In this document: positions 1 to 64,000 of the stretch, piece by piece
Numbering within the stretch: the stretch's first letter is position 1
How the letters are laid out: each line of letters opens with the position of its first letter
NCBI RefSeq assembly: GCF_007109225.1
Contig: NZ_VJZK01000003.1
Coordinates: 186,001 to 250,000, forward strand
Origin: Flavobacterium sp. GT3R68
GTDB taxonomy: Bacteria; Bacteroidota; Bacteroidia; Flavobacteriales; Flavobacteriaceae
Length of the DNA: 64,000 bases
Direction of reading: 5' to 3'
Notes under the pieces: model-generated
Told to the model about the DNA's origin: nothing
The model's database searches: none
The model's input: only the letters and a program-made list of their open reading frames with translations
Translations under genes and position numbers: made by a program

Positions 1-14
1 TATTTTTAAAAATA

Positions 15-50
15 AAAAAGGTTTAAAGGGATATGACTTTAAACCTTTTT
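15..50 (-). terminator. Rho-independent terminator (probably bidirectional)
   Basis: A 14-bp perfect stem (15-28 against 37-50) with an 8-nt loop ends in a T-tract on either strand. It lies just past the stop of the histidine ammonia-lyase gene and probably also ends a gene to the left of the window. Confidence 0.85.
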
Positions 51-69
51 CGATTTATATGAGAAGTTC

Positions 70-1578
70 TTAGTTAAACAACTCCTCCTCTATCTGAAAA
101 CTATTTAAGAAGTCGACAGTTTTCACAATATCATAATGCAAAATTCGGTCTTCTTTTACGAAAGGTACTTCGGCACGATACGATTTCAAAAACATTTCTA
201 TAAATTCACTGGATTGTAAAGGTCTTCTGAATTCGATTGCCTGCGAAGCATTCATTAATTCAATCGCTAAAATACGTTCCAGATTATCCATAACTCGCAA
301 CGCTTTTGTCGCTGCATTGGCGCCCATACTTACATGATCTTCCTGCCCATTTGATGAAACAATACTATCGATACTGGCTGGAGCTGCCAATTGCTTATTT
401 TGGCTGGCAATACTTGCTGCAGTGTATTGTGGAATCATAAATCCGGAATTCAATCCCGGATTATCAACTAAAAATGCAGGAAGGTTTCTCAAACCTGAAA
501 TTAACTGATAGGTTCTTCTTTCAGAAATACTGCCTAATTCGGATAATGCGATGGCAAGAAAATCCAACGAGATGGCCAACGGTTGTCCGTGAAAATTCCC
601 CCCGGAAATAATCTGATCACTTTCAATAAAAATATTCGGATTGTCGGTTACGGAGTTGATTTCCGTCTTAAATACTTTCTTTACATAATCTATCGCATCT
701 TTCGAAGCACCATGCACTTGCGGAATACAACGGAAAGAATACGGGTCTTGTACATGTGCTTTTTCCTGTGCAATAATCTGGCTTCCGTCAAGGAAATTAT
801 TTACACGATTAGCAGTTACAATTTGCCCTTTATGAGGACGGATAAAATGAATCAATTCGTTAAATGGCTCTTGTCTTCCGTCAAAACCTTCTAAGGAAAT
901 AGTTCCGATTAAGTCGGCCAAATAGGAATATTTAGTAGCTTTGATTAAAATATGGGCACCGTAGGCACTCATGAATTGGGTTCCGTTTAGTAAAGCCAAT
1001 CCTTCTTTAGACTGTAAAACAATTGGCGACCATCCAAATTGATCTAAAACATCCTTCGACTGTACTTTTTGTCTCTTGAAATAGACTTCTCCCTCACCCA
1101 AAAGTGGTAAAGATAAATGAGCCAAAGGTGCTAAATCCCCTGAAGCTCCAAGAGAACCCTGTGTATAAATTACAGGTAAAATATCATTATTATAAAAATC
1201 AATCAGACGCTCCACAGTGATTAATTGTACTCCTGAAAAACCGTAGCTCAAAGACTGAATTTTTAAAAGCAACATTATTTTTACAATCTCCTGGGGTACC
1301 TCTTCTCCAATTCCGCACGCATGGGACTTTACCAGGTTTTCCTGTAACTGCGACAAATTTTCATTAGAAATTATCACATTACAAAGCGAACCAAATCCAG
1401 TGTTAATACCATAAATCGGTTTATCATGGGATTGCATTTTTTTGTCAAGATATTCTCTGCATTTTTGTATATTAACCTTAGCTTCTTCCGATAAGGCCAG
1501 TGTTTTATTTTGAGTGGTGATTTCCTGCAGTTGTTCTAAACTCAGTACGTCCGTACTGATATAATGGTAATTGTCCAT
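70..1578 (-). CDS. hutH: Histidine ammonia-lyase
   Basis: A 502-aa aromatic amino acid lyase, the normal family length, predicted to convert L-histidine to urocanate and ammonia in the cytoplasm, the first step of histidine degradation. The Ala-Ser-Gly triad that cyclises to the MIO cofactor lies at residues 145-147 within GSLGASGDLAPLAH, and YGINTGFG (56-63) is the usual N-terminal block. The Ser-His pair at 85-86 is the selectivity motif typical of histidine lyases; tyrosine and phenylalanine lyases usually have His-Leu or Phe-Leu there. No other hut gene (hutU, hutI, hutG) is nearby, so the gene is monocistronic here. The start ATG at 1578 is the natural N-terminus. Family assignment is firm; the exact substrate rests on that motif. 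Confidence 0.93.
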   Translation of the reverse strand: MDNYHYISTDVLSLEQLQEITTQNKTLALSEEAKVNIQKCREYLDKKMQSHDKPIYGINTGFGSLCNVIISNENLSQLQENLVKSHACGIGEEVPQEIVKIMLLLKIQSLSYGFSGVQLITVERLIDFYNNDILPVIYTQGSLGASGDLAPLAHLSLPLLGEGEVYFKRQKVQSKDVLDQFGWSPIVLQSKEGLALLNGTQFMSAYGAHILIKATKYSYLADLIGTISLEGFDGRQEPFNELIHFIRPHKGQIVTANRVNNFLDGSQIIAQEKAHVQDPYSFRCIPQVHGASKDAIDYVKKVFKTEINSVTDNPNIFIESDQIISGGNFHGQPLAISLDFLAIALSELGSISERRTYQLISGLRNLPAFLVDNPGLNSGFMIPQYTAASIASQNKQLAAPASIDSIVSSNGQEDHVSMGANAATKALRVMDNLERILAIELMNASQAIEFRRPLQSSEFIEMFLKSYRAEVPFVKEDRILHYDIVKTVDFLNSFQIEEELFN

Positions 1579-1676
1579 GTTGGTTGTTTTTGTCGCCCAA
1601 AATTCCGTAAATACAAGCTAATAAACAAGGTTTGTTAATAATATTTAAAATAATAATAATCATTTAAAATTTTGGT

Positions 1677-1684
1677 TACTTTTG
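1677..1684 (+). promoter_or_regulatory. Bacteroidota -7 element for the TlpA-like gene
   Basis: TACTTTTG matches TAnnTTTG exactly and lies 20 bp before the ATG at 1705. No convincing -33 TTG was seen at the usual distance. Confidence 0.5.
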
Positions 1685-1704
1685 GGTAACTATAACCCAT
1701 ACCT

Positions 1705-3060
1705 ATGAAAAATACTATTTTCTTATTCTTATTTTTTGTTTTAGCTTCTTTTACCCATGCAAAGGAAACAGTAATGTTATCTGGTAAAATTCTAAATGTC
1801 CCGGAGGGAAAAATCTGGATTAAAGGGGAATCATTCAGCAAAGAAATTACTTTGCAGGGGGATGGATCATTTTCAGAAACATTTGATATTAATTATATCG
1901 GCACGTATACTATTGCTACGAAAAACAACAGAGCTTCCCTTTATTTATCAAAAGGAACCACTATGGTTATCAATGCTGATGATAAGGATTTCAATACAAC
2001 GCTGAAATTCACCGGAAAAGGAAGTGTCGAAAATGAATATCTTATTGAGAAATCCAAAATTACCTCCGCAATTACCAATGAGGTCCTCTACAAATTGACC
2101 GAAGAGGAATTTTTGAAAAAGATCAATGAAATTAAGAGTTCCGTAACGGCAGCATACAAAAAAAATAAATTTTCAGATGTTAATTTCAAAAATAAGGAAT
2201 TAGCGAACATCAATTATCTGGAACAATTGTATATCGTGAATTATCCTAGTTATCATACGCATTATGCAAAAATAGAGGGCTTCAAACCTTCTGAAAATTT
2301 TCCGAAATTCGATTCAAAAATAGATTTGGACAATGACAATGATTTCTTATTTTCCAATACTTATAAGCAAATTGTCAATACAAAGTTTGGAGAAAAAATT
2401 GGATCCCTGTTAATGAACGAAGAAGAATTAAGTGGGAAGTATGCACTTCCGATCATTAAAAGCTATAAAAGCCAATCTATCAAAAATGCATTGGTACAGA
2501 CTTTATCATACGAAGTAAATGCTGGAAATCCTGATGCGCAACAGTTATATAATGACATCATTGCCATTTCAACAGATGCCAAATTCAAAGAAGACTTGAC
2601 ATTAAAATACAATAAGGTTAAGACGCTTTCAGCAGGGAAACCTTCTCCGGCTTTTGATTACGAAAATCATAAAGGAGGAAAAACTTCACTGGAAAGCCTT
2701 AAAGGGAAATATGTTTATATTGATGTATGGGCAACCTGGTGCGGTCCATGCCGAAAAGAAATTCCATCGCTTAAAAAAGTGGAAGAACAATACCATGGTA
2801 AGAACATTGAATTTGTGAGTATTTCAATCGATGCCATGAAAGATCATGAAAAGTGGAATAAATTCGTAACCGAAAAGCAATTGGCAGGAATTCAATTATT
2901 TGCTGATAGTGACTGGAACTCGAAATTCGTAAAAGAATATGCAATTGACGGGATTCCACGATTTATTCTTATTGATCCAAATGGCAATATCATCAGTGCC
3001 GATGCGCCAAGGCCTTCGGATTCAAAACTGATTACGTTATTCAGTGATTTAAAAATATAA
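1705..3060 (+). CDS. TlpA-like thioredoxin-fold thiol:disulfide protein
   Basis: A 451-aa exported protein. A signal peptide (residues 1-19, ending THA) precedes a poorly conserved N-terminal half of the kind Bacteroidota fuse to TlpA domains (DUF4369-like). A C-terminal thioredoxin domain has the WCGPC redox motif at 345-349 followed by RKEIPSLKK, and a cis-Pro region around GIPRF. Such proteins act in the periplasm as thiol-disulfide reductases, for example in cytochrome c maturation or repair of oxidised cysteines; the actual partner is unknown. The gene stands alone between a TAnnTTTG promoter and a strong terminator. The fold and redox motif are certain, the physiological role is not. 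Confidence 0.88.
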   Translation: MKNTIFLFLFFVLASFTHAKETVMLSGKILNVPEGKIWIKGESFSKEITLQGDGSFSETFDINYIGTYTIATKNNRASLYLSKGTTMVINADDKDFNTTLKFTGKGSVENEYLIEKSKITSAITNEVLYKLTEEEFLKKINEIKSSVTAAYKKNKFSDVNFKNKELANINYLEQLYIVNYPSYHTHYAKIEGFKPSENFPKFDSKIDLDNDNDFLFSNTYKQIVNTKFGEKIGSLLMNEEELSGKYALPIIKSYKSQSIKNALVQTLSYEVNAGNPDAQQLYNDIIAISTDAKFKEDLTLKYNKVKTLSAGKPSPAFDYENHKGGKTSLESLKGKYVYIDVWATWCGPCRKEIPSLKKVEEQYHGKNIEFVSISIDAMKDHEKWNKFVTEKQLAGIQLFADSDWNSKFVKEYAIDGIPRFILIDPNGNIISADAPRPSDSKLITLFSDLKI

Positions 3061-3061
3061 T

Positions 3062-3093
3062 AAAAAAAGCCCTTCAGATTGAAGGGCTTTTTT
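3062..3093 (+). terminator. Rho-independent terminator (bidirectional)
   Basis: GCCCTTCA and TGAAGGGC form a stem with a 3-nt loop, flanked by A- and T-tracts. It sits between the convergent TlpA-like and hydrate-dehydratase genes and overlaps the latter's stop by two bases. Confidence 0.88.
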
Positions 3094-3940
3094 ATGCTAT
3101 GATATGCAAGTAGGCTTCGCCTATGGTCGCAATAATATCCGATGCAATAAAGGATTCGTAGCTCATTTCCGAAAAGGCAATATCAGCAGTCAATCCGTGC
3201 AGGTATACACCCAGAATTGCCGCGTCTATCGGTTTATACGATTGTGCAACAAGACTGGTGATAATTCCAGTAAGTACATCACCGCTTCCGGCCGTGGCTA
3301 AAGCCTGATTTCCGGTAGTGTTTTCAAATACTTCATCGCCATCAATAATCATTGTCGGTGCTCCCTTTATCACTACGATCAGATTGTATTCTTTGGATAA
3401 ATGTTTCACCTTATCTATTTTCTCTATATCCGAATTCCAACCGCCAATTAAACGTTCCAATTCTTTCAGATGTGGTGTTAATATAGTTTTTCCTGGCAAT
3501 AAGGCGAGCCATTCAATGTTTAACGCCAGAATATTTAAGGCATCAGCATCGATTACCAGTGGCAATCTATTCATTTTGAGGAAATGAAAAAAGGCCTGTT
3601 GTGTTTCCTGGTGCTGTCCCATCCCTATTCCGATTCCTATAGCCTGTAGTTTTAAGTCAAAATTAATGGAGGTAATATGTTCCAAATAATCATCTGTAAC
3701 AACCATCACCTCCGGAACTGAAATCTGCACAATATCATATCCACACTTAGGAATAAATGCAGTCACTAATCCGCAACCCGTTTTCAGGCACGCTTTAGAA
3801 GCCAAAATCACGGAACCCATTTTTCCATAACTACCACCAATAATCATTGCATGGCCACGAATTCCCTTGTGGGTGAATTTATCTATGACTTTATATCTTT
3901 TAATAATTTCGTGTTTATTGACTTGGCAATGATTTTCCAT
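3092..3940 (-). CDS. nnrD: ADP-dependent NAD(P)H-hydrate dehydratase (stand-alone)
   Basis: A 282-aa YjeF C-terminal/carbohydrate-kinase-like enzyme that dehydrates damaged (S)-NAD(P)H hydrate back to NAD(P)H using ADP (or ATP). Visible motifs are the GGSYGKMG loop near the N-terminus, DADALN, TPHLKE, and the nucleotide-binding AGSGDVLTG block (about residues 217-225). The frame opens six codons earlier at 3958. I chose the ATG at 3940 because homologues begin shortly before the EIIKRYKxxDKFTHKG segment and a weak -7-like box (TAGATTTA, 3961-3968) would put transcription start near 3955. The epimerase half (NnrE), often fused at the N-terminus, is absent from the protein and from the window. 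Function confident; start moderately so. Confidence 0.88.
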
Positions 3941-4023
3941 AAAAATGTATTTATCCACTTTAAATCTACGAATTATTTGCCAATTATTGTTGAAAAACCA
4001 ATCTAAATTTGGGATTACTGACC

Positions 4024-4054
4024 TTTGCCACTCCGTAAAAAATTAATACATTAG
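4024..4054 (+). promoter_or_regulatory. Putative promoter for gcvT
   Basis: TTTG at 4024-4027 and TACATTAG at 4047-4054 (one mismatch to TAnnTTTG) are separated by 19 bp, the spacing expected for the primary sigma factor of Bacteroidota. The gcvT ATG follows 27 bp later. Confidence 0.5.
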
Positions 4055-4081
4055 CGACTTCAAATTTATATACAATACAAA

Positions 4082-5164
4082 ATGAAAAATACAGCATTAA
4101 CACACGTTCACGAAAGTTTAGGAGCAAAAATGGTACCGTTTGCAGGGTACAACATGCCTGTTTTATATGAAGGGGTTAACGTTGAGCACGAAACGGTCCG
4201 TAATGGTGTGGGTGTTTTTGATGTTTCACATATGGGTGAATTCTTTTTGAAGGGTGAAAATGCGTTGGCTTTAATCCAAAAAGTAACTTCAAATGATGCT
4301 TCCAAATTAGTTGACGGGAAAGCACAATATTCTTGTCTGCCAAACAATGAAGGCGGAATTGTTGATGATTTAATCATTTATAAAATTGCAGACAATCATT
4401 ACATGTTAGTAGTGAATGCTTCTAATATCGAAAAAGACTGGAACTGGATCTCCAGCCATAATGATTTGGGTGTTGAAATGGAAAATCTTTCAGATGGTTT
4501 TTCGCTATTGGCTATTCAAGGTCCAAAAGCTGCTGAGGCAATGCAATCCTTGACGTCAATCGATTTGATAAACATGCCGTATTACTCTTTCCAGATGGGC
4601 GAATTTGGCGGTGTGAAAGACGTGACTGTTTCGGCGACAGGATATACAGGTTCAGGCGGATTTGAGATTTATTTCAAAAACGAAGATGCCCAACAAATTT
4701 GGAATAAAATATTTGAAGCCGGAGCTACATTTGGAATCAAGCCAATCGGTTTGGCGGCACGTGATACTTTGCGTCTGGAAATGGGCTTCTGTCTGTACGG
4801 AAATGATATTAATGACACTACTTCCCCTCTAGAAGCCGGTTTGGGTTGGATTACTAAATTCGACAAGGAGTTTACCAATTCTGCCAATCTGAAAAAACAA
4901 AAAGAAGAAGGTGTTTCAAAAAAATTAGTGGCCTTCGAAATGCAGGATCGTGCGATCCCACGCCATGATTATGAAATTGTCGACAAAGACGGAAATGCAA
5001 TCGGAATTGTAACTTCAGGAACTATGTCACCTTCCATGAATATCGGAATCGGTTTGGGATATGTTCCAACTGCGTTCTCCACTATAGACAATGAAATTTT
5101 CATCAGAATCAGAAAAAATGATGTTCCTGCCAAAGTGGTAAAATTGCCATTTTACAAGAAATAA
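4082..5164 (+). CDS. gcvT: Glycine cleavage system T protein (aminomethyltransferase)
   Basis: A 360-aa protein, standard for the family, which transfers the aminomethyl carbon from the H-protein lipoyl arm to tetrahydrofolate, releasing ammonia and 5,10-methylene-THF. Visible landmarks include the N-terminal [22 protein letters not shown] block, the VFDVSHMGE segment, the [15 protein letters not shown] folate-binding region and the C-terminal GxVTSGTxSPSxxxxIGLGYV signature. The gcvP and gcvH genes are not in the window, so the glycine cleavage genes are dispersed in this genome, as is usual in flavobacteria. The YebC-like gene follows 54 bp downstream on the same strand and may be cotranscribed. 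Confidence 0.96.
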
Positions 5165-5218
5165 AAATATATAGAAAGTTAGAAAATTATAATTTTGAAT
5201 TGTTAAAAGAGATTAGAA

Positions 5219-5929
5219 ATGGGAAGAGCATTCGAATTTAGAAAAGGTAGAAAAATGAAACGCTGGTCAGCGATGGCCAAAGCTTTTACCAGAATTGGAA
5301 AAGATATTGTAATGGCCGTTAAGGAAGGCGGGCCAAATCCAGAGGCAAATTCACGATTAAGAGCCGTAATCCAGAATTCTAAGGCAGCTAATATGCCTAA
5401 GGAAAATGTGGAACGTGCCATCAAAAAAGCGACAGATAAAGATACCGCCAACTATAAGGAAGCATTATTCGAAGGATATGCGCCACATGGTATCGCTATC
5501 TTAATAGAAACAGCTACCGATAACAACAACAGGACTGTTGCCAATATCAGAAGTTATTTCAATAAGTGTAACGGGACATTAGGAACACAGGGTTCAGTAG
5601 AATTCATGTTCGATCATACCTGTAACTTCAGAATTCCTGCGAATGGACTGGATCCTGAAGAATTGGAATTAGAATTGATTGATTTTGGTGCTGAAGAAGT
5701 TTTCGAAGACGAAGACGGTATCTTAATCTATGCGCCATTCGGAAGCTTTGGAACCATCCAGAAAGAATTGGAAAGCAGAACCATTGAAATCCTTTCTTCC
5801 GGTTTTGAGCGTATTCCTCAAATCACCAAAAAACTAACAGAAGCTGAAATGGCCGATGTAGAGAAATTGATTGAAAAAATTGAAGAAGATGACGACGTCA
5901 TGAACGTGTATCATACGATGGAGGAGTAA
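5219..5929 (+). CDS. YebC/PmpR family regulator (TACO1-like)
   Basis: A 236-aa member of the YebC/TACO1 family, at the usual length. The N-terminus starts MGRAFEFRK, the Bacteroidota variant of the GHSKW start seen elsewhere, and the conserved segments KxFTRIGKDIVMAVKEGGPxPExN and ANMPKENVERAIKKA follow. Members have been described as DNA-binding transcriptional regulators and, more recently, as translation factors that relieve ribosome stalling on proline-rich sequences; which applies here cannot be read from sequence. It lies downstream of gcvT with no terminator between them and is followed by a strong hairpin terminator. Confidence 0.93.
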   Translation: MGRAFEFRKGRKMKRWSAMAKAFTRIGKDIVMAVKEGGPNPEANSRLRAVIQNSKAANMPKENVERAIKKATDKDTANYKEALFEGYAPHGIAILIETATDNNNRTVANIRSYFNKCNGTLGTQGSVEFMFDHTCNFRIPANGLDPEELELELIDFGAEEVFEDEDGILIYAPFGSFGTIQKELESRTIEILSSGFERIPQITKKLTEAEMADVEKLIEKIEEDDDVMNVYHTMEE

Positions 5930-5951
5930 TACCCTTTTATATTTAATCAAG

Positions 5952-5980
5952 AAACTCCAGTATATTCTCTGGAGTTTTTC
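5952..5980 (+). terminator. Rho-independent terminator
   Basis: AAACTCCAG and CTGGAGTTT pair around an 8-nt loop and are followed by a T-run, 23 bp after the YebC-family stop. Confidence 0.85.
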
Positions 5981-6031
5981 AGTATATAAAATACCAGTAC
6001 GTTAATATTATTTACTTTTACAAGAAAAAAA

Positions 6032-7816
6032 ATGGCACGTTACAAAGAGAATGATTTGCCCAAAGCAAAAATCAATAAAACCACACTCCATAAATCCCTG
6101 CTCATATTCAAATATGCGGGTCAGAATAAATGGAAATTTTATGTGGGATTATTCTTTTTATTGCTGACAGGTGCCACTGCATTAGCCTTTCCAAAATTAA
6201 TGGGTGTACTGGTTGATTGCGTGAAAAATAAAAATGCGGAACAGGCCGACCAAATTGCGCTGATGCTGATCGGTATTTTACTCCTGCAGTCTTTCTTCTC
6301 CTTTTTCAGATTGTCCTTATTTATCAATTTTACCGAAAATACTTTGGTGAATCTGCGTCTGGCGTTATACACGAATCTGATCAAATTGCCCATGTCGTTC
6401 TTTTCGCAGAAGCGGGTTGGCGAATTAAACAGCCGGATAAGTTCTGATATCAGCCAAATCCAGGATACGTTAACTTCCACCATCGCCGAATTTTTAAGAC
6501 AATTCATATTGATAATTGGTGGTGTTATCTTATTGGCAAATGAAAGTCTGAAACTGACCTTGATGATGCTTTCCGTTGTACCATTAGTGGCTATAGCTGC
6601 GGTTATCTTTGGGCGTTTTATCCGGAAATATTCCAAAAAAGTACAAGATCAGGTAGCAGAAAGCCAAGTAATTGTTGAGGAAACCTTACAAGGAATTACC
6701 AATGTAAAGGCTTTTGCCAACGAATGGTATGAAATTGCCAGATACAATGGTAAAATTGCTGAAATTGCAAAAATCGCCATTAAGGGCGGAAAATACCGTG
6801 GTTACTTCGCCTCTTTTATTATTTTCTGTCTTTTTGGTTCTATTGTTGCTGTTGTTTGGTACGGCGTTACCCTAAGCATCCAAGGAGAAATGACTGTTGG
6901 ACAATTGATAACCTTCGTTCTCTACTCTACTTTTGTTGGTGCTTCTTTTGGTGGAATTGCCGAATTGTATGCCCAAATCCAAAAAGCAGTTGGTGCCACC
7001 GAACGTGTCTTTGAATTATTGGAAGAAATTCCGGAAAAGATAAACAGTACCAATGCTGCTTTAAAAGAAAAAATAAGAGGGAATGTCGAATTTAAGAACG
7101 TTTCCTTTAGTTATGCTTCCCGAAAAGAGATAGTGGTCCTGGAAAATGTTAATTTTACCGCTGATTTTGGACAAAAGATCGCTCTCGTTGGTCCAAGTGG
7201 CGCGGGGAAGTCAACCATATCCTCTTTATTGCTTCGCTTTTATGATATCAACGATGGTGAGATTTTGATAGATGGGAAAAGTATTTACGATTTTGATTTA
7301 GAGCAACTTCGGGGTAATATGAGCATTGTTCCTCAAGATGTTATTCTATTTGGCGGAAGCATTAAAGAAAATATCGCTTATGGTAAACCGGATGCTACTA
7401 ATGAAGAAATTTTTCTGGCTGCCAAACAAGCCAACGCGTTGGATTTTATCAATGGTTTCCCTGAAAAGTTTGAAACCCTGGTTGGAGAACGGGGAATCAA
7501 ATTATCGGGCGGACAACGCCAGCGTATTGCTATTGCACGTGCCCTGTTAAAAAACCCAAGTATCTTAATCCTGGACGAAGCAACATCTTCATTAGACAGT
7601 GAAAGCGAGAAATTAGTTCAGGAAGCATTAGAGACTTTAATGAAAGGCCGAACGAGCATCATTATTGCACATCGGTTGTCCACAATCAGGAATGCTGATA
7701 AAATTTTAGTACTGAATAAAGGCGTCATATCCGAACAGGGAACCCACAAAGAATTGCTCGATATTGAAAATGGAATGTATAAGAATTTAAGTAATCTTCA
7801 GTTCACTGACTTTTAG
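6032..7816 (+). CDS. ABC transporter, fused permease and ATPase (MsbA-like exporter)
   Basis: A 594-aa half-transporter: a six-helix type-1 exporter membrane domain (about residues 30-330) followed by a nucleotide-binding domain. Walker A GPSGAGKST is at 387-395, the Q-loop lies in SIVPQDVILF, the ABC signature LSGGQ is at 491-495, and Walker B with catalytic Glu is in SILILDEATSSLD, then the H-loop in IIAHRLST. It would work as a homodimer in the inner membrane. Resemblance is to lipid/multidrug exporters of the MsbA type. Export of lipid A is plausible but is not shown by context, since the neighbours are unrelated. Monocistronic, ending at a strong terminator. Confidence 0.92.
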   Translation: MARYKENDLPKAKINKTTLHKSLLIFKYAGQNKWKFYVGLFFLLLTGATALAFPKLMGVLVDCVKNKNAEQADQIALMLIGILLLQSFFSFFRLSLFINFTENTLVNLRLALYTNLIKLPMSFFSQKRVGELNSRISSDISQIQDTLTSTIAEFLRQFILIIGGVILLANESLKLTLMMLSVVPLVAIAAVIFGRFIRKYSKKVQDQVAESQVIVEETLQGITNVKAFANEWYEIARYNGKIAEIAKIAIKGGKYRGYFASFIIFCLFGSIVAVVWYGVTLSIQGEMTVGQLITFVLYSTFVGASFGGIAELYAQIQKAVGATERVFELLEEIPEKINSTNAALKEKIRGNVEFKNVSFSYASRKEIVVLENVNFTADFGQKIALVGPSGAGKSTISSLLLRFYDINDGEILIDGKSIYDFDLEQLRGNMSIVPQDVILFGGSIKENIAYGKPDATNEEIFLAAKQANALDFINGFPEKFETLVGERGIKLSGGQRQRIAIARALLKNPSILILDEATSSLDSESEKLVQEALETLMKGRTSIIIAHRLSTIRNADKILVLNKGVISEQGTHKELLDIENGMYKNLSNLQFTDF

Positions 7817-7834
7817 TTTAAATCTGTGTAAAAC

Positions 7835-7863
7835 AAAAAACTCCAGAAAGCTCTGGAGTTTTT
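7835..7863 (+). terminator. Rho-independent terminator (bidirectional)
   Basis: AAAAAACTCCAG pairs with CTGGAGTTTTT around a 6-nt loop between the convergent ABC exporter and cysteine-synthase-type genes. Confidence 0.88.
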
Positions 7864-7885
7864 ATATCTAAAAATAAAGGAATCT

Positions 7886-8926
7886 CTATTTTATAAATTC
7901 AATTTTTTGTGCTTCTTCTTCGTTGATGCTGTCAAAGAAACCTTGTTTATTCATCCAGTCGTCACTAAACACTTTACTCATGTAACGGGAACCGTGATCT
8001 GGGAAAATAGCTATTACATTACTATTTTTGTCAAATTCTCCTTCTTCTGCGTACTGTTTGATTGCCTGAAGTACAGCTCCGGAAGTATATCCTACAAATA
8101 AACCTTCACGTTTTGCGATTTCTCTTGTTGCATGAGCACTTTCTTCGTCGGTAACTTTGATAAATTTATCAATCAAATCAAAATCAGTAGCGGTTGGAAT
8201 CAGGTTTTTTCCTAAACCTTCAATTCGGTACGGATAGATTTCCTCATTATCAAATTCTTTTGTTTCGTGGTATTTCTTCAATACCGAACCAAAAGCATCA
8301 ACACCAAGAATCCTGATGTTTGGATTTTGTTCTTTCAAATACTTGGCAGCACCGGAGATAGTTCCTCCTGTTCCACTACAGCAAACAAGATGCGTGATCT
8401 TTCCAGAAGTCTGCTCCCAAATTTCGGGACCGGTTGATTTATAATGCGCTTCAATGTTTAAATCATTAAAATACTGATTGATATAAACAGAACCTTTGGT
8501 CTCTTCGTGTAAACGTTTTGCAACATTATAATAAGAGCGTTCATCATCAGCAGAAACGTGAGCCGGGCAAACATAAACTTTTGCTCCTAAACTGCGTAAC
8601 ATGTCAATCTTGTCTTTGGAAGACTTAGAACTCACTGCCAAAATACAGTTATATCCTTTGATTATGCTAACCATTGCCAAACTGAATCCGGTATTTCCGG
8701 ACGTAGTTTCAATTATGGTATCGCCTGGAGTAAGAATTCCTCTTTTTTCCGCTTCTTCAATAATATATAGTGCAATTCTGTCTTTGGTAGAGTGTCCAGG
8801 ATTAAAAGCTTCTACTTTTGCGTAGAAATTACCTTTTAAATCTTCTGTAACTTTATTTAGTTTAATAAGTGGTGTATTACCTATTAATTCCAAGACATTA
8901 TTATACGCTTTTATTTCTTCTTTCAT
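7886..8926 (-). CDS. PLP-dependent cysteine synthase family protein
   Basis: A 346-aa fold-type II PLP enzyme of the cysteine synthase/cystathionine beta-synthase family. The PLP lysine is K48 in HSTKDR, the substrate loop TSGNTG lies at 75-80 and the phosphate-binding GTGGT at 185-189. The likely reaction is replacement of the O-acetyl group of O-acetylserine by sulfide to give cysteine, but cystathionine beta-synthase-type activity cannot be excluded by sequence alone. The frame opens 16 codons earlier (8974). I prefer the ATG at 8926 because it matches family N-termini and a perfect -7 box lies at 8982-8989. The enzyme is longer than CysK (about 310 aa), with a C-terminal extension. No other sulfur gene is adjacent. 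Confidence 0.88.
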
Positions 8927-8981
8927 AAAAAAATAGTTAATCAAGGCAAATACTTTAATTTTATTAAACCTCAAATACGGG

Positions 8982-8989
8982 CAAATTTA
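8982..8989 (-). promoter_or_regulatory. -7 element for the cysteine-synthase-type gene
   Basis: On the minus strand this reads TAAATTTG followed by C, a perfect TAnnTTTGC, 55 bp upstream of the chosen start at 8926. It would place transcription start near 8975, at or downstream of the alternative start codon. Confidence 0.5.
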
Positions 8990-9005
8990 AGTAAAAATTT
9001 TTTAA

Positions 9006-11066
9006 TTACTTTTTAATTCCTTCTAAATCTAACAAAAAACTAAATTCCTTAGCTAATTCTTTTAGCGCTTCGAATCTTCCGGAAGCTCCTCCATGCCCTG
9101 CATCCATGTTGGTATCCAATAGTAAAAGATTATTATCTGTCTTCAACGCCCTCAATTTGGCCACCCATTTAGCTGGTTCCCAATACTGTACCTGAGAATC
9201 ATGAAGTCCTGTGGACACATACATATTCGGATAATCCTGTGGTTTCACATTATCATATGGGGAATATGACTTCATGTAATCGTAATATTTTCTTACGTTT
9301 GGATTTCCCCATTCGTCATATTCTCCAGTTGTCAATGGAATTGTGTCATCTAACATCGTCGTAACCACATCGACAAAAGCTACCTGAGCGATGATTCCGT
9401 TGTATAATTCAGGTGCCGAATTCACTACTACGCCCATTAACAAGCCTCCGGCTGAACCGCCTTCCGCATATAAATGTTGGGGTGACGTATATTTCTCTGA
9501 AATCAGGAATTTGGAACAGTCAATGAAATCGGTAAAAGTATTTTTCTTTTTTAATAATTTTCCGTGATCATACCAAATTCGGCCTAAATCCTCGCCTCCG
9601 CGAATATGAGAAATGGCAAAAATAAATCCTCTGTCCAATAAACTCAATCGTGTGGAAGAGAATGTGGCATCCATAGAATGTCCATAAGATCCGTAGGCAT
9701 ACTGAAGTAACGGGTTTTTACCGTCTTTTTTCAGTCCTTTTCTGTGAACCAGTGAAATTGGAATTTTCGTCCCATCTGCTGCGGTAGCCCAAACTCTTTC
9801 TTCCGCGTAATTATTTTTATCAAATTTGCCACCGAGAACCTGTTGCTCTTTCTTGATTTCTTTATCCTTGGTTCTCATATTAAAGTCAATAACCGAAGAA
9901 GGTGTGGTCATCGACTGGTAGCTGTAACGCAAAATTTCAGTCTCAAAATCAACATTCGCGCCTGTACTTGCAGTGTAGGTTTCACTTTCAAAAGGAAGAT
10001 AATACTCCCGTTCTCCGCTCCACGGCATTATCCTGATTTTATTCAGGCCATTGGTACGTTCTTCAACAACCAAAAAGTCCCTGAAAATCTCGATATCTTC
10101 CAATAAAACATCTTCCCGGTGCCCAATAACTTCGACCCAATTCTCCTTAGATGTCGCCTCAATGGAAGTTTTCATCAACTTGAAATTCTCGGCCTTGTCT
10201 TTATTGGTCATGATATAAAAACTGTCGCCATAATGATTGATGCTGTATTCCAAACCTCTGACACGCTTCTGGAACATCCTGAATTCTCCATCCGGATTAT
10301 CGGCTTCCAATATTCTGTACTCTGTCGTAAGGGTACTTCCAGCTTCGATAGCAAGATATTTTCTGGATTTTGATTTGGCTATTTCGATGTTGAAAGTTTC
10401 ATCTTTTTCAAAATAAACCAAGACATCTTCTTTAGGATCAGAACCTAATTTATGTTTGAAAATTTTATCGGAACGCAACGTAATGGCGTCCTGTGTCGAG
10501 TAAAATATCGTTTTATTGTCATTTGCCCAGACAGAAGTACCGGTGATATTTTCGATTACATCGTCTAACATGGCGTCAGTTTCTAAATTTTTAACCCGAA
10601 GCGTGTAAATTCTTCTTCCAACAATATCTACCGCGAAAGTGGCAAATTTATTATCAGGGCTGATGCTCATTCCACCCAACTGAAAATAAGGATGTCCGGC
10701 GGCTAATTCATTGCAATTGAATAAAATTTCCTCTTTGGCATCCAAGCTTCCTTTTTTACGGGCATAAATTGGATAATCTTTTCCTTTTTCATATCTCGTC
10801 AGATAATAATAGTCGTTATATAAATAAGGTACAGATTCATCATCTTCTTTTATCCTGCTCTTCATTTCTTCAAATAATTCCTTTTGGAAGTCTTTGGTAT
10901 GGGCAGTCATTTTTTGATAATACTCATTTTCTTTATTCAGATAATCAATCACTTCCGGATTTTCCCTGTCATTTAGCCAAAAGTAATTATCAATTCTGGA
11001 GTCTTCGAATTTTTTTAATGTTTTAAGTATTTTTTTGGCAACCGGAGGAAGTATTATTTCTGGCAT
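9006..11066 (-). CDS. Prolyl oligopeptidase family (S9A) peptidase, oligopeptidase B-like
   Basis: A 686-aa serine peptidase with an N-terminal beta-propeller and a C-terminal alpha/beta-hydrolase domain. The nucleophile is Ser538 in GGSAGG (536-541); the catalytic His lies in DAGHGG near the C-terminus, with the Asp in GLHDSQVQYWEP. Length and motifs match oligopeptidase B (PtrB), which cleaves short peptides after basic residues. No signal peptide is seen from this start, so it is probably cytoplasmic. The frame is open from 11114; the ATG at 11066 gives the usual MPEIILPPVAKK-type N-terminus. It is transcribed away from the divergent ybaB-like gene. Confidence 0.9.
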   Translation of the reverse strand: MPEIILPPVAKKILKTLKKFEDSRIDNYFWLNDRENPEVIDYLNKENEYYQKMTAHTKDFQKELFEEMKSRIKEDDESVPYLYNDYYYLTRYEKGKDYPIYARKKGSLDAKEEILFNCNELAAGHPYFQLGGMSISPDNKFATFAVDIVGRRIYTLRVKNLETDAMLDDVIENITGTSVWANDNKTIFYSTQDAITLRSDKIFKHKLGSDPKEDVLVYFEKDETFNIEIAKSKSRKYLAIEAGSTLTTEYRILEADNPDGEFRMFQKRVRGLEYSINHYGDSFYIMTNKDKAENFKLMKTSIEATSKENWVEVIGHREDVLLEDIEIFRDFLVVEERTNGLNKIRIMPWSGEREYYLPFESETYTASTGANVDFETEILRYSYQSMTTPSSVIDFNMRTKDKEIKKEQQVLGGKFDKNNYAEERVWATAADGTKIPISLVHRKGLKKDGKNPLLQYAYGSYGHSMDATFSSTRLSLLDRGFIFAISHIRGGEDLGRIWYDHGKLLKKKNTFTDFIDCSKFLISEKYTSPQHLYAEGGSAGGLLMGVVVNSAPELYNGIIAQVAFVDVVTTMLDDTIPLTTGEYDEWGNPNVRKYYDYMKSYSPYDNVKPQDYPNMYVSTGLHDSQVQYWEPAKWVAKLRALKTDNNLLLLDTNMDAGHGGASGRFEALKELAKEFSFLLDLEGIKK

Positions 11067-11168
11067 ATTGGTATCATCTTTAAATAATGTACTACAAAAA
11101 TAAGACAAAGGCAATCAAATTGAATGCATTTAAATCTATTTTCTTATAGTTTTTTTAAATTGGAATCG

Positions 11169-11176
11169 TAAATTTG
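11169..11176 (+). promoter_or_regulatory. -7 element for the YbaB/EbfC gene
   Basis: TAAATTTG is a perfect TAnnTTTG 27 bp before the ATG at 11204. It lies past the earlier in-frame start codon (11174), which supports the later start. Confidence 0.55.
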
Positions 11177-11203
11177 TGGTTCAATAATTTTAAAATTATA
11201 CAC

Positions 11204-11524
11204 ATGGATTTAATGGGAATGATGGGTAAACTTAAAGAAACCCAACAAAAAATAGAAGATACCAAAAAGAGATTGGATACTGTTTTAGTTGATGAGCAAA
11301 GCACTGATGGTTTATTAAAAGTAACCCTGACAGCCAACAGCAAAATAAAATCAATTACAATTGATGACTCTTTATTGGAAGACAAAGATCAGCTGGAAGA
11401 TTATTTAATTGTAGTGATGAACAAAGCCATTGAAAAAGCGGCTAATGTAAATCAGACGGAAATGGACGCGGTTACCAAAATGGATTTGCCGAGTATTCCG
11501 GGAATGGAAGATATGTTCAAATAA
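11204..11524 (+). CDS. YbaB/EbfC family nucleoid-associated protein
   Basis: A 106-aa small protein with the family layout: a Met-rich N-terminal helix ([20 protein letters not shown]) forming the dimer tweezers, a central [21 protein letters not shown] strand region, and a C-terminal helix ending in the PGMEDMF tail. Members bind DNA non-specifically as dimers and are often encoded beside dnaX-recR; here the gene is alone, divergent from the oligopeptidase gene. An in-frame start ten codons upstream (11174) falls inside the -7 promoter box, so 11204 is preferred. Confidence 0.9.
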
Positions 11525-11532
11525 ATCATAAT

Positions 11533-11566
11533 AAAAAACCCTTTCAGAATCTGAAAGGGTTTTTTA
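11533..11566 (+). terminator. Rho-independent terminator (bidirectional)
   Basis: AAAAAACCCTTTCAG pairs with CTGAAAGGGTTTTTT around a 3-nt loop, between the convergent YbaB and threonine aldolase genes. Confidence 0.92.
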
Positions 11567-12595
11567 TTATTTAACGATAATTCTTTCCAGGGTTTCCAGA
11601 ACGTAGTTATGCATGACCTCCCGATAATCCAAATGGGTTACAATCCGTAATTTGCCATGTCCCATCGAACTGATATGAATGTTCCGTTCCTTCAGTTTTT
11701 CAATAAGCAAATGCTCGTTCAGTCCTTTTTTTACCGAGAAAATCAAAATATTGGTTTCTACCGGCTCTACTTTTTCAATCCAATTCAGGTTTTGCAACAG
11801 CGCTCCAAGTTCTTTGGCACGTCGATGGTCTTCTTTTAACCGGTCAATATTATTATCCAATGCGTAGATTCCGGCTGCCGCCAAATAACCTACCTGACGC
11901 ATTCCTCCTCCCAATATTTTTCTAACCCGTAAGGCTTTGTTAATGGTTTCTTTATCAGATAATAAAACAGAACCTATTGGCGCACCCAATCCTTTGGAAA
12001 AACAAACCGAAATGGTATGAAATACTTCTCCATAAGCTTCCGGATTGTCATTGGTTGCAACCAAAGCATTCCAGATTCGGGCGCCATCCAGATGAAATTT
12101 CAAATTATTGTCATCACAAACCTTTCTGATTTTTTTAAATTCTTCAAAATCATAACAGGCTCCTCCTCCCTTGTTGGTTGTATTTTCAACACAAACCAAA
12201 CTGGTCAGCGGACTGTGATAAAACTCTGGTGGATTAATCGCCCCCGCTACCTGCTCTGCAGTAATCATTCCTCGGTTTCCTTCCAATAAGCAACAGGAAA
12301 CCCCACTATTGAACGAAACGCCACCGCCTTCATAATTATAGACATGTGCCCATTTATCTGCAATTAACTGTTCCCCAGGCTGAGTATGTAATTTAATCGC
12401 AGTTTGATTTGCCATTGTTCCCGATGGAAAAAACAATCCGGCTTCCAATCCGAACATCTTAGCGGTTCTGGCCTCGAGTTCAATAACGGTCGGGTCCTGT
12501 TTGTAAACATCATCCCCTACTTCTGCCTGAAACATAAAGCGCAACATTTCCTGGGTAGGCTTGGTTACAGTATCACTTACTAAATTTATTTCCAT
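11567..12595 (-). CDS. Low-specificity L-threonine aldolase
   Basis: A 342-aa PLP-dependent aldolase of the GLY1/LtaE family that splits L-threonine or allo-threonine into glycine and acetaldehyde. It opens with the diagnostic NLVSDTVTKPTQEML, carries GDDVYKQDPTV, HLDGARIWNA (Asp contacting the PLP ring) and FSKGLGAPIGS with the PLP lysine. The reading frame continues upstream to 12778, but that extension runs across the divergent prfB gene and lacks homology-like composition, so the ATG at 12595 is the start. The shared 48-bp gap with prfB must hold both promoters. Glycine made here could feed the glycine cleavage system to which gcvT belongs. Confidence 0.92.
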   Translation of the reverse strand: MEINLVSDTVTKPTQEMLRFMFQAEVGDDVYKQDPTVIELEARTAKMFGLEAGLFFPSGTMANQTAIKLHTQPGEQLIADKWAHVYNYEGGGVSFNSGVSCCLLEGNRGMITAEQVAGAINPPEFYHSPLTSLVCVENTTNKGGGACYDFEEFKKIRKVCDDNNLKFHLDGARIWNALVATNDNPEAYGEVFHTISVCFSKGLGAPIGSVLLSDKETINKALRVRKILGGGMRQVGYLAAAGIYALDNNIDRLKEDHRRAKELGALLQNLNWIEKVEPVETNILIFSVKKGLNEHLLIEKLKERNIHISSMGHGKLRIVTHLDYREVMHNYVLETLERIIVK

Positions 12596-12613
12596 AATAT
12601 AAAAATGAAATGG

Positions 12614-12621
12614 TATTTTTG
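12614..12621 (+). promoter_or_regulatory. -7 element for prfB
   Basis: TATTTTTG is a perfect TAnnTTTG 22 bp upstream of the prfB ATG (12644), in the short divergent gap with the threonine aldolase gene. Confidence 0.5.
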
Positions 12622-12643
12622 CGAGAACAAAATTACACAATTT

Positions 12644-13742
12644 ATGACAACTACCGAACAAATAAAAGGTATTGTGGAGCGCCTTGGTGCGTTGAGGAGG
12701 TATCTTTGACGTTGATGCCAAATTAATAGAAATCACTAACGAAGAAGAAAAAACACTGGCACCTGATTTTTGGAACAATCCGAAAGATGCTGAAATCTAT
12801 ATAAAAAATCTTCGTTCTAAGAAAAAATGGGTAGAAGATTATAATAAGGCAGTCGACCTGACTGACGAATTACAATTAGCGTATGAGTTTTATAGGGAAG
12901 GCGAACTAACGACAGAAGAACTAGACGAACAATATGCCCGTACCTCCCATCATATCGAAGCGATCGAATTCAAAAACATGTTGTCTGATGAAGGCGACAG
13001 TTTGAGTGCCGTGGTTCAAATTACGGCAGGAGCCGGTGGAACCGAAAGTTGCGATTGGGCTGAAATGCTGATGCGTATGTATATGATGTGGGGCGAAAAA
13101 TCCGGTTATAAAATAAAGGAACTGAATTTCCAAAAAGGGGAAGCCGCCGGTATAAAAACCGTTACACTCGAATTTGAAGGCGATTATTCGTTTGGTTACC
13201 TGAAAGGTGAAAATGGTGTGCATCGTTTGGTACGGATTTCTCCTTTTGACAGTAATGGAAAACGTCATACCTCGTTCGCTTCCGTATATGTTTATCCGTT
13301 AGTGGATGACAGCATCGAAATTGATATTAATCCTGCTGATATCGAAATTATTACTTCGCGCTCCAGTGGTGCCGGAGGACAGAATGTGAATAAGGTTGAA
13401 ACCAAAGTACAATTGCTTCATAAACCCACGGGAATTCAGATTCAATGTTCAGAAACACGTTCGCAGCAAGACAATCGCCAACGTGCGATGCAAATGCTGC
13501 GTTCTCAATTGTATGAAATTGAGCTAAAAAAACAGCAGGCACAGCGTGCTGATATTGAGGCTGGAAAAATGAAAATCGAATGGGGCTCACAAATCCGAAA
13601 TTATGTCATGCATCCTTATAAACTGGTCAAAGATGTCCGAACAGGTTATGAAACCAGCGATGTGGAAGGGGTAATGAATGGGGAAATAGACGAGTTCCTG
13701 AAAGCTTTTCTGATGATGATGGGACAAAAAAGTGAAGAATAG
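12644..13742 (+). CDS. prfB: Peptide chain release factor 2 (programmed +1 frameshift)
   Basis: RF2 recognises UGA and UAA stops and triggers peptide release. The 21 codons from ATG 12644 reach an in-frame TGA at 12707-12709; reading continues in +1 from GAC at 12708, giving join(12644..12706, 12708..13742) and 365 aa, the same length as E. coli RF2. The site reads AGGAGG-TAT-CTT-TGA-C (12695-12710), the classical autoregulatory slip site: low RF2 slows termination and the ribosome slips on CTT. The tripeptide anticodon SPF (in [11 protein letters not shown]) and the catalytic GGQ (in [14 protein letters not shown]) are intact. An open frame from 12978 alone would miss the first third of the protein. 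The frameshift is seen directly in the sequence; its control by RF2 level is established for the family. Confidence 0.95.
12695..12710 (+). promoter_or_regulatory. prfB: prfB programmed +1 frameshift site
   Basis: AGGAGG (12695-12700) is an internal Shine-Dalgarno-like stimulator. It is followed after one TAT codon by the slippery CTT (12704-12706), the TGA stop and C. Spacing and sequence match the canonical element. Confidence 0.95.
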
Positions 13743-13794
13743 TCGTACTTTAAAAATAAAATAGTACTATTGCCTCCGAATTTAAAAACAAAAC

Positions 13795-15027
13795 ATGAAA
13801 ATTAAATCCTACTATTTACTGTTATTGACAGTAATTTCGTTCACTTCTTTTGCCCAGATTAATTATGAAAAAGGCTATTTTATAAATAATGGCAATTTAA
13901 AAACCGAATGTCTGATCAAAAATATGGATTGGGAAAATACCCCTACTGAAATTCAATATAAACTGGCGGAAGGATCAGAAGATGTAAAGATCGGTATTAA
14001 TGATGTCAGTGAATTTGGTATCGGTAATGCGTTACGCTACATCCGATATGATATCGATATCGATCAGTCATCGGAAGATCTTAACTTATTAAGCAAGGAA
14101 AGAAATCCGGTTTTCAAAAATGAAAGAGTTTTTCTGAAACAACTTGTAGCAGGAAGTGCGAATCTTTATCTTTATTCCGGTGTCAATAAGAAAAAATATT
14201 TTTACAGTACAAAAGATGTCCCAACCAAACAGTTAATCTATAAACAGTTTTTCAAACAGGTAGACTTTAATGGCCACCTAGAAACCAATAATTTTTACAG
14301 ATCCCAATTATTTACCGATGTTAACTGTAATAATGCACCGCCAAAATCTTTTGATAAAATCAGTTATACAGAAAATAGTCTGGCAAAATATTTTCAAAGC
14401 TATAACCAATGTAAAGGAGATAAAACGGATGCATTAACCGAATCTTCGGTGAATAAAAAAGGAATGTTTCAATTCAAAGTGATTGCTGGTATTAACCAAT
14501 CTTCTCTCTCGATAGACAATCTGGATTATTACAAAACCACACTTAATTTTGATGCCAAAAGCTATCCTGTATTTGGTGCACAAATTGAATACATACTACC
14601 TTTTAATAAAAACAAATGGTCTGTGTTTGTAGAATCCTCTTATTCAAATTATAAATCTTCCGGGGTGTATACTTACAATAGTATCTCAGGTCCTAAAAGT
14701 GAAACAATGGAGATTAAGGGAAGATTTTTAGACTTAGCGGCTGGTATCAGGTACTATATGTTTTTAAATAATGATTCTAAAATATTTTTGAGTCTTGGAC
14801 ATAATATGAGTATTATCAAATTTTCAGATCTTAAATCCCAAGATTCTGATAATATAGATCTTACGTTTGAAGGAACACTTAACAGATACATGTTTGGTCT
14901 AGGATTAAGTCATAAGAAACTGAGTCTGGAAGCAAGGTATTATAGCTCACAAGATATAAGTGACTATATTTCACGTACCAGCAGTTTTAAAAACATATCA
15001 TTTATTTTAGGATATAAAATATTTTAA
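13795..15027 (+). CDS. Outer-membrane beta-barrel protein of unknown function
   Basis: A 410-aa protein with a signal peptide (residues 1-20, ending SFAQ) and no enzymatic motif I recognise. The N-terminal half (about 20-205) resembles a conserved flavobacterial periplasmic domain that begins KGYFINNxGxxxxCLIKN. The C-terminal half (about 225-410) alternates short amphipathic strands and ends in a hydrophobic strand (FILGYKIF), as in porin-family eight-stranded barrels. I recall homologues carrying a misleading automatic label of tRNA modification GTPase; no GTPase motif is present. Monocistronic after prfB, with a near-match -7 box (TACTATTG) upstream and a terminator downstream. Confidence 0.7.
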   Translation: MKIKSYYLLLLTVISFTSFAQINYEKGYFINNGNLKTECLIKNMDWENTPTEIQYKLAEGSEDVKIGINDVSEFGIGNALRYIRYDIDIDQSSEDLNLLSKERNPVFKNERVFLKQLVAGSANLYLYSGVNKKKYFYSTKDVPTKQLIYKQFFKQVDFNGHLETNNFYRSQLFTDVNCNNAPPKSFDKISYTENSLAKYFQSYNQCKGDKTDALTESSVNKKGMFQFKVIAGINQSSLSIDNLDYYKTTLNFDAKSYPVFGAQIEYILPFNKNKWSVFVESSYSNYKSSGVYTYNSISGPKSETMEIKGRFLDLAAGIRYYMFLNNDSKIFLSLGHNMSIIKFSDLKSQDSDNIDLTFEGTLNRYMFGLGLSHKKLSLEARYYSSQDISDYISRTSSFKNISFILGYKIF

Positions 15028-15044
15028 ATTTTATGAATTTATAT

Positions 15045-15074
15045 AAAAAACTCCAGAAATTTTTGGAGTTTTTT
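15045..15074 (+). terminator. Rho-independent terminator (bidirectional)
   Basis: AAAAAACTCCA pairs with TGGAGTTTTTT around a 7-8 nt loop, between convergent genes. Confidence 0.85.
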
Positions 15075-15117
15075 ATTTTCTATCGCTTTATGCAACGAAT
15101 TTATCATTAAAATAAAT

Positions 15118-16476
15118 TTATTTTTTAATGAATTTATCGTGATAATTTTTTCCTTCTATAACTACCTTTAAAAAATAAATTCCCTTTTGCAGTTCTTGTA
15201 CATTTATTTTACTACCATTTCCATTTTGCTGTAATACTTTTTTACCTGAAAGATCAGTTACAATGATTCCATCAATTGATTTATTGGTGTCATTTTGAAT
15301 ATAAAGCATTTGCGTTGTAGGGTTCGGATACAGATAAAAAGGCTTGTTTGCAACCATCTCTTCTCCTCCTAACATACCACAACTGATATTTGTTGGGATG
15401 TTTTTATCAATATTTGCGCCATCACCTAATTGTCCTTCTCCATTATAGCCCCAAGTCCATAGGCTACCATTCGTTTTCAATGCAATGGTATGTAGAATTC
15501 CTGCATGGACAGATAGCCAATTTGTATCAGTCCCTATTTGTATAGGTGAATTTATAGAAGTATTGTTTCCATTACCTAATTGTCCCAAAAAATTGTTGCC
15601 CCAAGCCCATAAGGTTCCATTGATTTTTTTTGCGATTGTATGGCGCTGGCCACCAGCAATCAATTCCCAATCTGTCGATATCCCTATTTGTGTTGGGATA
15701 TTTTTATTTATGTAAGTTCCGTCACCTAATTGTCCCTTATTATTATATCCCCAAGCCCATAATGTTCCATCTGTTTTTATTCCTACTGTATGATATAAAC
15801 CGGTGCTAATAGATTCCCAATTCATTTCAGTTCCTATTTGTATTGGAGAAGATTTGCTAATATTAGTTCCGTCACCTAATTCACCATAACCATTCGTCCC
15901 CCATGCCCACAAGGTTCCATCTGTCTTTTTTGCCATAGTAAAACTATGCCCTGCATAAATAGATTGCCAATTTGTTTCCGCTCCTATTTGTACTGGAGTA
16001 TTTTTACTAATTGTAGTTCCATCACCTAATTCCCCTGAAGCATTAGCCCCCCAGGCCCAAAGAGTACCATCAGTTTTTATTGCAATAGTATGCCAAATTC
16101 CACCAACAACATATTCCCAATTTGTACCTGTTCCAATTTGTATTGGTGTGTTTTTACTAATATTTGTACCGTCACCTAACGCTCCAACCGCATTATCCCC
16201 CCAAGCCCATAGCGTTCCATCATTTTTTATAGCAATTGTATGGTTACCACCAGCTATAACAGATTGCCAATCGGAATTAGTGCCGATTTGTGTTGGCGTA
16301 TTTTTACTAATGTTTGTACTATCACCTAATGCACCATCATAATTATAACCCCAAGCCCATAAACTTCCATCAGTTTTGATTGCCATCGTATGATCTTTTG
16401 TGGAAATTGATTGCCAACATTGCGCATTCATTTGAGAAGTTAATGCGACTATTACTATTATAAATATTTTTTTCAT
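15118..16476 (-). CDS. RCC1-repeat propeller protein with T9SS type A sorting domain
   Basis: A 452-aa secreted protein: a signal peptide (1-18), then seven repeats of about 50 residues with the core G(T/S)LWAWGxNxxGxLGDG, enough for a complete seven-bladed RCC1-type beta-propeller (about residues 19-370). A C-terminal domain of about 80 residues starting [12 protein letters not shown] and ending [21 protein letters not shown] is the type A signal for type IX secretion. The protein is therefore expected at the cell surface or outside. Its ligand is unknown; eukaryotic RCC1 activity (Ran exchange) should not be inferred. A perfect -7 box lies at 16511-16518. Confidence 0.9.
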
Positions 16477-16510
16477 TTAATTTTTTAGGCAAATTGGGTT
16501 GAATTTCCTG

Positions 16511-16518
16511 CAAAAATA
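16511..16518 (-). promoter_or_regulatory. -7 element for the RCC1-repeat gene
   Basis: The minus strand reads TATTTTTG followed by C, a perfect TAnnTTTGC, 34 bp before the start codon at 16476. Confidence 0.5.
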
Positions 16519-16574
16519 AATGATTAATATTATTAACCTAATTGTAATCTTACAAACTAATAATTATTAAAAAA

Positions 16575-17486
16575 TCATAACCACTCAATCAATGAAACTC
16601 CAACACCAACAGTAGTTTGTCTGTTGTTGTAGTCAATTAATGTTTCGCCAAAACCGTGGGATATCAGCAAATAACCTTTCAAATTATTCTTTATTGGATA
16701 TGACCAGGAGAATGAAGCATTTCCTTTCGATTTGGTATTAAAAATTAAATTATGACTGCCTATAAACGAAAGGATGTTTCCGTTTTTGGTATAAATTACA
16801 TTCACATCGCCATGTCCGACATATTTCGAAATATCAGGATTATCATCTTTTTCGGCTGACATTCGAATCCATGGCCTAATATAAACGCTCCAGTTTTTGC
16901 GTTCAAATCCGGCATGAAAAATAACCCTGTTCCAACTTCGTGAAAAAGGCTCACTTTTTCCATTGGATTCATGATTGAATGCGACACCAGCCATTCGGGC
17001 TTTAAAACCTAATAGCTTAAATTTGATTGGAAAATTAAGGATAACTTCCGGTTCATAATTAACCTCTCTAAATGGACGTGACAACTTGGTATTATAGATT
17101 TGCCAATGCGATATTTGAGTATAGGCAACCCATAAATCGGCATGGCCCCACAAAAAACTTTGCAGTATCTTGGTTTTAAAACTCAATTGAAATTTAGTCT
17201 CAATATTATCATAATCCATTCCTGGGGGAGCTATATAAGTAGGATCTATATTTCCGGAATGGGGTTGTTCATTAGGATGACTTGTCCATCTCCCGGGTAA
17301 AATATATATCGGTTTATAAGGTGTAACTAAAAATGTTCCTCTGACCGCTGTGGTATCCAATTCCCATCGTTCTGTCATATTCCGGAGTTGCGTTTTATTG
17401 TTGAACAATGCCTGAACCTGCGCACTTGCAGTTAATGAATAAACCAGTAACAGAAACACCGTAAATTTTGTTCGGAGCAAACCCAT
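16575..17486 (-). CDS. pldA: Outer-membrane phospholipase A
   Basis: A 303-aa member of the OMPLA (PldA) family, which hydrolyses phospholipids that reach the outer leaflet of the outer membrane. A signal peptide (LLVYSLTASAQ) is followed by the barrel. The catalytic block FNHESNGKSEPFSRSWNRV contains the His and Ser of the active site (His-x-Ser) and the Asn in SRSWNR. The upstream YTQxSHWQIYN and REVNYEPE segments are also characteristic. The frame can start at 17507, but a perfect TAnnTTTGC box on the minus strand covers 17505-17512, so translation must begin downstream; ATG 17486 fits and gives a better signal peptide. Confidence 0.92.
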   Translation of the reverse strand: MGLLRTKFTVFLLLVYSLTASAQVQALFNNKTQLRNMTERWELDTTAVRGTFLVTPYKPIYILPGRWTSHPNEQPHSGNIDPTYIAPPGMDYDNIETKFQLSFKTKILQSFLWGHADLWVAYTQISHWQIYNTKLSRPFREVNYEPEVILNFPIKFKLLGFKARMAGVAFNHESNGKSEPFSRSWNRVIFHAGFERKNWSVYIRPWIRMSAEKDDNPDISKYVGHGDVNVIYTKNGNILSFIGSHNLIFNTKSKGNASFSWSYPIKNNLKGYLLISHGFGETLIDYNNRQTTVGVGVSLIEWL

Positions 17487-17504
17487 AAATAGCTGAATAT
17501 TTGG

Positions 17505-17512
17505 CAAATGTA
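17505..17512 (-). promoter_or_regulatory. -7 element for pldA
   Basis: The minus strand reads TACATTTG followed by CC, a perfect TAnnTTTGC, 18 bp before ATG 17486. It overlaps the alternative start codon at 17507 and so decides the start. Confidence 0.6.
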
Positions 17513-17653
17513 TCCCAAGATCTGATGTAATGAATTATAGAATTTACAGGGATGCTTACATAATTAGCACATTTTAATTCTTTAATGGGTATTCCATTTG
17601 GATTCTAAGCTGTAAATTGTTTTATTTGATAATAATAACAATCAATCTAAATA

Positions 17654-18643
17654 ATGAAAACCTATTCGATTCAGCAAATTAATGACATCCTTCAAGGAGA
17701 AATTGTAGGTAATACCACTGAAAACATAACAGCTCCTGAACAACTTGAGGCTGCCGGCAATACAGAAATATCATTCATCGGAAACAAAAAATACGAGAAG
17801 TTATGGGAAAATTCTAAGGCATGTGCGGCAATAGTGAACGAAGATATCGCCATTGAACCGGGAGAAAATAAAGCGTTCATAAAAGTTAAAAACGCCGATT
17901 TGGCCATGTCTCAGGTGCTGGAACTTTTTGCCCCGCCTGCTCCATTGTTTGCCGTTGATATTCACCCGGCCGCATTTGTTGATGCCACGGCCATAATCGG
18001 AAACGGAACACGAATTGGTGCCGGAAGTTATATCGGACCGGATGTGCAGTTAGGAGATAATGTCACCATTTATCCAAATGTGACCATTCTTGACGAATGT
18101 ACCATTGGCAATAATACCATTCTTTGGCCCGGTGCAGTAGTGCGCGAGCGTTGCCATATTGGTAATGACTGTATCTTACATCCCAATTCTACAATTGGAG
18201 CCGATGGTTTCGGATTCCGTCCGGACCCACAGAGAGGTTTGGTAAAAATTCCGCAAATAGGGAATGTTATCCTCGGAAATGGTGTTGAGATTGGAGCCAA
18301 CTCTAGTGTAGACAGAGGAAAATTTAGTTCTACGGTTTTGGGTGATGGCTGTAAAATTGATAATTTAGTTCAAATTGGGCATAACAGTAAATTAGGGAAA
18401 TTCTGTATTATGGCAGGTCACAGTGGATTGGCAGGTTCCGTAACTTTAGGGAATGGTGTTATCATTGGCGGAAGCGCATCAATAAAAGACCACCTTACTA
18501 TTGGTGATGGTGCTATTGTAGGAGCAGGTTCGGGTGTAGCATCAGATGTTCCTGCACAAAAGACCGTGTTAGGTTATCCGGCAGTTGATGCCAGAGAAGC
18601 ATTGAAGCAATGGGCGATTTTAAAAAGAATGGCCAAAAATTAA
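17654..18643 (+). CDS. lpxD: UDP-3-O-(3-hydroxyacyl)glucosamine N-acyltransferase
   Basis: A 329-aa enzyme of lipid A synthesis that adds the second 3-hydroxyacyl chain to UDP-3-O-acylglucosamine in the cytoplasm. The N-terminal uridine-binding domain (about 1-100, with SFIGNKKYEKL) precedes a long left-handed beta-helix of hexapeptide repeats (about 105-295, for example IGNGTRIGAGSYIG). The catalytic His lies in VQIGHNSKLG and NSSVDRG is conserved. Bacteroidota often carry two LpxD-like genes; this copy is about 330 aa and stands alone, not in an lpxC-lpxA cluster, so it could be the paralogue rather than the main enzyme. Confidence 0.9.
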   Translation: MKTYSIQQINDILQGEIVGNTTENITAPEQLEAAGNTEISFIGNKKYEKLWENSKACAAIVNEDIAIEPGENKAFIKVKNADLAMSQVLELFAPPAPLFAVDIHPAAFVDATAIIGNGTRIGAGSYIGPDVQLGDNVTIYPNVTILDECTIGNNTILWPGAVVRERCHIGNDCILHPNSTIGADGFGFRPDPQRGLVKIPQIGNVILGNGVEIGANSSVDRGKFSSTVLGDGCKIDNLVQIGHNSKLGKFCIMAGHSGLAGSVTLGNGVIIGGSASIKDHLTIGDGAIVGAGSGVASDVPAQKTVLGYPAVDAREALKQWAILKRMAKN

Positions 18644-18656
18644 ATATTCAAACTAA

Positions 18657-18690
18657 TAAAAAAGCCTTCATAATATGAAGGCTTTTTTTT
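18657..18690 (+). terminator. Rho-independent terminator (bidirectional)
   Basis: AAAAAAGCCTTCAT pairs with ATGAAGGCTTTTTT between the convergent lpxD and phosphate transporter genes. Confidence 0.9.
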
Positions 18691-18693
18691 AGG

Positions 18694-20019
18694 CTATAAA
18701 AATATACTTAGGAAATAATATATCAATGCTGCTAATAGTGCCGAAATCGGAATAGTAAGTACCCATGCCCATACCAGGCTTACGGTAACACCCCAACGAA
18801 CTGCTGAGACTCTTTTTGTTACACCTACCCCAATGATAGATCCAGTGATTGTATGTGTCGTTGATACGGGGATTTTAAAATGTTCTGTGATAAATAATGT
18901 CAATGCACCCGCAGATTCAGCAACAACTCCTTCAAAAGCGGTTACCTTAGTAATTTTGGACCCCATGGTTTTCACAATTTTCCAACCGCCGCTCAATGTT
19001 CCGATAGCAATCGCAGAATAACAGGCTAACGGAATCCATCCTGGCATTACTCCTTCTATTTTTACACCGTCTTTATCCGAAGGCAAAACAACATGTAGCC
19101 ATTCCGGTAAAGTATCAACAGTAATACCGCTAGTATGGATATACACTGCTACTGCAGCGGCAATAATACCCATTACTTTTTGCGAATCATTACCACCATG
19201 TCCTAAACTAAAAGAGGCTGAAGATAATAATTGCATTTTTCTTAAAATTGCTTCTGATTGTGTGGTTGAGAAATAACTGAACAATAAGTTGAAAATAGCA
19301 ATACTGTAGAAAATTATCGCAACCAATAGCCATTTTATATTGGATGGCTCACAAATTACAGAAAGAAAATGACTGTCAAATCGAGGTTTCTTGATATCTT
19401 CATAACCAACAAGAACGGTAGATAGGAACCATAACACGATCAACATTAAGACAACAGTAAAGATTTTAGGATATATATTCTTTTTAGAGGAATACATTAG
19501 CCACAGCGAGATGAAATAAGAGATTAGCATCCCTAATAATGGAGCAAAAACAATAAATGCAATTACCACTAAAATACCACTTGGCAACAATTCGCCTTCT
19601 TTGGTTGCTTTGTACCAGTTCACAATTTTGAATCCGTAATGATCAGGATCGGTTACCGCACCCGAGAATCCGTGTGCAATCGCAGCTCCTGCAAAACCAC
19701 CAATTAAGGTATGCGAAGACGATGATGGTATTCCTCTCCACCAGGTAAGTAAATTCCAAATTATCGCGGCAACAACACCGGCTAAAATAACAACTAGGTT
19801 GATACTGTCAGTTTTTGCCGTTTTTGCTACGGTATCAGCAACACCAAAACCAAATACCCAATAGGCCAAAAAGTTAAAGAATGCTGCCCAAAGTACCGCC
19901 TGAAAAGGACTCAATACCTTGGTTGCCACAATGGTAGCAATCGAGTTTGCAGCGTCGTGGAAGCCATTTATATAATCAAATATTAAGGCCAATACTATAA
20001 TTACTATAAGTAGAATCAT
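18694..20019 (-). CDS. Inorganic phosphate transporter, PiT family
   Basis: A 441-aa integral membrane protein with about ten predicted helices. The two inverted PHO4 signatures are visible: FDYINGFHDAANSIATIV near the N-terminus and IPVSTTHTITGSIIGVG near the C-terminus. A second GGND-type segment (SLGHGGNDSQKVMG) lies in the middle. It imports phosphate by H+ or Na+ symport. It follows the DUF47 gene by 22 bp with no terminator, the usual PiT-DUF47 operon in which the DUF47 protein modulates the transporter. Confidence 0.94.
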   Translation of the reverse strand: MILLIVIIVLALIFDYINGFHDAANSIATIVATKVLSPFQAVLWAAFFNFLAYWVFGFGVADTVAKTAKTDSINLVVILAGVVAAIIWNLLTWWRGIPSSSSHTLIGGFAGAAIAHGFSGAVTDPDHYGFKIVNWYKATKEGELLPSGILVVIAFIVFAPLLGMLISYFISLWLMYSSKKNIYPKIFTVVLMLIVLWFLSTVLVGYEDIKKPRFDSHFLSVICEPSNIKWLLVAIIFYSIAIFNLLFSYFSTTQSEAILRKMQLLSSASFSLGHGGNDSQKVMGIIAAAVAVYIHTSGITVDTLPEWLHVVLPSDKDGVKIEGVMPGWIPLACYSAIAIGTLSGGWKIVKTMGSKITKVTAFEGVVAESAGALTLFITEHFKIPVSTTHTITGSIIGVGVTKRVSAVRWGVTVSLVWAWVLTIPISALLAALIYYFLSIFL

Positions 20020-20041
20020 AATTTATTTCTGATAACAGCGA

Positions 20042-20686
20042 TTACGAATGTTTAACTGAAATTTGTTCTAAAACGCTTGCAGCACTTTTACATTTGTCGG
20101 TTGCTGATTCCAAAACAGAAAGTACTTCTTTGTACTTGATAATGTTTTTAGCGTCCGTTTCGTTTTCAAATAATTCAGCTACAGCCTTATCATATACATT
20201 ATCCGATTTGTTTTCCAGTTTATTGATTCGGGCACAAGCGTCAGTAATGTTTTTGATATTTTTAAAGTTTCTCAATTCTCTAACGGCAACGTCAATATTC
20301 TGACAGGCTTCAAGATTGATTTCTGTCAGTTTACGGATGGACTTGGTAATCTTATCCACATGATACAATTTCATTCTGCTGGCAGCACCATACAGGTTTC
20401 CGGCAACATTATCAATAGATGTGATTAGGGAATGAATATCCTCTCTGTCAAAAGGAGTAATGAAATTTCTGCTCAATTCAAGATTCGTCTGATGGGTAAT
20501 CTCTTCAATACGCGCCTCAAGATCTTCAATTTTTTTATAATACTCTTCTCTTTCACTTTTAGGAGCATTCACAGCTTCATGCAACGTTTGTGCTAACAAA
20601 ATCAAACTGGAAGACGCTTGTTCAAATAAAGGAAAGAACTTTTTATCTTTCGGAACCAAAAATTGGAAAATATTGTTTAATGACAT
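20042..20686 (-). CDS. DUF47 (PhoU-like, TIGR00153) phosphate transport regulator
   Basis: A 214-aa all-helical protein of the DUF47 family, related to PhoU. It begins MSLNNIFQFLVPKDKKFFPLFE, as family members do, and contains long amphipathic helices with the FDREDIHSLIxxIDNVAG segment conserved in the family. It is the first gene of a two-gene operon with the PiT transporter, whose activity it probably adjusts. The promoter at 20710-20737 is the best match in the window. No catalytic function is expected. Confidence 0.92.
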   Translation of the reverse strand: MSLNNIFQFLVPKDKKFFPLFEQASSSLILLAQTLHEAVNAPKSEREEYYKKIEDLEARIEEITHQTNLELSRNFITPFDREDIHSLITSIDNVAGNLYGAASRMKLYHVDKITKSIRKLTEINLEACQNIDVAVRELRNFKNIKNITDACARINKLENKSDNVYDKAVAELFENETDAKNIIKYKEVLSVLESATDKCKSAASVLEQISVKHS

Positions 20687-20709
20687 AATTAGTGTTTTTT
20701 TAAGCGGTG

Positions 20710-20737
20710 CAAATGTATTGTTTTAATGTTAAGCCAA
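20710..20737 (-). promoter_or_regulatory. Promoter of the DUF47-PiT operon
   Basis: On the minus strand TTG (20735-20737) and TACATTTG followed by C (20710-20717) are separated by exactly 17 bp, a full match to TTG-N17-23-TAnnTTTG, 23 bp before the start. Confidence 0.75.
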
Positions 20738-20885
20738 TATTAAATTATCATCAAATCGAGGTTTTCAATCAACTTCAAATTGAATCAGAAATTTACAAAT
20801 ACGAGGATACTTTTTTATTTAAATCGTTTTTGTAATTTAGCGCACCTAAAATTAGTATTTACATATTTACACATAGCCACACAAC

Positions 20886-22514
20886 ATGGATTTAAACTTC
20901 AATAAAAACGAAGACCACAATAGACTTTTATTATCCGATCTAAAACAAAAGTTTGCCAAAGTAAAATTAGGTGGAGGCGAAAAACGCATCGCTAAATTAC
21001 ATTCTGAAGGTAAAATGACCGCTCGCGAGCGTATCGATTATCTTTTGGACGCTGATGCTAATAGCATTGAAATTGGAGCGTTTGTCGGAAAAGGAATGTA
21101 TGCTGAACATGGAGGCTGTCCTTCTGGTGGTGTTATTGTGAAAATGGGTTATGTAAAAGGGAAACAATGTATCGTAGTAGCCAACGATGCTACCGTGAAA
21201 GCTGGTGCGTGGTTTCCGATTACAGCAAAAAAGAATCTTCGGGCACAGGAAATCGCCATGGAAAACCGCTTGCCAATCATTTATTTGGTAGACAGCGCCG
21301 GAGTTTATTTGCCTTTGCAGGATGAAATTTTCCCTGACAAGGAACACTTTGGACGCATATTCAGAAACAATGCCATCATGTCCAGCATGGGAATTACCCA
21401 AATTGCGGCGGTTATGGGAAGTTGTGTCGCCGGGGGTGCCTACCTTCCAATTATGAGTGATGAAGCACTGATCGTAAATAAAACCGGAAGTATTTTCCTT
21501 GCCGGAAGTTATTTGGTGAAAGCAGCTATTGGTGAAAGCATCGATAATGAAACATTAGGCGGAGCAACTACTCATTGTGAAATTTCAGGTGTAACTGATT
21601 ACAAGGCTAAAGATGATAAAGATGCTTTGGATAAAATAAAAAATATAGTTGATAAGATTGGTGATTTTGATAAAGCCGGATATAGCCGAATTAAGGCTGA
21701 AAAACCTGCTTTAAATGAAATGGATATTTATGGGATTCTGCCAAAAGCACGAAATGAGCAGTATGACATGATGGAAATCATCAATCGTCTGGTAGATAAT
21801 TCGGAATTTGAAGCTTATAAAGATGGTTACGGTCAATCGCTAATCACCGGTTATGCAAGAATTGACGGTTGGGCTGTCGGAATTATTGCCAATCAAAGAA
21901 AAGTTGTAAAAACAAAGAACGGCGAAATGCAGTTCGGTGGTGTAATTTATTCTGATTCGGCCGATAAAGCCACCCGTTTTATTGCCAATTGTAACCAAAA
22001 GAAAATCCCGTTGGTTTTCGTTCAGGATGTTACCGGTTTTATGGTCGGAAGCAAATCGGAACATGGCGGAATCATTAAGGATGGTGCCAAAATGGTAAAT
22101 GCCGTATCTAACTCTGTTGTTCCAAAATTCACTGTAATAGTAGGAAACTCGTATGGTGCCGGAAATTATGCCATGTGTGGAAAAGCATTTGATCCGCGAT
22201 TGATTTTTGCATGGCCAAGTGCGGAACTTGCGGTTATGGGTGGAACTCAGGCAGCAAAAGTATTGGCACAAATTGAAGCTTCTTCATTAAAAGGAAAAGG
22301 GGAAGTTGTGGATGAGGCTAAAGAAAAAGAGCTGTTTGACAAAGTAAAAGCCCGTTATGATGCGCAGGTTTCTCCATATTATGCAGCTGCTCATTTATGG
22401 ACTGATGCCATTATTGATCCATTGGACACCAGAACCTGGATTTCAATGGGGATAGAAGCGGCTAACCACTCGCCTATTGAAAAAAAATTCAATCTGGGTG
22501 TGATTCAGGTTTAA
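20886..22514 (+). CDS. Acyl-CoA carboxylase, carboxyltransferase beta subunit
   Basis: A 542-aa carboxyltransferase with two crotonase-fold halves. Visible landmarks are GGCPSGGVIVKMGYVKG, the VDSAGVYLPLQDEIFPD block, GSCVAGGAYLP and, in the second half, FVQDVTGFMVGSKSEHGGIIKDGAKM and GNSYGAGNYAMCGKAFDPR. The acyl-CoA pocket features and length most resemble methylcrotonyl-CoA carboxylase beta (leucine breakdown), rather than the ~510-aa propionyl enzyme; substrate is inferred. The biotin-carrying alpha subunit is not adjacent, so it must be elsewhere. A near-match -7 box (TAATTTAG, 20833-20840) lies 45 bp upstream. Confidence 0.88.
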   Translation: MDLNFNKNEDHNRLLLSDLKQKFAKVKLGGGEKRIAKLHSEGKMTARERIDYLLDADANSIEIGAFVGKGMYAEHGGCPSGGVIVKMGYVKGKQCIVVANDATVKAGAWFPITAKKNLRAQEIAMENRLPIIYLVDSAGVYLPLQDEIFPDKEHFGRIFRNNAIMSSMGITQIAAVMGSCVAGGAYLPIMSDEALIVNKTGSIFLAGSYLVKAAIGESIDNETLGGATTHCEISGVTDYKAKDDKDALDKIKNIVDKIGDFDKAGYSRIKAEKPALNEMDIYGILPKARNEQYDMMEIINRLVDNSEFEAYKDGYGQSLITGYARIDGWAVGIIANQRKVVKTKNGEMQFGGVIYSDSADKATRFIANCNQKKIPLVFVQDVTGFMVGSKSEHGGIIKDGAKMVNAVSNSVVPKFTVIVGNSYGAGNYAMCGKAFDPRLIFAWPSAELAVMGGTQAAKVLAQIEASSLKGKGEVVDEAKEKELFDKVKARYDAQVSPYYAAAHLWTDAIIDPLDTRTWISMGIEAANHSPIEKKFNLGVIQV

Positions 22515-22578
22515 ATCCATTATGAAAGTAACAAAAGTGAAAAGCTAACAACTAATAATATATTCTAAAGGTGTAATT

Positions 22579-24201
22579 ATGAAAAATATAATTCTTTATT
22601 TATTGTTTGCATTTGGTATCCAGCAACTTTCAGCACAGGAAACTTTTACCCGAAAAGACAGTCTTCAAGGTGGTTTACGAATTGAGAGAACCAGTTTTGA
22701 CGTGCTGCATTATGACTTAAATATCAAAATCAATATTGTCGAAAAATCCATTGCAGGCTATAATGAGATTCGTTTTAAAACAATTGACAATACAAATACA
22801 ATCCAATTGGATTTATTTGACAACATGCAGGTTGACAGTATCGTTTACAATTCGAAAAAACTTCAATATAAAAGAGATTTTAATGCTGTTTTTATCAATT
22901 TTGAAAACTCACTTATCAAAAATTCTGAACACCAGCTTCGTTTTTATTATTCTGGAAAGCCTCTGGTTGCAAAGCATGCACCTTGGGACGGTGGTTTTGT
23001 ATGGCAAAAAGATTTAAATGGAAAAGACTGGGTAGGCGTTGCTGTTCAAGGAACAGGAGCGAGTTTGTGGTATCCGGTAAAAGATTCACAATCTGATGAA
23101 CCTGATTTTGGTGCAAGCATAAAAGTAGCGGTCCCCAATGGTTTGATGAATATTTCCAACGGACGGTTTATGGGCAGTACCGACTTAAAAAATGGTTACA
23201 CCCGTTGGGATTGGGAAGTTAAGAATCCTATTAACACGTATGATATAACTTTGAATATCGGCGATTATGTTCACTTTGGTGAAAACTACAAAGGATTGGA
23301 TTTGGATTATTACGTTTTACGCGAAAATTTAGAGAAAGCTAAAATCCAGTTTGAACAAGTAAAACCAATGATGGATTGCTTTCAATCTAAATTTGGAGAA
23401 TATCCATTTAAAAATGACGGTTATAAATTGGTTGAAACCCATTATTTAGGTATGGAGCATCAAAGTGCTGTTGCTTACGGGAATAAATACCAAAATGGAT
23501 ATTTAGGAAACGATTTATCAGGAACAGGTGTTGGGCTTTTATTCGATTTCATAATCATACACGAAAGTGGCCATGAATGGTTTGGCAATAGTATTACTAG
23601 TAAAGATATTGCCGATATGTGGATTCACGAAGGATTTACACAATATACCGAAAGTGTTTTTGTTGAATGCCAATACGGTTATGAAAAAGGGCAAATTTAC
23701 ATCAATGGATTGCAAGAAAATGTACGAAATGACAAACCAATTATTGGTAAATACGGCGTAAATAAAGAAGGTTCGGGCGATATGTATCCAAAAGGAGCAC
23801 TAATGTTAAATACCTTGCGCCATGTAGTTAATGATGATGCTAAATGGTGGAATATAATTTTAAAATATTCTGAAACCTTTCGTCATCAAATTATTGATAC
23901 CGAAATGGTAATTGCTTTTTTTAGTCGAGAAACAGGGATGAACCTTACTACTATTTTTAATCAATATTTAAAATATGAAGGCATACCTCTTCTTGATCTT
24001 AAACGCAATAAAGATGTGTTAGAATATAAATGGAGAACGGATGTCACCGATTTTAATATGCCGATTGATATAAAATTAAAGGGGAAAACAATTCGTCTGC
24101 ACCCAACAAATAATTGGATAAAATCGAAATATAAAATTAAGGACTTTTCAGAAGTTGAAGTATTAAAAAATAATTTTTTCATTAATGTAATAGAAAATTA
24201 A
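22579..24201 (+). CDS. M1 family zinc metallopeptidase (aminopeptidase N-like)
   Basis: A 540-aa exported peptidase with a signal peptide (1-20, ending LSAQ). The zinc site HESGHEW starts at His328 (HExxH 328-332), with the third ligand Glu in the following IHEGFTQYTE; the substrate-anchoring GxMEN motif appears as LGMEHQSAVAY. It should remove N-terminal residues from peptides in the periplasm or at the surface. The protein has the N-terminal beta and catalytic domains but lacks the long C-terminal helical domain of E. coli PepN, as is common for Bacteroidota M1 enzymes. No T9SS domain is present. It follows the carboxylase gene by 64 bp. Confidence 0.92.
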   Translation: MKNIILYLLFAFGIQQLSAQETFTRKDSLQGGLRIERTSFDVLHYDLNIKINIVEKSIAGYNEIRFKTIDNTNTIQLDLFDNMQVDSIVYNSKKLQYKRDFNAVFINFENSLIKNSEHQLRFYYSGKPLVAKHAPWDGGFVWQKDLNGKDWVGVAVQGTGASLWYPVKDSQSDEPDFGASIKVAVPNGLMNISNGRFMGSTDLKNGYTRWDWEVKNPINTYDITLNIGDYVHFGENYKGLDLDYYVLRENLEKAKIQFEQVKPMMDCFQSKFGEYPFKNDGYKLVETHYLGMEHQSAVAYGNKYQNGYLGNDLSGTGVGLLFDFIIIHESGHEWFGNSITSKDIADMWIHEGFTQYTESVFVECQYGYEKGQIYINGLQENVRNDKPIIGKYGVNKEGSGDMYPKGALMLNTLRHVVNDDAKWWNIILKYSETFRHQIIDTEMVIAFFSRETGMNLTTIFNQYLKYEGIPLLDLKRNKDVLEYKWRTDVTDFNMPIDIKLKGKTIRLHPTNNWIKSKYKIKDFSEVEVLKNNFFINVIEN

Positions 24202-24267
24202 AAATAAAATATTTTCATATATAACTAATTTATAGTATCTTAGAGTTGAATTTTAAACTTAACTGTT

Positions 24268-24693
24268 ATGGATACTAGTGTAAAAGGTTTGAATAAATGG
24301 GCAAATGCACATACCTATTATTCATTAGATATTTTAAGAGTTGTACTTGGTGTTTTTCTTCTTATAAAAGGAGCTGCATTTATAACGCATAGTAGGGATT
24401 TTGAGGATATAATAGCGCCATTCAGTAATTTTTTAGGTGGAATGTTTGTATTTCACTATATCGCTTCGGCCCATATCATGGGAGGAATGTTGATTGCAAT
24501 GGGATTGCTTACAAGATGGTGTATAATTGCCCAACTTCCGATTCTTATTGGAGCTGTGGCCATTAACTTCATAGGCGAAATGAACGCTCAGAATCTTATA
24601 TTATCAGTATTAGCACTAGGAGTTTCTATTTTTTTCTTATTCTATGGTAGTGGTAAACATTCTGTAGATTATTATTTTAAGATGGAGAAATAA
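24268..24693 (+). CDS. DoxX family membrane protein
   Basis: A 141-aa protein with four predicted transmembrane helices (about residues 20-38, 63-83, 88-108, 112-130) and the DoxX-like LDILRVVLGVFLLIKG start. The family is broad and its members act in redox or small-molecule handling in the membrane; a specific function cannot be assigned. A second, different DoxX protein is encoded at 45416-45814. The gene ends at a strong bidirectional terminator shared with menE. Confidence 0.8.
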   Translation: MDTSVKGLNKWANAHTYYSLDILRVVLGVFLLIKGAAFITHSRDFEDIIAPFSNFLGGMFVFHYIASAHIMGGMLIAMGLLTRWCIIAQLPILIGAVAINFIGEMNAQNLILSVLALGVSIFFLFYGSGKHSVDYYFKMEK

Positions 24694-24710
24694 AATAGAA
24701 ACAACTAAAG

Positions 24711-24746
24711 AAACGCCCTAATATATAATGTATTAGGGCGTTTTTG
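24711..24746 (+). terminator. Rho-independent terminator (bidirectional)
   Basis: AAACGCCCTAATA pairs with TATTAGGGCGTTT around a 7-nt loop, followed by T residues, between convergent doxX-like and menE genes. Confidence 0.9.
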
Positions 24747-24750
24747 ATTT

Positions 24751-25797
24751 TTAAGACAGTTTGAGTGTTTCCTTTCGCATAACCTTCCCACTCGCGGTTT
24801 CCTTAAATTTTGGAACGTACCTAATTTCTTTTGGTTTTTCATATTTGTCCAGAACCTCCAGAATAGTGGAATCAATAGTTTCAGCTTCACCCTCAACGAC
24901 CAAAATTAATTTTTCGCCCAAAGTTTCATCCGGAATTCCAATTGCGAAAAAACGTTGCAAAATGTTTCCCGACAGCTTTTCTTCGATATGCTCCGGAATC
25001 AATTTTACGCCGCCACTATTGATCACATTATCAATTCTTCCCAATAAAAGGAAGTGATTTTCGGATACCAGTTCCACCAAATCATTGGTAATAATTTTCT
25101 CTTCTGAAATCCTCGACGCACTAATCACCAAGCATCCTCTTTCGTCCTGCGAAATTTTTACATCTGGTAAAACCAAAAAGGCCTTATCCTCTATTTTTTT
25201 TGCCGCCATATGTGTAATGGTTTCCGTCATTCCGTAGGTTTCATAAACCAGCGTATCTAATTTCAATAATTCATTTCGCAATGTTTCATTTATTTTTGCT
25301 CCGCCAATGATGACTTTTTTTATATTTTCCAGTTCCGGTAAAGAATTCTGTACCTGTAACGGAAGCATAGCTGCAAAATCGTACTCTTTTATATTATTAT
25401 CCAAGGGCGTTGAACTTGGTGGCACGAAATCCATTTCCAGTCCCAATATGAGCCCGCGGACAAACATCATTTTACCGGCAATATATTTTACGGGCAAACA
25501 ATGCAGTGCCGTATCGCCTACTGTAATATCAAAAAAGTCCCCAGTTGCCAACGCCGAATTGACCATTGCCTGTTTGTTGATTTGCATCTGTTTAGGCGTC
25601 CCGGTGGTTCCGGAAGTAGTGACTTCTATGAATGATTTTTCATCAAACCACTCCAGAATGAATTCACCCAAATCTTTTTCATAGTCATTTCCATCTCTAA
25701 TAAAATCAATAGCATTCTGAGACAAATCTAAAGCGTCAAGATGCAATCCGTTCCATTTAAAACGGTTGTGAACATTCTTATATGTTGGATTATTCAT
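24751..25797 (-). CDS. menE: o-Succinylbenzoate-CoA ligase-like AMP-forming enzyme
   Basis: A 348-aa acyl-adenylate-forming enzyme. The P-loop TSGTTGTPKQMQINK (A3), ETYGMTETITHMA (A5), a LLGRIDNVINSGG segment (A8) and the A10 lysine region ETASGKVMRKE are visible. The protein is short (typical MenE is about 450 aa) because the N-terminal domain is reduced, which is usual for Bacteroidota MenE. Function in menaquinone synthesis, activating o-succinylbenzoate with CoA, is inferred from this shape; no other men gene is in the window. Its start overlaps the end of the CPBP protease gene by 8 bp, so the two are translationally linked. Confidence 0.82.
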   Translation of the reverse strand: MNNPTYKNVHNRFKWNGLHLDALDLSQNAIDFIRDGNDYEKDLGEFILEWFDEKSFIEVTTSGTTGTPKQMQINKQAMVNSALATGDFFDITVGDTALHCLPVKYIAGKMMFVRGLILGLEMDFVPPSSTPLDNNIKEYDFAAMLPLQVQNSLPELENIKKVIIGGAKINETLRNELLKLDTLVYETYGMTETITHMAAKKIEDKAFLVLPDVKISQDERGCLVISASRISEEKIITNDLVELVSENHFLLLGRIDNVINSGGVKLIPEHIEEKLSGNILQRFFAIGIPDETLGEKLILVVEGEAETIDSTILEVLDKYEKPKEIRYVPKFKETASGKVMRKETLKLS

Positions 25798-26722
25798 GCT
25801 CTTCAGTTTTATTAGTTGGAAGTGGAATTACTTTTCCGGTTAATTTTTCCTTCCAATTGGTCCATTTGTATTTTTTTGCCATAATAAATAAGATGATCGG
25901 GTATGTAATTGCAATGGATGCAAGCATCTCATTCAACATATCAGCAGTATTTTCAATTCCGGTATATTTAAAAACAGCATCAGTCTGTAAAGCAGAAAAA
26001 TCTGAAGTAATCAGTAATGCCGCCATCAGGTTATTTCCCAAATGAAATCCCAAGGCCAATTCGAGGCTTTCATCCATCAGAGTCATGATGCCCAGCAATA
26101 GTCCTGTTCCGATATAAAATGCCATTACGCCATATCCCATTTCGGCGACTTCAGGATTCGCACTATGAAATAATCCAAATATTATAGAAGTTGACAGTAA
26201 TGGAAACCATCTGTTTTTGGCAATAATTCCAATTTGCTGCATCAGATACCCTCTGAATAAATACTCCTCGAAACCGATTTGGAGCGGGAACAAAATGATA
26301 CTAATCATAAAAAGAATGGTGAATTTCAGCGGGTCAAAATTCCACACTATGGCAGAATGGTCCATGTAATATGAAATCCCGAAGGTACCCAAAGTCAATA
26401 CCACGATTAAGGCAAAAGCGAAAAACATTCTCCCATAATTCACTTTAGCTCTGGAAGTTGTCAGTGATTTAACGCTTCTTTGATGCAATAAATAAACTAG
26501 TAAAAACAATATCCCTAATAGAAATGCAAACGGCAGCAGATTGATTATCAAAGACAAATTTTTAGGAATTCCCTTCATCAGATCATACGCCGCCTTCATT
26601 TGTTCTTTGGACATCAGGAAAAACATGACGAAATTCATAATGAAAATTCCGGTAGTGATTAATGTCGTAATTAAAACCCGCCACCACTCATTATTTCCTT
26701 TGTAAGCTTGTGCTATAAACAT
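25790..26722 (-). CDS. CPBP family intramembrane glutamic protease
   Basis: A 310-aa protein with about eight transmembrane helices. The CPBP/ABI (CAAX protease-like) signatures are present: FEEYLFRGYLMQ with the two catalytic Glu and the Arg, and IIFGLFHSANP and LGFHLGNNLMAA with the His residues. Bacterial members cleave membrane substrates or protect against bacteriocins; no substrate can be named. It is the first gene of a two-gene unit with menE, overlapping it by 8 bp, although the two have no obvious functional link. Confidence 0.88.
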   Translation of the reverse strand: MFIAQAYKGNNEWWRVLITTLITTGIFIMNFVMFFLMSKEQMKAAYDLMKGIPKNLSLIINLLPFAFLLGILFLLVYLLHQRSVKSLTTSRAKVNYGRMFFAFALIVVLTLGTFGISYYMDHSAIVWNFDPLKFTILFMISIILFPLQIGFEEYLFRGYLMQQIGIIAKNRWFPLLSTSIIFGLFHSANPEVAEMGYGVMAFYIGTGLLLGIMTLMDESLELALGFHLGNNLMAALLITSDFSALQTDAVFKYTGIENTADMLNEMLASIAITYPIILFIMAKKYKWTNWKEKLTGKVIPLPTNKTEEHE

Positions 26723-26838
26723 TTTTCATTTTTTTTAATTAATTCAAACGAGTTATGAAGATCCTCATTTGTTTGGCCTAATTTACTTAAATTTTAAATT
26801 TTATCGGTTACTTTGCGTAAAAATTAAAATCATTCTTC

Positions 26839-27180
26839 ATGATACAGGTTTATCATAATTCACGTTGTTCAAAATCCCGGGAATGTTTGGCTTTTATAGA
26901 AGACAGCGGGCAGGAATTTGAAGTCATCAAATATCTCGAAGATACACCCACTTATGACGAATTAAAAACCGTTATTGAAAAACTTGGAATTAACCCCATT
27001 GAGTTGGTGCGCCAAAAGGAAAAGGTATGGATTGATAATTTTAAAGGCAAAGAAATGTCTGATAAAGAAATCATACATGCTATGATTTCCAATCCAATTC
27101 TTATCGAAAGACCAATTGTTATCAACGGAGATAAAGCCATCATTGCCCGCCCGATAGAAAAAGCAGCAACATTTATTTAG
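26839..27180 (+). CDS. arsC: ArsC-family arsenate reductase (glutaredoxin-dependent type)
   Basis: A 113-aa thioredoxin-fold protein of the ArsC/Spx family. The nucleophile Cys10 lies in HNSRCSKSRECL and the anion-binding arginines are in NPILIERPIV and ARPIE. These match glutaredoxin-coupled arsenate reductase, which reduces arsenate to arsenite. No ars operon partner (arsB, acr3, arsR) is nearby, so this may be a housekeeping YfgD-like paralogue rather than an arsenic resistance gene. Spx-type regulators usually have a CxxC at this site; here it is CSKS. Confidence 0.85.
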   Translation: MIQVYHNSRCSKSRECLAFIEDSGQEFEVIKYLEDTPTYDELKTVIEKLGINPIELVRQKEKVWIDNFKGKEMSDKEIIHAMISNPILIERPIVINGDKAIIARPIEKAATFI

Positions 27181-27236
27181 AATAAGTATGCAGATGTTTT
27201 AACAAAGCTTTGTGAATGGGCTCTTAAACCATAGAG

Positions 27237-27244
27237 TAATTTTG
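27237..27244 (+). promoter_or_regulatory. -7 element for the TonB-dependent receptor gene
   Basis: TAATTTTG is a perfect TAnnTTTG, 30 bp before ATG 27275. A TTTG at 27209-27212 is a possible -33, though the 24-bp spacing is slightly long. Confidence 0.5.
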
Positions 27245-27274
27245 CGGTCTTAAATTGAAATCAATTTTGACCGT

Positions 27275-29791
27275 ATGAAATCATTAAAATCTGCAATAAC
27301 GCTTGTATTACTTTGCACTGCTTTTTTAAGCTTTTCCCAAGGAAGACCCACAGCTAAAAAAATAAAAATTACAGGAAAAGTAGTAGAGAATGTGAGCAAG
27401 CAACCTCTTGAATACGCTACCATCACTTTTCTCAATCCAAAAAATCCAAAAGCGGTTGCCGGAGGTATCACCAATGCAAAAGGTGAATTTGATATTGAAA
27501 TCAATGCAGGAACCTATGACATCGTAATTGAATTTATTTCTTTTAAAGTATCCCAAATGAAAGGTAAAAAACTGGCTGAAGATACTAATTTAGGGCAAAT
27601 CGGATTAGAAGAAGATTTAACGCAGTTAAATGAAGTTGTAGTCCGTGCCGAGAAAACTACAGTTGAGATAAAATTAGATAAAAAAGTTTACAACGTCGGT
27701 ACCGATTTATTGGTTAAAGGTGGTACAGTGAGTGACGTATTGGACAATATCCCTTCAGTTGCTGTGGATGCAGACGGAACAGTAAGCCTTAGAGGAAATG
27801 AAAACGTCCGAATCCTTATCGACGGAAAGCCTTCCAATGCGATCAATATTGCTGAAGCGCTTCGTCAGATTCCTGCCGATGCCATTGAAAAAGTAGAACT
27901 GGTAACCAATCCATCCGCCAGATATGATTCTGAAGGCGGTGGCGGACTTTTAAATATCATCCTTAAAAAAGGAAAAAATCAGGGAATCAACGGAACCATT
28001 ATTGCTTCTGCCGGAAATCCTGAAAGTTATGGTCTTTCCACTAATCTAAATTTCAAATCTGAACAGTTTAACTTATTTACCAATATTGGCTATAATTACA
28101 GAACTAATCCTGGAAATTCCCTGACCAATACGGAATACCTGAATGAAGATGGGAGTATACAAGGTTACACGGATGAACGCAGACACAATGAAAGAGTAAG
28201 CAAAGGATACAATTCTAGTTTTGGAATGGACTGGTTTCTGGACAAAACAACGACTTGGACAAACTCTGTAAGTTTCAGAAAAAATAAAGGTGAAAATCCA
28301 GATACCGTAAATTATTTCCGTTATGATGAAAACCATCAGTTTGAATCAACAGATTCCCGTTTTAATGACCAGATCAGTAAAAGCACGAATTTTGAATATG
28401 CTAGTAATCTGACCAAAAAATTTAAAAAAGACGGACACAAATTAACAGTTGATGCTTCATTTGCACAAAACCGTGACAATGACAGTTCTGTTATCACCAG
28501 CGATATTTTTGAACAGACCAGTAATGCCCAAAAGCAAAACAGGAATATGATCCAGACGGACTATGTTTTTCCATTTGGTAAAGCAAGCCAATTTGAAATG
28601 GGTTATAAAGGGGATTTCAATAAATTGGTAACCAATTATAAAGTTGGCGAAATTGAGAATGGTCTTTATGCGCCCAACAATCAATTCACTAATATTTTAG
28701 AATACAAAGAACAGGTTAACGCATTATACACCCAGTACGGGACAAAGATTGATAAATTCTCATTTTTATTTGGATTGCGTTGGGAAGATTCCAAAATCGA
28801 CATCAACCAATTGGCTACGAATGATTACAATACTAAAAAATACAACAGCTTCTTCCCTAGCGCATTCTTCACATATGAAATCTCAAATCAAAGCAGCGCT
28901 TCTTTGAGCTATAGCCGAAGAATCTCAAGACCAAGAGGAAGACAGATCAATCCATTTTCTAACTATTCCAGTAACATCAATATCTTCCAGGGTAATCCGA
29001 ATTTGAATCCTGCCTTTACGGATGCAATTGATATCGGATATTTAAAAAGATGGAGTAAACTGACTTTCAATACATCTTTATATGTTAACAAGACAACAGA
29101 TTCTTTTCAGATGATCAGAAGGGAGAATGGTGATTTTGTTATAACTGTAGTTGATGAAGCAGATACAATAGACCCAAACACGGGTAGTCCAATAATCAAT
29201 GGTGGTGAAGACATTAAAACACCTGTAATTTTGAGTACACCTATTAACCTTGCTACCGAATACCGTTTAGGATTTGAGTTTACGCTAAATTATTCTCCAT
29301 TCAAATGGTGGAAATTAAACAGTAACTTCAATTTCTTCAGAAACGAAACACAAGGGGATTATACCTATACCAACTCACAGAATGTGATTGTAAGTCAGAA
29401 TTTTGACAATACCGCCTATTCTTGGTTTACTCGCATAACCTCGAAAGTTACTTTACCATACAAAATCGACTGGCAGACGAATGCTACCTACAACGGGGCG
29501 CAAAAAAATGCACAAGGGCGTAGTTTAGGAAATCTGAGCGCCAACTTAGGATTGAGTAAAGATGTCCTTAAAGACAAAGGAACCATTGCCCTTAACGTTC
29601 AGGATGTTTTCAATTCCAGAAAAAGAATTTTCGAAACGTCTATTCCGGGAGTTTTGAATTCCTATAGCGAAATGCAGTGGCGTGTTCGACAAATCAACCT
29701 TTCGTTTACTTATAGATTCAATAAGCAAAAAGGCGAAAAGGAAAAGCAACCGAAAAGAGAAAATGATAATGGTGAAGAATTCCAAGGATAA
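27275..29791 (+). CDS. TonB-dependent outer-membrane receptor (carboxypeptidase-regulatory plus barrel)
   Basis: An 838-aa outer-membrane protein. A signal peptide (1-22) is followed by a carboxypeptidase-regulatory-like beta-sandwich (about 28-110, ITGKVVENVSKQPLEYATITF), a plug domain (about 115-240, with VSDVLDNIPSVAVDADGTVSLRG and VRILIDGKPSN) and a large beta-barrel of the OMP_b-brl_3 type to the C-terminus. The tail is lysine- and glutamate-rich, not the usual terminal aromatic residue. It probably takes up a large substrate using TonB energy. No SusD partner, regulator or enzyme lies beside it, so the substrate is unknown. Confidence 0.88.
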   Translation: MKSLKSAITLVLLCTAFLSFSQGRPTAKKIKITGKVVENVSKQPLEYATITFLNPKNPKAVAGGITNAKGEFDIEINAGTYDIVIEFISFKVSQMKGKKLAEDTNLGQIGLEEDLTQLNEVVVRAEKTTVEIKLDKKVYNVGTDLLVKGGTVSDVLDNIPSVAVDADGTVSLRGNENVRILIDGKPSNAINIAEALRQIPADAIEKVELVTNPSARYDSEGGGGLLNIILKKGKNQGINGTIIASAGNPESYGLSTNLNFKSEQFNLFTNIGYNYRTNPGNSLTNTEYLNEDGSIQGYTDERRHNERVSKGYNSSFGMDWFLDKTTTWTNSVSFRKNKGENPDTVNYFRYDENHQFESTDSRFNDQISKSTNFEYASNLTKKFKKDGHKLTVDASFAQNRDNDSSVITSDIFEQTSNAQKQNRNMIQTDYVFPFGKASQFEMGYKGDFNKLVTNYKVGEIENGLYAPNNQFTNILEYKEQVNALYTQYGTKIDKFSFLFGLRWEDSKIDINQLATNDYNTKKYNSFFPSAFFTYEISNQSSASLSYSRRISRPRGRQINPFSNYSSNINIFQGNPNLNPAFTDAIDIGYLKRWSKLTFNTSLYVNKTTDSFQMIRRENGDFVITVVDEADTIDPNTGSPIINGGEDIKTPVILSTPINLATEYRLGFEFTLNYSPFKWWKLNSNFNFFRNETQGDYTYTNSQNVIVSQNFDNTAYSWFTRITSKVTLPYKIDWQTNATYNGAQKNAQGRSLGNLSANLGLSKDVLKDKGTIALNVQDVFNSRKRIFETSIPGVLNSYSEMQWRVRQINLSFTYRFNKQKGEKEKQPKRENDNGEEFQG

Positions 29792-29828
29792 AAAAAAAGG
29801 ACTCGTGAAAACGGGTCCTTTTTTTATG
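29790..29828 (+). terminator. Rho-independent terminator (bidirectional)
   Basis: AGGACTCGT pairs with ACGGGTCCT (one G-T pair) around a GAAA tetraloop, flanked by A8 and T7 tracts, between convergent genes. Confidence 0.9.
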
Positions 29829-29840
29829 CTGTCAATCAGA

Positions 29841-30005
29841 TTAAACTGATTGCTCTTTCTTTGCTTTTCTAACTTTATATTTTTCCCATAAAGCTCCGCC
29901 AATCCAATATTGAACGAAACCTACTAAGAAAAACATTAACCAGAATCCAATAGTAAGAATGGTTAAGAAAAGTAAAAAGCCTAGATACTGTGAAAATTCA
30001 AACAT
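29841..30005 (-). CDS. Small membrane protein, unknown function
   Basis: A 54-aa protein with two hydrophobic stretches (about residues 8-25 and 28-38), possibly one long hairpin, and a lysine-rich tail KYKVRKAKKEQSV. The frame opens at 30062, but a perfect -7 promoter box lies at 30032-30039, inside that extension, so the ATG at 30005 is preferred. I do not recognise a family. Its own promoter and a downstream terminator shared with the TonB receptor gene support it as a real gene. Confidence 0.65.
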   Translation of the reverse strand: MFEFSQYLGFLLFLTILTIGFWLMFFLVGFVQYWIGGALWEKYKVRKAKKEQSV

Positions 30006-30031
30006 GTTTTCCGGAATTTTGAATGTAGCCA

Positions 30032-30039
30032 CAAATGTA
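30032..30039 (-). promoter_or_regulatory. -7 element for the 54-aa membrane protein gene
   Basis: The minus strand reads TACATTTG, a perfect TAnnTTTG, 27 bp before ATG 30005. Confidence 0.55.
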
Positions 30040-30102
30040 TGTTTATTATTTTTCCTCAGCAATAAAAAACCAAATCAATTTTCATAAAATAGTATTTATC
30101 CG

Positions 30103-30110
30103 TATTTTTG
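30103..30110 (+). promoter_or_regulatory. Possible -7 element for fumC
   Basis: TATTTTTG is a perfect TAnnTTTG. If used, the fumC leader would be about 170 nt long and would contain the 61-bp hairpin element at 30131-30191. Confidence 0.35.
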
Positions 30111-30130
30111 AGCTCAGTTTTCAGGAGCTG

Positions 30131-30191
30131 TTCCCGCTATCCGTTTCAATCCACGCAAAAATGCGTGGGATTTCCACTTTTATCGGGGCTA
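30131..30191 (+). repeat. 61-bp dispersed palindromic element, copy A
   Basis: The element starts TTCCCGCT, has a central hairpin (CCACGC/GCGTGG around AAAAAT) and ends ATCGGGGCTA. A second copy in opposite orientation lies at 39522-39582. Outer ends (AGC..CCCG..AT and ATCGGGGCT) can also pair, giving a longer imperfect stem. It lies between the small membrane protein gene and fumC. Confidence 0.8.
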
Positions 30192-30288
30192 TGCACCAAT
30201 GTAGGCACCAGAAAACTTAAGTAAATAATTAAAATAAGCACACAACCTAATGCAAACAGACGAAGTAAACACGCAAATAAAAAACAAA

Positions 30289-31686
30289 ATGGAATACAGA
30301 ATAGAGAAAGATACCATGGGTGAAGTGCAGGTTCCTGCCGATAAATACTGGGGTGCACAAACAGAACGTTCAAGAAACAATTTCAAAATAGGTCCATCCG
30401 CATCGATGCCAAAAGAAATCATCGAAGGATTTGCTTACTTAAAGAAAGCAGCCGCATTTGCCAATTGTGACTTAGGCGTTTTACCTATTGAAAAAAGAGA
30501 CGCCATCGGGGCCGTTTGCGACGAAATACTAGCCGGTAAACTGGACGACCAATTTCCATTGGTAATCTGGCAGACGGGTTCGGGAACACAAAGCAACATG
30601 AACGTCAACGAAGTGGTAGCCAACCGTGCTCAGGTTTTGGCCGGAAATAAAATCGGAGAAGGCGAACAATTTATCAAAGCCAATGATGATGTGAATAAAT
30701 CACAATCTTCTAACGACACCTACCCTACCGGTATGCACATTGCAGCCTACAAAGCGGTAGTTGAAGTAACTATTCCTGGTGTTGAAAAATTAAGAGATAC
30801 CCTATACGCGAAAGCAACTGAATTCAATAATGTTGTTAAAATTGGCCGTACCCACTTAATGGATGCAACTCCGCTAACATTAGGACAGGAAATCTCAGGT
30901 TATGTGGCGCAATTGAACTACGGTTTAAAAGCGGTTAAAAACACTTTGGCTCACTTGTCAGAAGTGGCTTTAGGCGGAACAGCGGTTGGAACCGGATTGA
31001 ACACTCCGGAAGGATATGATGTAAAAGTGGCGGAATATATCGCAAAATTCACCGGCCATCCATTCGTAACCGCTGAAAATAAATTTGAAGCTTTGGCTGC
31101 TCACGATGCTATCGTTGAATCGCATGGTGCTTTGAAACAATTAGCCGTTTCCTTGAATAAAATTGCAAACGATGTTCGCATGCTGGCTTCCGGACCACGT
31201 TCAGGAATTGGGGAAATCCTTATTCCGGAAAACGAACCGGGTTCTTCCATCATGCCAGGAAAAGTGAATCCAACGCAATGTGAAGCCTTGACAATGGTTT
31301 GCGCCCAGGTTATGGGTAATGACGTTGCGATTTCCATTGGCGGAATGCAGGGACATTACGAATTGAACGTATTCAAACCTTTAATGGCGGCCAACTTCCT
31401 GCAATCAGCCCGCTTATTGGGTGATGCCTGTCTTTCTTTTGATGAGCATTGTGCGCAGGGAATTGAACCAAATTACAAGCGTATCGAAGAATTGGTAAAC
31501 AACTCACTAATGTTGGTTACTGCTTTAAATACCAAAATCGGATATTACAAAGCTGCCGAAATTGCTCAGACCGCTCACAAAAACGGAACTACTCTGAAAG
31601 AAGAATCAGTACGTTTAGGCTATGTTTCAGCGGAAGATTTCGACTCTTGGGTAAAACCGGAAGAAATGGTGGGAAGCCTGAAATAA
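30289..31686 (+). CDS. fumC: Class II fumarate hydratase
   Basis: A 465-aa TCA-cycle enzyme that interconverts fumarate and L-malate. The family signature [11 protein letters not shown] is present, with [32 protein letters not shown] (substrate site) and [18 protein letters not shown]. The oxygen-stable class II type does not need an iron-sulfur cluster. An in-frame start 13 codons upstream (30250) is possible; ATG 30289, giving [16 protein letters not shown], matches the family N-terminus. The region upstream carries the dispersed hairpin element, and a terminator follows. Confidence 0.97.
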
Positions 31687-31714
31687 TTCATTTTCTATCA
31701 GAATTTCAAAATAC

Positions 31715-31748
31715 AAAACCTGCAGCTTATTTGTTTGCAGGTTTTTTT
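31715..31748 (+). terminator. Rho-independent terminator after fumC
   Basis: AAAACCTGCA pairs with TGCAGGTTTT around an 11-nt loop, followed by a T-run. Confidence 0.85.
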
Positions 31749-31815
31749 ATTTATAAATTTAAAAAGGAAGACTAATAATCAGTAAATTAGACATCGCATT
31801 CTATGTGCCAAATTT

Positions 31816-32523
31816 ATGATAGCAATTTTAAAGAAACTCTTATTAGGAAATATAACGGTTGATGAACCTGAATTCAATCCCATTGAGAAACGGATTCAGA
31901 ACATTCAGGCGATTTGGAACAATGACCATCAGGACGATAATGGGATAGAGAAAATTTTGCGGATGTTTCTTTCTTCTTCCCTTTTTCTTTTCCCCGGACT
32001 TTACATCAAATATCTGGCGAGTAAAATAGGACATGAATACAAGGATTTAACGCTGGATGTTTATGTTTTGCTGAAAGTTACGTTTCCCCTGTTGATTTTA
32101 ATCAATCATTGGCAAAATAACACATGGGTCATTTGGATTATGGTCTATGTGCTTTTGGAAACCGTTTTGTATATCCCGACCCTAATATTTGCCTCTGATA
32201 TGTTTTCGAGACCGCGTTCCTATAAAAGATCGGTACTGTTACTTTTCATCAATTATTTGGAAATAATATTTGCGTTTGCCGTTTTATATTCCTGCGGAAA
32301 CTATCTGAACAAACCTTTCGATCATTGGTTTGACGCCATTTATTTTAGCCTGATTACGTTATCATCCATCGGTTATGGCGATTTTTATCCTGTCACCACA
32401 TTTGGGAAAGTACTAGCCAGCACACAGGCGTTGATGTTCTTATTCTTTGTAGTCTTATTTATAAATTTCTTTTCGACCAAAATAAAAAACAAGGGCTATT
32501 TTGATCATAAGAAAGAAAAGTAA
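31816..32523 (+). CDS. Two-pore-helix potassium channel family protein
   Basis: A 235-aa membrane protein with about five to six hydrophobic segments. The last two flank a pore loop ending in the selectivity filter SSIGYGDFYP (GYG at 186-188), the hallmark of K+ channels. A soluble N-terminus of about 50 residues precedes the membrane part; there is no RCK domain. The preferred Thr before GYG is Ser-Ile, a known tolerated variation. A near-match -7 box (TAAATTAG, 31783-31790) lies upstream. Its stop codon abuts the stop of convergent kdsB with no gap. Ion selectivity is inferred from the filter. Confidence 0.85.
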   Translation: MIAILKKLLLGNITVDEPEFNPIEKRIQNIQAIWNNDHQDDNGIEKILRMFLSSSLFLFPGLYIKYLASKIGHEYKDLTLDVYVLLKVTFPLLILINHWQNNTWVIWIMVYVLLETVLYIPTLIFASDMFSRPRSYKRSVLLLFINYLEIIFAFAVLYSCGNYLNKPFDHWFDAIYFSLITLSSIGYGDFYPVTTFGKVLASTQALMFLFFVVLFINFFSTKIKNKGYFDHKKEK

Positions 32524-33249
32524 TCATAACATTTTTCTAGCCTTTTCTAAATCTTCAGGAGTATCAATTCCAATACCCACATGTGAAGTTTCAACCATTT
32601 TAATTCTTTTTCCGTACTCCAGATAACGCAATTGCTCCAGTTTTTCGGACGCTTCCAATGATTTCATCGGCAGACTGTAAAAATCTAATAACGCCTGTTT
32701 TCTAAAAGCATAAATCCCGATGTGCTGCATATAAAGCACTCCTACATTTTCTTCTCTCGGATAGGGAATCATCGAACGGGAAAAATAAAGCGCAAAATTA
32801 TTCTGGTCCACGACCACCTTTACATTGTTTGGGTTTTTGATATCATCAGGGTTGGTAATTTGACGCATCAGCGAAGCCAAATCCACTTGCTGATTTGTAT
32901 CATTTCTGAAAACTTCCAATACTTTTTCCAACGGCTCTTTATTAATAAAAGGCTCATCCCCCTGCACATTTACTACAACATCGACATCAAGATTTTCAAT
33001 CGCCTCTGCAATTCGGTCACTTCCCGATTCATGTTCCTTGATACTCATTATCGCTTTTCCGCCCTGCGACACAATTTCGTCGTAAATCAAATCCGAATCG
33101 GTCACCACAAATACGTCATCAAACAAATTGGTCTGTACTGCGGCATCATAGGTTCTGGAAATAACTGTTTTACCTCCCAAATCCTGCATTAATTTGGCCG
33201 GAAATCTGGTAGATGCGTATCGCGCGGGAATGACTGCTATTATTTTCAT
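32524..33249 (-). CDS. kdsB: 3-deoxy-manno-octulosonate cytidylyltransferase (CMP-Kdo synthetase)
   Basis: A 241-aa enzyme that activates Kdo with CTP for transfer to lipid A. It shows the nucleotidyltransferase start [18 protein letters not shown], the [12 protein letters not shown] motif with the metal-binding Asp, and [12 protein letters not shown], then [19 protein letters not shown]. It follows the RecD-like helicase gene by 22 bp on the same strand and is probably cotranscribed with it. With lpxD and pldA it forms the scattered outer-membrane set of this window. Confidence 0.96.
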
Positions 33250-33271
33250 ACTTTATAAAATCTGAAATATA

Positions 33272-34693
33272 TTATTCTTCAAAATTCTCATCCTTGAAAC
33301 CAATCAGGTATAATTTGTCCTTGGCCCTGGTAATCGCGGTATACAACCAGCGGATGTAATCCCGGTCAATACCATCGGGTAAATACGGTTGTTCAATAAA
33401 CACGGTATTCCATTGTCCGCCCTGCGATTTATGACAGGTGATGGCGTACGAAAACTTCACCTGCAGCGCATTGAAATACTCGTTTTCCTTTACCTTTTGG
33501 AACATTTTGTATTTGGTTTCGCCTTCATAATCCTTCATCACTTCCTGATACAATTTGTTGGATTCGTCATACGTCAGGGATGGTGATTCGCTGGTAATCG
33601 TGTCCATTAATAAAACGGTCTCGAGCGGAATCTGGTTCGGATAATCGACCATTCGGATTTTGACTTTGGCAAATTTGAATCCGTACAATTGCTGGATACT
33701 GAAAATTTCCAGTACTTCGATGATATCACCATTGGCAATAAATCCGGCCTCATCAGTTTCCTTTAACCAAAAGTAATTATTTTTTACGACCATCAGAAAA
33801 TCGCCCGTAGACAATTCGCTTTCCTTATCCAGAATTTTCATCCTGATTTGCTGGTTGTATTGGTTCGCTCTTTTATTGGAACGCACTATAAAGGCGGTGT
33901 CTTCAATACTATAATTGCTGTAGGCCGAATTGATGGCATCCTGAATATCATAACCATCCGAAAGACGGACAATATCTTTGAATCCGCGCAATTTAAATTG
34001 GAAATCAGTAATGAAATGGTCTTTCAGCACCTCCCGAAGTTCTGTTGCATTGAATAAGATACCGGAATTTTCTTCTTGACGCATTACTTCATCCAATTCA
34101 ATATGCTTGATTTCCTTGTCGTAATTCCTACCCAGCGTATCAATATTCAGGGCCGGGGAAATATCCAGATTGACCGGTGGTAATTGGGCCGTGTCACCCA
34201 ATAAAATCATTTTGCAATTGGTTCCCGAATACACGTATGAAATCAAATCGTCCAGTAAGGAACCGTTTTCATACATTTTACTCTCGGAATTGGTATCCGA
34301 AATCATCGACGCCTCATCAACGATGAAAAAGGTGTTTTTGTGTTTGTTTTGCTGCATCGTGAAACTCACCCCTCCTCCGCTCCCTTTCTTTGGGAAATAG
34401 ATTTTTTTATGAATCGTAAAAGCGGGTTTGTTGGAATAATTGGCAATGACTTTTGCCGCGCGGCCAGTTGGTGCGAGCAACACATATTTTTTATTGATTT
34501 CGACCAGATTATTGACGATGGTAGAAATGACAGTCGTTTTTCCGGTACCGGCATATCCTTTCAGAACAAAAATCTCGTTATTGTCATTATTGGTAATGAA
34601 TTCGGCTATCTGCTGGAAGAAAATATCCTGTTTTAACGTGGGGTTAAAAGGAAATTGCCTGCTCAGAAGATTATAGAAAACGCTGGAATTCAT
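33272..34693 (-). CDS. RecD-like ATP-dependent DNA helicase (AAA_30/UvrD_C_2)
   Basis: A 473-aa superfamily 1B helicase: Walker A GYAGTGKTTVIST near residue 45, Walker B FIVDEASMISD, motif III LLGDTAQLPPV, and the C-terminal UvrD_C_2 block ending KFSYAITCHKSQGGQWNTVF and LYTAITRAKDKLYLIG. It would unwind DNA 5' to 3' and could act in repair or restart; no RecB/RecC partners are near. The frame opens at 34837, but that extension runs into a non-coding tandem repeat, so ATG 34693 (MNSSVFYNLL) is the start. The 43-bp repeat array lies directly upstream, in the likely promoter region. Confidence 0.88.
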   Translation of the reverse strand: MNSSVFYNLLSRQFPFNPTLKQDIFFQQIAEFITNNDNNEIFVLKGYAGTGKTTVISTIVNNLVEINKKYVLLAPTGRAAKVIANYSNKPAFTIHKKIYFPKKGSGGGVSFTMQQNKHKNTFFIVDEASMISDTNSESKMYENGSLLDDLISYVYSGTNCKMILLGDTAQLPPVNLDISPALNIDTLGRNYDKEIKHIELDEVMRQEENSGILFNATELREVLKDHFITDFQFKLRGFKDIVRLSDGYDIQDAINSAYSNYSIEDTAFIVRSNKRANQYNQQIRMKILDKESELSTGDFLMVVKNNYFWLKETDEAGFIANGDIIEVLEIFSIQQLYGFKFAKVKIRMVDYPNQIPLETVLLMDTITSESPSLTYDESNKLYQEVMKDYEGETKYKMFQKVKENEYFNALQVKFSYAITCHKSQGGQWNTVFIEQPYLPDGIDRDYIRWLYTAITRAKDKLYLIGFKDENFEE

Positions 34694-34807
34694 TTGGGAT
34701 TTATTTACCGGCAAAGTACGTAAAGTTTTTGAAGAGAAAAGAATCTTTAGGGTTAGGATTTCCGAAAATGAATCAGAAATAAAGTTGTAACTACTTTTTA
34801 ATACCGA

Positions 34808-35152
34808 ATACGTGGTGACCCACGTTCCAAAGTGCATTAGCCACGTTATGTAATGGGGTAAAAGGGCTTACAGACGTGGTTAAGCACGTCCCCAAACGTG
34901 GTAAATGGAGTTCGGAACGTCGTAAACCACGTCATCCAACGTGGTAAGTATGGTTCAAGACGTGGTCAACTACGTCATACTACGTGGTAAACGGAGTTCA
35001 GGACGTGGTTAACCACCTTATCCAACGTGGTTAACGGAGTTCAAGACGTGGCTTACCACGTCATACCACGTGGCAAACGGAGTTCAGGACGTGGCTAACC
35101 ACGTCATACAACGTGGTGAACCACGTTCCCCAACGTGGTAAACGGGGTTCAT
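34808..35152. repeat. Tandem array of 43-bp units carrying ACGTGG/CCACGT palindromes
   Basis: Units start at 34831, 34874, 34917, 34960, 35003, 35046 and 35089, exactly 43 bp apart, with a degenerate first unit and partial ends. Each unit carries a palindrome ACGTGG-TTAA-CCACGT (with variants), then six bases, another ACGTGG and the constant AAACGGAGTTCAGG-like tail. No reading frame crosses it convincingly. It fills the 490-bp gap between the helicase gene start (34693) and the end of the LRR protein gene (35185). No terminator-like hairpin with a T-tract was seen for the latter. Confidence 0.93.
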
Positions 35153-35184
35153 CTAAGACAGTCTGTATTACTATTTTATAAACA

Positions 35185-38100
35185 CTACTTTTTAATAAAC
35201 TTTGCATTCGAGGTTCCTTTATCAGTAGTCATTTTGATGAAATAGTTTCCAGCAGTTAGGCGCGAAACATCAATTGTGGAAACAGTTTGCGCATTTGGAA
35301 TCGCGATTACCAATTGCCCTAACGTATTGTATATGTTGATAGCACTCGCTTCTACTCCGTTTTTTGAGTCTATATTTAATACTTCCTTCGCAGGATTTGG
35401 ATACAACGTAAAGTAATTGGAGAACTCAAAATCGGATGTGCCTAAGGTCTGGATGGATGTCGTGGCGGTATTGGTTACAATCGGGAAATTATAGTCAAAA
35501 TAAATATTCGCCGTATTCTCAAAAGTATCCCCTAAAACAAGTGTTGGCAGCGTTTTGATCTTAAAAGCTACAAAACCATCGTTGGTTGCATTATCAAAAG
35601 GAAGATTGATGTTTTCAAAAATAAATTCCACTTTGTTAATTTCCGAAATTCTGGTCACGTATGAATGGCTTCCTTTTATTGGAACCAACGTACTGATGTC
35701 GAATTTCGTTGTGTCAATAATGTCTTTCACTACAATGTTTTGCGCCGGGAAAGTCCCTGTGTTTTCAAAACGAATCATATAATGCACATATTCGCCTATC
35801 ATACCTGGCGAAATGGTGGTTCCTTCCAGACAGGTTTTATCATTTGGATCCAATGAATTTACTACGGTCTGATTGAAAGCCAATGTATTATCATTAGGGA
35901 TTTCATCTGTAGTTGGTGAAGTTATAGTTGTTGTAAAATGTAGAACATCGCCGCTATTGACAGCCGGAGTTTCCATTGGTGAATTTACATTTAAGGTAAT
36001 AGTAATTTCCCGTGTTTCAAAGGGTAATAAGTTGGTATAATTCCAAGAAAGAGTATTAAGAATTTGCGCAGTGGTTACAGGTGTAGCCGAAACAAAATCC
36101 AAAACTGCATCATCAAAAGTAAAATTAACAGTACCTGATTGGATGGTGTTTCCTTTGTTTTTGTATAGCAATTTATAATTGACATCAAAGCCAGGTCTCG
36201 CTACGTCTAAAGGCAATAATGTAATCTCTAAGTCCGGATGAACGCCAGTTGCTGTAACACAAAAATCCTGTATAAACGGGCTTGCTTGTGTTGGAAATTC
36301 AACGCTAATGCTTATTGGCGAAATCGTGAAATAATTTGGGTTTTCTAATATTGGAGTGATGGTATGTGTTGCCGCCTGCACCGGAATACTATAATCTCCT
36401 GTTTCATTTGAAATTGCATTTCCGGTAGTTGTTCCATCGGTAATTGTAAATTTTAAATTTGGAATTACTATATCTGAAGCATCACAACCGTTGTTATCAC
36501 TATCCCATTTGTGATTTCCCTGAATGGTGTAATATGTTCCACCCGGTATATATGAACAATAAGAGTTTACGGTGCAATTCGTATAACCATATTGGGTAAT
36601 TTGATCTTGAATCTGAGTAATTTGATTCTCATCATTACAGATATATTGCAAATTTGGATTGTTTAAAAAACTTACATATTCAGTGCTCCCATTTTTTAAT
36701 AAAATGGATGATAATAAAGGACTATCATCAGAATTTAAATAATATAAATTGAAATTATCTGTTAAATTAATATTAGTGAGTTGGTTTCCTCCACAAAATA
36801 AATGCCCAAGTTCTGCTAAACCGCTTAACACTAAGGATGTTAATTGATTATTAGCAAAATTCAATTGATTAAGGTGTATTAACCCGTTTACATCTAATGT
36901 TAGAAGTTGATTACTATCACACTGTAACAGGCTTAAATTTGTCAATCCAAGAACATTCAGGGTAGTTAATTGGTTTTCAGTGCAATTTAACCTTTCTAAG
37001 TGTATTAATCCGTTAACATTTAGTGATGTTAGCTGATTATTATAACCTTCTAAAATTTTTAAATTTGTAAATGGACTCATATCCAGTGTAGACAATTGAT
37101 TATCCCCAAAATATAATTCTTCTAAATTTATTAAACCGCTTAGATTTATTGATGGTAATCCATTTCCTGATAAATTTAGTATTTTTAAATTGACTAATCC
37201 TGTTAGGTTTAGCAAAGGTATTTGGTTATAAGCGCAGTTTAAATGAGATAAATTTGTTAATCCATCCACATTTAATAACGGCAATTGATTATAGCCACAA
37301 TTTAAAATTTGTAAACTTATCAAGCCACTTACATTTAATGAAGTTAACTGATTAAAAGAGCAGTCAACAGAACTAAGAGCTGTACATCCAGTAACTTCAA
37401 GATTGGTTAATTGATTGTTACCACAATTCAAAGAAGTAAGAGCTGTACATCCAGTTACTTCAAGGTTGCTTATTTGATTGTAATTACAAATCAAAGAAGT
37501 GAGAGCTGTACATCCAGTTACTTCAAGGTTGGTTAATTGATTGTTAACACAACTCAACGAAGTGAGAGCTGTACATCCAGTTACTTCAAGGCTGGTTAAT
37601 AGATTATTACCGCAATTCAAAGAAGTGAGAGCTGTAAATCCAGTTACTACAAGATTGGTTAATTGATTGTTACTACAATTCAAAGAAGTGAGAGCTGTAC
37701 ACCCGGTTACGTCAAGGGTAGTTAATAGATTGTTAGAACAATTAATAGAATTTAGAGCAGTACAACCTGATATATTTAAATTTGTCAGTTGTAAACTGTT
37801 ACAATTTAGTTCTGTCAAAGAAGAACATCCCGATACATTTATAGAATCCAAAGGATTAACAGAACAATTTAAAGCAGCTAAAGAAGTTAATCCGGATAAA
37901 TCCAAATTTAAAAATTGATTATTCGAACAATTCAAAGTACTGAGAGCCGTACATCCACTTAAGTCAAAATTGGTTAATGGATTATTGGAACAATTCAACG
38001 AAATCAGAGCATTACATCCCGAAACGTTCAGAATGGACAATTGATTGTTGGAACAATTCAAAGAATTTAGGGCAGTACATCCCGTTAAATCAACAGCAGA

Positions 38101-39399
38101 TAATTGATTGTTTGAAATATCCAAAGAATTTAGCGCAGTACATCCTGAGGCGTTCAAATTGGTTAATTGTAGATTTGCGCAATCCAGTTCTACCAAGGAA
38201 GAACATCCGGAGACATTTAAATTCGTTAATTGTGCATTAGTCCCAAACTCTAACAATGCAAGACTACTACATCCTGAGGTATTTAAACTCACTAATTGCG
38301 GATTACTCCAAAAATTTAACAATGCGAGGCTACTACATCCTGAGGTATTTAAACTAGCTATTTGGTTACTGCTGCAATTAAGATTCGTAAGATTTGTCGC
38401 TCCACCTACATCCAATGAAGTTAATTGACTCCCCCTACAATCCAAATTTTCTAAAAGTGGTGAACCAGTAATATCTATAGAACTTAACTGATTACTACTA
38501 CAATTCAAATTTTCTAAAAGTAATAAACCAGTAGTATCTATAAAACTTAACTGATTACCGCTGCAATTTAAATTTTTTAAATTATGTAAATTGGATGTTT
38601 GCAATGCGGTAAATTGATTCATAGCACACTCTAATGTTTCCAAAATAGTAAAATTAGAAACATTCAGGGTTGAAAGTTGGTTTGACGAACATCTTAAATC
38701 TTTCAACAATGGTGAATTTGTAAAGTTTAAAGAAGTTAATAAATTATTACTACAATGAAAAACTTCTAAATTGGGCAAACTTGGTAAACTCAGTGAGGTA
38801 AAATTATTATTATCAAATTTAATACTTTTTAAATTGGGTGTATTTGAAATATTTAACTGGGTAAATCCGAATTTAATAAATTCAATAGATTCTAAACTTG
38901 GTAGATTTGAGAGCGTTAAGGAAGCAGTCGATTGACTAATATTTTGATGATTCCAAACTACTTTCTTTAAATGAAGTAAATCATGAAGATCAATAAGAGC
39001 TATATGATTGTCACTATTAGTCAATTCTACTAGATTGGGTAATGAATTTAGGACTTCCCAGTTAAAAATGGAATTTCGACTGCAATTTAATATTTTGATA
39101 TTAGTAAAATATTCGAGTCCCATAAGGTCATATATGTAATCTCCACCTGTAAATCCCGGTACAACTTCCCAACTGAGATTTAATGAATAAACATTTAGTG
39201 CCTCACTAACTTGGATTTGACTATCATTATTTAAATCAATCTTAATATTATTTCCATTGATATCTTTTGCAATTTCGAGATTTGTATCGGCTAACAGTAA
39301 TCTATGCTTAAAATTGTAATGGTTAATAGTAATTATTTGCGCATTTACACCAGTAAGTAAAAATAAAGCCAATAATAGAAAGTAAAATTTCTTCATCAT
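35185..39399 (-). CDS. Leucine-rich-repeat surface protein with T9SS type A sorting domain
   Basis: A 1404-aa secreted protein. A signal peptide (1-20, ending VNAQ) and a short cap (with EVSEAL-type sequence) precede a very long array of 21-residue leucine-rich repeats of the form LxxLNCSNNQLTxLxVxGCxx (about residues 100-925). A beta-sandwich region with a SdrD-B-like segment (GNHKWDSDNNGCDASDI) and a conserved C-terminal module (LDPNDKTC to NIYFDYNFPIVTNTA, DUF7619-like) follow. The end is a type A T9SS sorting domain (YFTLYPNPAKEVLNID to SNAKFIKK). It should be displayed on or released from the cell surface and bind other proteins or cells; the ligand is unknown. Six repeats are near-identical at DNA level, a sign of recent expansion. 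Confidence 0.9.
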   Translation of the reverse strand: MMKKFYFLLLALFLLTGVNAQIITINHYNFKHRLLLADTNLEIAKDINGNNIKIDLNNDSQIQVSEALNVYSLNLSWEVVPGFTGGDYIYDLMGLEYFTNIKILNCSRNSIFNWEVLNSLPNLVELTNSDNHIALIDLHDLLHLKKVVWNHQNISQSTASLTLSNLPSLESIEFIKFGFTQLNISNTPNLKSIKFDNNNFTSLSLPSLPNLEVFHCSNNLLTSLNFTNSPLLKDLRCSSNQLSTLNVSNFTILETLECAMNQFTALQTSNLHNLKNLNCSGNQLSFIDTTGLLLLENLNCSSNQLSSIDITGSPLLENLDCRGSQLTSLDVGGATNLTNLNCSSNQIASLNTSGCSSLALLNFWSNPQLVSLNTSGCSSLALLEFGTNAQLTNLNVSGCSSLVELDCANLQLTNLNASGCTALNSLDISNNQLSAVDLTGCTALNSLNCSNNQLSILNVSGCNALISLNCSNNPLTNFDLSGCTALSTLNCSNNQFLNLDLSGLTSLAALNCSVNPLDSINVSGCSSLTELNCNSLQLTNLNISGCTALNSINCSNNLLTTLDVTGCTALTSLNCSNNQLTNLVVTGFTALTSLNCGNNLLTSLEVTGCTALTSLSCVNNQLTNLEVTGCTALTSLICNYNQISNLEVTGCTALTSLNCGNNQLTNLEVTGCTALSSVDCSFNQLTSLNVSGLISLQILNCGYNQLPLLNVDGLTNLSHLNCAYNQIPLLNLTGLVNLKILNLSGNGLPSINLSGLINLEELYFGDNQLSTLDMSPFTNLKILEGYNNQLTSLNVNGLIHLERLNCTENQLTTLNVLGLTNLSLLQCDSNQLLTLDVNGLIHLNQLNFANNQLTSLVLSGLAELGHLFCGGNQLTNINLTDNFNLYYLNSDDSPLLSSILLKNGSTEYVSFLNNPNLQYICNDENQITQIQDQITQYGYTNCTVNSYCSYIPGGTYYTIQGNHKWDSDNNGCDASDIVIPNLKFTITDGTTTGNAISNETGDYSIPVQAATHTITPILENPNYFTISPISISVEFPTQASPFIQDFCVTATGVHPDLEITLLPLDVARPGFDVNYKLLYKNKGNTIQSGTVNFTFDDAVLDFVSATPVTTAQILNTLSWNYTNLLPFETREITITLNVNSPMETPAVNSGDVLHFTTTITSPTTDEIPNDNTLAFNQTVVNSLDPNDKTCLEGTTISPGMIGEYVHYMIRFENTGTFPAQNIVVKDIIDTTKFDISTLVPIKGSHSYVTRISEINKVEFIFENINLPFDNATNDGFVAFKIKTLPTLVLGDTFENTANIYFDYNFPIVTNTATTSIQTLGTSDFEFSNYFTLYPNPAKEVLNIDSKNGVEASAINIYNTLGQLVIAIPNAQTVSTIDVSRLTAGNYFIKMTTDKGTSNAKFIKK
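37378..37755 (-). repeat. Near-identical 63-bp LRR-coding repeats
   Basis: Six in-phase 63-bp units begin at 37378, 37441, 37504, 37567, 37630 and 37693, each with the segment AGCTGTACATCCAGTTACTT or a one- to few-base variant. They encode 21-aa repeats ending VTGCTA. Confidence 0.9.
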
Positions 39400-39413
39400 A
39401 AAAATTTAGGTTG

Positions 39414-39421
39414 CAAATCTA
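39414..39421 (-). promoter_or_regulatory. -7 element for the LRR protein gene
   Basis: The minus strand reads TAGATTTG followed by C, a perfect TAnnTTTGC, 14 bp before the start codon at 39399. Confidence 0.5.
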
Positions 39422-39521
39422 CACAAACCATTTCGTTAAATTAATTTTTCTTACAAAATATAAACCTGCAAGCGGTAACAAATCCAATCAATATTTGATA
39501 AAAATGCCTAATAAAAATCCC

Positions 39522-39582
39522 TAGCCCCGATGGAAGGGAAAATCCCACGCTTTTTCAGCGTGGATTGGAATGACAGCGGGAA
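39522..39582 (-). repeat. 61-bp dispersed palindromic element, copy B
   Basis: This is the reverse-orientation copy of the element at 30131-30191. The ends TTCCCGCT and ATCGGGGCTA are conserved. The central stem is CCACGCT/AGCGTGG, one pair longer than in copy A, with a different loop. It lies in the gap between the divergent LRR and DUF3822 genes. Confidence 0.8.
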
Positions 39583-39643
39583 GTCATTCCATAAAAACCC
39601 CGAAGTTTCTGCTCCTAACAATTATTGTCATTTAAAAAATTTG

Positions 39644-39651
39644 TAAGTTTG
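39644..39651 (+). promoter_or_regulatory. Promoter of the DUF3822-rsmD operon
   Basis: TAAGTTTG followed by C is a perfect TAnnTTTGC, 19 bp before ATG 39671. A TTG at 39625-39627 lies 16 bp upstream as a possible -33. Confidence 0.6.
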
Positions 39652-39670
39652 CGAACATCTGCAAATTTCC

Positions 39671-40489
39671 ATGACAATTAATACCAGCATTACCGAAAAG
39701 AAATATAAAAAACTCGCCATTCAAGTTACTTTGAACGGGTTTTCGTATTGCGTTTTCGATACGTTGCACCATTCGGTTTTGATGTTTCGAGAAATTGATT
39801 TCGGGAGTTTTCCAAAAGCGGCGAAAGTCGAAGATTACTTTTGGAAGGCTTTTATAGATGATCGGGAACTGACCAAAACCTATGATGAAGTGATTGTCCT
39901 TCATGATAATAACCTGAGTACTTTTGTTCCGAAAGCGTTGTTTGAGGAGCAGTTTTTAGGCAGTTACCTGCAATACAATACGAAAGTTTTTGAGACTGAT
40001 TTCTTTGCATTTGATGAAATTCCGAATTACGAGATGAACAATGTGTACATTCCGTATGTGAATATCAACAATTACCTGTTGGACCAGTTTGATACCTTTG
40101 ACTACAAGCATGCCAATGGTATTTTGGTTTCGAAGCTATTAGATCTTTCCAAAAATGTGGATGACAAGCAGGTTTTTGTCCATTTTTCGGCCGATAAATT
40201 TGAGATTGTTGCCGTGCAGAACCAAAAATTATTGTTGTTCAATTCGTTTGATTACAAGACGAAGGAAGATTTCATATACTATCTGTTATTCGCCTCAGAG
40301 CAACTGAACCTAAATCCGGAGCATTTCAAATTGCAGCTGCTCGGTGATATTAATGAAGAAAGCGAATTATTCCAGATCGCTTTCAAATACGTGAGGAACA
40401 TTTCATTGTTGGATGTTTCCGAATTACAAAAACACAATGACTTTTCAACTGCTCAAAACTTAAAGCATTTTATACTTTTTCAATCGTGA
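39671..40489 (+). CDS. DUF3822 family protein
   Basis: A 272-aa protein of the DUF3822 family, found mostly in Bacteroidota and often next to rsmD, as here. The sequence contains an actin-like/ASKHA-style alternation (VTLNGFSYCVFDTLH near the start; KQVFVHFSADKFEIVAVQNQKLLLFNSFDY in the middle), so an ATPase-fold relative resembling type IV pilus assembly PilM has been considered; I cannot confirm this. No signal peptide, so cytoplasmic. It overlaps rsmD by 4 bp (GTGA), implying translational coupling and perhaps a shared role in ribosome biogenesis. Confidence 0.8.
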   Translation: MTINTSITEKKYKKLAIQVTLNGFSYCVFDTLHHSVLMFREIDFGSFPKAAKVEDYFWKAFIDDRELTKTYDEVIVLHDNNLSTFVPKALFEEQFLGSYLQYNTKVFETDFFAFDEIPNYEMNNVYIPYVNINNYLLDQFDTFDYKHANGILVSKLLDLSKNVDDKQVFVHFSADKFEIVAVQNQKLLLFNSFDYKTKEDFIYYLLFASEQLNLNPEHFKLQLLGDINEESELFQIAFKYVRNISLLDVSELQKHNDFSTAQNLKHFILFQS

Positions 40490-41076
40490 GAATAATTTCA
40501 GGCAAATTTAAAGGAAGACGTATTTTTCCACCCAAAAACCTACCGGTTCGTCCTACGACGGATATGAGTAAGGAAGCATTGTTTAATGTTTTGAACAATC
40601 ATTTCAGTTTTGAAGGGTTGAAAGTATTGGACTTATTTGCCGGAACCGGAAATATCAGCTATGAGTTTGCGTCACGGGGAAGTGATAATATAACTTCGGT
40701 CGATGCTGATTTTGGTTGTGTCAAATTCATCAAACAGGTTGCCGAAGAATACGATTTCAATATTGCAGCCATGCGCAGCGATGTTTTTAAATTCCTGGAA
40801 AAAAATACGAATTCGTACGACATTATTTTTGCAGATCCTCCGTATGCCTTAGACCAGGCTACATTTGAAAAAATAGTTATACTGATTTTCCAGCAAGAAT
40901 TGCTTCGCGAAGATGGTATGATGGTTATCGAACATTCGAAATACACGAAACTGGACCATATGGATAACTTTTCTTTTAAAAAGAGTTATGGCGGCTCTAT
41001 TTTTAGCTTTTTTGAAATTGACGGTAATAGCGAAGAGGAAGTAAAACAGGAACTGGATTCGACAGAAGAAGGATAG
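40486..41076 (+). CDS. rsmD: 16S rRNA (guanine(966)-N(2))-methyltransferase
   Basis: A 196-aa Rossmann-fold methyltransferase that uses S-adenosylmethionine to modify G966 of 16S rRNA. The N-terminal MRIISGKFKGRRI and RPTTDMSKEALFNVL segments, the SAM motif VLDLFAGTGNISYE and the catalytic motif IIFADPPYAL are all present. Translation starts at a GTG whose last two bases with the following A form the TGA stop of the DUF3822 gene. The C-terminal tail is short and acidic. Its stop lies only 6 bp from the end of the convergent receptor gene. Confidence 0.94.
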   Translation: MRIISGKFKGRRIFPPKNLPVRPTTDMSKEALFNVLNNHFSFEGLKVLDLFAGTGNISYEFASRGSDNITSVDADFGCVKFIKQVAEEYDFNIAAMRSDVFKFLEKNTNSYDIIFADPPYALDQATFEKIVILIFQQELLREDGMMVIEHSKYTKLDHMDNFSFKKSYGGSIFSFFEIDGNSEEEVKQELDSTEEG

Positions 41077-41082
41077 ATTTTA

Positions 41083-43179
41083 TCATCGTATTCTATTGGA
41101 ATTTTCATCAATATTTTTTTCTTTATAGGATGAGTCTTTAATTTTTCCAAAAGAATATTTCACTGAAATAGATAATTCACTTACATCACTGTAATAGGTT
41201 GAATTTGAGTTAATAGCATTGATTTTAAACTTTTCAGTGTAAATCATATTCTTGAAGATATCATTGCAACTTAAAGTCCAATCCCAATGTTTAAATACTG
41301 TTTTAGATAATGCAAAATCCATAATAAATATTGCATTCCTTTCAAAAACACCTTCCTTTTGTTGGGTTAATCCCCAGCCTGTCAATAAAAAAGTAAAATC
41401 TGACACTTTTAATTGATGATTGGAATAAACATATAGATAAGGTTTTGACTCATTATATAGTGCTGTCGGATCTTCTATTTTATTTATTGTACTGCTAATA
41501 CTATTGGTCGAACTCCAGGATTTGTAACTGAAAGGCAACGTGAACTCTATATTAAAACCTGATTCTTTCTCGTAATTTATAGGTTTAAGAGTCATTATAT
41601 TCTGTTGATCATCATACGAAAAACTGCTGTAAACCGGATTTGAATTTTGATAGTATCTTAATCGTACTGATTTATCCTTATAATTGAAATTGGCAGCCAT
41701 CTCATTAGAAATTGTGGGATCTAAATTGATGTTTCTTGAATATATAAAATAAGGATTTATGTAGCCTGTATTTTGACTTGTGGAAGAATAATCAGGCCTG
41801 GAAATGCTTTTTGAATAGCTGACATTTAAAGTTTTCGAACTGTCAATCGGGATATCAAACTGTACTTTAGGAAAAAAATTAGTGTAATTCTTATTGATTA
41901 AAGCAGCACTATCGTTTGCAAATTGGCCGCTAATTAATGTGTTTTCAGCTCTCAAACCAAAGGAATAACCAACCTTTTTTACAGTTCCCGAAAACTGGAC
42001 ATAAACGGATGCATTCTGTTCGTCAAAAATGTATTTTGAACTGATTGTATTGTTGTTTTCAAAATCAAAACTTTCAAAACCTGTTCCAGCGGCTGCAGAT
42101 AAATAGAGACCGCCAACTTCCCATTTCATTCCATTTTTAAAGGTCTTTTCCAAATCAGCTCTTGCTGAGAAAACATCGACATGGAACTTCTGATTTCTAT
42201 TTTGCGATAATTCAAATTGCGTGTTATTGTAGTTATTAGAAACGCTGCTCTTTGTGTTTTGATTGAAATTTGAATATTGAAAACCCGTAAATAATTGCGA
42301 CTCTATTGCCTTTATTTTCTTAGAATAATTAATAAAGGAACTGATAAAATTCCGGGTATCTTTATTACTGCTCAACGTGAGGACATTGTTTTGTGTGTCG
42401 CCATTTTTATTATAAGTATGGGTTGAAATTCCGAAATTTTCTTTCTGCATTCTGCTATTTACATTAAATGAAAAATAATCATCCTCATTAATTTTATAAA
42501 ATAGTCCGCTGCCGAAAATAAATTTAGGCTTTTTGGGGTTCGTTGCGACAAGATAATTCGAGATGATATCCTGATCCGGTATTTCATAATTAATACGATG
42601 ACTTTCCCAGGGATTTAATTGGTTGTAATTAAAATTGGTTTTTATCTCGAGTTTCTTTTTTTTGGCACTGGTGTTTACCCCGAGATAATTATTGAAGGCT
42701 TTTTTAAAAGAAGCCACTTCAGAAAAAGCCATTTGGAAACCTTCTTTTTTGCTGAATTTTCTGGTAATCAAAATTACAGCTCTGCCTTCGGCTTCATATT
42801 TGGATGACGGATTATTAATGATTTCAATCGTTTTTATATCGTCAACGGATAAAGTATTCAAATCATTCATTCCGACTTTCTGATTGTCAATGTAAATTAA
42901 AGGATTGCCTCTTCCGATAACACTTAGATGCTCTCTGTCGGAGCTTATTTGAATGTTGGGCAATTTGGATAATAAATCTATTGTGTTGGGAATGGAATTA
43001 TAGATGGAATTGGCGACGTCTACTTTAATATTTCCGTTTTTATTGATAAACGTTTTTTTAGTTCCGGTAACGACAACTTCACTTAATTCATTCGAAATAC
43101 TGTCTTTTGCCTTTAAATTTTGGCCGAAGCCGAAGCCGAAAACAAACAGACAAACTGTAATAATACTGGTCTTTATCAT
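41083..43179 (-). CDS. TonB-dependent receptor-like outer-membrane barrel protein
   Basis: A 698-aa protein with a signal peptide (1-19, FGFGQ), a plug domain (about 30-140: LSEVVVTGTKKTF, TIDLLSKLPNIQIS, GNPLIYIDNQKVG, IEIINNPSSKYEAEG) and an outer-membrane barrel of the OMP_b-brl_3 type. Unlike the receptor at 27275 it lacks the N-terminal carboxypeptidase-like domain. The C-terminus (KEKNIDENSNRIR) runs on past the last barrel strand. It is transcribed divergently from a histidine kinase-response regulator pair, whose 11-bp repeats lie in the shared 164-bp gap, so it is a likely target of that system. Confidence 0.84.
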   Translation of the reverse strand: MIKTSIITVCLFVFGFGFGQNLKAKDSISNELSEVVVTGTKKTFINKNGNIKVDVANSIYNSIPNTIDLLSKLPNIQISSDREHLSVIGRGNPLIYIDNQKVGMNDLNTLSVDDIKTIEIINNPSSKYEAEGRAVILITRKFSKKEGFQMAFSEVASFKKAFNNYLGVNTSAKKKKLEIKTNFNYNQLNPWESHRINYEIPDQDIISNYLVATNPKKPKFIFGSGLFYKINEDDYFSFNVNSRMQKENFGISTHTYNKNGDTQNNVLTLSSNKDTRNFISSFINYSKKIKAIESQLFTGFQYSNFNQNTKSSVSNNYNNTQFELSQNRNQKFHVDVFSARADLEKTFKNGMKWEVGGLYLSAAAGTGFESFDFENNNTISSKYIFDEQNASVYVQFSGTVKKVGYSFGLRAENTLISGQFANDSAALINKNYTNFFPKVQFDIPIDSSKTLNVSYSKSISRPDYSSTSQNTGYINPYFIYSRNINLDPTISNEMAANFNYKDKSVRLRYYQNSNPVYSSFSYDDQQNIMTLKPINYEKESGFNIEFTLPFSYKSWSSTNSISSTINKIEDPTALYNESKPYLYVYSNHQLKVSDFTFLLTGWGLTQQKEGVFERNAIFIMDFALSKTVFKHWDWTLSCNDIFKNMIYTEKFKINAINSNSTYYSDVSELSISVKYSFGKIKDSSYKEKNIDENSNRIR

Positions 43180-43264
43180 TTTAATTAAACTATTTATTAA
43201 ATCCCAATTTTCAATTTCCTGAAACTGGACTATGCAAAACTGCTTCTAAAAATTCAAAGCGAAA

Positions 43265-43293
43265 GTTAATGCAGGGTTAATGCGAGGTTAATG
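43265..43293 (+). promoter_or_regulatory. Three 11-bp direct repeats, putative response-regulator operator
   Basis: GTTAATG occurs at 43265, 43276 and 43287, exactly one helical turn apart. The last copy ends 23 bp before the -7 box at 43317, where an OmpR/PhoB-type activator would contact RNA polymerase. Confidence 0.7.
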
Positions 43294-43316
43294 TTCTGTT
43301 TCTATAATAAAAGGCT

Positions 43317-43324
43317 TATTTTTG
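43317..43324 (+). promoter_or_regulatory. -7 element of the two-component operon
   Basis: TATTTTTG is a perfect TAnnTTTG, 19 bp before ATG 43344. No TTG -33 is seen; the 11-bp repeats occupy the upstream region. Confidence 0.6.
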
Positions 43325-43343
43325 AACAGTATTTCCTTTACTA

Positions 43344-44705
43344 ATGAAACAGAAAATCAATTTATTAATCGTCTTTTCAGCAATCGTTTTGATAGCACTT
43401 TCGGTTGTTCAATACTATTTGGTTAAGACTGCCTACGATTATAAAGTGGCGCAATTTCATTCTGAAATTAAAAATGAAATTGGTAAAATCACCAACAATT
43501 ACAGCGATATTGATTCGACTATTTTTAATAAAAAAGATTTACTGTACAAGCAATTGGCAGAAAATTATATTCAGGATAAAAAAACCCGATTTGCTATAAA
43601 AAATGCGTTGCTTCAAAACGAGTTCAAATCCGAATTAACCCGAAAACTGCAGCGTAAATTTGAAAAGGAAATTCCAGATCTTTCCATTGATTTTGCTATT
43701 GTTCTTGACAAATTTGTGATTTATAACAACACCCGAAAAGCAGATACTATTTTTGCCGAAAAACCTTTTATTGAGAACAAAATATATGGCAACCTGACTT
43801 CCTTGGACAATGCTTTCTCAGTCCGAAATTATGTCGGAACCACGAGTGACACCAAACTAAATTCAAATTATAAGCTACTAACAGAAGATACTTTATATGT
43901 TTCAGTGCATGATTGGGAAATGATTATCTGGAAAAGAATGACGATGATTTTAGCCTTGGCTTTATTTTCGATTCTGACCTTAATCACACTTTTTGTAATT
44001 GCAATTAAAGCTTTAATCACACAAAAGAAAGTGAGTGATATCAAAACTGATTTCATCAATAATATTACCCATGAATTAAAAACACCTTTGTCGACTTTAG
44101 CGATTTCTACCAAAATTTTAGAGCGAAAAGAGATACGGGACAATGATGTTCATTTTGATACTATTATCAACACGATTTCACGCCAGAACAATCGTTTACA
44201 GCATTTAATTGATCAGGTCATGAGTAATTCTTTGGGCGTTACTGAAATTGAATTGCATAAAGAAAAAATTACTGCCGAATCATTTTTGAAAGTCATTGTC
44301 GAAGATTTTAAAATTGCCAATCCAAACGTGAATATTGAAACGCATTTCAAAACTAATAAAACCACTTTGATTTTAGACAAATTTCATTTAACCACAGCCA
44401 TTTTAAATGTATTGGAAAATGCCGTTAAATATGGTTGTAATAACATTCAAGTAACGACTTCCCCGCAGAATAATGATTTCAATATCAGTATTCAGGATGA
44501 CGGAATTGGAATTTCCAAAAACAAACAGTCCTTATTATTTGATAAATTTTACAGAGTCGAACAAGGAAATTTACACAATGCAAAAGGACTTGGATTGGGA
44601 CTTTATTATGTGGACCAAATCATAAAAGCACACCAAGGAAGGATTGCTGTGGTGAGTGATTTAGGCAAAGGTGCTTTATTTAGCATCAGCATTCCTTCTG
44701 TTTAA
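43344..44705 (+). CDS. Sensor histidine kinase
   Basis: A 453-aa inner-membrane kinase with two transmembrane helices (about 6-26 and 197-219) flanking a periplasmic sensor of about 170 residues with no recognised domain. The phospho-accepting His243 is in NNITHELKTPLSTLA; N box LNVLENAVKYG, G1 QDDGIGI and G2 GLGLGLYYV form the ATPase domain. It is followed 13 bp later by its response regulator and would phosphorylate it. There is no HAMP domain. The signal is unknown; the divergent receptor gene suggests an envelope or nutrient cue. Confidence 0.92.
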   Translation: MKQKINLLIVFSAIVLIALSVVQYYLVKTAYDYKVAQFHSEIKNEIGKITNNYSDIDSTIFNKKDLLYKQLAENYIQDKKTRFAIKNALLQNEFKSELTRKLQRKFEKEIPDLSIDFAIVLDKFVIYNNTRKADTIFAEKPFIENKIYGNLTSLDNAFSVRNYVGTTSDTKLNSNYKLLTEDTLYVSVHDWEMIIWKRMTMILALALFSILTLITLFVIAIKALITQKKVSDIKTDFINNITHELKTPLSTLAISTKILERKEIRDNDVHFDTIINTISRQNNRLQHLIDQVMSNSLGVTEIELHKEKITAESFLKVIVEDFKIANPNVNIETHFKTNKTTLILDKFHLTTAILNVLENAVKYGCNNIQVTTSPQNNDFNISIQDDGIGISKNKQSLLFDKFYRVEQGNLHNAKGLGLGLYYVDQIIKAHQGRIAVVSDLGKGALFSISIPSV

Positions 44706-44718
44706 TTCTTGATTTTAT

Positions 44719-45408
44719 ATGAGAAAAGTACTTTTGGCCGAAGATGATTTTGATTTTGCAAGTGTACTCAAGCAATATTTAGAGCTCTATGACTACACTG
44801 TTACTTGGGCAAAAACCGGTGAAGAAGCATTGTCCATTTTTAAAAAACAAACCTTCAATATTTGTGTTTTTGATGTGATGATGCCAAAAATGGACGGATT
44901 TACATTAGCCGAAAAAATCATAACTCTTAATCCTGAGATTCCATTTGTTTTTTTAATTGCGAGAAAATTAAAGGAAGATAAAATAATAGGCTTAAAACTC
45001 GGCGCCGATGATTATATCGTGAAACCTTTTGAAGCTGATGAATTGGTTTTACGTTTGAATAACATTTTGAAAAGAAGTGAACCAAAAATTTATGCAATAA
45101 ATCCGATCGCAGAAATTCCGATTGGAAATTATATTTTCAATCCTGCCCGCTTAGAATTAAAACTTGCAAACCATACCCAACGCTTGACGGAAAAAGAGGT
45201 TGCATTGATTGTATTTCTTTTTAAAAATAAAAACCAATTAATCAAACGCAATGAAATTTTACAAGCCGTTTGGAGTAATGAAGATTTCTTTTCGGGAAGA
45301 AGTATGGATGTTTTTATCAGTCGGTTGCGAAAATATTTGAAAGACGATATCCGAATCAGCATTGAAAGTATTCGAAATATTGGATTGGAATTTAGAATAA
45401 TTGACTAA
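44719..45408 (+). CDS. OmpR/PhoB-family response regulator
   Basis: A 229-aa regulator: receiver domain (1-120) with acidic pocket EDD, phospho-acceptor Asp52 in FDVMMPKMDGF and Lys102 in DDYIVKPF, then a winged-helix DNA-binding domain (about 130-228, with LTEKEVALIVFLFKNKNQLIKR and SRLRKYL). The conserved switch Thr/Ser expected in the FLTA motif is Ile80 (FLIARKLKED), an unusual change at a residue needed for the usual phospho-switch. It is the second gene of the kinase operon and is expected to bind direct repeats such as those at 43265-43293. Confidence 0.93.
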   Translation: MRKVLLAEDDFDFASVLKQYLELYDYTVTWAKTGEEALSIFKKQTFNICVFDVMMPKMDGFTLAEKIITLNPEIPFVFLIARKLKEDKIIGLKLGADDYIVKPFEADELVLRLNNILKRSEPKIYAINPIAEIPIGNYIFNPARLELKLANHTQRLTEKEVALIVFLFKNKNQLIKRNEILQAVWSNEDFFSGRSMDVFISRLRKYLKDDIRISIESIRNIGLEFRIID

Positions 45409-45415
45409 ATAAATA

Positions 45416-45814
45416 TTAATCAATCTCTTTATTATCTGCGGCAGCAATTACAATCAGGGCAAAAATCAGCGCCACGCTGTATTCCATGCCACCGGTTCCG
45501 TGTTCACCGACAAACCAGCCGAGTTGCGCATGAATGATTGCTATTCCGATTAAAAGCATCAGAATAAAACCCAGTGCGATCCATTTTGTAAAATAACCCA
45601 ATAGCATTGTCAGGCCTCCCATTATTTCAAACAATGTGATGGCCCATACTGTTGCGGTACTCATTATAAAACCTTTCTCTGCAAGAAAACCCGCAAATTG
45701 ATTTATGGTTCCGTTGCTTATATGGACAACAGCATGCGCTATGAATAATATTGCGACAACCACTCTCAACAAAACAAGAGCATTATTTAAGGTGATAAAA
45801 GGAAACTTTTTCAT
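45416..45814 (-). CDS. DoxX family membrane protein
   Basis: A 132-aa protein with four predicted transmembrane helices and the DoxX-like start LLRVVVAILFIAHAVVHI. It contains an ELxGG-like ALFEIMGGLTMLLGYFTKW segment conserved in the family. Role unknown; DoxX proteins are linked to quinone or thiol redox in some bacteria. Its end lies 7 bp from the stop of the convergent response-regulator gene, with no room for a separate terminator. Confidence 0.82.
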   Translation of the reverse strand: MKKFPFITLNNALVLLRVVVAILFIAHAVVHISNGTINQFAGFLAEKGFIMSTATVWAITLFEIMGGLTMLLGYFTKWIALGFILMLLIGIAIIHAQLGWFVGEHGTGGMEYSVALIFALIVIAAADNKEID

Positions 45815-45859
45815 GAGGAATTTAAATACGGAATTGGATATGTACTTATAAAAAAAAAT

Positions 45860-46173
45860 GCAGACCTATAAGCCGGGTTCTGTATCCTGATTGCTCAGAA
45901 TCCTTATCATTTATCTAGTCACGCCATTACTGGCATGATCAATCTTTCTACCCTTCAGCAACGGGCGAGTAACCCTTAAATGCTGATATACTTGAAATTT
46001 CACCGCATAGAGTTTACCTGGTTTCACTACAGCATTACCTGTACATACTTTCTGTTGCACTTGTCCTAATCACGCCTTGCGACTTGACCGACGGGTGTTA
46101 CCCGCTATGCTACTCTTTGGTGTCCGGACTTTCCTCCCTTATGATTGCTCAAAACGGCGATAAGGCGGTCTGC
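45860..46173 (-). ncRNA. rnpB: RNase P RNA (class A)
   Basis: The catalytic RNA of RNase P, which matures tRNA 5' ends. On the minus strand the conserved GAGGAAAGTCC (46126-46136) lies near the 5' end and ACAGAACCCGGCTTAT (45868-45883) near the 3' end. The ends pair as helix P1: GCAGACC at 46167-46173 with GGTCTGC at 45860-45866. Its length, about 314 nt, fits. A T-run follows the 3' end. A perfect -7 box at 46178-46185 sets the 5' end near 46173. Confidence 0.95.
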
Positions 46174-46177
46174 GGTG

Positions 46178-46185
46178 CAAACTTA
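46178..46185 (-). promoter_or_regulatory. -7 element of rnpB
   Basis: The minus strand reads TAAGTTTG followed by C, a perfect TAnnTTTGC, a few bases before the P1 helix. Confidence 0.6.
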
Positions 46186-46253
46186 CGACTTTTAACTGTT
46201 GGAATTTTACTGTCAGGGACATACTTTAACATCCTATTACAAAAAATAAAAAA

Positions 46254-46261
46254 TAAATTTG
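46254..46261 (+). promoter_or_regulatory. -7 element of the small-protein/topoisomerase operon
   Basis: TAAATTTG is a perfect TAnnTTTG, 36 bp before ATG 46298. Confidence 0.5.
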
Positions 46262-46297
46262 GTATCTTTAGGGAACTAACCAAAAAAATCTTCTATT

Positions 46298-46606
46298 ATG
46301 AAACGCATGTATCATTATGCCACAGTTTCTGATGCCTTAACCGAATTGGGGGAAAAAGGATATACTACCGATTTTAATCTCAAAGAGGAGGACATCATTA
46401 CTAATTCACTTCATTACGAAATTGAACATGTTTACCGTTACGAAGGCAATTCTGATCCCGGTGACGAAGCGGTAGTATACGGCATTAAAGCGACTTCCGG
46501 GGAGAAAGGCGTATTTGTAGCCGGATTTGCAGCTTCGGACAGTGAAGCCGCACAGGTACTGAATGAGATGAGTATTCGAGGAAGAGAGAATGCCGAATCA
46601 AATTAA
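46298..46606 (+). CDS. Conserved small protein of unknown function
   Basis: A 102-aa acidic, soluble protein (YHYATVSDALTELGEKGYTTDFNL near the start) of a type common in Bacteroidota. I recall database entries labelled phosphoribosylpyrophosphate synthetase for such proteins, but no PRPP-synthase motif is present and the protein is far too short. The sequence ends with a helix-like segment, EAAQVLNEMSIRG. It precedes the topoisomerase IB gene by 5 bp, implying cotranscription. An internal Met at residue 4 is an alternative start. Confidence 0.75.
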   Translation: MKRMYHYATVSDALTELGEKGYTTDFNLKEEDIITNSLHYEIEHVYRYEGNSDPGDEAVVYGIKATSGEKGVFVAGFAASDSEAAQVLNEMSIRGRENAESN

Positions 46607-46611
46607 CGATA

Positions 46612-47685
46612 ATGAACAGATTACAATCCAAACTTGAAAAAATAGGGCGTAATCACATCACTACAGCGAAAGCCGCCGGACTGCGCTATGTAGCAAATTC
46701 TAATAATGGATTTTCCAGGGAAAGAACAAAATGGGGTTTCAAATTTGTTGATGAAAACAAGAATGATCTTCAGGAAGAGTATTTGGAACGCATTCAGAAA
46801 TTAGTAATTCCGCCCGCGTGGGAAAACGTCTGGATTTCACCTTATGACAACGGACATTTACAGGCCACCGGTATCGATACCAAAGGAAGAAAACAATACC
46901 TCTACCACCCTAGCTGGAATACCATCCGGAACCAATCCAAATTTTACCGGTTATTGGATTTCGCCAAAGTTTTACCATCAATACGCAAACAGGTTGAAAA
47001 GGATCTCCACAAAAAAGGGCTGCCTTATACTAAAGTGGTGGCTTTAGTGGTGAAACTTTTAGAAATTACCAATATCCGAGTTGGGAATGATGCTTACAAA
47101 AAATTATATGGTTCTTTTGGCTTGACCACATTACAGGACAAACATGTAAAAGCTGAGAAATCTAGTATCTACTTTGATTTTGTGGGCAAAAAAGGAATTA
47201 AACACCGAATTAGTTTAAAAAGCAAGCGACTGGTTAATCTTGTAAAAAAATGCAAAGACATCCCGGGTCAGGATTTATTCCAATATTATGATGATAATGG
47301 AGAGAGCCACGCCATTGGCTCAGCCGATATCAATAATTACCTGAAAGAAGTCACCAACCAAGATTTTACCGCCAAAGATTTTAGGGTATGGGCTGGAAGT
47401 GTCAATGCCTTTTGTGCGTTCCTGGATTCCAAATGCCCCGAAAATATTACCGAATGCAAACGCAAAATAGTGGAAGTATTAGATACCGTATCGTCGAAAT
47501 TGGGTAATACCAGAACGGTTTGCAAAAAATATTATATTCACCCCACTGTAATCAACTCTTACGAAAAAGGTTCTATCTGGAACTACAAAAGTAAAAGTAA
47601 AAGTAAAAGTACTAAATTTTCACCGGAAGAATTCGCATTAATCAAACTGTTAGAAAAAGAGACGGTTTCCGGATTTTCATCGTAA
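46612..47685 (+). CDS. DNA topoisomerase IB (poxvirus/eukaryote-like)
   Basis: A 357-aa type IB topoisomerase that relaxes supercoils by nicking one strand through a 3'-phosphotyrosine. The N-terminal domain (GLRYVANSNNGFSRER to PPAWENVWISPYDNGHLQATG) and the catalytic domain are present: IRVGNDAYKK, FRVWAGSVNA (usually FRTWAGT) and LGNTRTVCKKYYIHP with the nucleophile Tyr308. A hexanucleotide microsatellite near the end encodes a Lys-Ser tetrad. Bacterial homologues are sporadic and thought to have spread by transfer. It overlaps no other gene and follows the small protein gene in an operon. Confidence 0.93.
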   Translation: MNRLQSKLEKIGRNHITTAKAAGLRYVANSNNGFSRERTKWGFKFVDENKNDLQEEYLERIQKLVIPPAWENVWISPYDNGHLQATGIDTKGRKQYLYHPSWNTIRNQSKFYRLLDFAKVLPSIRKQVEKDLHKKGLPYTKVVALVVKLLEITNIRVGNDAYKKLYGSFGLTTLQDKHVKAEKSSIYFDFVGKKGIKHRISLKSKRLVNLVKKCKDIPGQDLFQYYDDNGESHAIGSADINNYLKEVTNQDFTAKDFRVWAGSVNAFCAFLDSKCPENITECKRKIVEVLDTVSSKLGNTRTVCKKYYIHPTVINSYEKGSIWNYKSKSKSKSTKFSPEEFALIKLLEKETVSGFSS

Positions 47686-47778
47686 TCCCAACCACAAATC
47701 AAAATTGTAATCATAATTTTAGCAATAAAAAGTCCCAGATTTTACTATTTAAATTTTTAGAAGTTTAAATTTTAAAGT

Positions 47779-47786
47779 TATATTTG
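47779..47786 (+). promoter_or_regulatory. -7 element of dnaX
   Basis: TATATTTG is a perfect TAnnTTTG, 17 bp before ATG 47803. Confidence 0.55.
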
Positions 47787-47802
47787 TGACCAATAAATTT
47801 CT

Positions 47803-48888
47803 ATGGAACAGTTTGTCGTTTCGGCCCGTAAATATCGTCCTCAAACATTTAAAGATGTTGTGGGACAGTTGGCTATTACGAACACTTTACTTAATGCCAT
47901 AGAAACGAATCATCTTGCTTCTGCCCTGCTTTTTACAGGTCCGCGTGGTGTAGGTAAAACGACGTGCGCGCGTATTTTAGCCCGTAAAATCAACCAGCCC
48001 GGTTATGATGATCCCAATGAGGATTTTGCTTTCAATGTATTTGAATTGGATGCGGCTTCTAACAACTCTGTGGATGACATCCGTAACCTGATTGACCAGG
48101 TTCGTATTCCGCCACAAACGGGTAAATTTAAAGTCTATATTATTGACGAGGTCCACATGTTATCTTCGGCAGCCTTTAATGCTTTTCTGAAAACATTGGA
48201 AGAGCCGCCAAAACATGCCATTTTCATTTTGGCTACGACCGAAAAACATAAAATCATTCCGACCATTTTATCCCGTTGCCAGATTTTTGATTTCAAAAGA
48301 ATCACGGTAAAAGATGCAAAGGAACATTTAGCCGAAGTAGCACAAAGTCAAGGTGTTATTTGTGAAGACGATGCATTACATATTATTGCGCAAAAAGCAG
48401 ATGGAGCGATGCGTGATGCGCTGTCGATTTTTGACAGGGTAGTTTCGTATTGTGGCAATAACCTGACGCGTCAGGCTGTGACTGAAAACCTTAATGTTTT
48501 AGATTATGAAACCTATATTACGGTAACCGATTTAATTTTGGAGAATAAAATTCCTGAAATTTTAATGGCCTATAATGATATTCTTTCGAAAGGTTTTGAC
48601 GGACATCATTTTGTTGCCGGATTAGCTTCTCATTTTAGGGATTTATTGGTTTGTAAAACTCCTTCCACCTTATCATTATTGGAAGCCGGTGAACAGGCCC
48701 AACTATTATATGCAACCCAATCCCAAAAAACATCTCAGGAGTTTTTGCTGAAAGGAATTGAAATTGCCAATGATTGTGATTTGAAATATAAAGTAAGTCA
48801 AAACCAGCGATTACTCGTCGAACTTTGCCTAATGCAGTTAGCCTCTATCACTTTTGATGGAGAAAAAAAAAAGTTGACGCCTATATAA
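47803..48888 (+). CDS. dnaX: DNA polymerase III gamma/tau subunit, frame-0 (short) product
   Basis: A 361-aa AAA+ clamp-loader protein. Zinc-less or reduced Cys pattern aside, it shows YRPQTFKDVVGQ, Walker A GPRGVGKTTCARIL, Walker B IDEVHMLSSAAFNAFLKTLEEPP, sensor 1 ATTEKHKIIPTILSRCQ and sensor 2 GAMRDALSIFDR, and domain III to about residue 350. Frame 0 ends in TAA at 48886-48888, a few codons after ten consecutive A residues (48863-48872). The continuation of DnaX lies in the -1 frame to 49517 (a 571-aa tau-like product). This short form would be gamma-like. Whether it is made in cells, or whether one A is missing from the sequence, cannot be decided here. Start ATG fits homologues. Confidence 0.88.
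   Translation: MEQFVVSARKYRPQTFKDVVGQLAITNTLLNAIETNHLASALLFTGPRGVGKTTCARILARKINQPGYDDPNEDFAFNVFELDAASNNSVDDIRNLIDQVRIPPQTGKFKVYIIDEVHMLSSAAFNAFLKTLEEPPKHAIFILATTEKHKIIPTILSRCQIFDFKRITVKDAKEHLAEVAQSQGVICEDDALHIIAQKADGAMRDALSIFDRVVSYCGNNLTRQAVTENLNVLDYETYITVTDLILENKIPEILMAYNDILSKGFDGHHFVAGLASHFRDLLVCKTPSTLSLLEAGEQAQLLYATQSQKTSQEFLLKGIEIANDCDLKYKVSQNQRLLVELCLMQLASITFDGEKKKLTPI
48863..48873 (+). other. dnaX: Putative dnaX slippage site (A10 followed by G)
   Basis: Ten A residues then G. In frame 0 the last codons are AAA (48868) and AAG (48871), so the heptamer A AAA AAG at 48867-48873 is in the classical -1 slippery phase, as in E. coli dnaX. A run this long is also a transcriptional slippage site, as in Thermus dnaX. 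I saw no strong stem-loop after it. Confidence 0.6.
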
Positions 48889-49517
48889 TCCCTCCTACTT
48901 ATTTTAGAAAAAACGATTATTCAATTGTGGTGGAAACCAAACCAATTGAATCAATTCCTGTTGTTGAAAATCTGTCAAATTCCGTTGTAAAAGTTTCTGA
49001 ACCAGTAGCTATTGAAACTCCTACAGTTCCAAAAATCCCTGTTTCGAATTCGACTGAAGTAAAAGTTTCGGCTCTGTCATTGGCCAGTATCCGTGCCAAA
49101 AGGGAACTTCAGGAAACAAGTAAATTGCTTACAAAAGAGGAAACACATCTCCCTGCTGAAGACTTTACCGAAACCGATATGTTATTGCAATGGAATAAAT
49201 ATGCTCAGCGTTTAGGGGATAAAGGACATAAAATCATGGAATCTTTGCTGTTGATAAACGATCCCGTTTTGAAAGGAACAGCTATCACATTGGAATTACC
49301 AAATGAAGGTTCTAAAATTGATTTTGAAACAGAAAAGCACGGTTTGTTAGGTCATTTGCGAAGCCACCTGCACAATCATAAGATCACCATCGAAGTTATT
49401 GTCAATGAAGCTGTTGAAACCAAGCAAGCTTTTACGACACAGGAAAAATACAATCGTTTGTGTGAAAAGAATCCAAATTTAGAAATTTTGAGAAAGACGT
49501 TTGATTTGGACATTTAA
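48873..49517 (+). CDS. dnaX: dnaX tau-specific C-terminal part (-1 frame)
   Basis: This frame has no normal start of its own (only a GTG at 48927). Read from the slippage site it gives 214 residues beginning VDAYIIPPTYFRK, a continuation expected for DnaX after domain III, then a Pro/Val/Glu-rich linker (about 48920-49060). A folded C-terminal domain follows (FTETDMLLQWNKYAQRLGDKGHKIMESLLL), as in other Bacteroidota DnaX proteins; it is the part that would contact polymerase and helicase. Joined with frame 0 at codon 357 the product is 571 aa. The stop is 4 bp from the convergent TMEM175 gene. Confidence 0.8.
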   Translation, partial: VDAYIIPPTYFRKNDYSIVVETKPIESIPVVENLSNSVVKVSEPVAIETPTVPKIPVSNSTEVKVSALSLASIRAKRELQETSKLLTKEETHLPAEDFTETDMLLQWNKYAQRLGDKGHKIMESLLLINDPVLKGTAITLELPNEGSKIDFETEKHGLLGHLRSHLHNHKITIEVIVNEAVETKQAFTTQEKYNRLCEKNPNLEILRKTFDLDI

Positions 49518-49521
49518 CAAA

Positions 49522-50103
49522 TTATTCCTTTTCTGCACTTATTGTTCTTTCAATCCTTTTATCCGGAACAAGCCAAATCAACGCTACTAAAATATACATA
49601 GCCCCGGAAACCCATCCATTATAGAATGAAAATGCGATGCCGGTTAAATATAAAATAGGTGAAATTTTTCCTTTTATATCCTTACCTAAAGCTTTAGCCA
49701 AGATATTATTTTCCTTGCTGGCAGTAACCTGATATTGCAAAATCGTGTAGGCGATGGCGGCCATAAAAAGTACAATACCATATAAAGTCATCGTGGCTTT
49801 TGCAAAATGATTTTCTCCCATCCAGCCAGTCGTAATAGGAACTAAAGACAGCCAAAAAAGCAAATGAAGATTGGCCCAAAGGATTTTTCCATTTATTTTT
49901 GAGGCGCTCTGCAGCATATGATGATGATTATTCCAATAAATTCCGAGGTAGATGAAACTTAAAACATAACTCAAGAAAATAGGATATAATTTTAGAAGTG
50001 CATCGAAAGTATCTCCTTCAGGAACTTTAATTTCCAAAACCATAATGGTGATGATTATGGCCAAAACGCCATCACTAAATGCCTCCAAGCGCGTTTTATT
50101 CAT
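49522..50103 (-). CDS. TMEM175/DUF1211 family membrane protein (possible K+ channel)
   Basis: A 193-aa protein with about six transmembrane helices. The family signature is the start RLEAFSDGVLAIIITIMVLEI (FSDG motif in helix 1), which lines the pore in TMEM175 channels. Bacterial TMEM175 proteins form leak K+ channels as tetramers with a single repeat per subunit, as here. It is the last gene of the polyphosphate operon, 10 bp after the Ppx/GppA gene. The DUF1211 assignment is firm; K+ conduction is inferred. Confidence 0.88.
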   Translation of the reverse strand: MNKTRLEAFSDGVLAIIITIMVLEIKVPEGDTFDALLKLYPIFLSYVLSFIYLGIYWNNHHHMLQSASKINGKILWANLHLLFWLSLVPITTGWMGENHFAKATMTLYGIVLFMAAIAYTILQYQVTASKENNILAKALGKDIKGKISPILYLTGIAFSFYNGWVSGAMYILVALIWLVPDKRIERTISAEKE

Positions 50104-50113
50104 TTATTAAAAT

Positions 50114-51004
50114 TTAAATTTTCCCGTAATACAATGCTTTTACAATTCCGTCCGAAAGTCCAATTTTTGGAACATAAATATGTCTGGCGCCACTCCATTT
50201 CATTGCGTTTAGATAGACGCGAATGGCTGGTATGATTACGTCGGCACGGTCAACGTTTAGTCCCAATTCGGTAATTCGTTGTTCGTAAGTAAGCGAATTC
50301 AAAAATGCATATTGCGAATTCATATAAATATAGGACAACGGCTTTTCTTGTGTTTTGCCCGACATCTTAAAGATTTTATTGATGTTACCACCAGAACCAA
50401 TTAAAGTAATCTGGTCATAATCGGCTGTATTGGTCCGAATCCATTTTTCAATTTCATTCCATACAATTTCATTCACCACCTCATTCAGCAGTCGAACGGT
50501 TCCGGCTTTGAAGGATTTTGACGCAATCATTTTTCCGTTTGAAAACAATGAGAATTCGGTACTCCCTCCACCAACATCCACATATAGATAGGTCTGATCC
50601 GTTTTTAATAGATAATGTAAATCGGTTGAAGCAATAATGGCGGCTTCTTTTTTACCGTCAATGATCTCAATTTTTATATCGGATTTTTTCTTGACAATTT
50701 CCACTACTTCCTTACCGTTGTAGGCTTCCCTCATGGCTGAAGTGGCGCAGGCCATATATTTTTCGACCTTATGCACTTTCATCAAAAGCTTGAAAGCTTT
50801 CATCGCATCGACCATTCGTTCAATGTTTTCTTCCGATATTTCACCAACAGTAAACGCATCCTGACCCAAACGGATTGGCACCCGAACCAGAGCGCTCTTG
50901 CTAAACTGCGTTTCTTTGCCTTCTTCCTCTATAATATTGGCAACAAGGAGCCGCATCGCATTGGAACCGATATCTATTGCCGCATATTTTTTTATTGAAA
51001 TCAT
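50114..51004 (-). CDS. ppx: Ppx/GppA family exopolyphosphatase
   Basis: A 296-aa ASKHA-fold phosphatase that removes terminal phosphates from polyphosphate (and possibly from pppGpp). The phosphate loops are visible: AAIDIGSNAMRLLV at the start and YVDVGGGSTEFSLF, with GSGGNINKI. It consists only of the N-terminal catalytic domain (300-aa class), lacking the HD-like C-terminal domain of E. coli Ppx. It lies 41 bp after ppk1, so synthesis and degradation of polyphosphate are encoded in one operon. Confidence 0.93.
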   Translation of the reverse strand: MISIKKYAAIDIGSNAMRLLVANIIEEEGKETQFSKSALVRVPIRLGQDAFTVGEISEENIERMVDAMKAFKLLMKVHKVEKYMACATSAMREAYNGKEVVEIVKKKSDIKIEIIDGKKEAAIIASTDLHYLLKTDQTYLYVDVGGGSTEFSLFSNGKMIASKSFKAGTVRLLNEVVNEIVWNEIEKWIRTNTADYDQITLIGSGGNINKIFKMSGKTQEKPLSYIYMNSQYAFLNSLTYEQRITELGLNVDRADVIIPAIRVYLNAMKWSGARHIYVPKIGLSDGIVKALYYGKI

Positions 51005-51045
51005 CCTTTGATTTATCCGTTGAACGGTTTTATATATTTAATAAT

Positions 51046-53160
51046 TTATAGATGTTCCGTAATTACGTCCAGTTTATCCAGATAGTAATTATACATTTCG
51101 AGTTGGGCCCTGAATACTTGATCTTTGCCTTGTGCCTTATATTTATTGTCTAATTTTTCGGAATGCCATCTGGCTTTAACATTTCCTTTCCAGCCGATAT
51201 CGAAAGAATCAATCAGTTCTTTTTTGATGTCCTTATCGTAAATCGGGCAGGTCACTTCTACCCTTCCGTCAATGTTTCGAGTCATAAAATCAGCTGAAGA
51301 TATAAATACTTCCGGATCACCTCCATTTCCAAAAATGTAAACTCTGGAATGTTCCAAGAAATTATCGACAATACTGATGGCTTCAATATTTTCACTCATT
51401 CCTTTTAGTCCAGGTATTAACGAACATATACCACGTATTTGCAACTGAATTTTGACACCCGCTTTACTGGCATCATATAATTTATCAATGATTTGAAAAT
51501 CGGATAGACTGTTCATTTTTAACTTTATAAATGCTTCCTTTCCTAAGATGGCATTCGTTATTTCGCGATCGATTAATCTATAAAATCGGGATCGTGTATA
51601 ATGCGGGGAAACAATCAAATGTTTGTACCGGTGCACTCTATAATTCACATCAAAGAATTCAAAAATTTTGGAAACATCCCTCAATATCTGCTGATGGCTG
51701 GTAAAAAGAGTAACATCCGTATACACTTTTCCGGTAGCTTCATTAAAATTTCCTGTAGAGATTAATCCGTATCGTTTTAATTTCCCTTCTTCAATTCTTT
51801 CGATGAGACATATTTTACTATGTACTTTAAGGCCTTTTATCCCAAAAATAAGTTCTATCCCTTCCGTCTGCATTTGCTCCGCATAAGAAATATTGCTCGC
51901 CTCATCAAAACGGGCCTGAAGTTCGATTTGTACTGTAACTTTTTTTCCATTTTTGGCGGCGTTAATCAATGAACTGATAACCTGCGAATTTTTGGCCAAA
52001 CGATATAAAGTGATTTTTATAGCGGTAACCTTAGGATCAAGTGCCGCTTCTCTCAGGAATTTAATAATATATGAAAATGACTGATATGGCGCATTCACCA
52101 GATAATCTTTGTGGGCAATTTTGTTCAGGATACTTCCTTCAAGGCTTAATCCTTCCACTGGTAGCGGAATTTTTTGCTTGTAAACCAGATCATATCTTCC
52201 TAAATTCGGGAAATCCATATAATCACGTCTGTTATGATATCTTCCGCCCGGAATAATACTATCGGAAGCATCAATTCCCATATTGGCAAGGAAAAATTTC
52301 AGGGTATCTTTTCCAATAGACTGATCGTACACAAAGCGCACCGGTTCCCCGATTCGCCTATCCTTCACGCTGGTGGCAATCTTTTGCAACATACTCTTAC
52401 TCATGTCACTATCAATATCCAATTGGGCGTCACGGGTAATTTTTATCATGTGTGCCGTCACACTTTTATAATCAAAAATATTGAAAATACTGGACAGGTT
52501 ATACCGGATTACATCATCCAGAAGAATGATATATTGTTTATCTTTACTGGGGGGAAGTACTACGAACCGGTTAATGGTTTTTGGAATTTCGATAACTGCA
52601 TAACGTACTTCCGGCTTTTGTTTTACCAAACCTAACAACTTGGCTTTTTCATCGGCTTTCATTACCAGTTTTACAGCGAGATACCCCGAAGTGTCTTTCA
52701 ACAAAGGAAATTCCGCCAGATCGTTCAATATAATGGTAACTAATGCAGGACTCACCTTTTGGATAAAAAAATCTTTGATGAAATTTTCCTGTTCTTTTGA
52801 AACTTCATTTTCATTGATTATAAAAATATTTTCCTCTTCCAGTTTGTTTTCGATAATATTTAAAATCCGCAAACTTTCCGATTGCTGCTGAATTACAATC
52901 TCAGTAATATCTTTTACCAACTGCTTGGCGCTGACTCCTCCAAGAACTTTCTCTCCCGAGACACCAGACAAACTTAATCGTCGGATCGCGGCAAAACGGA
53001 CTCTGAAAAACTCATCTAAATTATTGGAAAAAATGCCCAGAAAACGGAACCGGTCTAATAAAGGCACATTTTCGTCGGCTGCTTCCTGTAAAACCCTGGC
53101 ATTAAATGCTAGCCAGCTTTTTTCTCTATCTATATATCTATAATCTCTTCCTTCGTTCAT
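51046..53160 (-). CDS. ppk1: Polyphosphate kinase 1
   Basis: A 704-aa enzyme that polymerises the gamma-phosphate of ATP into polyphosphate. Domain order fits: N domain (YIDREKSWLAFNARVLQEA), head domain, and two C-terminal phospholipase-D-like domains. The autophosphorylated His is H447 in KVHSKICLI, followed by YGLISTGNFNEATGKVYTD; a second conserved His is in EHSRVYIFGNGG. Its start overlaps the SixA-like gene's end by 4 bp, showing coupling. Polyphosphate serves as energy and phosphate store and stress factor. Confidence 0.97.
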   Translation of the reverse strand: MNEGRDYRYIDREKSWLAFNARVLQEAADENVPLLDRFRFLGIFSNNLDEFFRVRFAAIRRLSLSGVSGEKVLGGVSAKQLVKDITEIVIQQQSESLRILNIIENKLEEENIFIINENEVSKEQENFIKDFFIQKVSPALVTIILNDLAEFPLLKDTSGYLAVKLVMKADEKAKLLGLVKQKPEVRYAVIEIPKTINRFVVLPPSKDKQYIILLDDVIRYNLSSIFNIFDYKSVTAHMIKITRDAQLDIDSDMSKSMLQKIATSVKDRRIGEPVRFVYDQSIGKDTLKFFLANMGIDASDSIIPGGRYHNRRDYMDFPNLGRYDLVYKQKIPLPVEGLSLEGSILNKIAHKDYLVNAPYQSFSYIIKFLREAALDPKVTAIKITLYRLAKNSQVISSLINAAKNGKKVTVQIELQARFDEASNISYAEQMQTEGIELIFGIKGLKVHSKICLIERIEEGKLKRYGLISTGNFNEATGKVYTDVTLFTSHQQILRDVSKIFEFFDVNYRVHRYKHLIVSPHYTRSRFYRLIDREITNAILGKEAFIKLKMNSLSDFQIIDKLYDASKAGVKIQLQIRGICSLIPGLKGMSENIEAISIVDNFLEHSRVYIFGNGGDPEVFISSADFMTRNIDGRVEVTCPIYDKDIKKELIDSFDIGWKGNVKARWHSEKLDNKYKAQGKDQVFRAQLEMYNYYLDKLDVITEHL

Positions 53161-53645
53161 GATTTTAAATCTCTTGGAAATATAAACTTTTCAATTTTTC
53201 CCTTATTTATGTTCTCCCAGGTATCTGTATCAAATATTATAGATACCAATCCTGAAGTGGGTACATTGTCAATTGACACGTCACCAAATTTATTTACAAA
53301 ATGCGTTATGGCTTCATTATGACCAAAGAGGATTAAATTTTCATTTTTATTGTCACATGATTTGATAATTTTCTCTAATTGTTTAGCATCAAATGTATAC
53401 AAGTCATCCCGAAAAATAATATTTTCAACTGGAATTCCGATATTTTGGGTGAAAATACTGCCAGTATCCATTGCTCTTTTTGCCGTACTGCTCCAGATTA
53501 AAATTTTTTTTGGTAAGATTTCTTTAGCCTTCGAGGAAACCAAATTCACATCTTTTATTCCGCGGCTTGCAAGTGGACGATCCTTATCCTCATGCGAAGT
53601 TAACCAGCTTGATTTGGCATGTCGAACTAATATCAATTTTCTCAT
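53157..53645 (-). CDS. SixA-like histidine phosphatase
   Basis: A 162-aa member of the histidine phosphatase (phosphoglycerate mutase-like) superfamily. The phosphate-binding LVRHAKSSW (Arg8-His9) opens the protein; SSTAKRAMDTG has the second Arg and ENLILFGHNEAI the second His. Such short forms resemble SixA, which dephosphorylates phosphohistidine proteins. It is the first gene of the ppk1-ppx-TMEM175 operon and overlaps ppk1 by 4 bp, so it may act on a phosphohistidine or polyphosphate-linked substrate; this is inference. Confidence 0.88.
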   Translation of the reverse strand: MRKLILVRHAKSSWLTSHEDKDRPLASRGIKDVNLVSSKAKEILPKKILIWSSTAKRAMDTGSIFTQNIGIPVENIIFRDDLYTFDAKQLEKIIKSCDNKNENLILFGHNEAITHFVNKFGDVSIDNVPTSGLVSIIFDTDTWENINKGKIEKFIFPRDLKS

Positions 53646-54342
53646 AAGATTTTTTGAAAGATAATCTGTGAAATAAGTCTACAAATTACAAAAAAAAAGT
53701 TAACAGACACCCTCTTTGCGGTCTTTTCCGTACAATTTATTGCATTATTGAAAGTGAGAAATATTTTATGAAGTAATTTATCATTCTTGGCTCTCCCCTG
53801 ACTTATTGTTGCTAAATCCTGCATTATGTAAAAATTAACTGTTTTTATGCAATATTCGTAAAGAAGATATAAAGTAAACTAAATCTTATTAACAATTTTT
53901 TATATTAAAAATCTTACTTTAAATGTTGAACTAATGTTGTTAGTCTATGAAAAAATACCCTTAGTCGATTATGTCCCTGGTAAAAATATCATGCAAATGC
54001 TATGCAAGTTTGCTTTCAAGTATATTTCGATATATACTATTGTAAATCAAACATTTATTAACAATATATTATCACTATTTTATGGGAATTTGTAAACCTT
54101 TTATTGGGTTTTTTAGTAAGAAATGTCACTTTAACGAGTATTTAAGTTATTTGCAGAATAAAAGAATTTTATTGAATCAATGTAATTAATTTAGTAGAAG
54201 AAATGACTTATTAACAAAAATATACTTTTTAATTAATTACAAAATATTAGTTAAAAAATTAATAATTAAATAATTTATAATATGGAAAAACAATACCTCC
54301 CGCCGTTAAAAAAACAAATCTATCTCATTAACTAAATAAGTA
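53646..54342. other. Long AT-rich intergenic region upstream of the adhesin operon
   Basis: About 700 bp, very AT-rich, with no convincing gene. It contains a short open frame of 17 codons (54282-54335) just before the adhesin start, and many short A- and T-runs. I saw no perfect TAnnTTTG box. It probably holds the promoters of the divergent polyphosphate operon and of the adhesin gene, with a long leader for the latter. Confidence 0.6.
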
Positions 54343-57300
54343 ATGTTTATGAAAAATAATACCTATTCATTGCAGAAATTAAACATCACCCAAATTTTAC
54401 TGTTCCTTACCCTGATGTTTTACACAACTGTTTCCTTTTCTCAATTCACCGCCGACCAGCCCGATTTAAGATTATGCGGTTCTGCGCCCAATTATTATGT
54501 AGACTATTACAATTGTAGTGCAAATAATTACACATTAAACCAGGTGTTTTTGAGTTTAACGAACGTAAATGGAGTTCCATTAACCAATACTACTTGCGTA
54601 CCAGGAACTACACAGCCTATGTATATTATGTTGAATTATACCTCTAATTCCAATAGTAATGTTGAGAATGCGCGTGTTTTTGCAGATATTTATATCAAGC
54701 ATAATAATGTACCGACTACAACCCCCATTAATGTTAATCTGGGAACTATAACCCCTGGATCAGGCCAGCGTCTTATTTATGGACCATTCAATTGGGTCTG
54801 TGGTGATGAATTGTCGCTCAATAGGATTTTAGTGGTTTACAGAACTAGTGGCACAATGCAGGAATGGACCCCCTATGATTGTAGTACTTACAGTAAATCA
54901 CAATGTGATAAGCCTGTTTCAACACTTATTGCCTCGCCATTAGCAGTTCAATTCGAATATACCCAATGTACTGTAGGCAATCAAACGACAGTGACCTTTA
55001 ACGAATTTTCCAATGGAGGAATTCTGCCATATATTTCTTATTTATGGAATTTTGGAGATGGAACCACATCCAATGTAGCCGATCCCGTCCATGTGTACCC
55101 TTCATCGGGTGGGCCATATACGGTTACATTGACAGTGACTGATTCAAATTTGCCGACTCATTTAGTCGGTACCCAAACGCAAACGGTTACAATAAACCCG
55201 GCCCTGGCGCTTTCAGCTTCAATAACGGCTCTGGGATGTAATGCTTCTAATAATGGCGCCATTGATCTGTTCGTTAGTGGAGGAACTTCAGGTTACACGT
55301 ATTCCTGGACTAATGGAGCAACGACACAAGATATCAGTGGATTGGCTGCGGGATCATATACAGTAACTGTAACTGATTCTGTTGGATGTATAAAAACCGC
55401 TACATATGTAGTTGCGGGTGGCGATGCCTCTCCGCCAACTGCTTCAAATCCTGCACCAATTACTCTTACCGGATGTAATGGGACTTTTCCTTCACCGGAT
55501 ATTTTAGTAGTAACTGATGAAGCCGATAATGTGGGAACACCCGTGGTCACCTATGTAGGCGACAGTGCTCCAAGTATTGTAGGCTGTATAGAAACCATTA
55601 TTAGAACTTATAAAGTTACAGATGCCTGCAACAACAGTATAAATGTAACTCAGAACTTAATCAGAACAGTTGATACAACTCCGCCTACAGCATCAAATCC
55701 TGCTGCTATTATCCTAACAGGGTGCAACGCAAGTTTTCCAGCAGCGGATATTTCAGTAGTGACAAATGAAGCTGATAATTGTGGTACACCAATAGTAGCA
55801 TTTGTAAATGACAGTGCTCCGGTATTAGTTGGTTGTACTGAAACAACAATCAGAACTTTCAGCGTAACAGATGCCTGTAATAATAAGATCAATGTGACAC
55901 AAAACTTAATCAGAACAGTTGATACAACTCCGCCTACTGCATCCAATCCCGCTGCCATTACCTTAACGGGTTGTAACGGAAGTTTTCCCGCTGCGGACAT
56001 CTCAGTTGTGACAAATGAAGCGGATAATTGCGGCGCACCAGTAGTAGCATTTGTAAATGACAGTGCTCCTGCATTAGTCGGTTGCACTGAAACAACTATC
56101 AGATCATATAGTGTAACTGACGCCTGTAACAATAAGATCACTGTGACCCAAAACTTAATCAGAACAGTCGATACAACTCCGCCTACTGCATCGAATCCTG
56201 CTGCCATTACCTTAACAGGTTGTAACGGAAGTTTTCCCGCTGCGGATATCTCAGTTGTGACAGATGAAGCGGATAATTGCGGCACACCAGTAGTAGCATT
56301 TGTAAATGACAGCACACCTGTATTAGTTGGTTGTAATGAAACAACTATCAGATCTTTCAGTGTAACCGATGCCTGTAACAATAAAATCACTGTGACACAA
56401 AATTTAATCAGAACACTTGATACAACCCCACCTACTGCATCAAATCCTGCAACTTTTACGTTAACGGGTTGTAACGGAAGTTTCCCCGCTGCGGATATCT
56501 CAGTTGTGACAAACGAAGCTGATAATTGTGGCATACCAATAGTAGCATTTGTAAATGACAGTGCTCCTGTATTAGTTGGCTGTACTGAAACAACTATCAG
56601 AACGTATAGTGTAACGGATGCCTGCAACAATATAATCAATGTGACACAAAACTTAATCAGAACAGTAGATACAACCCCGCCTACTGCATCGAATCCTGCT
56701 TCCATGACCTTAACAGGTTGTAACGGAAGTTTTCCCGCTGCGGATATCTCAGTTGTGACAAACGAAACTGATAATTGTGGCACGCCAATAGTAGCTTTTG
56801 TAAGTGACAGTGCGGCAGTATTAGTTGGTTGTACAGAAACAACTATCAGAACGTATAGTGTTACTGATGCTTGTAATAATAAAATCAATGTAACACAAAA
56901 CTTGATTAGAACTGTAGATACAACATCACCTACTGCATCGAATCCAGCTGCCATTACCTTAACGGGTTGCAATGGTAATTTTCCTGCACCGAATGTGTCA
57001 GTGGTTACAAATGAAGCGGATAACTGTGGCACACCTCTTGTTGCTTTTGTAAGCGAAAGTGGCCCGAATCTAGTGGGCTGCACCGAAACTATTATTAGAA
57101 CTTATAGCGTAACTGACGCTTGCGGTAATTCAATCCCCGTAACACAAAACTTAATCAGAACTGTGGATACTGCATCACCTACGGCGTCGAATCCCGCTGC
57201 TATTACCTTAACGGGATGTAATGGGACTTTCCCAGCTCCTAATGTTTCAGTGGTAACAGACGAAGCAGATAACTGTAGTGCACCTATTGTAACTTTTGTA

Positions 57301-60300
57301 AATGACAGTGCTCCAAATTTAGTTGGATGTACGGAAACAACAGTTAGAACGTATAGAGTTACCGACGCCTGTAACAATAAGGTCGATGTGACACAAAACT
57401 TGGTCAGAACTGTTGACACAACATATCCTACCGCTACTAATCCCGCTGCAATTACCTTAACAGGTTGCAACGGAAGTTTTCCTGCTCCGAATGTTGCTGT
57501 AGTGACTAATGAAGCAGATAATTGCAGCACTCCAGTAGTTGTCTTTGTTAGCGACAGCGCTCCGGTTTTAATTGGATGTACCGAAACTACAATCAGAACT
57601 TACAGTGTAACTGATGCTTGTAATAATAAAATCAATGTAACACAAAACTTAATCAGAACTGTAGATACGACGGCACCAGTCATTGTAACAGCTGCAAACA
57701 ATATTACTGTTCAATGTGATGGACAAGGTAATCAGGGAGCTATAGCAAATTGGTTAGCCAGTAATGGAGGAAGTGTTGCCACAGATTTATGCGGTGCTGT
57801 AACATGGACAAATAATTATTCAAGTATATCAAATGATTGTTCAGCCGCCATAACTGTTATATTCAAAGCTACTGATGCCTGTGGGAATTTTTCAACAACA
57901 TCAGCAACCTTTAGTGTTAATGATTTAATGGCACCAACTATTGTCACTCCAGCCAATAACCTTACTGTACAATGTGATGGACAAGGCAATGCACAAGCTT
58001 TTCAGGCTTGGTTAGCTTCACAAGGTGGAGCTACTGCTTCCGATGATTGTAGTGTAATATCATGGACTAATAATTATAGTACTCTAACAAATACTTGTGG
58101 ACTTTCAGGCTCAGCTTCTGTAATCTTTACAGCAACTGATGCCTGCGGAAATAATTCCTCATCAACTGGGGTATTTACAATTCAGGATACAACTCCTCCT
58201 GTCTTCACTATACCGGCAAACATAACGCTTTATTCAGATGCAGCATGTAGTTATGATGCATCAGTTGCAGTAACAGGAGATGTTATAAATGAAAGTGACA
58301 CTTGTTCTAACGGACTTCAGGCTACTTATGTAGATACTGTTGTACCAGGGCAATGTCTAGGTTCTTATACCATAACACGCACTTGGTCATTAGTTGACAG
58401 CTGTGGAAATGCAGCCGCCAATCAGACCCAGACTATTACCGTTTTGGATAATATATTGCCTACGTTTACTGCTCCCGCTAATATTACAGTCTCGACAGAT
58501 GCGAATTGTAATTACGATGCATCAGTAGCAATGGTTGGAGATGTTACCAACGAAGGTGATAATTGTTCTACAGGACTTCAGGCTACTTATGTAGATGCAA
58601 TTGTCCCAGGCCAATGTTCCGGATCGTTTATCATAACCAGAACCTGGTCATTAGTGGACAGCTGTGGAAATGCAGCTCCAAACCAAGTACAGACTATAAC
58701 TATCATAGATAATATGGTTCCGACGTTTTCTGCGCCAGCTGATTTAACCATTAACACGGATGCAAATTGTGCATACGATATAGCCGTAGCCAATACTGGC
58801 GATGTAATTAATGAAGTTGATAACTGCTCAACTGGTCTTCAGGCAACTTATGTAGATGCAATTGCTCCGGGATCTTGTCAGGGATCACAAGTGATTACCC
58901 GAACATGGTCGCTTATTGATAACTGTGGTAATCCTGCTCTGAATCAAGTACAGACCATTACAATTCTTGACAACCTGGCTCCAACATTCAAGGCGCCAGC
59001 AGAAATTACAATAATTACTGCAGAAAATTGCAATTATGATGCTTCTGTTGCTGCTACAGGCGACGTAATCGATGAGGCAGACAATTGCTCTAGTGGAATT
59101 CAGGCTACTTATGTAGATGTCATCACTCAAAGTGGATGCCAAGGATTTGATATAACAAGAACATGGTCATTAATTGACAATTGTGGTAACGCTGCACCGG
59201 ATCAGGTTCAAACTATCCATGTTATGGATAATTCATTACCGACATTTGCCATACCACAGAATATGACTGTATATACTGATGCTACTTGTAATTACGATGC
59301 TTCAATTGCAATAACTGGTGATGTGACAGATGAATTAGATAATTGTTCTCCTGGAATTCAGGCTACCTACAACGATACAATTGTTGCCGGGGAATGTATG
59401 GGCTCGTATACAATTACCAGAACCTGGTCACTTGTTGATAATTGTGGTAATGCTGCTCCTGATCAAATCCAGACCATTACAGTTATGGATAATATAGCTC
59501 CTACATTTACAGTACCAGCCGATATGACGGTTTACACTGACGCTACTTGTAATTACAATATTGGCGTTGATGTAACGGGTGATGTACTTAATGAAGTTGA
59601 CAATTGTTCTGTAGATATTCAGGCTTCCTATGTAGATTCCATTACTCCAGGACAATGTGAAGGTTCCTTTACAGTAACCAGAGTTTGGACACTCGCTGAT
59701 AGTTGTGGCAATAGTGCTGCCAATCAGACACAAACCATTACCGTAATGGATAATCTTGCACCAGTTTATGGAACTCCGCTCGAATCTGAAATAACTGTGC
59801 AGTGTAACAACATTCCTCCTATTCCAGATTTAGTTTTCACTGATAATTGCTCAAGTATTGTAATAGTGGATGGTCCAATTTCACCTGAAACTCCTATTGA
59901 TGTTACTGCCGAAGGTTATGTGATTATCAGAACCTGGACTGCCACTGACAATTGCGGAAATATAACTACCGTAACGCAAAAAATCAACGTGGAAATTCAG
60001 GATAGCTTAATTGAAATACCACAACAAGCTTGTAATGGTGATTCTGCTACTATCGATTTAGACAATTTTATACCTGCAGAATATGCCGGATTAGGGATTT
60101 GGGTTGACAATAATAGCTCTGGAGGTCTACATGGTGATAATGACGGAATCTTCTCTCCATTTGGAATTCCGATTGGAAGTTATATCTTAGAGTACCAAAT
60201 TGACATGGAAGATTCAGCTTGTCCTAGAAAAATACAGGTAAATATGAGTATCAATGAGGATTGTATTGTTTTGGATTGTGGAAATATAAAAGTACACAAC

Positions 60301-60594
60301 GCTTTCTCACCTAATAATGATGGATTAAACGAGTGGTTTCAAATTGATAATATTGAGGACGTAATATGTTGGCCTACTAATAGAGTAGAAATATATAATC
60401 GATGGGGAGTTTTAGTATATGAAGTAGATGGATACGATAATAATACCAAAGCGTTCCGAGGAATCTCTGAAGGAAGATCAACCGTTAGTCAAGCTGAAGA
60501 ACTGCCAACGGGAACCTACTTTTATGTATTACTATACACAACTACAGAAGGTACCACTATAAAAGAATCCAAATATTTATATCTTTCAAGATAA
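54343..60594 (+). CDS. Giant repeat adhesin with T9SS type B (gliding motility-associated) sorting domain
   Basis: A 2083-aa surface protein. After a signal peptide (about 1-33, TVSFSQ) come a unique domain (about 35-195), a PKD domain (about 197-283, LWNFGDGTTS), an SprB-type repeat (about 289-356, GGTSGYTYSWTNGATTQDISGL), nine 83-aa repeats (about 361-1109), two modules of about 86 aa with NITVQCDGQG, six of about 87 aa (VxxSCGNAAxNQTQTI type), a last linker and the type B sorting domain (about 1982-2083, VHNAFSPNNDGLNEWFQI to KESKYLYLSR). Every repeat holds conserved Cys and ASN/VTDAC motifs, so disulfides are likely. It is followed by a PorP/SprF gene, which such proteins need for export. 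Likely an adhesin; ligand unknown. Confidence 0.92.
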   Translation: MFMKNNTYSLQKLNITQILLFLTLMFYTTVSFSQFTADQPDLRLCGSAPNYYVDYYNCSANNYTLNQVFLSLTNVNGVPLTNTTCVPGTTQPMYIMLNYTSNSNSNVENARVFADIYIKHNNVPTTTPINVNLGTITPGSGQRLIYGPFNWVCGDELSLNRILVVYRTSGTMQEWTPYDCSTYSKSQCDKPVSTLIASPLAVQFEYTQCTVGNQTTVTFNEFSNGGILPYISYLWNFGDGTTSNVADPVHVYPSSGGPYTVTLTVTDSNLPTHLVGTQTQTVTINPALALSASITALGCNASNNGAIDLFVSGGTSGYTYSWTNGATTQDISGLAAGSYTVTVTDSVGCIKTATYVVAGGDASPPTASNPAPITLTGCNGTFPSPDILVVTDEADNVGTPVVTYVGDSAPSIVGCIETIIRTYKVTDACNNSINVTQNLIRTVDTTPPTASNPAAIILTGCNASFPAADISVVTNEADNCGTPIVAFVNDSAPVLVGCTETTIRTFSVTDACNNKINVTQNLIRTVDTTPPTASNPAAITLTGCNGSFPAADISVVTNEADNCGAPVVAFVNDSAPALVGCTETTIRSYSVTDACNNKITVTQNLIRTVDTTPPTASNPAAITLTGCNGSFPAADISVVTDEADNCGTPVVAFVNDSTPVLVGCNETTIRSFSVTDACNNKITVTQNLIRTLDTTPPTASNPATFTLTGCNGSFPAADISVVTNEADNCGIPIVAFVNDSAPVLVGCTETTIRTYSVTDACNNIINVTQNLIRTVDTTPPTASNPASMTLTGCNGSFPAADISVVTNETDNCGTPIVAFVSDSAAVLVGCTETTIRTYSVTDACNNKINVTQNLIRTVDTTSPTASNPAAITLTGCNGNFPAPNVSVVTNEADNCGTPLVAFVSESGPNLVGCTETIIRTYSVTDACGNSIPVTQNLIRTVDTASPTASNPAAITLTGCNGTFPAPNVSVVTDEADNCSAPIVTFVNDSAPNLVGCTETTVRTYRVTDACNNKVDVTQNLVRTVDTTYPTATNPAAITLTGCNGSFPAPNVAVVTNEADNCSTPVVVFVSDSAPVLIGCTETTIRTYSVTDACNNKINVTQNLIRTVDTTAPVIVTAANNITVQCDGQGNQGAIANWLASNGGSVATDLCGAVTWTNNYSSISNDCSAAITVIFKATDACGNFSTTSATFSVNDLMAPTIVTPANNLTVQCDGQGNAQAFQAWLASQGGATASDDCSVISWTNNYSTLTNTCGLSGSASVIFTATDACGNNSSSTGVFTIQDTTPPVFTIPANITLYSDAACSYDASVAVTGDVINESDTCSNGLQATYVDTVVPGQCLGSYTITRTWSLVDSCGNAAANQTQTITVLDNILPTFTAPANITVSTDANCNYDASVAMVGDVTNEGDNCSTGLQATYVDAIVPGQCSGSFIITRTWSLVDSCGNAAPNQVQTITIIDNMVPTFSAPADLTINTDANCAYDIAVANTGDVINEVDNCSTGLQATYVDAIAPGSCQGSQVITRTWSLIDNCGNPALNQVQTITILDNLAPTFKAPAEITIITAENCNYDASVAATGDVIDEADNCSSGIQATYVDVITQSGCQGFDITRTWSLIDNCGNAAPDQVQTIHVMDNSLPTFAIPQNMTVYTDATCNYDASIAITGDVTDELDNCSPGIQATYNDTIVAGECMGSYTITRTWSLVDNCGNAAPDQIQTITVMDNIAPTFTVPADMTVYTDATCNYNIGVDVTGDVLNEVDNCSVDIQASYVDSITPGQCEGSFTVTRVWTLADSCGNSAANQTQTITVMDNLAPVYGTPLESEITVQCNNIPPIPDLVFTDNCSSIVIVDGPISPETPIDVTAEGYVIIRTWTATDNCGNITTVTQKINVEIQDSLIEIPQQACNGDSATIDLDNFIPAEYAGLGIWVDNNSSGGLHGDNDGIFSPFGIPIGSYILEYQIDMEDSACPRKIQVNMSINEDCIVLDCGNIKVHNAFSPNNDGLNEWFQIDNIEDVICWPTNRVEIYNRWGVLVYEVDGYDNNTKAFRGISEGRSTVSQAEELPTGTYFYVLLYTTTEGTTIKESKYLYLSR
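55423..57669 (+). repeat. Nine tandem 249-bp adhesin repeats
   Basis: Units of exactly 83 codons recur (for example the VDT-TPPTASNP junction at 55672, 55921, 56170). Units 2-6 are near-identical in DNA, the outer ones more divergent. A long antisense open frame here is a by-product of the repeat composition. Confidence 0.95.
58192..59754 (+). repeat. Six tandem ~261-bp adhesin repeats
   Basis: Six modules of 86-87 residues, each with a conserved TWSLxDxCGNAA core and a terminal VxDN. They are more diverged from each other than the 249-bp units. Confidence 0.9.
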
Positions 60595-60654
60595 ACAAAC
60601 TCAAATCTAACTCCTGAGGGCCTAGCAACCCTCAGGTTTAAAAACCTAAACTAA

Positions 60655-61566
60655 ATGAGAACAAGAATACTATTTTTCGTTTTGATGTTTACTGGAACTG
60701 TAAGTTTTGCTCAACAGGATGCTCAATTTACACAATACATGTATAACACAATAAATATCAATCCGGCTTATGCGGGATCGAGAGGAGCTTTGAGTATATT
60801 TGGACTTCACCGTACTCAATGGGTGGGATTAGATGGGGCGCCGGTTACTAATGCCGTATCTGTCCATACACCTTTAAATAATTCTAATCTGGGGCTAGGA
60901 GTTTCATTTCTGAATGATAGAATTGGACCTACAAACGAGAATGCTATTTCTGTAGATTTGTCCTATACCATCAGAACATCCGAGGTTTGGAAAATGTCTT
61001 TTGGTATAAAAGGGACCGCAAATCTATTCAATCTTGACACTTCTGAACTGACTCCCGCACAACAAGGAGATCCACAATTTCAAGATTTGAATAATGAGTT
61101 TTCACCAAACATTGGTGCAGGTCTTTATCTACATTCCGATAAAACTTATATTGGGCTTTCCGTGCCTAATTTCATAGAATCCAATCGTTATGATGACAAT
61201 GAGGCTGCTATTTTTAAAGAAAAAATAAACTACTATTTCATTGCTGGTCATGTGTTTGATTTGTCTCCTAGCCTTAAATTCAAACCATCCTTACTTACTA
61301 AATTAGTCGAGGGCGCTCCCCTACAGGTGGACGTATCAGGAAATTTTTTAATCAATGAGAGATTTGTAATCGGTGGAGCCTACAGATGGAGTGCTGCGGT
61401 GAGTGCCATGGTGGGTTTCCAAGTGACCGACGGCCTATTTATAGGATATGGTTATGATTTAGAGACTACCAAATTAGAAAACTATAATTCAGGATCACAT
61501 GAAATATTTTTACGCTATGAGCTGTTCAATAATTACGACAAAATTGTATCACCTAGATTCTTCTAA
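60655..61566 (+). CDS. PorP/SprF family type IX secretion membrane protein
   Basis: A 303-aa outer-membrane protein with a signal peptide (1-20, VSFAQQ) and the family start QDAQFTQYMYNTININPAYAG, followed by alternating strands (NLGLGVSFLNDRIGPTNENA, FKFKPSLLTKL) predicted to form a beta-barrel. SprF-like proteins anchor type B CTD adhesins such as SprB at the surface. It lies 60 bp after the adhesin gene on the same strand and 13 bp before the OmpA-PD40 gene, a typical T9SS cassette. The partner is inferred from the neighbouring adhesin. Confidence 0.93.
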   Translation: MRTRILFFVLMFTGTVSFAQQDAQFTQYMYNTININPAYAGSRGALSIFGLHRTQWVGLDGAPVTNAVSVHTPLNNSNLGLGVSFLNDRIGPTNENAISVDLSYTIRTSEVWKMSFGIKGTANLFNLDTSELTPAQQGDPQFQDLNNEFSPNIGAGLYLHSDKTYIGLSVPNFIESNRYDDNEAAIFKEKINYYFIAGHVFDLSPSLKFKPSLLTKLVEGAPLQVDVSGNFLINERFVIGGAYRWSAAVSAMVGFQVTDGLFIGYGYDLETTKLENYNSGSHEIFLRYELFNNYDKIVSPRFF

Positions 61567-61579
61567 AACACTAAATATT

Positions 61580-63514
61580 ATGAAAAGTAAATTAATAATT
61601 TATGTAATGCTTTTGGGTGTTTTAGCTAATGGTTATGCACAAAAAGCCGCAGTAGAAAGAGCAGACAAAAAATATGAGCGTTATGCTTATGTTGATGCCA
61701 TCAAAACGTATGAGCGTATAGCTGCAAAAGGATATAAATCCGTGGAGATGTTCCAAAAATTGGGAAATGCTTATTATTTCAATGCCGAATTGGATAAAGC
61801 AGCCAAGTGGTATGGTGAATTATTTGCGATGACCCAAGATGTAGAACCGGAATACTATTACAGATATTCCCAATCCCTAAAATCAATTGGGGAATATGCT
61901 AAGGCCGATGAAATGTTGGTATTGTTCAACCAAAAATCGGGGAATGATTTGCGGGGAAAGCTTTTCAGCCAGAACAGAAATTACTTAGCGGAAATAAAAG
62001 CTAATTCTGGTCGATATAATATCGAAGATGCTGGCGTAAATTCAAAATATTCCGATTATGGAAGTTCTTTTTCTGGAAACCAACTTGTTTTTACATCCGC
62101 TCGCGACACTGGAAGTTTATTTAAGATAAAAGACAAGTGGACTAATCAGTATTTCACGAATATGTATTCTTCGGAGATAAGTGCTGACACTGTACTTGGG
62201 CCAGTTAAAAAATTCGCAAGAAAAATAAACACCAAGTTTCACGAAGCTACCCCTGTTTTTACAAAAGATGGACAAACGGTTTATTTTACCCGAAATAATT
62301 TCAACAATGGAAAAAAAGGAAAAGATGCCAACAGAGTAGTGATGTTAAAAATATACAAAGCCACCTTGGTTAATAAAGAATGGGACAACGAAGTGGAGTT
62401 GCCTTTCAACAGTAACAATTACAGTGTGGCTCATCCTGCGTTAAGCCCTGATGAAAAGACGCTTTATTTTGCTTCCGATATGCCTGGAACATTGGGGCAA
62501 TCTGATATCTTTAAGGTGAAAATAAACGAAGATGGTAGCTACGGAGTTCCTGAAAATTTAGGTTTTCCGATTAATACGGAAGGAAAAGAAACCTTTCCTT
62601 ATGTCAGTAACGAAAATGAACTCTACTTTGCCTCCGACGGACATCCCGGACTTGGTGGTTTGGATATTTTCGCATCACAAATTGCAAAAGACGGTTCGTA
62701 CAGAAAAGTAAAAAATATCGGCGAGCCTGCCAATTCCCCTAAGGATGATTTTGGGTATCTGATTGATGTCAAAACACGGAAAGGCTTTTTGTCTTCCAAC
62801 CGTGTGGGCGGACAAGGATACGATGATATTTACAAATTTCTTGAAACCCGAAAATTGAATTGCGAACAGGCTTTATCCGGAATTGTTACGGATCTGGAAA
62901 CTTCAGAAATATTACCTGACTCAAAGGTTACTTTATTTGATGATAAATTTACTTTAATTAAAGAAGTAAAAGCAGACGATAAAGGACATTACGAGTTTGA
63001 AGTGGAGTGTGAAATGACCTATTATGTTCGTGGAGAAAAAGAAGCATATGAAACCAAGGAGCAAAAAATCACAATTTCAAATGTAACCGGAAAAACAGAT
63101 TTACCAATCCAGTTGGAGAAAAAAGTGAAACCGGTAACTGTGGGTGATGACCTTGCTAAAGCTTTCGGTATCAAAATGATTTACTTTGATTTCGACAAAT
63201 GGGATATCCGTACGGATGCGGCCTACGAACTCGAAAAAATATTGGATGTAATGAAAGAATATCCAAATATGAAAATTGATGTCCGTTCTCATACTGATAG
63301 CCGCGGTTCTTTCGAATACAATGATAAACTATCCGGAAACAGAGCCAACTCCACAATGGAATGGTTAATCAAAAATGGCGTGAAAAAAGATCGTCTGACC
63401 GGTAAAGGTTATGGCGAAAGAGAACTGTTCAATAAATGTGCTGATAATGTTGAATGTTCTGAAGAAGACCATCAATTAAACAGACGTAGCCAATTTATTA
63501 TCACAGCCTTATAA
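61580..63514 (+). CDS. OmpA-family protein with PD40/TPR domains (T9SS cassette)
   Basis: A 644-aa envelope protein: signal peptide (1-20, NGYAQ), TPR-like helices (about 25-130, YERIAAKGYKSVEMFQKLGNAYYFNAELDKAAKWYGELF), a PD40/WD40-like propeller (about 180-430, with HPALSPDEKTLYFASDMPG), a carboxypeptidase-like module (about 435-515) and a C-terminal OmpA peptidoglycan-binding domain (about 530-644, VRSHTDSRGSFEYNDKLSGNRA). The frame opens at 61499 inside the SprF-like gene; ATG 61580 is preferred because it gives a signal peptide. Such proteins link T9SS adhesin machinery to peptidoglycan. A terminator follows. Confidence 0.92.
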   Translation: MKSKLIIYVMLLGVLANGYAQKAAVERADKKYERYAYVDAIKTYERIAAKGYKSVEMFQKLGNAYYFNAELDKAAKWYGELFAMTQDVEPEYYYRYSQSLKSIGEYAKADEMLVLFNQKSGNDLRGKLFSQNRNYLAEIKANSGRYNIEDAGVNSKYSDYGSSFSGNQLVFTSARDTGSLFKIKDKWTNQYFTNMYSSEISADTVLGPVKKFARKINTKFHEATPVFTKDGQTVYFTRNNFNNGKKGKDANRVVMLKIYKATLVNKEWDNEVELPFNSNNYSVAHPALSPDEKTLYFASDMPGTLGQSDIFKVKINEDGSYGVPENLGFPINTEGKETFPYVSNENELYFASDGHPGLGGLDIFASQIAKDGSYRKVKNIGEPANSPKDDFGYLIDVKTRKGFLSSNRVGGQGYDDIYKFLETRKLNCEQALSGIVTDLETSEILPDSKVTLFDDKFTLIKEVKADDKGHYEFEVECEMTYYVRGEKEAYETKEQKITISNVTGKTDLPIQLEKKVKPVTVGDDLAKAFGIKMIYFDFDKWDIRTDAAYELEKILDVMKEYPNMKIDVRSHTDSRGSFEYNDKLSGNRANSTMEWLIKNGVKKDRLTGKGYGERELFNKCADNVECSEEDHQLNRRSQFIITAL

Positions 63515-63550
63515 GAAATTATTAAGTCAACAGTTAAATAAAGTATGTAC

Positions 63551-63582
63551 AAAAACCTGTCCATAATCGGACAGGTTTTTTT
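63551..63582 (+). terminator. Rho-independent terminator of the adhesin cassette
   Basis: AAAAACCTGTCC pairs with GGACAGGTTTTT around a 6-nt loop, followed by T residues. Confidence 0.9.
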
Positions 63583-63667
63583 ATATACTGACGGTGTCAA
63601 TCTCCAAAAAACGATTATCTGTGATTGGTTATTGCGTTGACTTCTAATCTATCTAAACATTAAGTAT

Positions 63668-63697
63668 AAAAAAAACTACCCCGAAGAGTAGTTCTTT
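63668..63697 (-). terminator. Terminator for the CAP-domain gene
   Basis: On the minus strand GAACTAC and GTAGTT(T) pair around CTCTTCGGG-type loop sequence and are followed by a T-run, 30 bp after the CAP stop. Confidence 0.7.
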
Positions 63698-63726
63698 TAA
63701 CAAACAAAACAATATAAACTTCATCT

Positions 63727-64000
63727 TTATTTCTTCATAAATATATTGGTGTAGTACTTCTTCCCGGTTGTTGGGCTGGTTGTAACTGAAATCCCGAAAT
63801 GAGTAGAATTCCCCTCTATATTTGCTTTATGTCCAGGGCTGTTTAACCAGGCGCTTAAAGCGGATTGTGGTGTCATAAAATTATAAGCCACATTTTCATT
63901 TACAGTAACTGCTCCAAGTACATGGATAATATTGTCGGAACGCTCCTGAAAATAGGCATGGTCAACCACATTGTTTTCAATCATGTATTCATTGTGCTCT
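63727..64000 (-). CDS. CAP-domain (SCP/PR1-like) protein, C-terminal part
   Basis: The last about 90 residues of a CAP-superfamily protein. The frame is open to the window edge (upstream codons read EHNEY before MIENN), so the start lies beyond position 64000. NVVDHAYFQER, the GAVTVNENVAYN strand and SAWLNSPGHKANIEG with the conserved His (HKANI) are diagnostic, and it ends FGISVTTSPTTGKKYYTNIFMKK. Such bacterial proteins are secreted and of unclear role. Partial gene. Confidence 0.9.
   Translation of the reverse strand, partial: EHNEYMIENNVVDHAYFQERSDNIIHVLGAVTVNENVAYNFMTPQSALSAWLNSPGHKANIEGNSTHFGISVTTSPTTGKKYYTNIFMKK

Follow-up and report, generated by a model that had tools for sequence, protein, structure and literature searches.

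Flavobacterium sp. GT3R68 carries a dnaX gene in which ten A's stand between an open frame for the clamp-loader ATPase and a tau-like tail in another frame. We investigated whether this arrangement reflects a miscounted homopolymer, a broken gene, or a site at which one gene is recoded into two products.

Anatomy of the dnaX junction

Within the window (the whole 64,000-nt stretch of DNA that was analysed), tau is not encoded in one open frame (Table 1). Frame 0 of dnaX ends with GAA AAA AAA AAG TTG ACG CCT ATA TAA, the TAA lying 13 nt past the ten-A run. The tau frame, read from position 48870 as K-VDAYIIPPTYFRK..., is open one base back until the stop at 49517. Both non-tau frames meet a stop soon after the run (TGA at 48875, TAA at 48886), and the translated length follows the number of A's: 571 aa with 11 and 570 aa with 8, 357 or 358 aa with 9 or 12, and 361 or 362 aa with 10 or 13.

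Table 1. Features at the dnaX junction, with positions counted from the first nucleotide of the window
Feature	Position	Strand	Evidence
dnaX frame 0, AAA+ clamp-loader domains I-III, gamma-like, 361 aa	47803..48888	+	Translation, Pfam, NCBI models, solved chains
GGAG directly 5′ of the A run (codons GGA GAA), possible weak Shine-Dalgarno-like element or merely coding sequence	48859..48862	+	Sequence
Candidate slip site, exactly ten A's	48863..48872	+	Sequence; 9 to 13 A's at the same place in 328/329 class loci
Heptamer A AAA AAG, in the phase of frame 0, where a ribosome could shift −1	48867..48873	+	Sequence
Tau-specific C-terminal region, shifted frame	48870..49517	+	Translation, NF011531 match, coding constraint
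TGA that immediately closes the remaining frame (9 or 12 A's, 357/358 aa)	48875..48877	+	Sequence
TAA closing frame 0 (10 or 13 A's, 361/362 aa)	48886..48888	+	Sequence

Both halves of the gene match NF011531, the DnaX family model of NCBI, the first over profile positions 1-369 and the second over 423-613 of 614 (E = 3.8e-24 for the tau tail). The first half also matches TIGR02397 as well as PF13177, PF22608, and PF12169 in Pfam (the last just over its cut-off), which together cover the ATPase, the lid, and domain III; the tau tail gave no match in Pfam. The solved chains nearest to the first half are those of DNA polymerase III gamma and tau, presumably the E. coli proteins. The gene thus has the AAA+ ATPase, lid, and domain III of DnaX together with the tau-specific C-terminal region of one family model. 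A first-pass annotation made from the letters of the window had placed an in-phase A AAA AAG within a ten-A run, taken frame 0 as a complete clamp-loader part with its stop at 48888, read the −1 frame as a continuing DnaX C-terminal region, and given product lengths of 361 and 571 aa; the run, the heptamer, both frames, their family matches, and both lengths agree with what we found.

The closest named relatives of the first half are F. psychrotolerans, F. luteum, and others, at 94-95% identity. The gene upstream of dnaX (46612-47685) is topoisomerase-IB-like, an ordinary neighbour, and downstream on the minus strand (49522-53160) lie a small membrane protein, a Ppx/GppA-like phosphatase, and a polyphosphate kinase-like gene; these names come from reading the translations.

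Retention of the A run in the genus and the class

We searched 299 genomes of the genus with the first half of dnaX, and 293 had a match. The open frame was short (360-424 aa) in 267, long (490-614 aa) in 16, and a fragment (<360 aa) in 10. All 42 single-contig assemblies with a match had the short frame (361-409 aa). We read 33 of these 42; 31 had ten A's and the tail in the −1 frame, and two had the tail in the +1 frame (one with ten A's, one with nine). The first-pass annotation had warned that one A might have been missed in the homopolymer, and the single-contig assemblies answer that caution. A miscount of the homopolymer as the source of the split is already refuted at the level of the genus.

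We then tabulated 171 distinct genus loci in detail, chosen to take in every intact-looking member and those that diverge most, so that the following ratios lean to odd cases: the tail was in the −1 frame in 151, in the +1 frame in 4, and in frame in 16, and the run had ten A's in 162, eleven in 6, twelve in 2, and nine in 1. Ten A's and a −1 split occurred together in 149 of the 171. Exactly ten A's were also kept by 12 of the 16 intact genes, indicating that the frame was opened by changes beside the run and not by its length. The 80 named loci overlap other genomes surveyed and are not independent of them; 79 were tabulated (L420 was unparsed), with 67 split and 12 intact.

The run extends well beyond the genus. 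The class-level set comprises 329 distinct loci (one duplicate, L207, removed), drawn from samples of the group and not from all its genomes. Outside the genus, 92 loci of the family, mostly one per genus, were intact in 78 cases, split (−1) in 10, split (+1) in 3, and unset in 1. The corresponding numbers were 19, 20, 2, and 1 for 42 loci from other families of the order, and 24 further loci of the class had 15 intact, 8 split (−1), and 1 unset. In total, 189 genes need a −1 shift or one added A and nine need the opposite direction (genus 4, family 3, order 2). In 328 of the 329 loci the clamp-loader part ends with a run of 9-13 A's, in split and intact genes alike and in all three codon phases. 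Its length is ten in 290, eleven in 19, nine in 12, twelve in 5, thirteen in 2, and seven in 1, and never eight; the next base is G in 216, T in 88, and C in 24 of the 328. Intact relatives without the run, which the first-pass annotation had named as contrary evidence, were sought, and 127 of the 128 intact class-level loci keep at least nine A's, the remaining one having seven. A typical intact gene of the family reads GAA AAA AAA AAT AGC, in which one added A brings TAG at once. Beyond the class, the 24 phylum loci examined (tail frame set in 18) divide into 14 with 9-10 A's and 10 whose longest run is at most six.

A FastTree tree was built from 326 loci (the class-level loci minus three without a set tail frame, with the phylum loci left out). 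The split or intact state changes on it at least 30 times, and the run is kept in 325 of the loci. The count is approximate because the tree is a quick one and some draft assemblies may carry homopolymer errors. Counted within single groups, the changes number 9 in the genus, 12 in the family, 6 in the order, and 2 in the class.

Such a run is far beyond chance at the junction. Elsewhere in 353 loci, runs of nine or more A's occur five times in 581 kb (one in 347,877 nt over the upstream 330 codons, four in 233,290 nt downstream), and it is at a length of nine that selection against A/T runs is described for a large share of bacteria (PMC1088944). Lysine codon choice was compared in 244 genus and family genes without gaps. 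At nine conserved lysine columns AAG took 455 of 2186 codons (21%; 9-31% per column), and the A run was unbroken for at least nine in all 244 genes. Furthermore, both non-tau frames stop within 10 codons past the run in 99.4% of genus loci, against 55% and 68% at control positions. The same closure was found in the family (97.8% and 100%), the order (97.6% and 100%), and the class (91% and 100%); control positions in the same tails gave 42-69% across all groups. The tau tail of the window, compared with 53 split relatives (from L002-L061), had pN < pS in 53 of 53 pairs and a median dN/dS of 0.16 (32 pairs with finite dS), so the tail is under selection as a protein in the shifted frame.

These data show the anatomy, the conservation, and the coding constraint of the site. 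By every comparative test made here, the split in dnaX is real and under selection. A slip site held at about ten A's in nearly all sampled members of the class while the frame flips speaks strongly, on comparative grounds, for both products being wanted. The proposal of the first-pass annotation, that one gene may make a gamma-like and a tau-like product by slippage, gains support from the frame-independent conservation of the run, the closed off-frames, and the purifying selection on the tail.

Candidate mechanisms at the A run

We consider it probable that dnaX of the window undergoes programmed recoding, in which RNA polymerase slips on the ten A's and a gamma-like protein and tau are made from one gene. 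Slippage would yield mRNAs with varying numbers of A's. The unslipped mRNA with ten A's, and those with 9, 12, or 13, would give the gamma-like protein of 357-362 aa, and mRNA with 11 A's (one added), or with 8, would give tau of 570-571 aa. Gamma would then be the default product and tau would need a slip, whereas in Thermus thermophilus tau has the open frame. The ribosome may contribute through a −1 shift on A AAA AAG, and the two could act as a mixture. The slip in transcription, its frequency, and the presence of both proteins in the cell are inferred.

We favor slippage in transcription because the run is held at nine or more A's while six A's and a G already make the ribosomal heptamer, because the run is indifferent to codon phase and to the next base, because nine split genes need the opposite shift, which is impossible for a −1 ribosomal shift, and because no fold was found downstream. 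The last point refers to stem-loops, not pseudoknots, in the 75 nt past the run; none was detected, with z = −1.1 for the window and a genus mean z of −0.16 vs. −0.40 for the control (up to 60 of the 151 split genus loci were folded). The nine genes of opposite direction could partly be homopolymer errors, and the excess of 189 over nine is compatible with both a +1 A insertion and a −1 ribosomal shift.

Tau might instead be made by programmed −1 ribosomal frameshifting on A AAA AAG, as in E. coli with the roles reversed and with the long run incidental. We regard this as unlikely, although several features fit it: split genes are nearly all of the −1 kind, the heptamer is in phase in the window and retained in 141 of the 151 split (−1) genus loci, its AAG giving the most slippery form for the ribosome, and 138 of 171 genus loci, the window included, as well as 67 of 92 family loci have GGAG right before the run. 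The anticodon is UUU in each of the three tRNA-Lys genes found, as in E. coli, which is likewise compatible with a ribosomal shift; the tRNA-Lys set, however, does not decide between the mechanisms, and since 33 of 42 tRNAs were resolved, a second tRNA-Lys is possible among the other nine. Besides the length of the run, the nine genes of opposite direction, and the lack of a detected stem-loop, the distribution of these features argues against ribosomal frameshifting as the source of tau. Outside the genus, the split (−1) loci of the family, order, and class number 38, and only 6 of them have the in-phase A_AAA_AAG; GGAG adjoins the run in 1 of 42 order loci and 0 of 23 class loci, groups that also have split genes. 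GGAG stands 4 nt before the heptamer, closer than the spacing of about 10 nt of the Shine-Dalgarno-like stimulator in E. coli dnaX, and a Shine-Dalgarno-like tetramer (GGAG, AGGA, GAGG, or AGGG) lies 5-25 nt upstream of the run in 1 of 171 genus loci. Of the likeness to E. coli gamma/tau frameshifting drawn in the first-pass annotation, the phase of the heptamer stands. The frames, however, have opposite roles, the search for a stem-loop found none, and conservation of the heptamer ends with the genus. The ribosomes of Bacteroidia are reported to have an occluded anti-Shine-Dalgarno and generally to ignore Shine-Dalgarno sequences; prfB frameshifting, which uses a Shine-Dalgarno-like sequence, is reported to be common in the same class (PMC8710568).

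Two further explanations are highly improbable. Under phase variation, replication slippage would change the length of the run in DNA and turn tau on or off between cells, but every cell is expected to require tau. Long A runs are indeed described as prone to replication slippage (PMC1088944), but the run is almost constant in the genus (exactly ten A's in 162 of 171 loci) and most intact genes keep ten A's. Similarly, we give very little credence to a truncated gene, whether gamma is the sole product or translation starts anew after the stop to give the C-terminal part as its own protein. Frame 0 alone does give a complete clamp-loader ATPase part, but the coding constraint on the tau frame opposes both versions, and the second is further opposed by the absence of a conserved start codon after the stop in the 151 split (−1) genus loci, where ATG occurs within 15 codons past the run in 0 and within 40 codons in 10, GTG in 0 and 18, and TTG in 4 and 25. 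Truncation, reinitiation, and phase variation were rejected on the constraint in the tail, the lack of a conserved start, and the near-constant run length. A homopolymer miscounted by one in sequencing or assembly, with dnaX really one open frame, is scarcely credible: homopolymers are error-prone and the genome is a 3.06-Mb draft in 43 contigs, but the ten A's with a −1 split and the short frame of the single-contig assemblies recur throughout the genus as given above.

Returning to slippage by RNA polymerase, we lean, with less assurance than for the window gene itself, to a wider proposal for the class. Its dnaX may have depended on transcriptional slippage since the common ancestor, with an open frame nearly free to drift, a default product that switched between gamma and tau 30 times or more, and selection confined to the A run, the closure of the two off-frames, and the tau tail. 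The open frame in DNA would be almost free to drift because slippage delivers every frame. If so, dnaX in effect tolerates one-base insertions and deletions beside the run.

Described systems and observations in further groups

Antonov et al. 2013 (PMC3711429) described dnaX genes of two ORFs with a −1 relation at the DNA level, 17 genes of 12 genera, nine of them with exactly ten A's; transcriptional slippage was inferred, with tau needing recoding, and this reversed arrangement is repeated in a review (PMC5009743). The window gene is of the same type, with two adjacent ORFs, a −1 relation at the DNA level, and ten A's at the junction, and so belongs to a kind already described in 2013. The dnaX section of that paper names only three Chlorobi, whereas the window gene is from Flavobacterium; the string "flavobacter" is absent from its main text, and Flavobacterium may or may not be among its ten-A species. 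Intact relatives that keep the run were found here, and none is described in the dnaX section and related passages of that paper. Among the open-access matches listed, no title on dnaX frameshifting in Flavobacterium or Bacteroidetes appeared beyond PMC3711429 and the reviews, and nothing was found on a run kept throughout the class while the default product flips repeatedly. The point added here is that the run is kept through the frame flips, a natural experiment around a fixed slip site.

In Thermus thermophilus, transcriptional slippage on an A run of dnaX yields gamma and tau (Larsen et al. 2000, as given in PMC5009743 and PMC1088944). The window gene resembles it in having a homopolymer before the tau tail (nine A's there, ten here), nearby stops in the other frames, and the prospect of gamma and tau from one gene, but differs in that tau is the open frame in Thermus and slippage makes gamma, whereas gamma is the open frame in the window. 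The arrangement of Thermus, with tau open, also occurs in the family of the window gene, where 78 of 92 loci are intact. Like E. coli dnaX, the window gene has an in-phase A AAA AAG where the ATPase part gives way to the tau tail, with a single gene for gamma and tau. In E. coli, however, frame 0 encodes tau and the shift gives gamma, six A's take the place of ten, and the stimulator lies farther upstream than the GGAG directly before the run; the stem-loop has no counterpart found in the window gene (PMC5009743). Shigella mxiE, an unrelated gene, is similar in that a base added to a homopolymer in transcription joins two ORFs into a longer product (PMC1088944).

The role of gamma beside tau was for a long time disputed (PMC5009743). 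In the related split and intact strains the ratio of the products, the mechanism, and the need for gamma are measurable. Our survey also suggests that automatic gene calls may often end at about 360 aa and miss the tau tail.

Short dnaX frames were seen in other groups as well. Three reduced genomes of 0.6 Mb from one genus in the order (G539, G608, and G531) have dnaX frames of 371, 366, and 370 aa, and their sisters have frames of about 476-539 aa. Outside the class, the dnaX frames of three loci in one family (L299-L301 in G630, G655, and G673; family code f28) measure 400-442 aa and contain ten A's at residue ~391; the tail frame of these loci is unset, and the slip system may thus reach beyond the class. 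Every genome listed for another family (code f4) has a dnaX frame of 361-374 aa, so that the split form seems to have become fixed in a second entire family. In most of the loci read from that family, the run reads AAA AAA AAA AGT and not GAA AAA AAA AAG.
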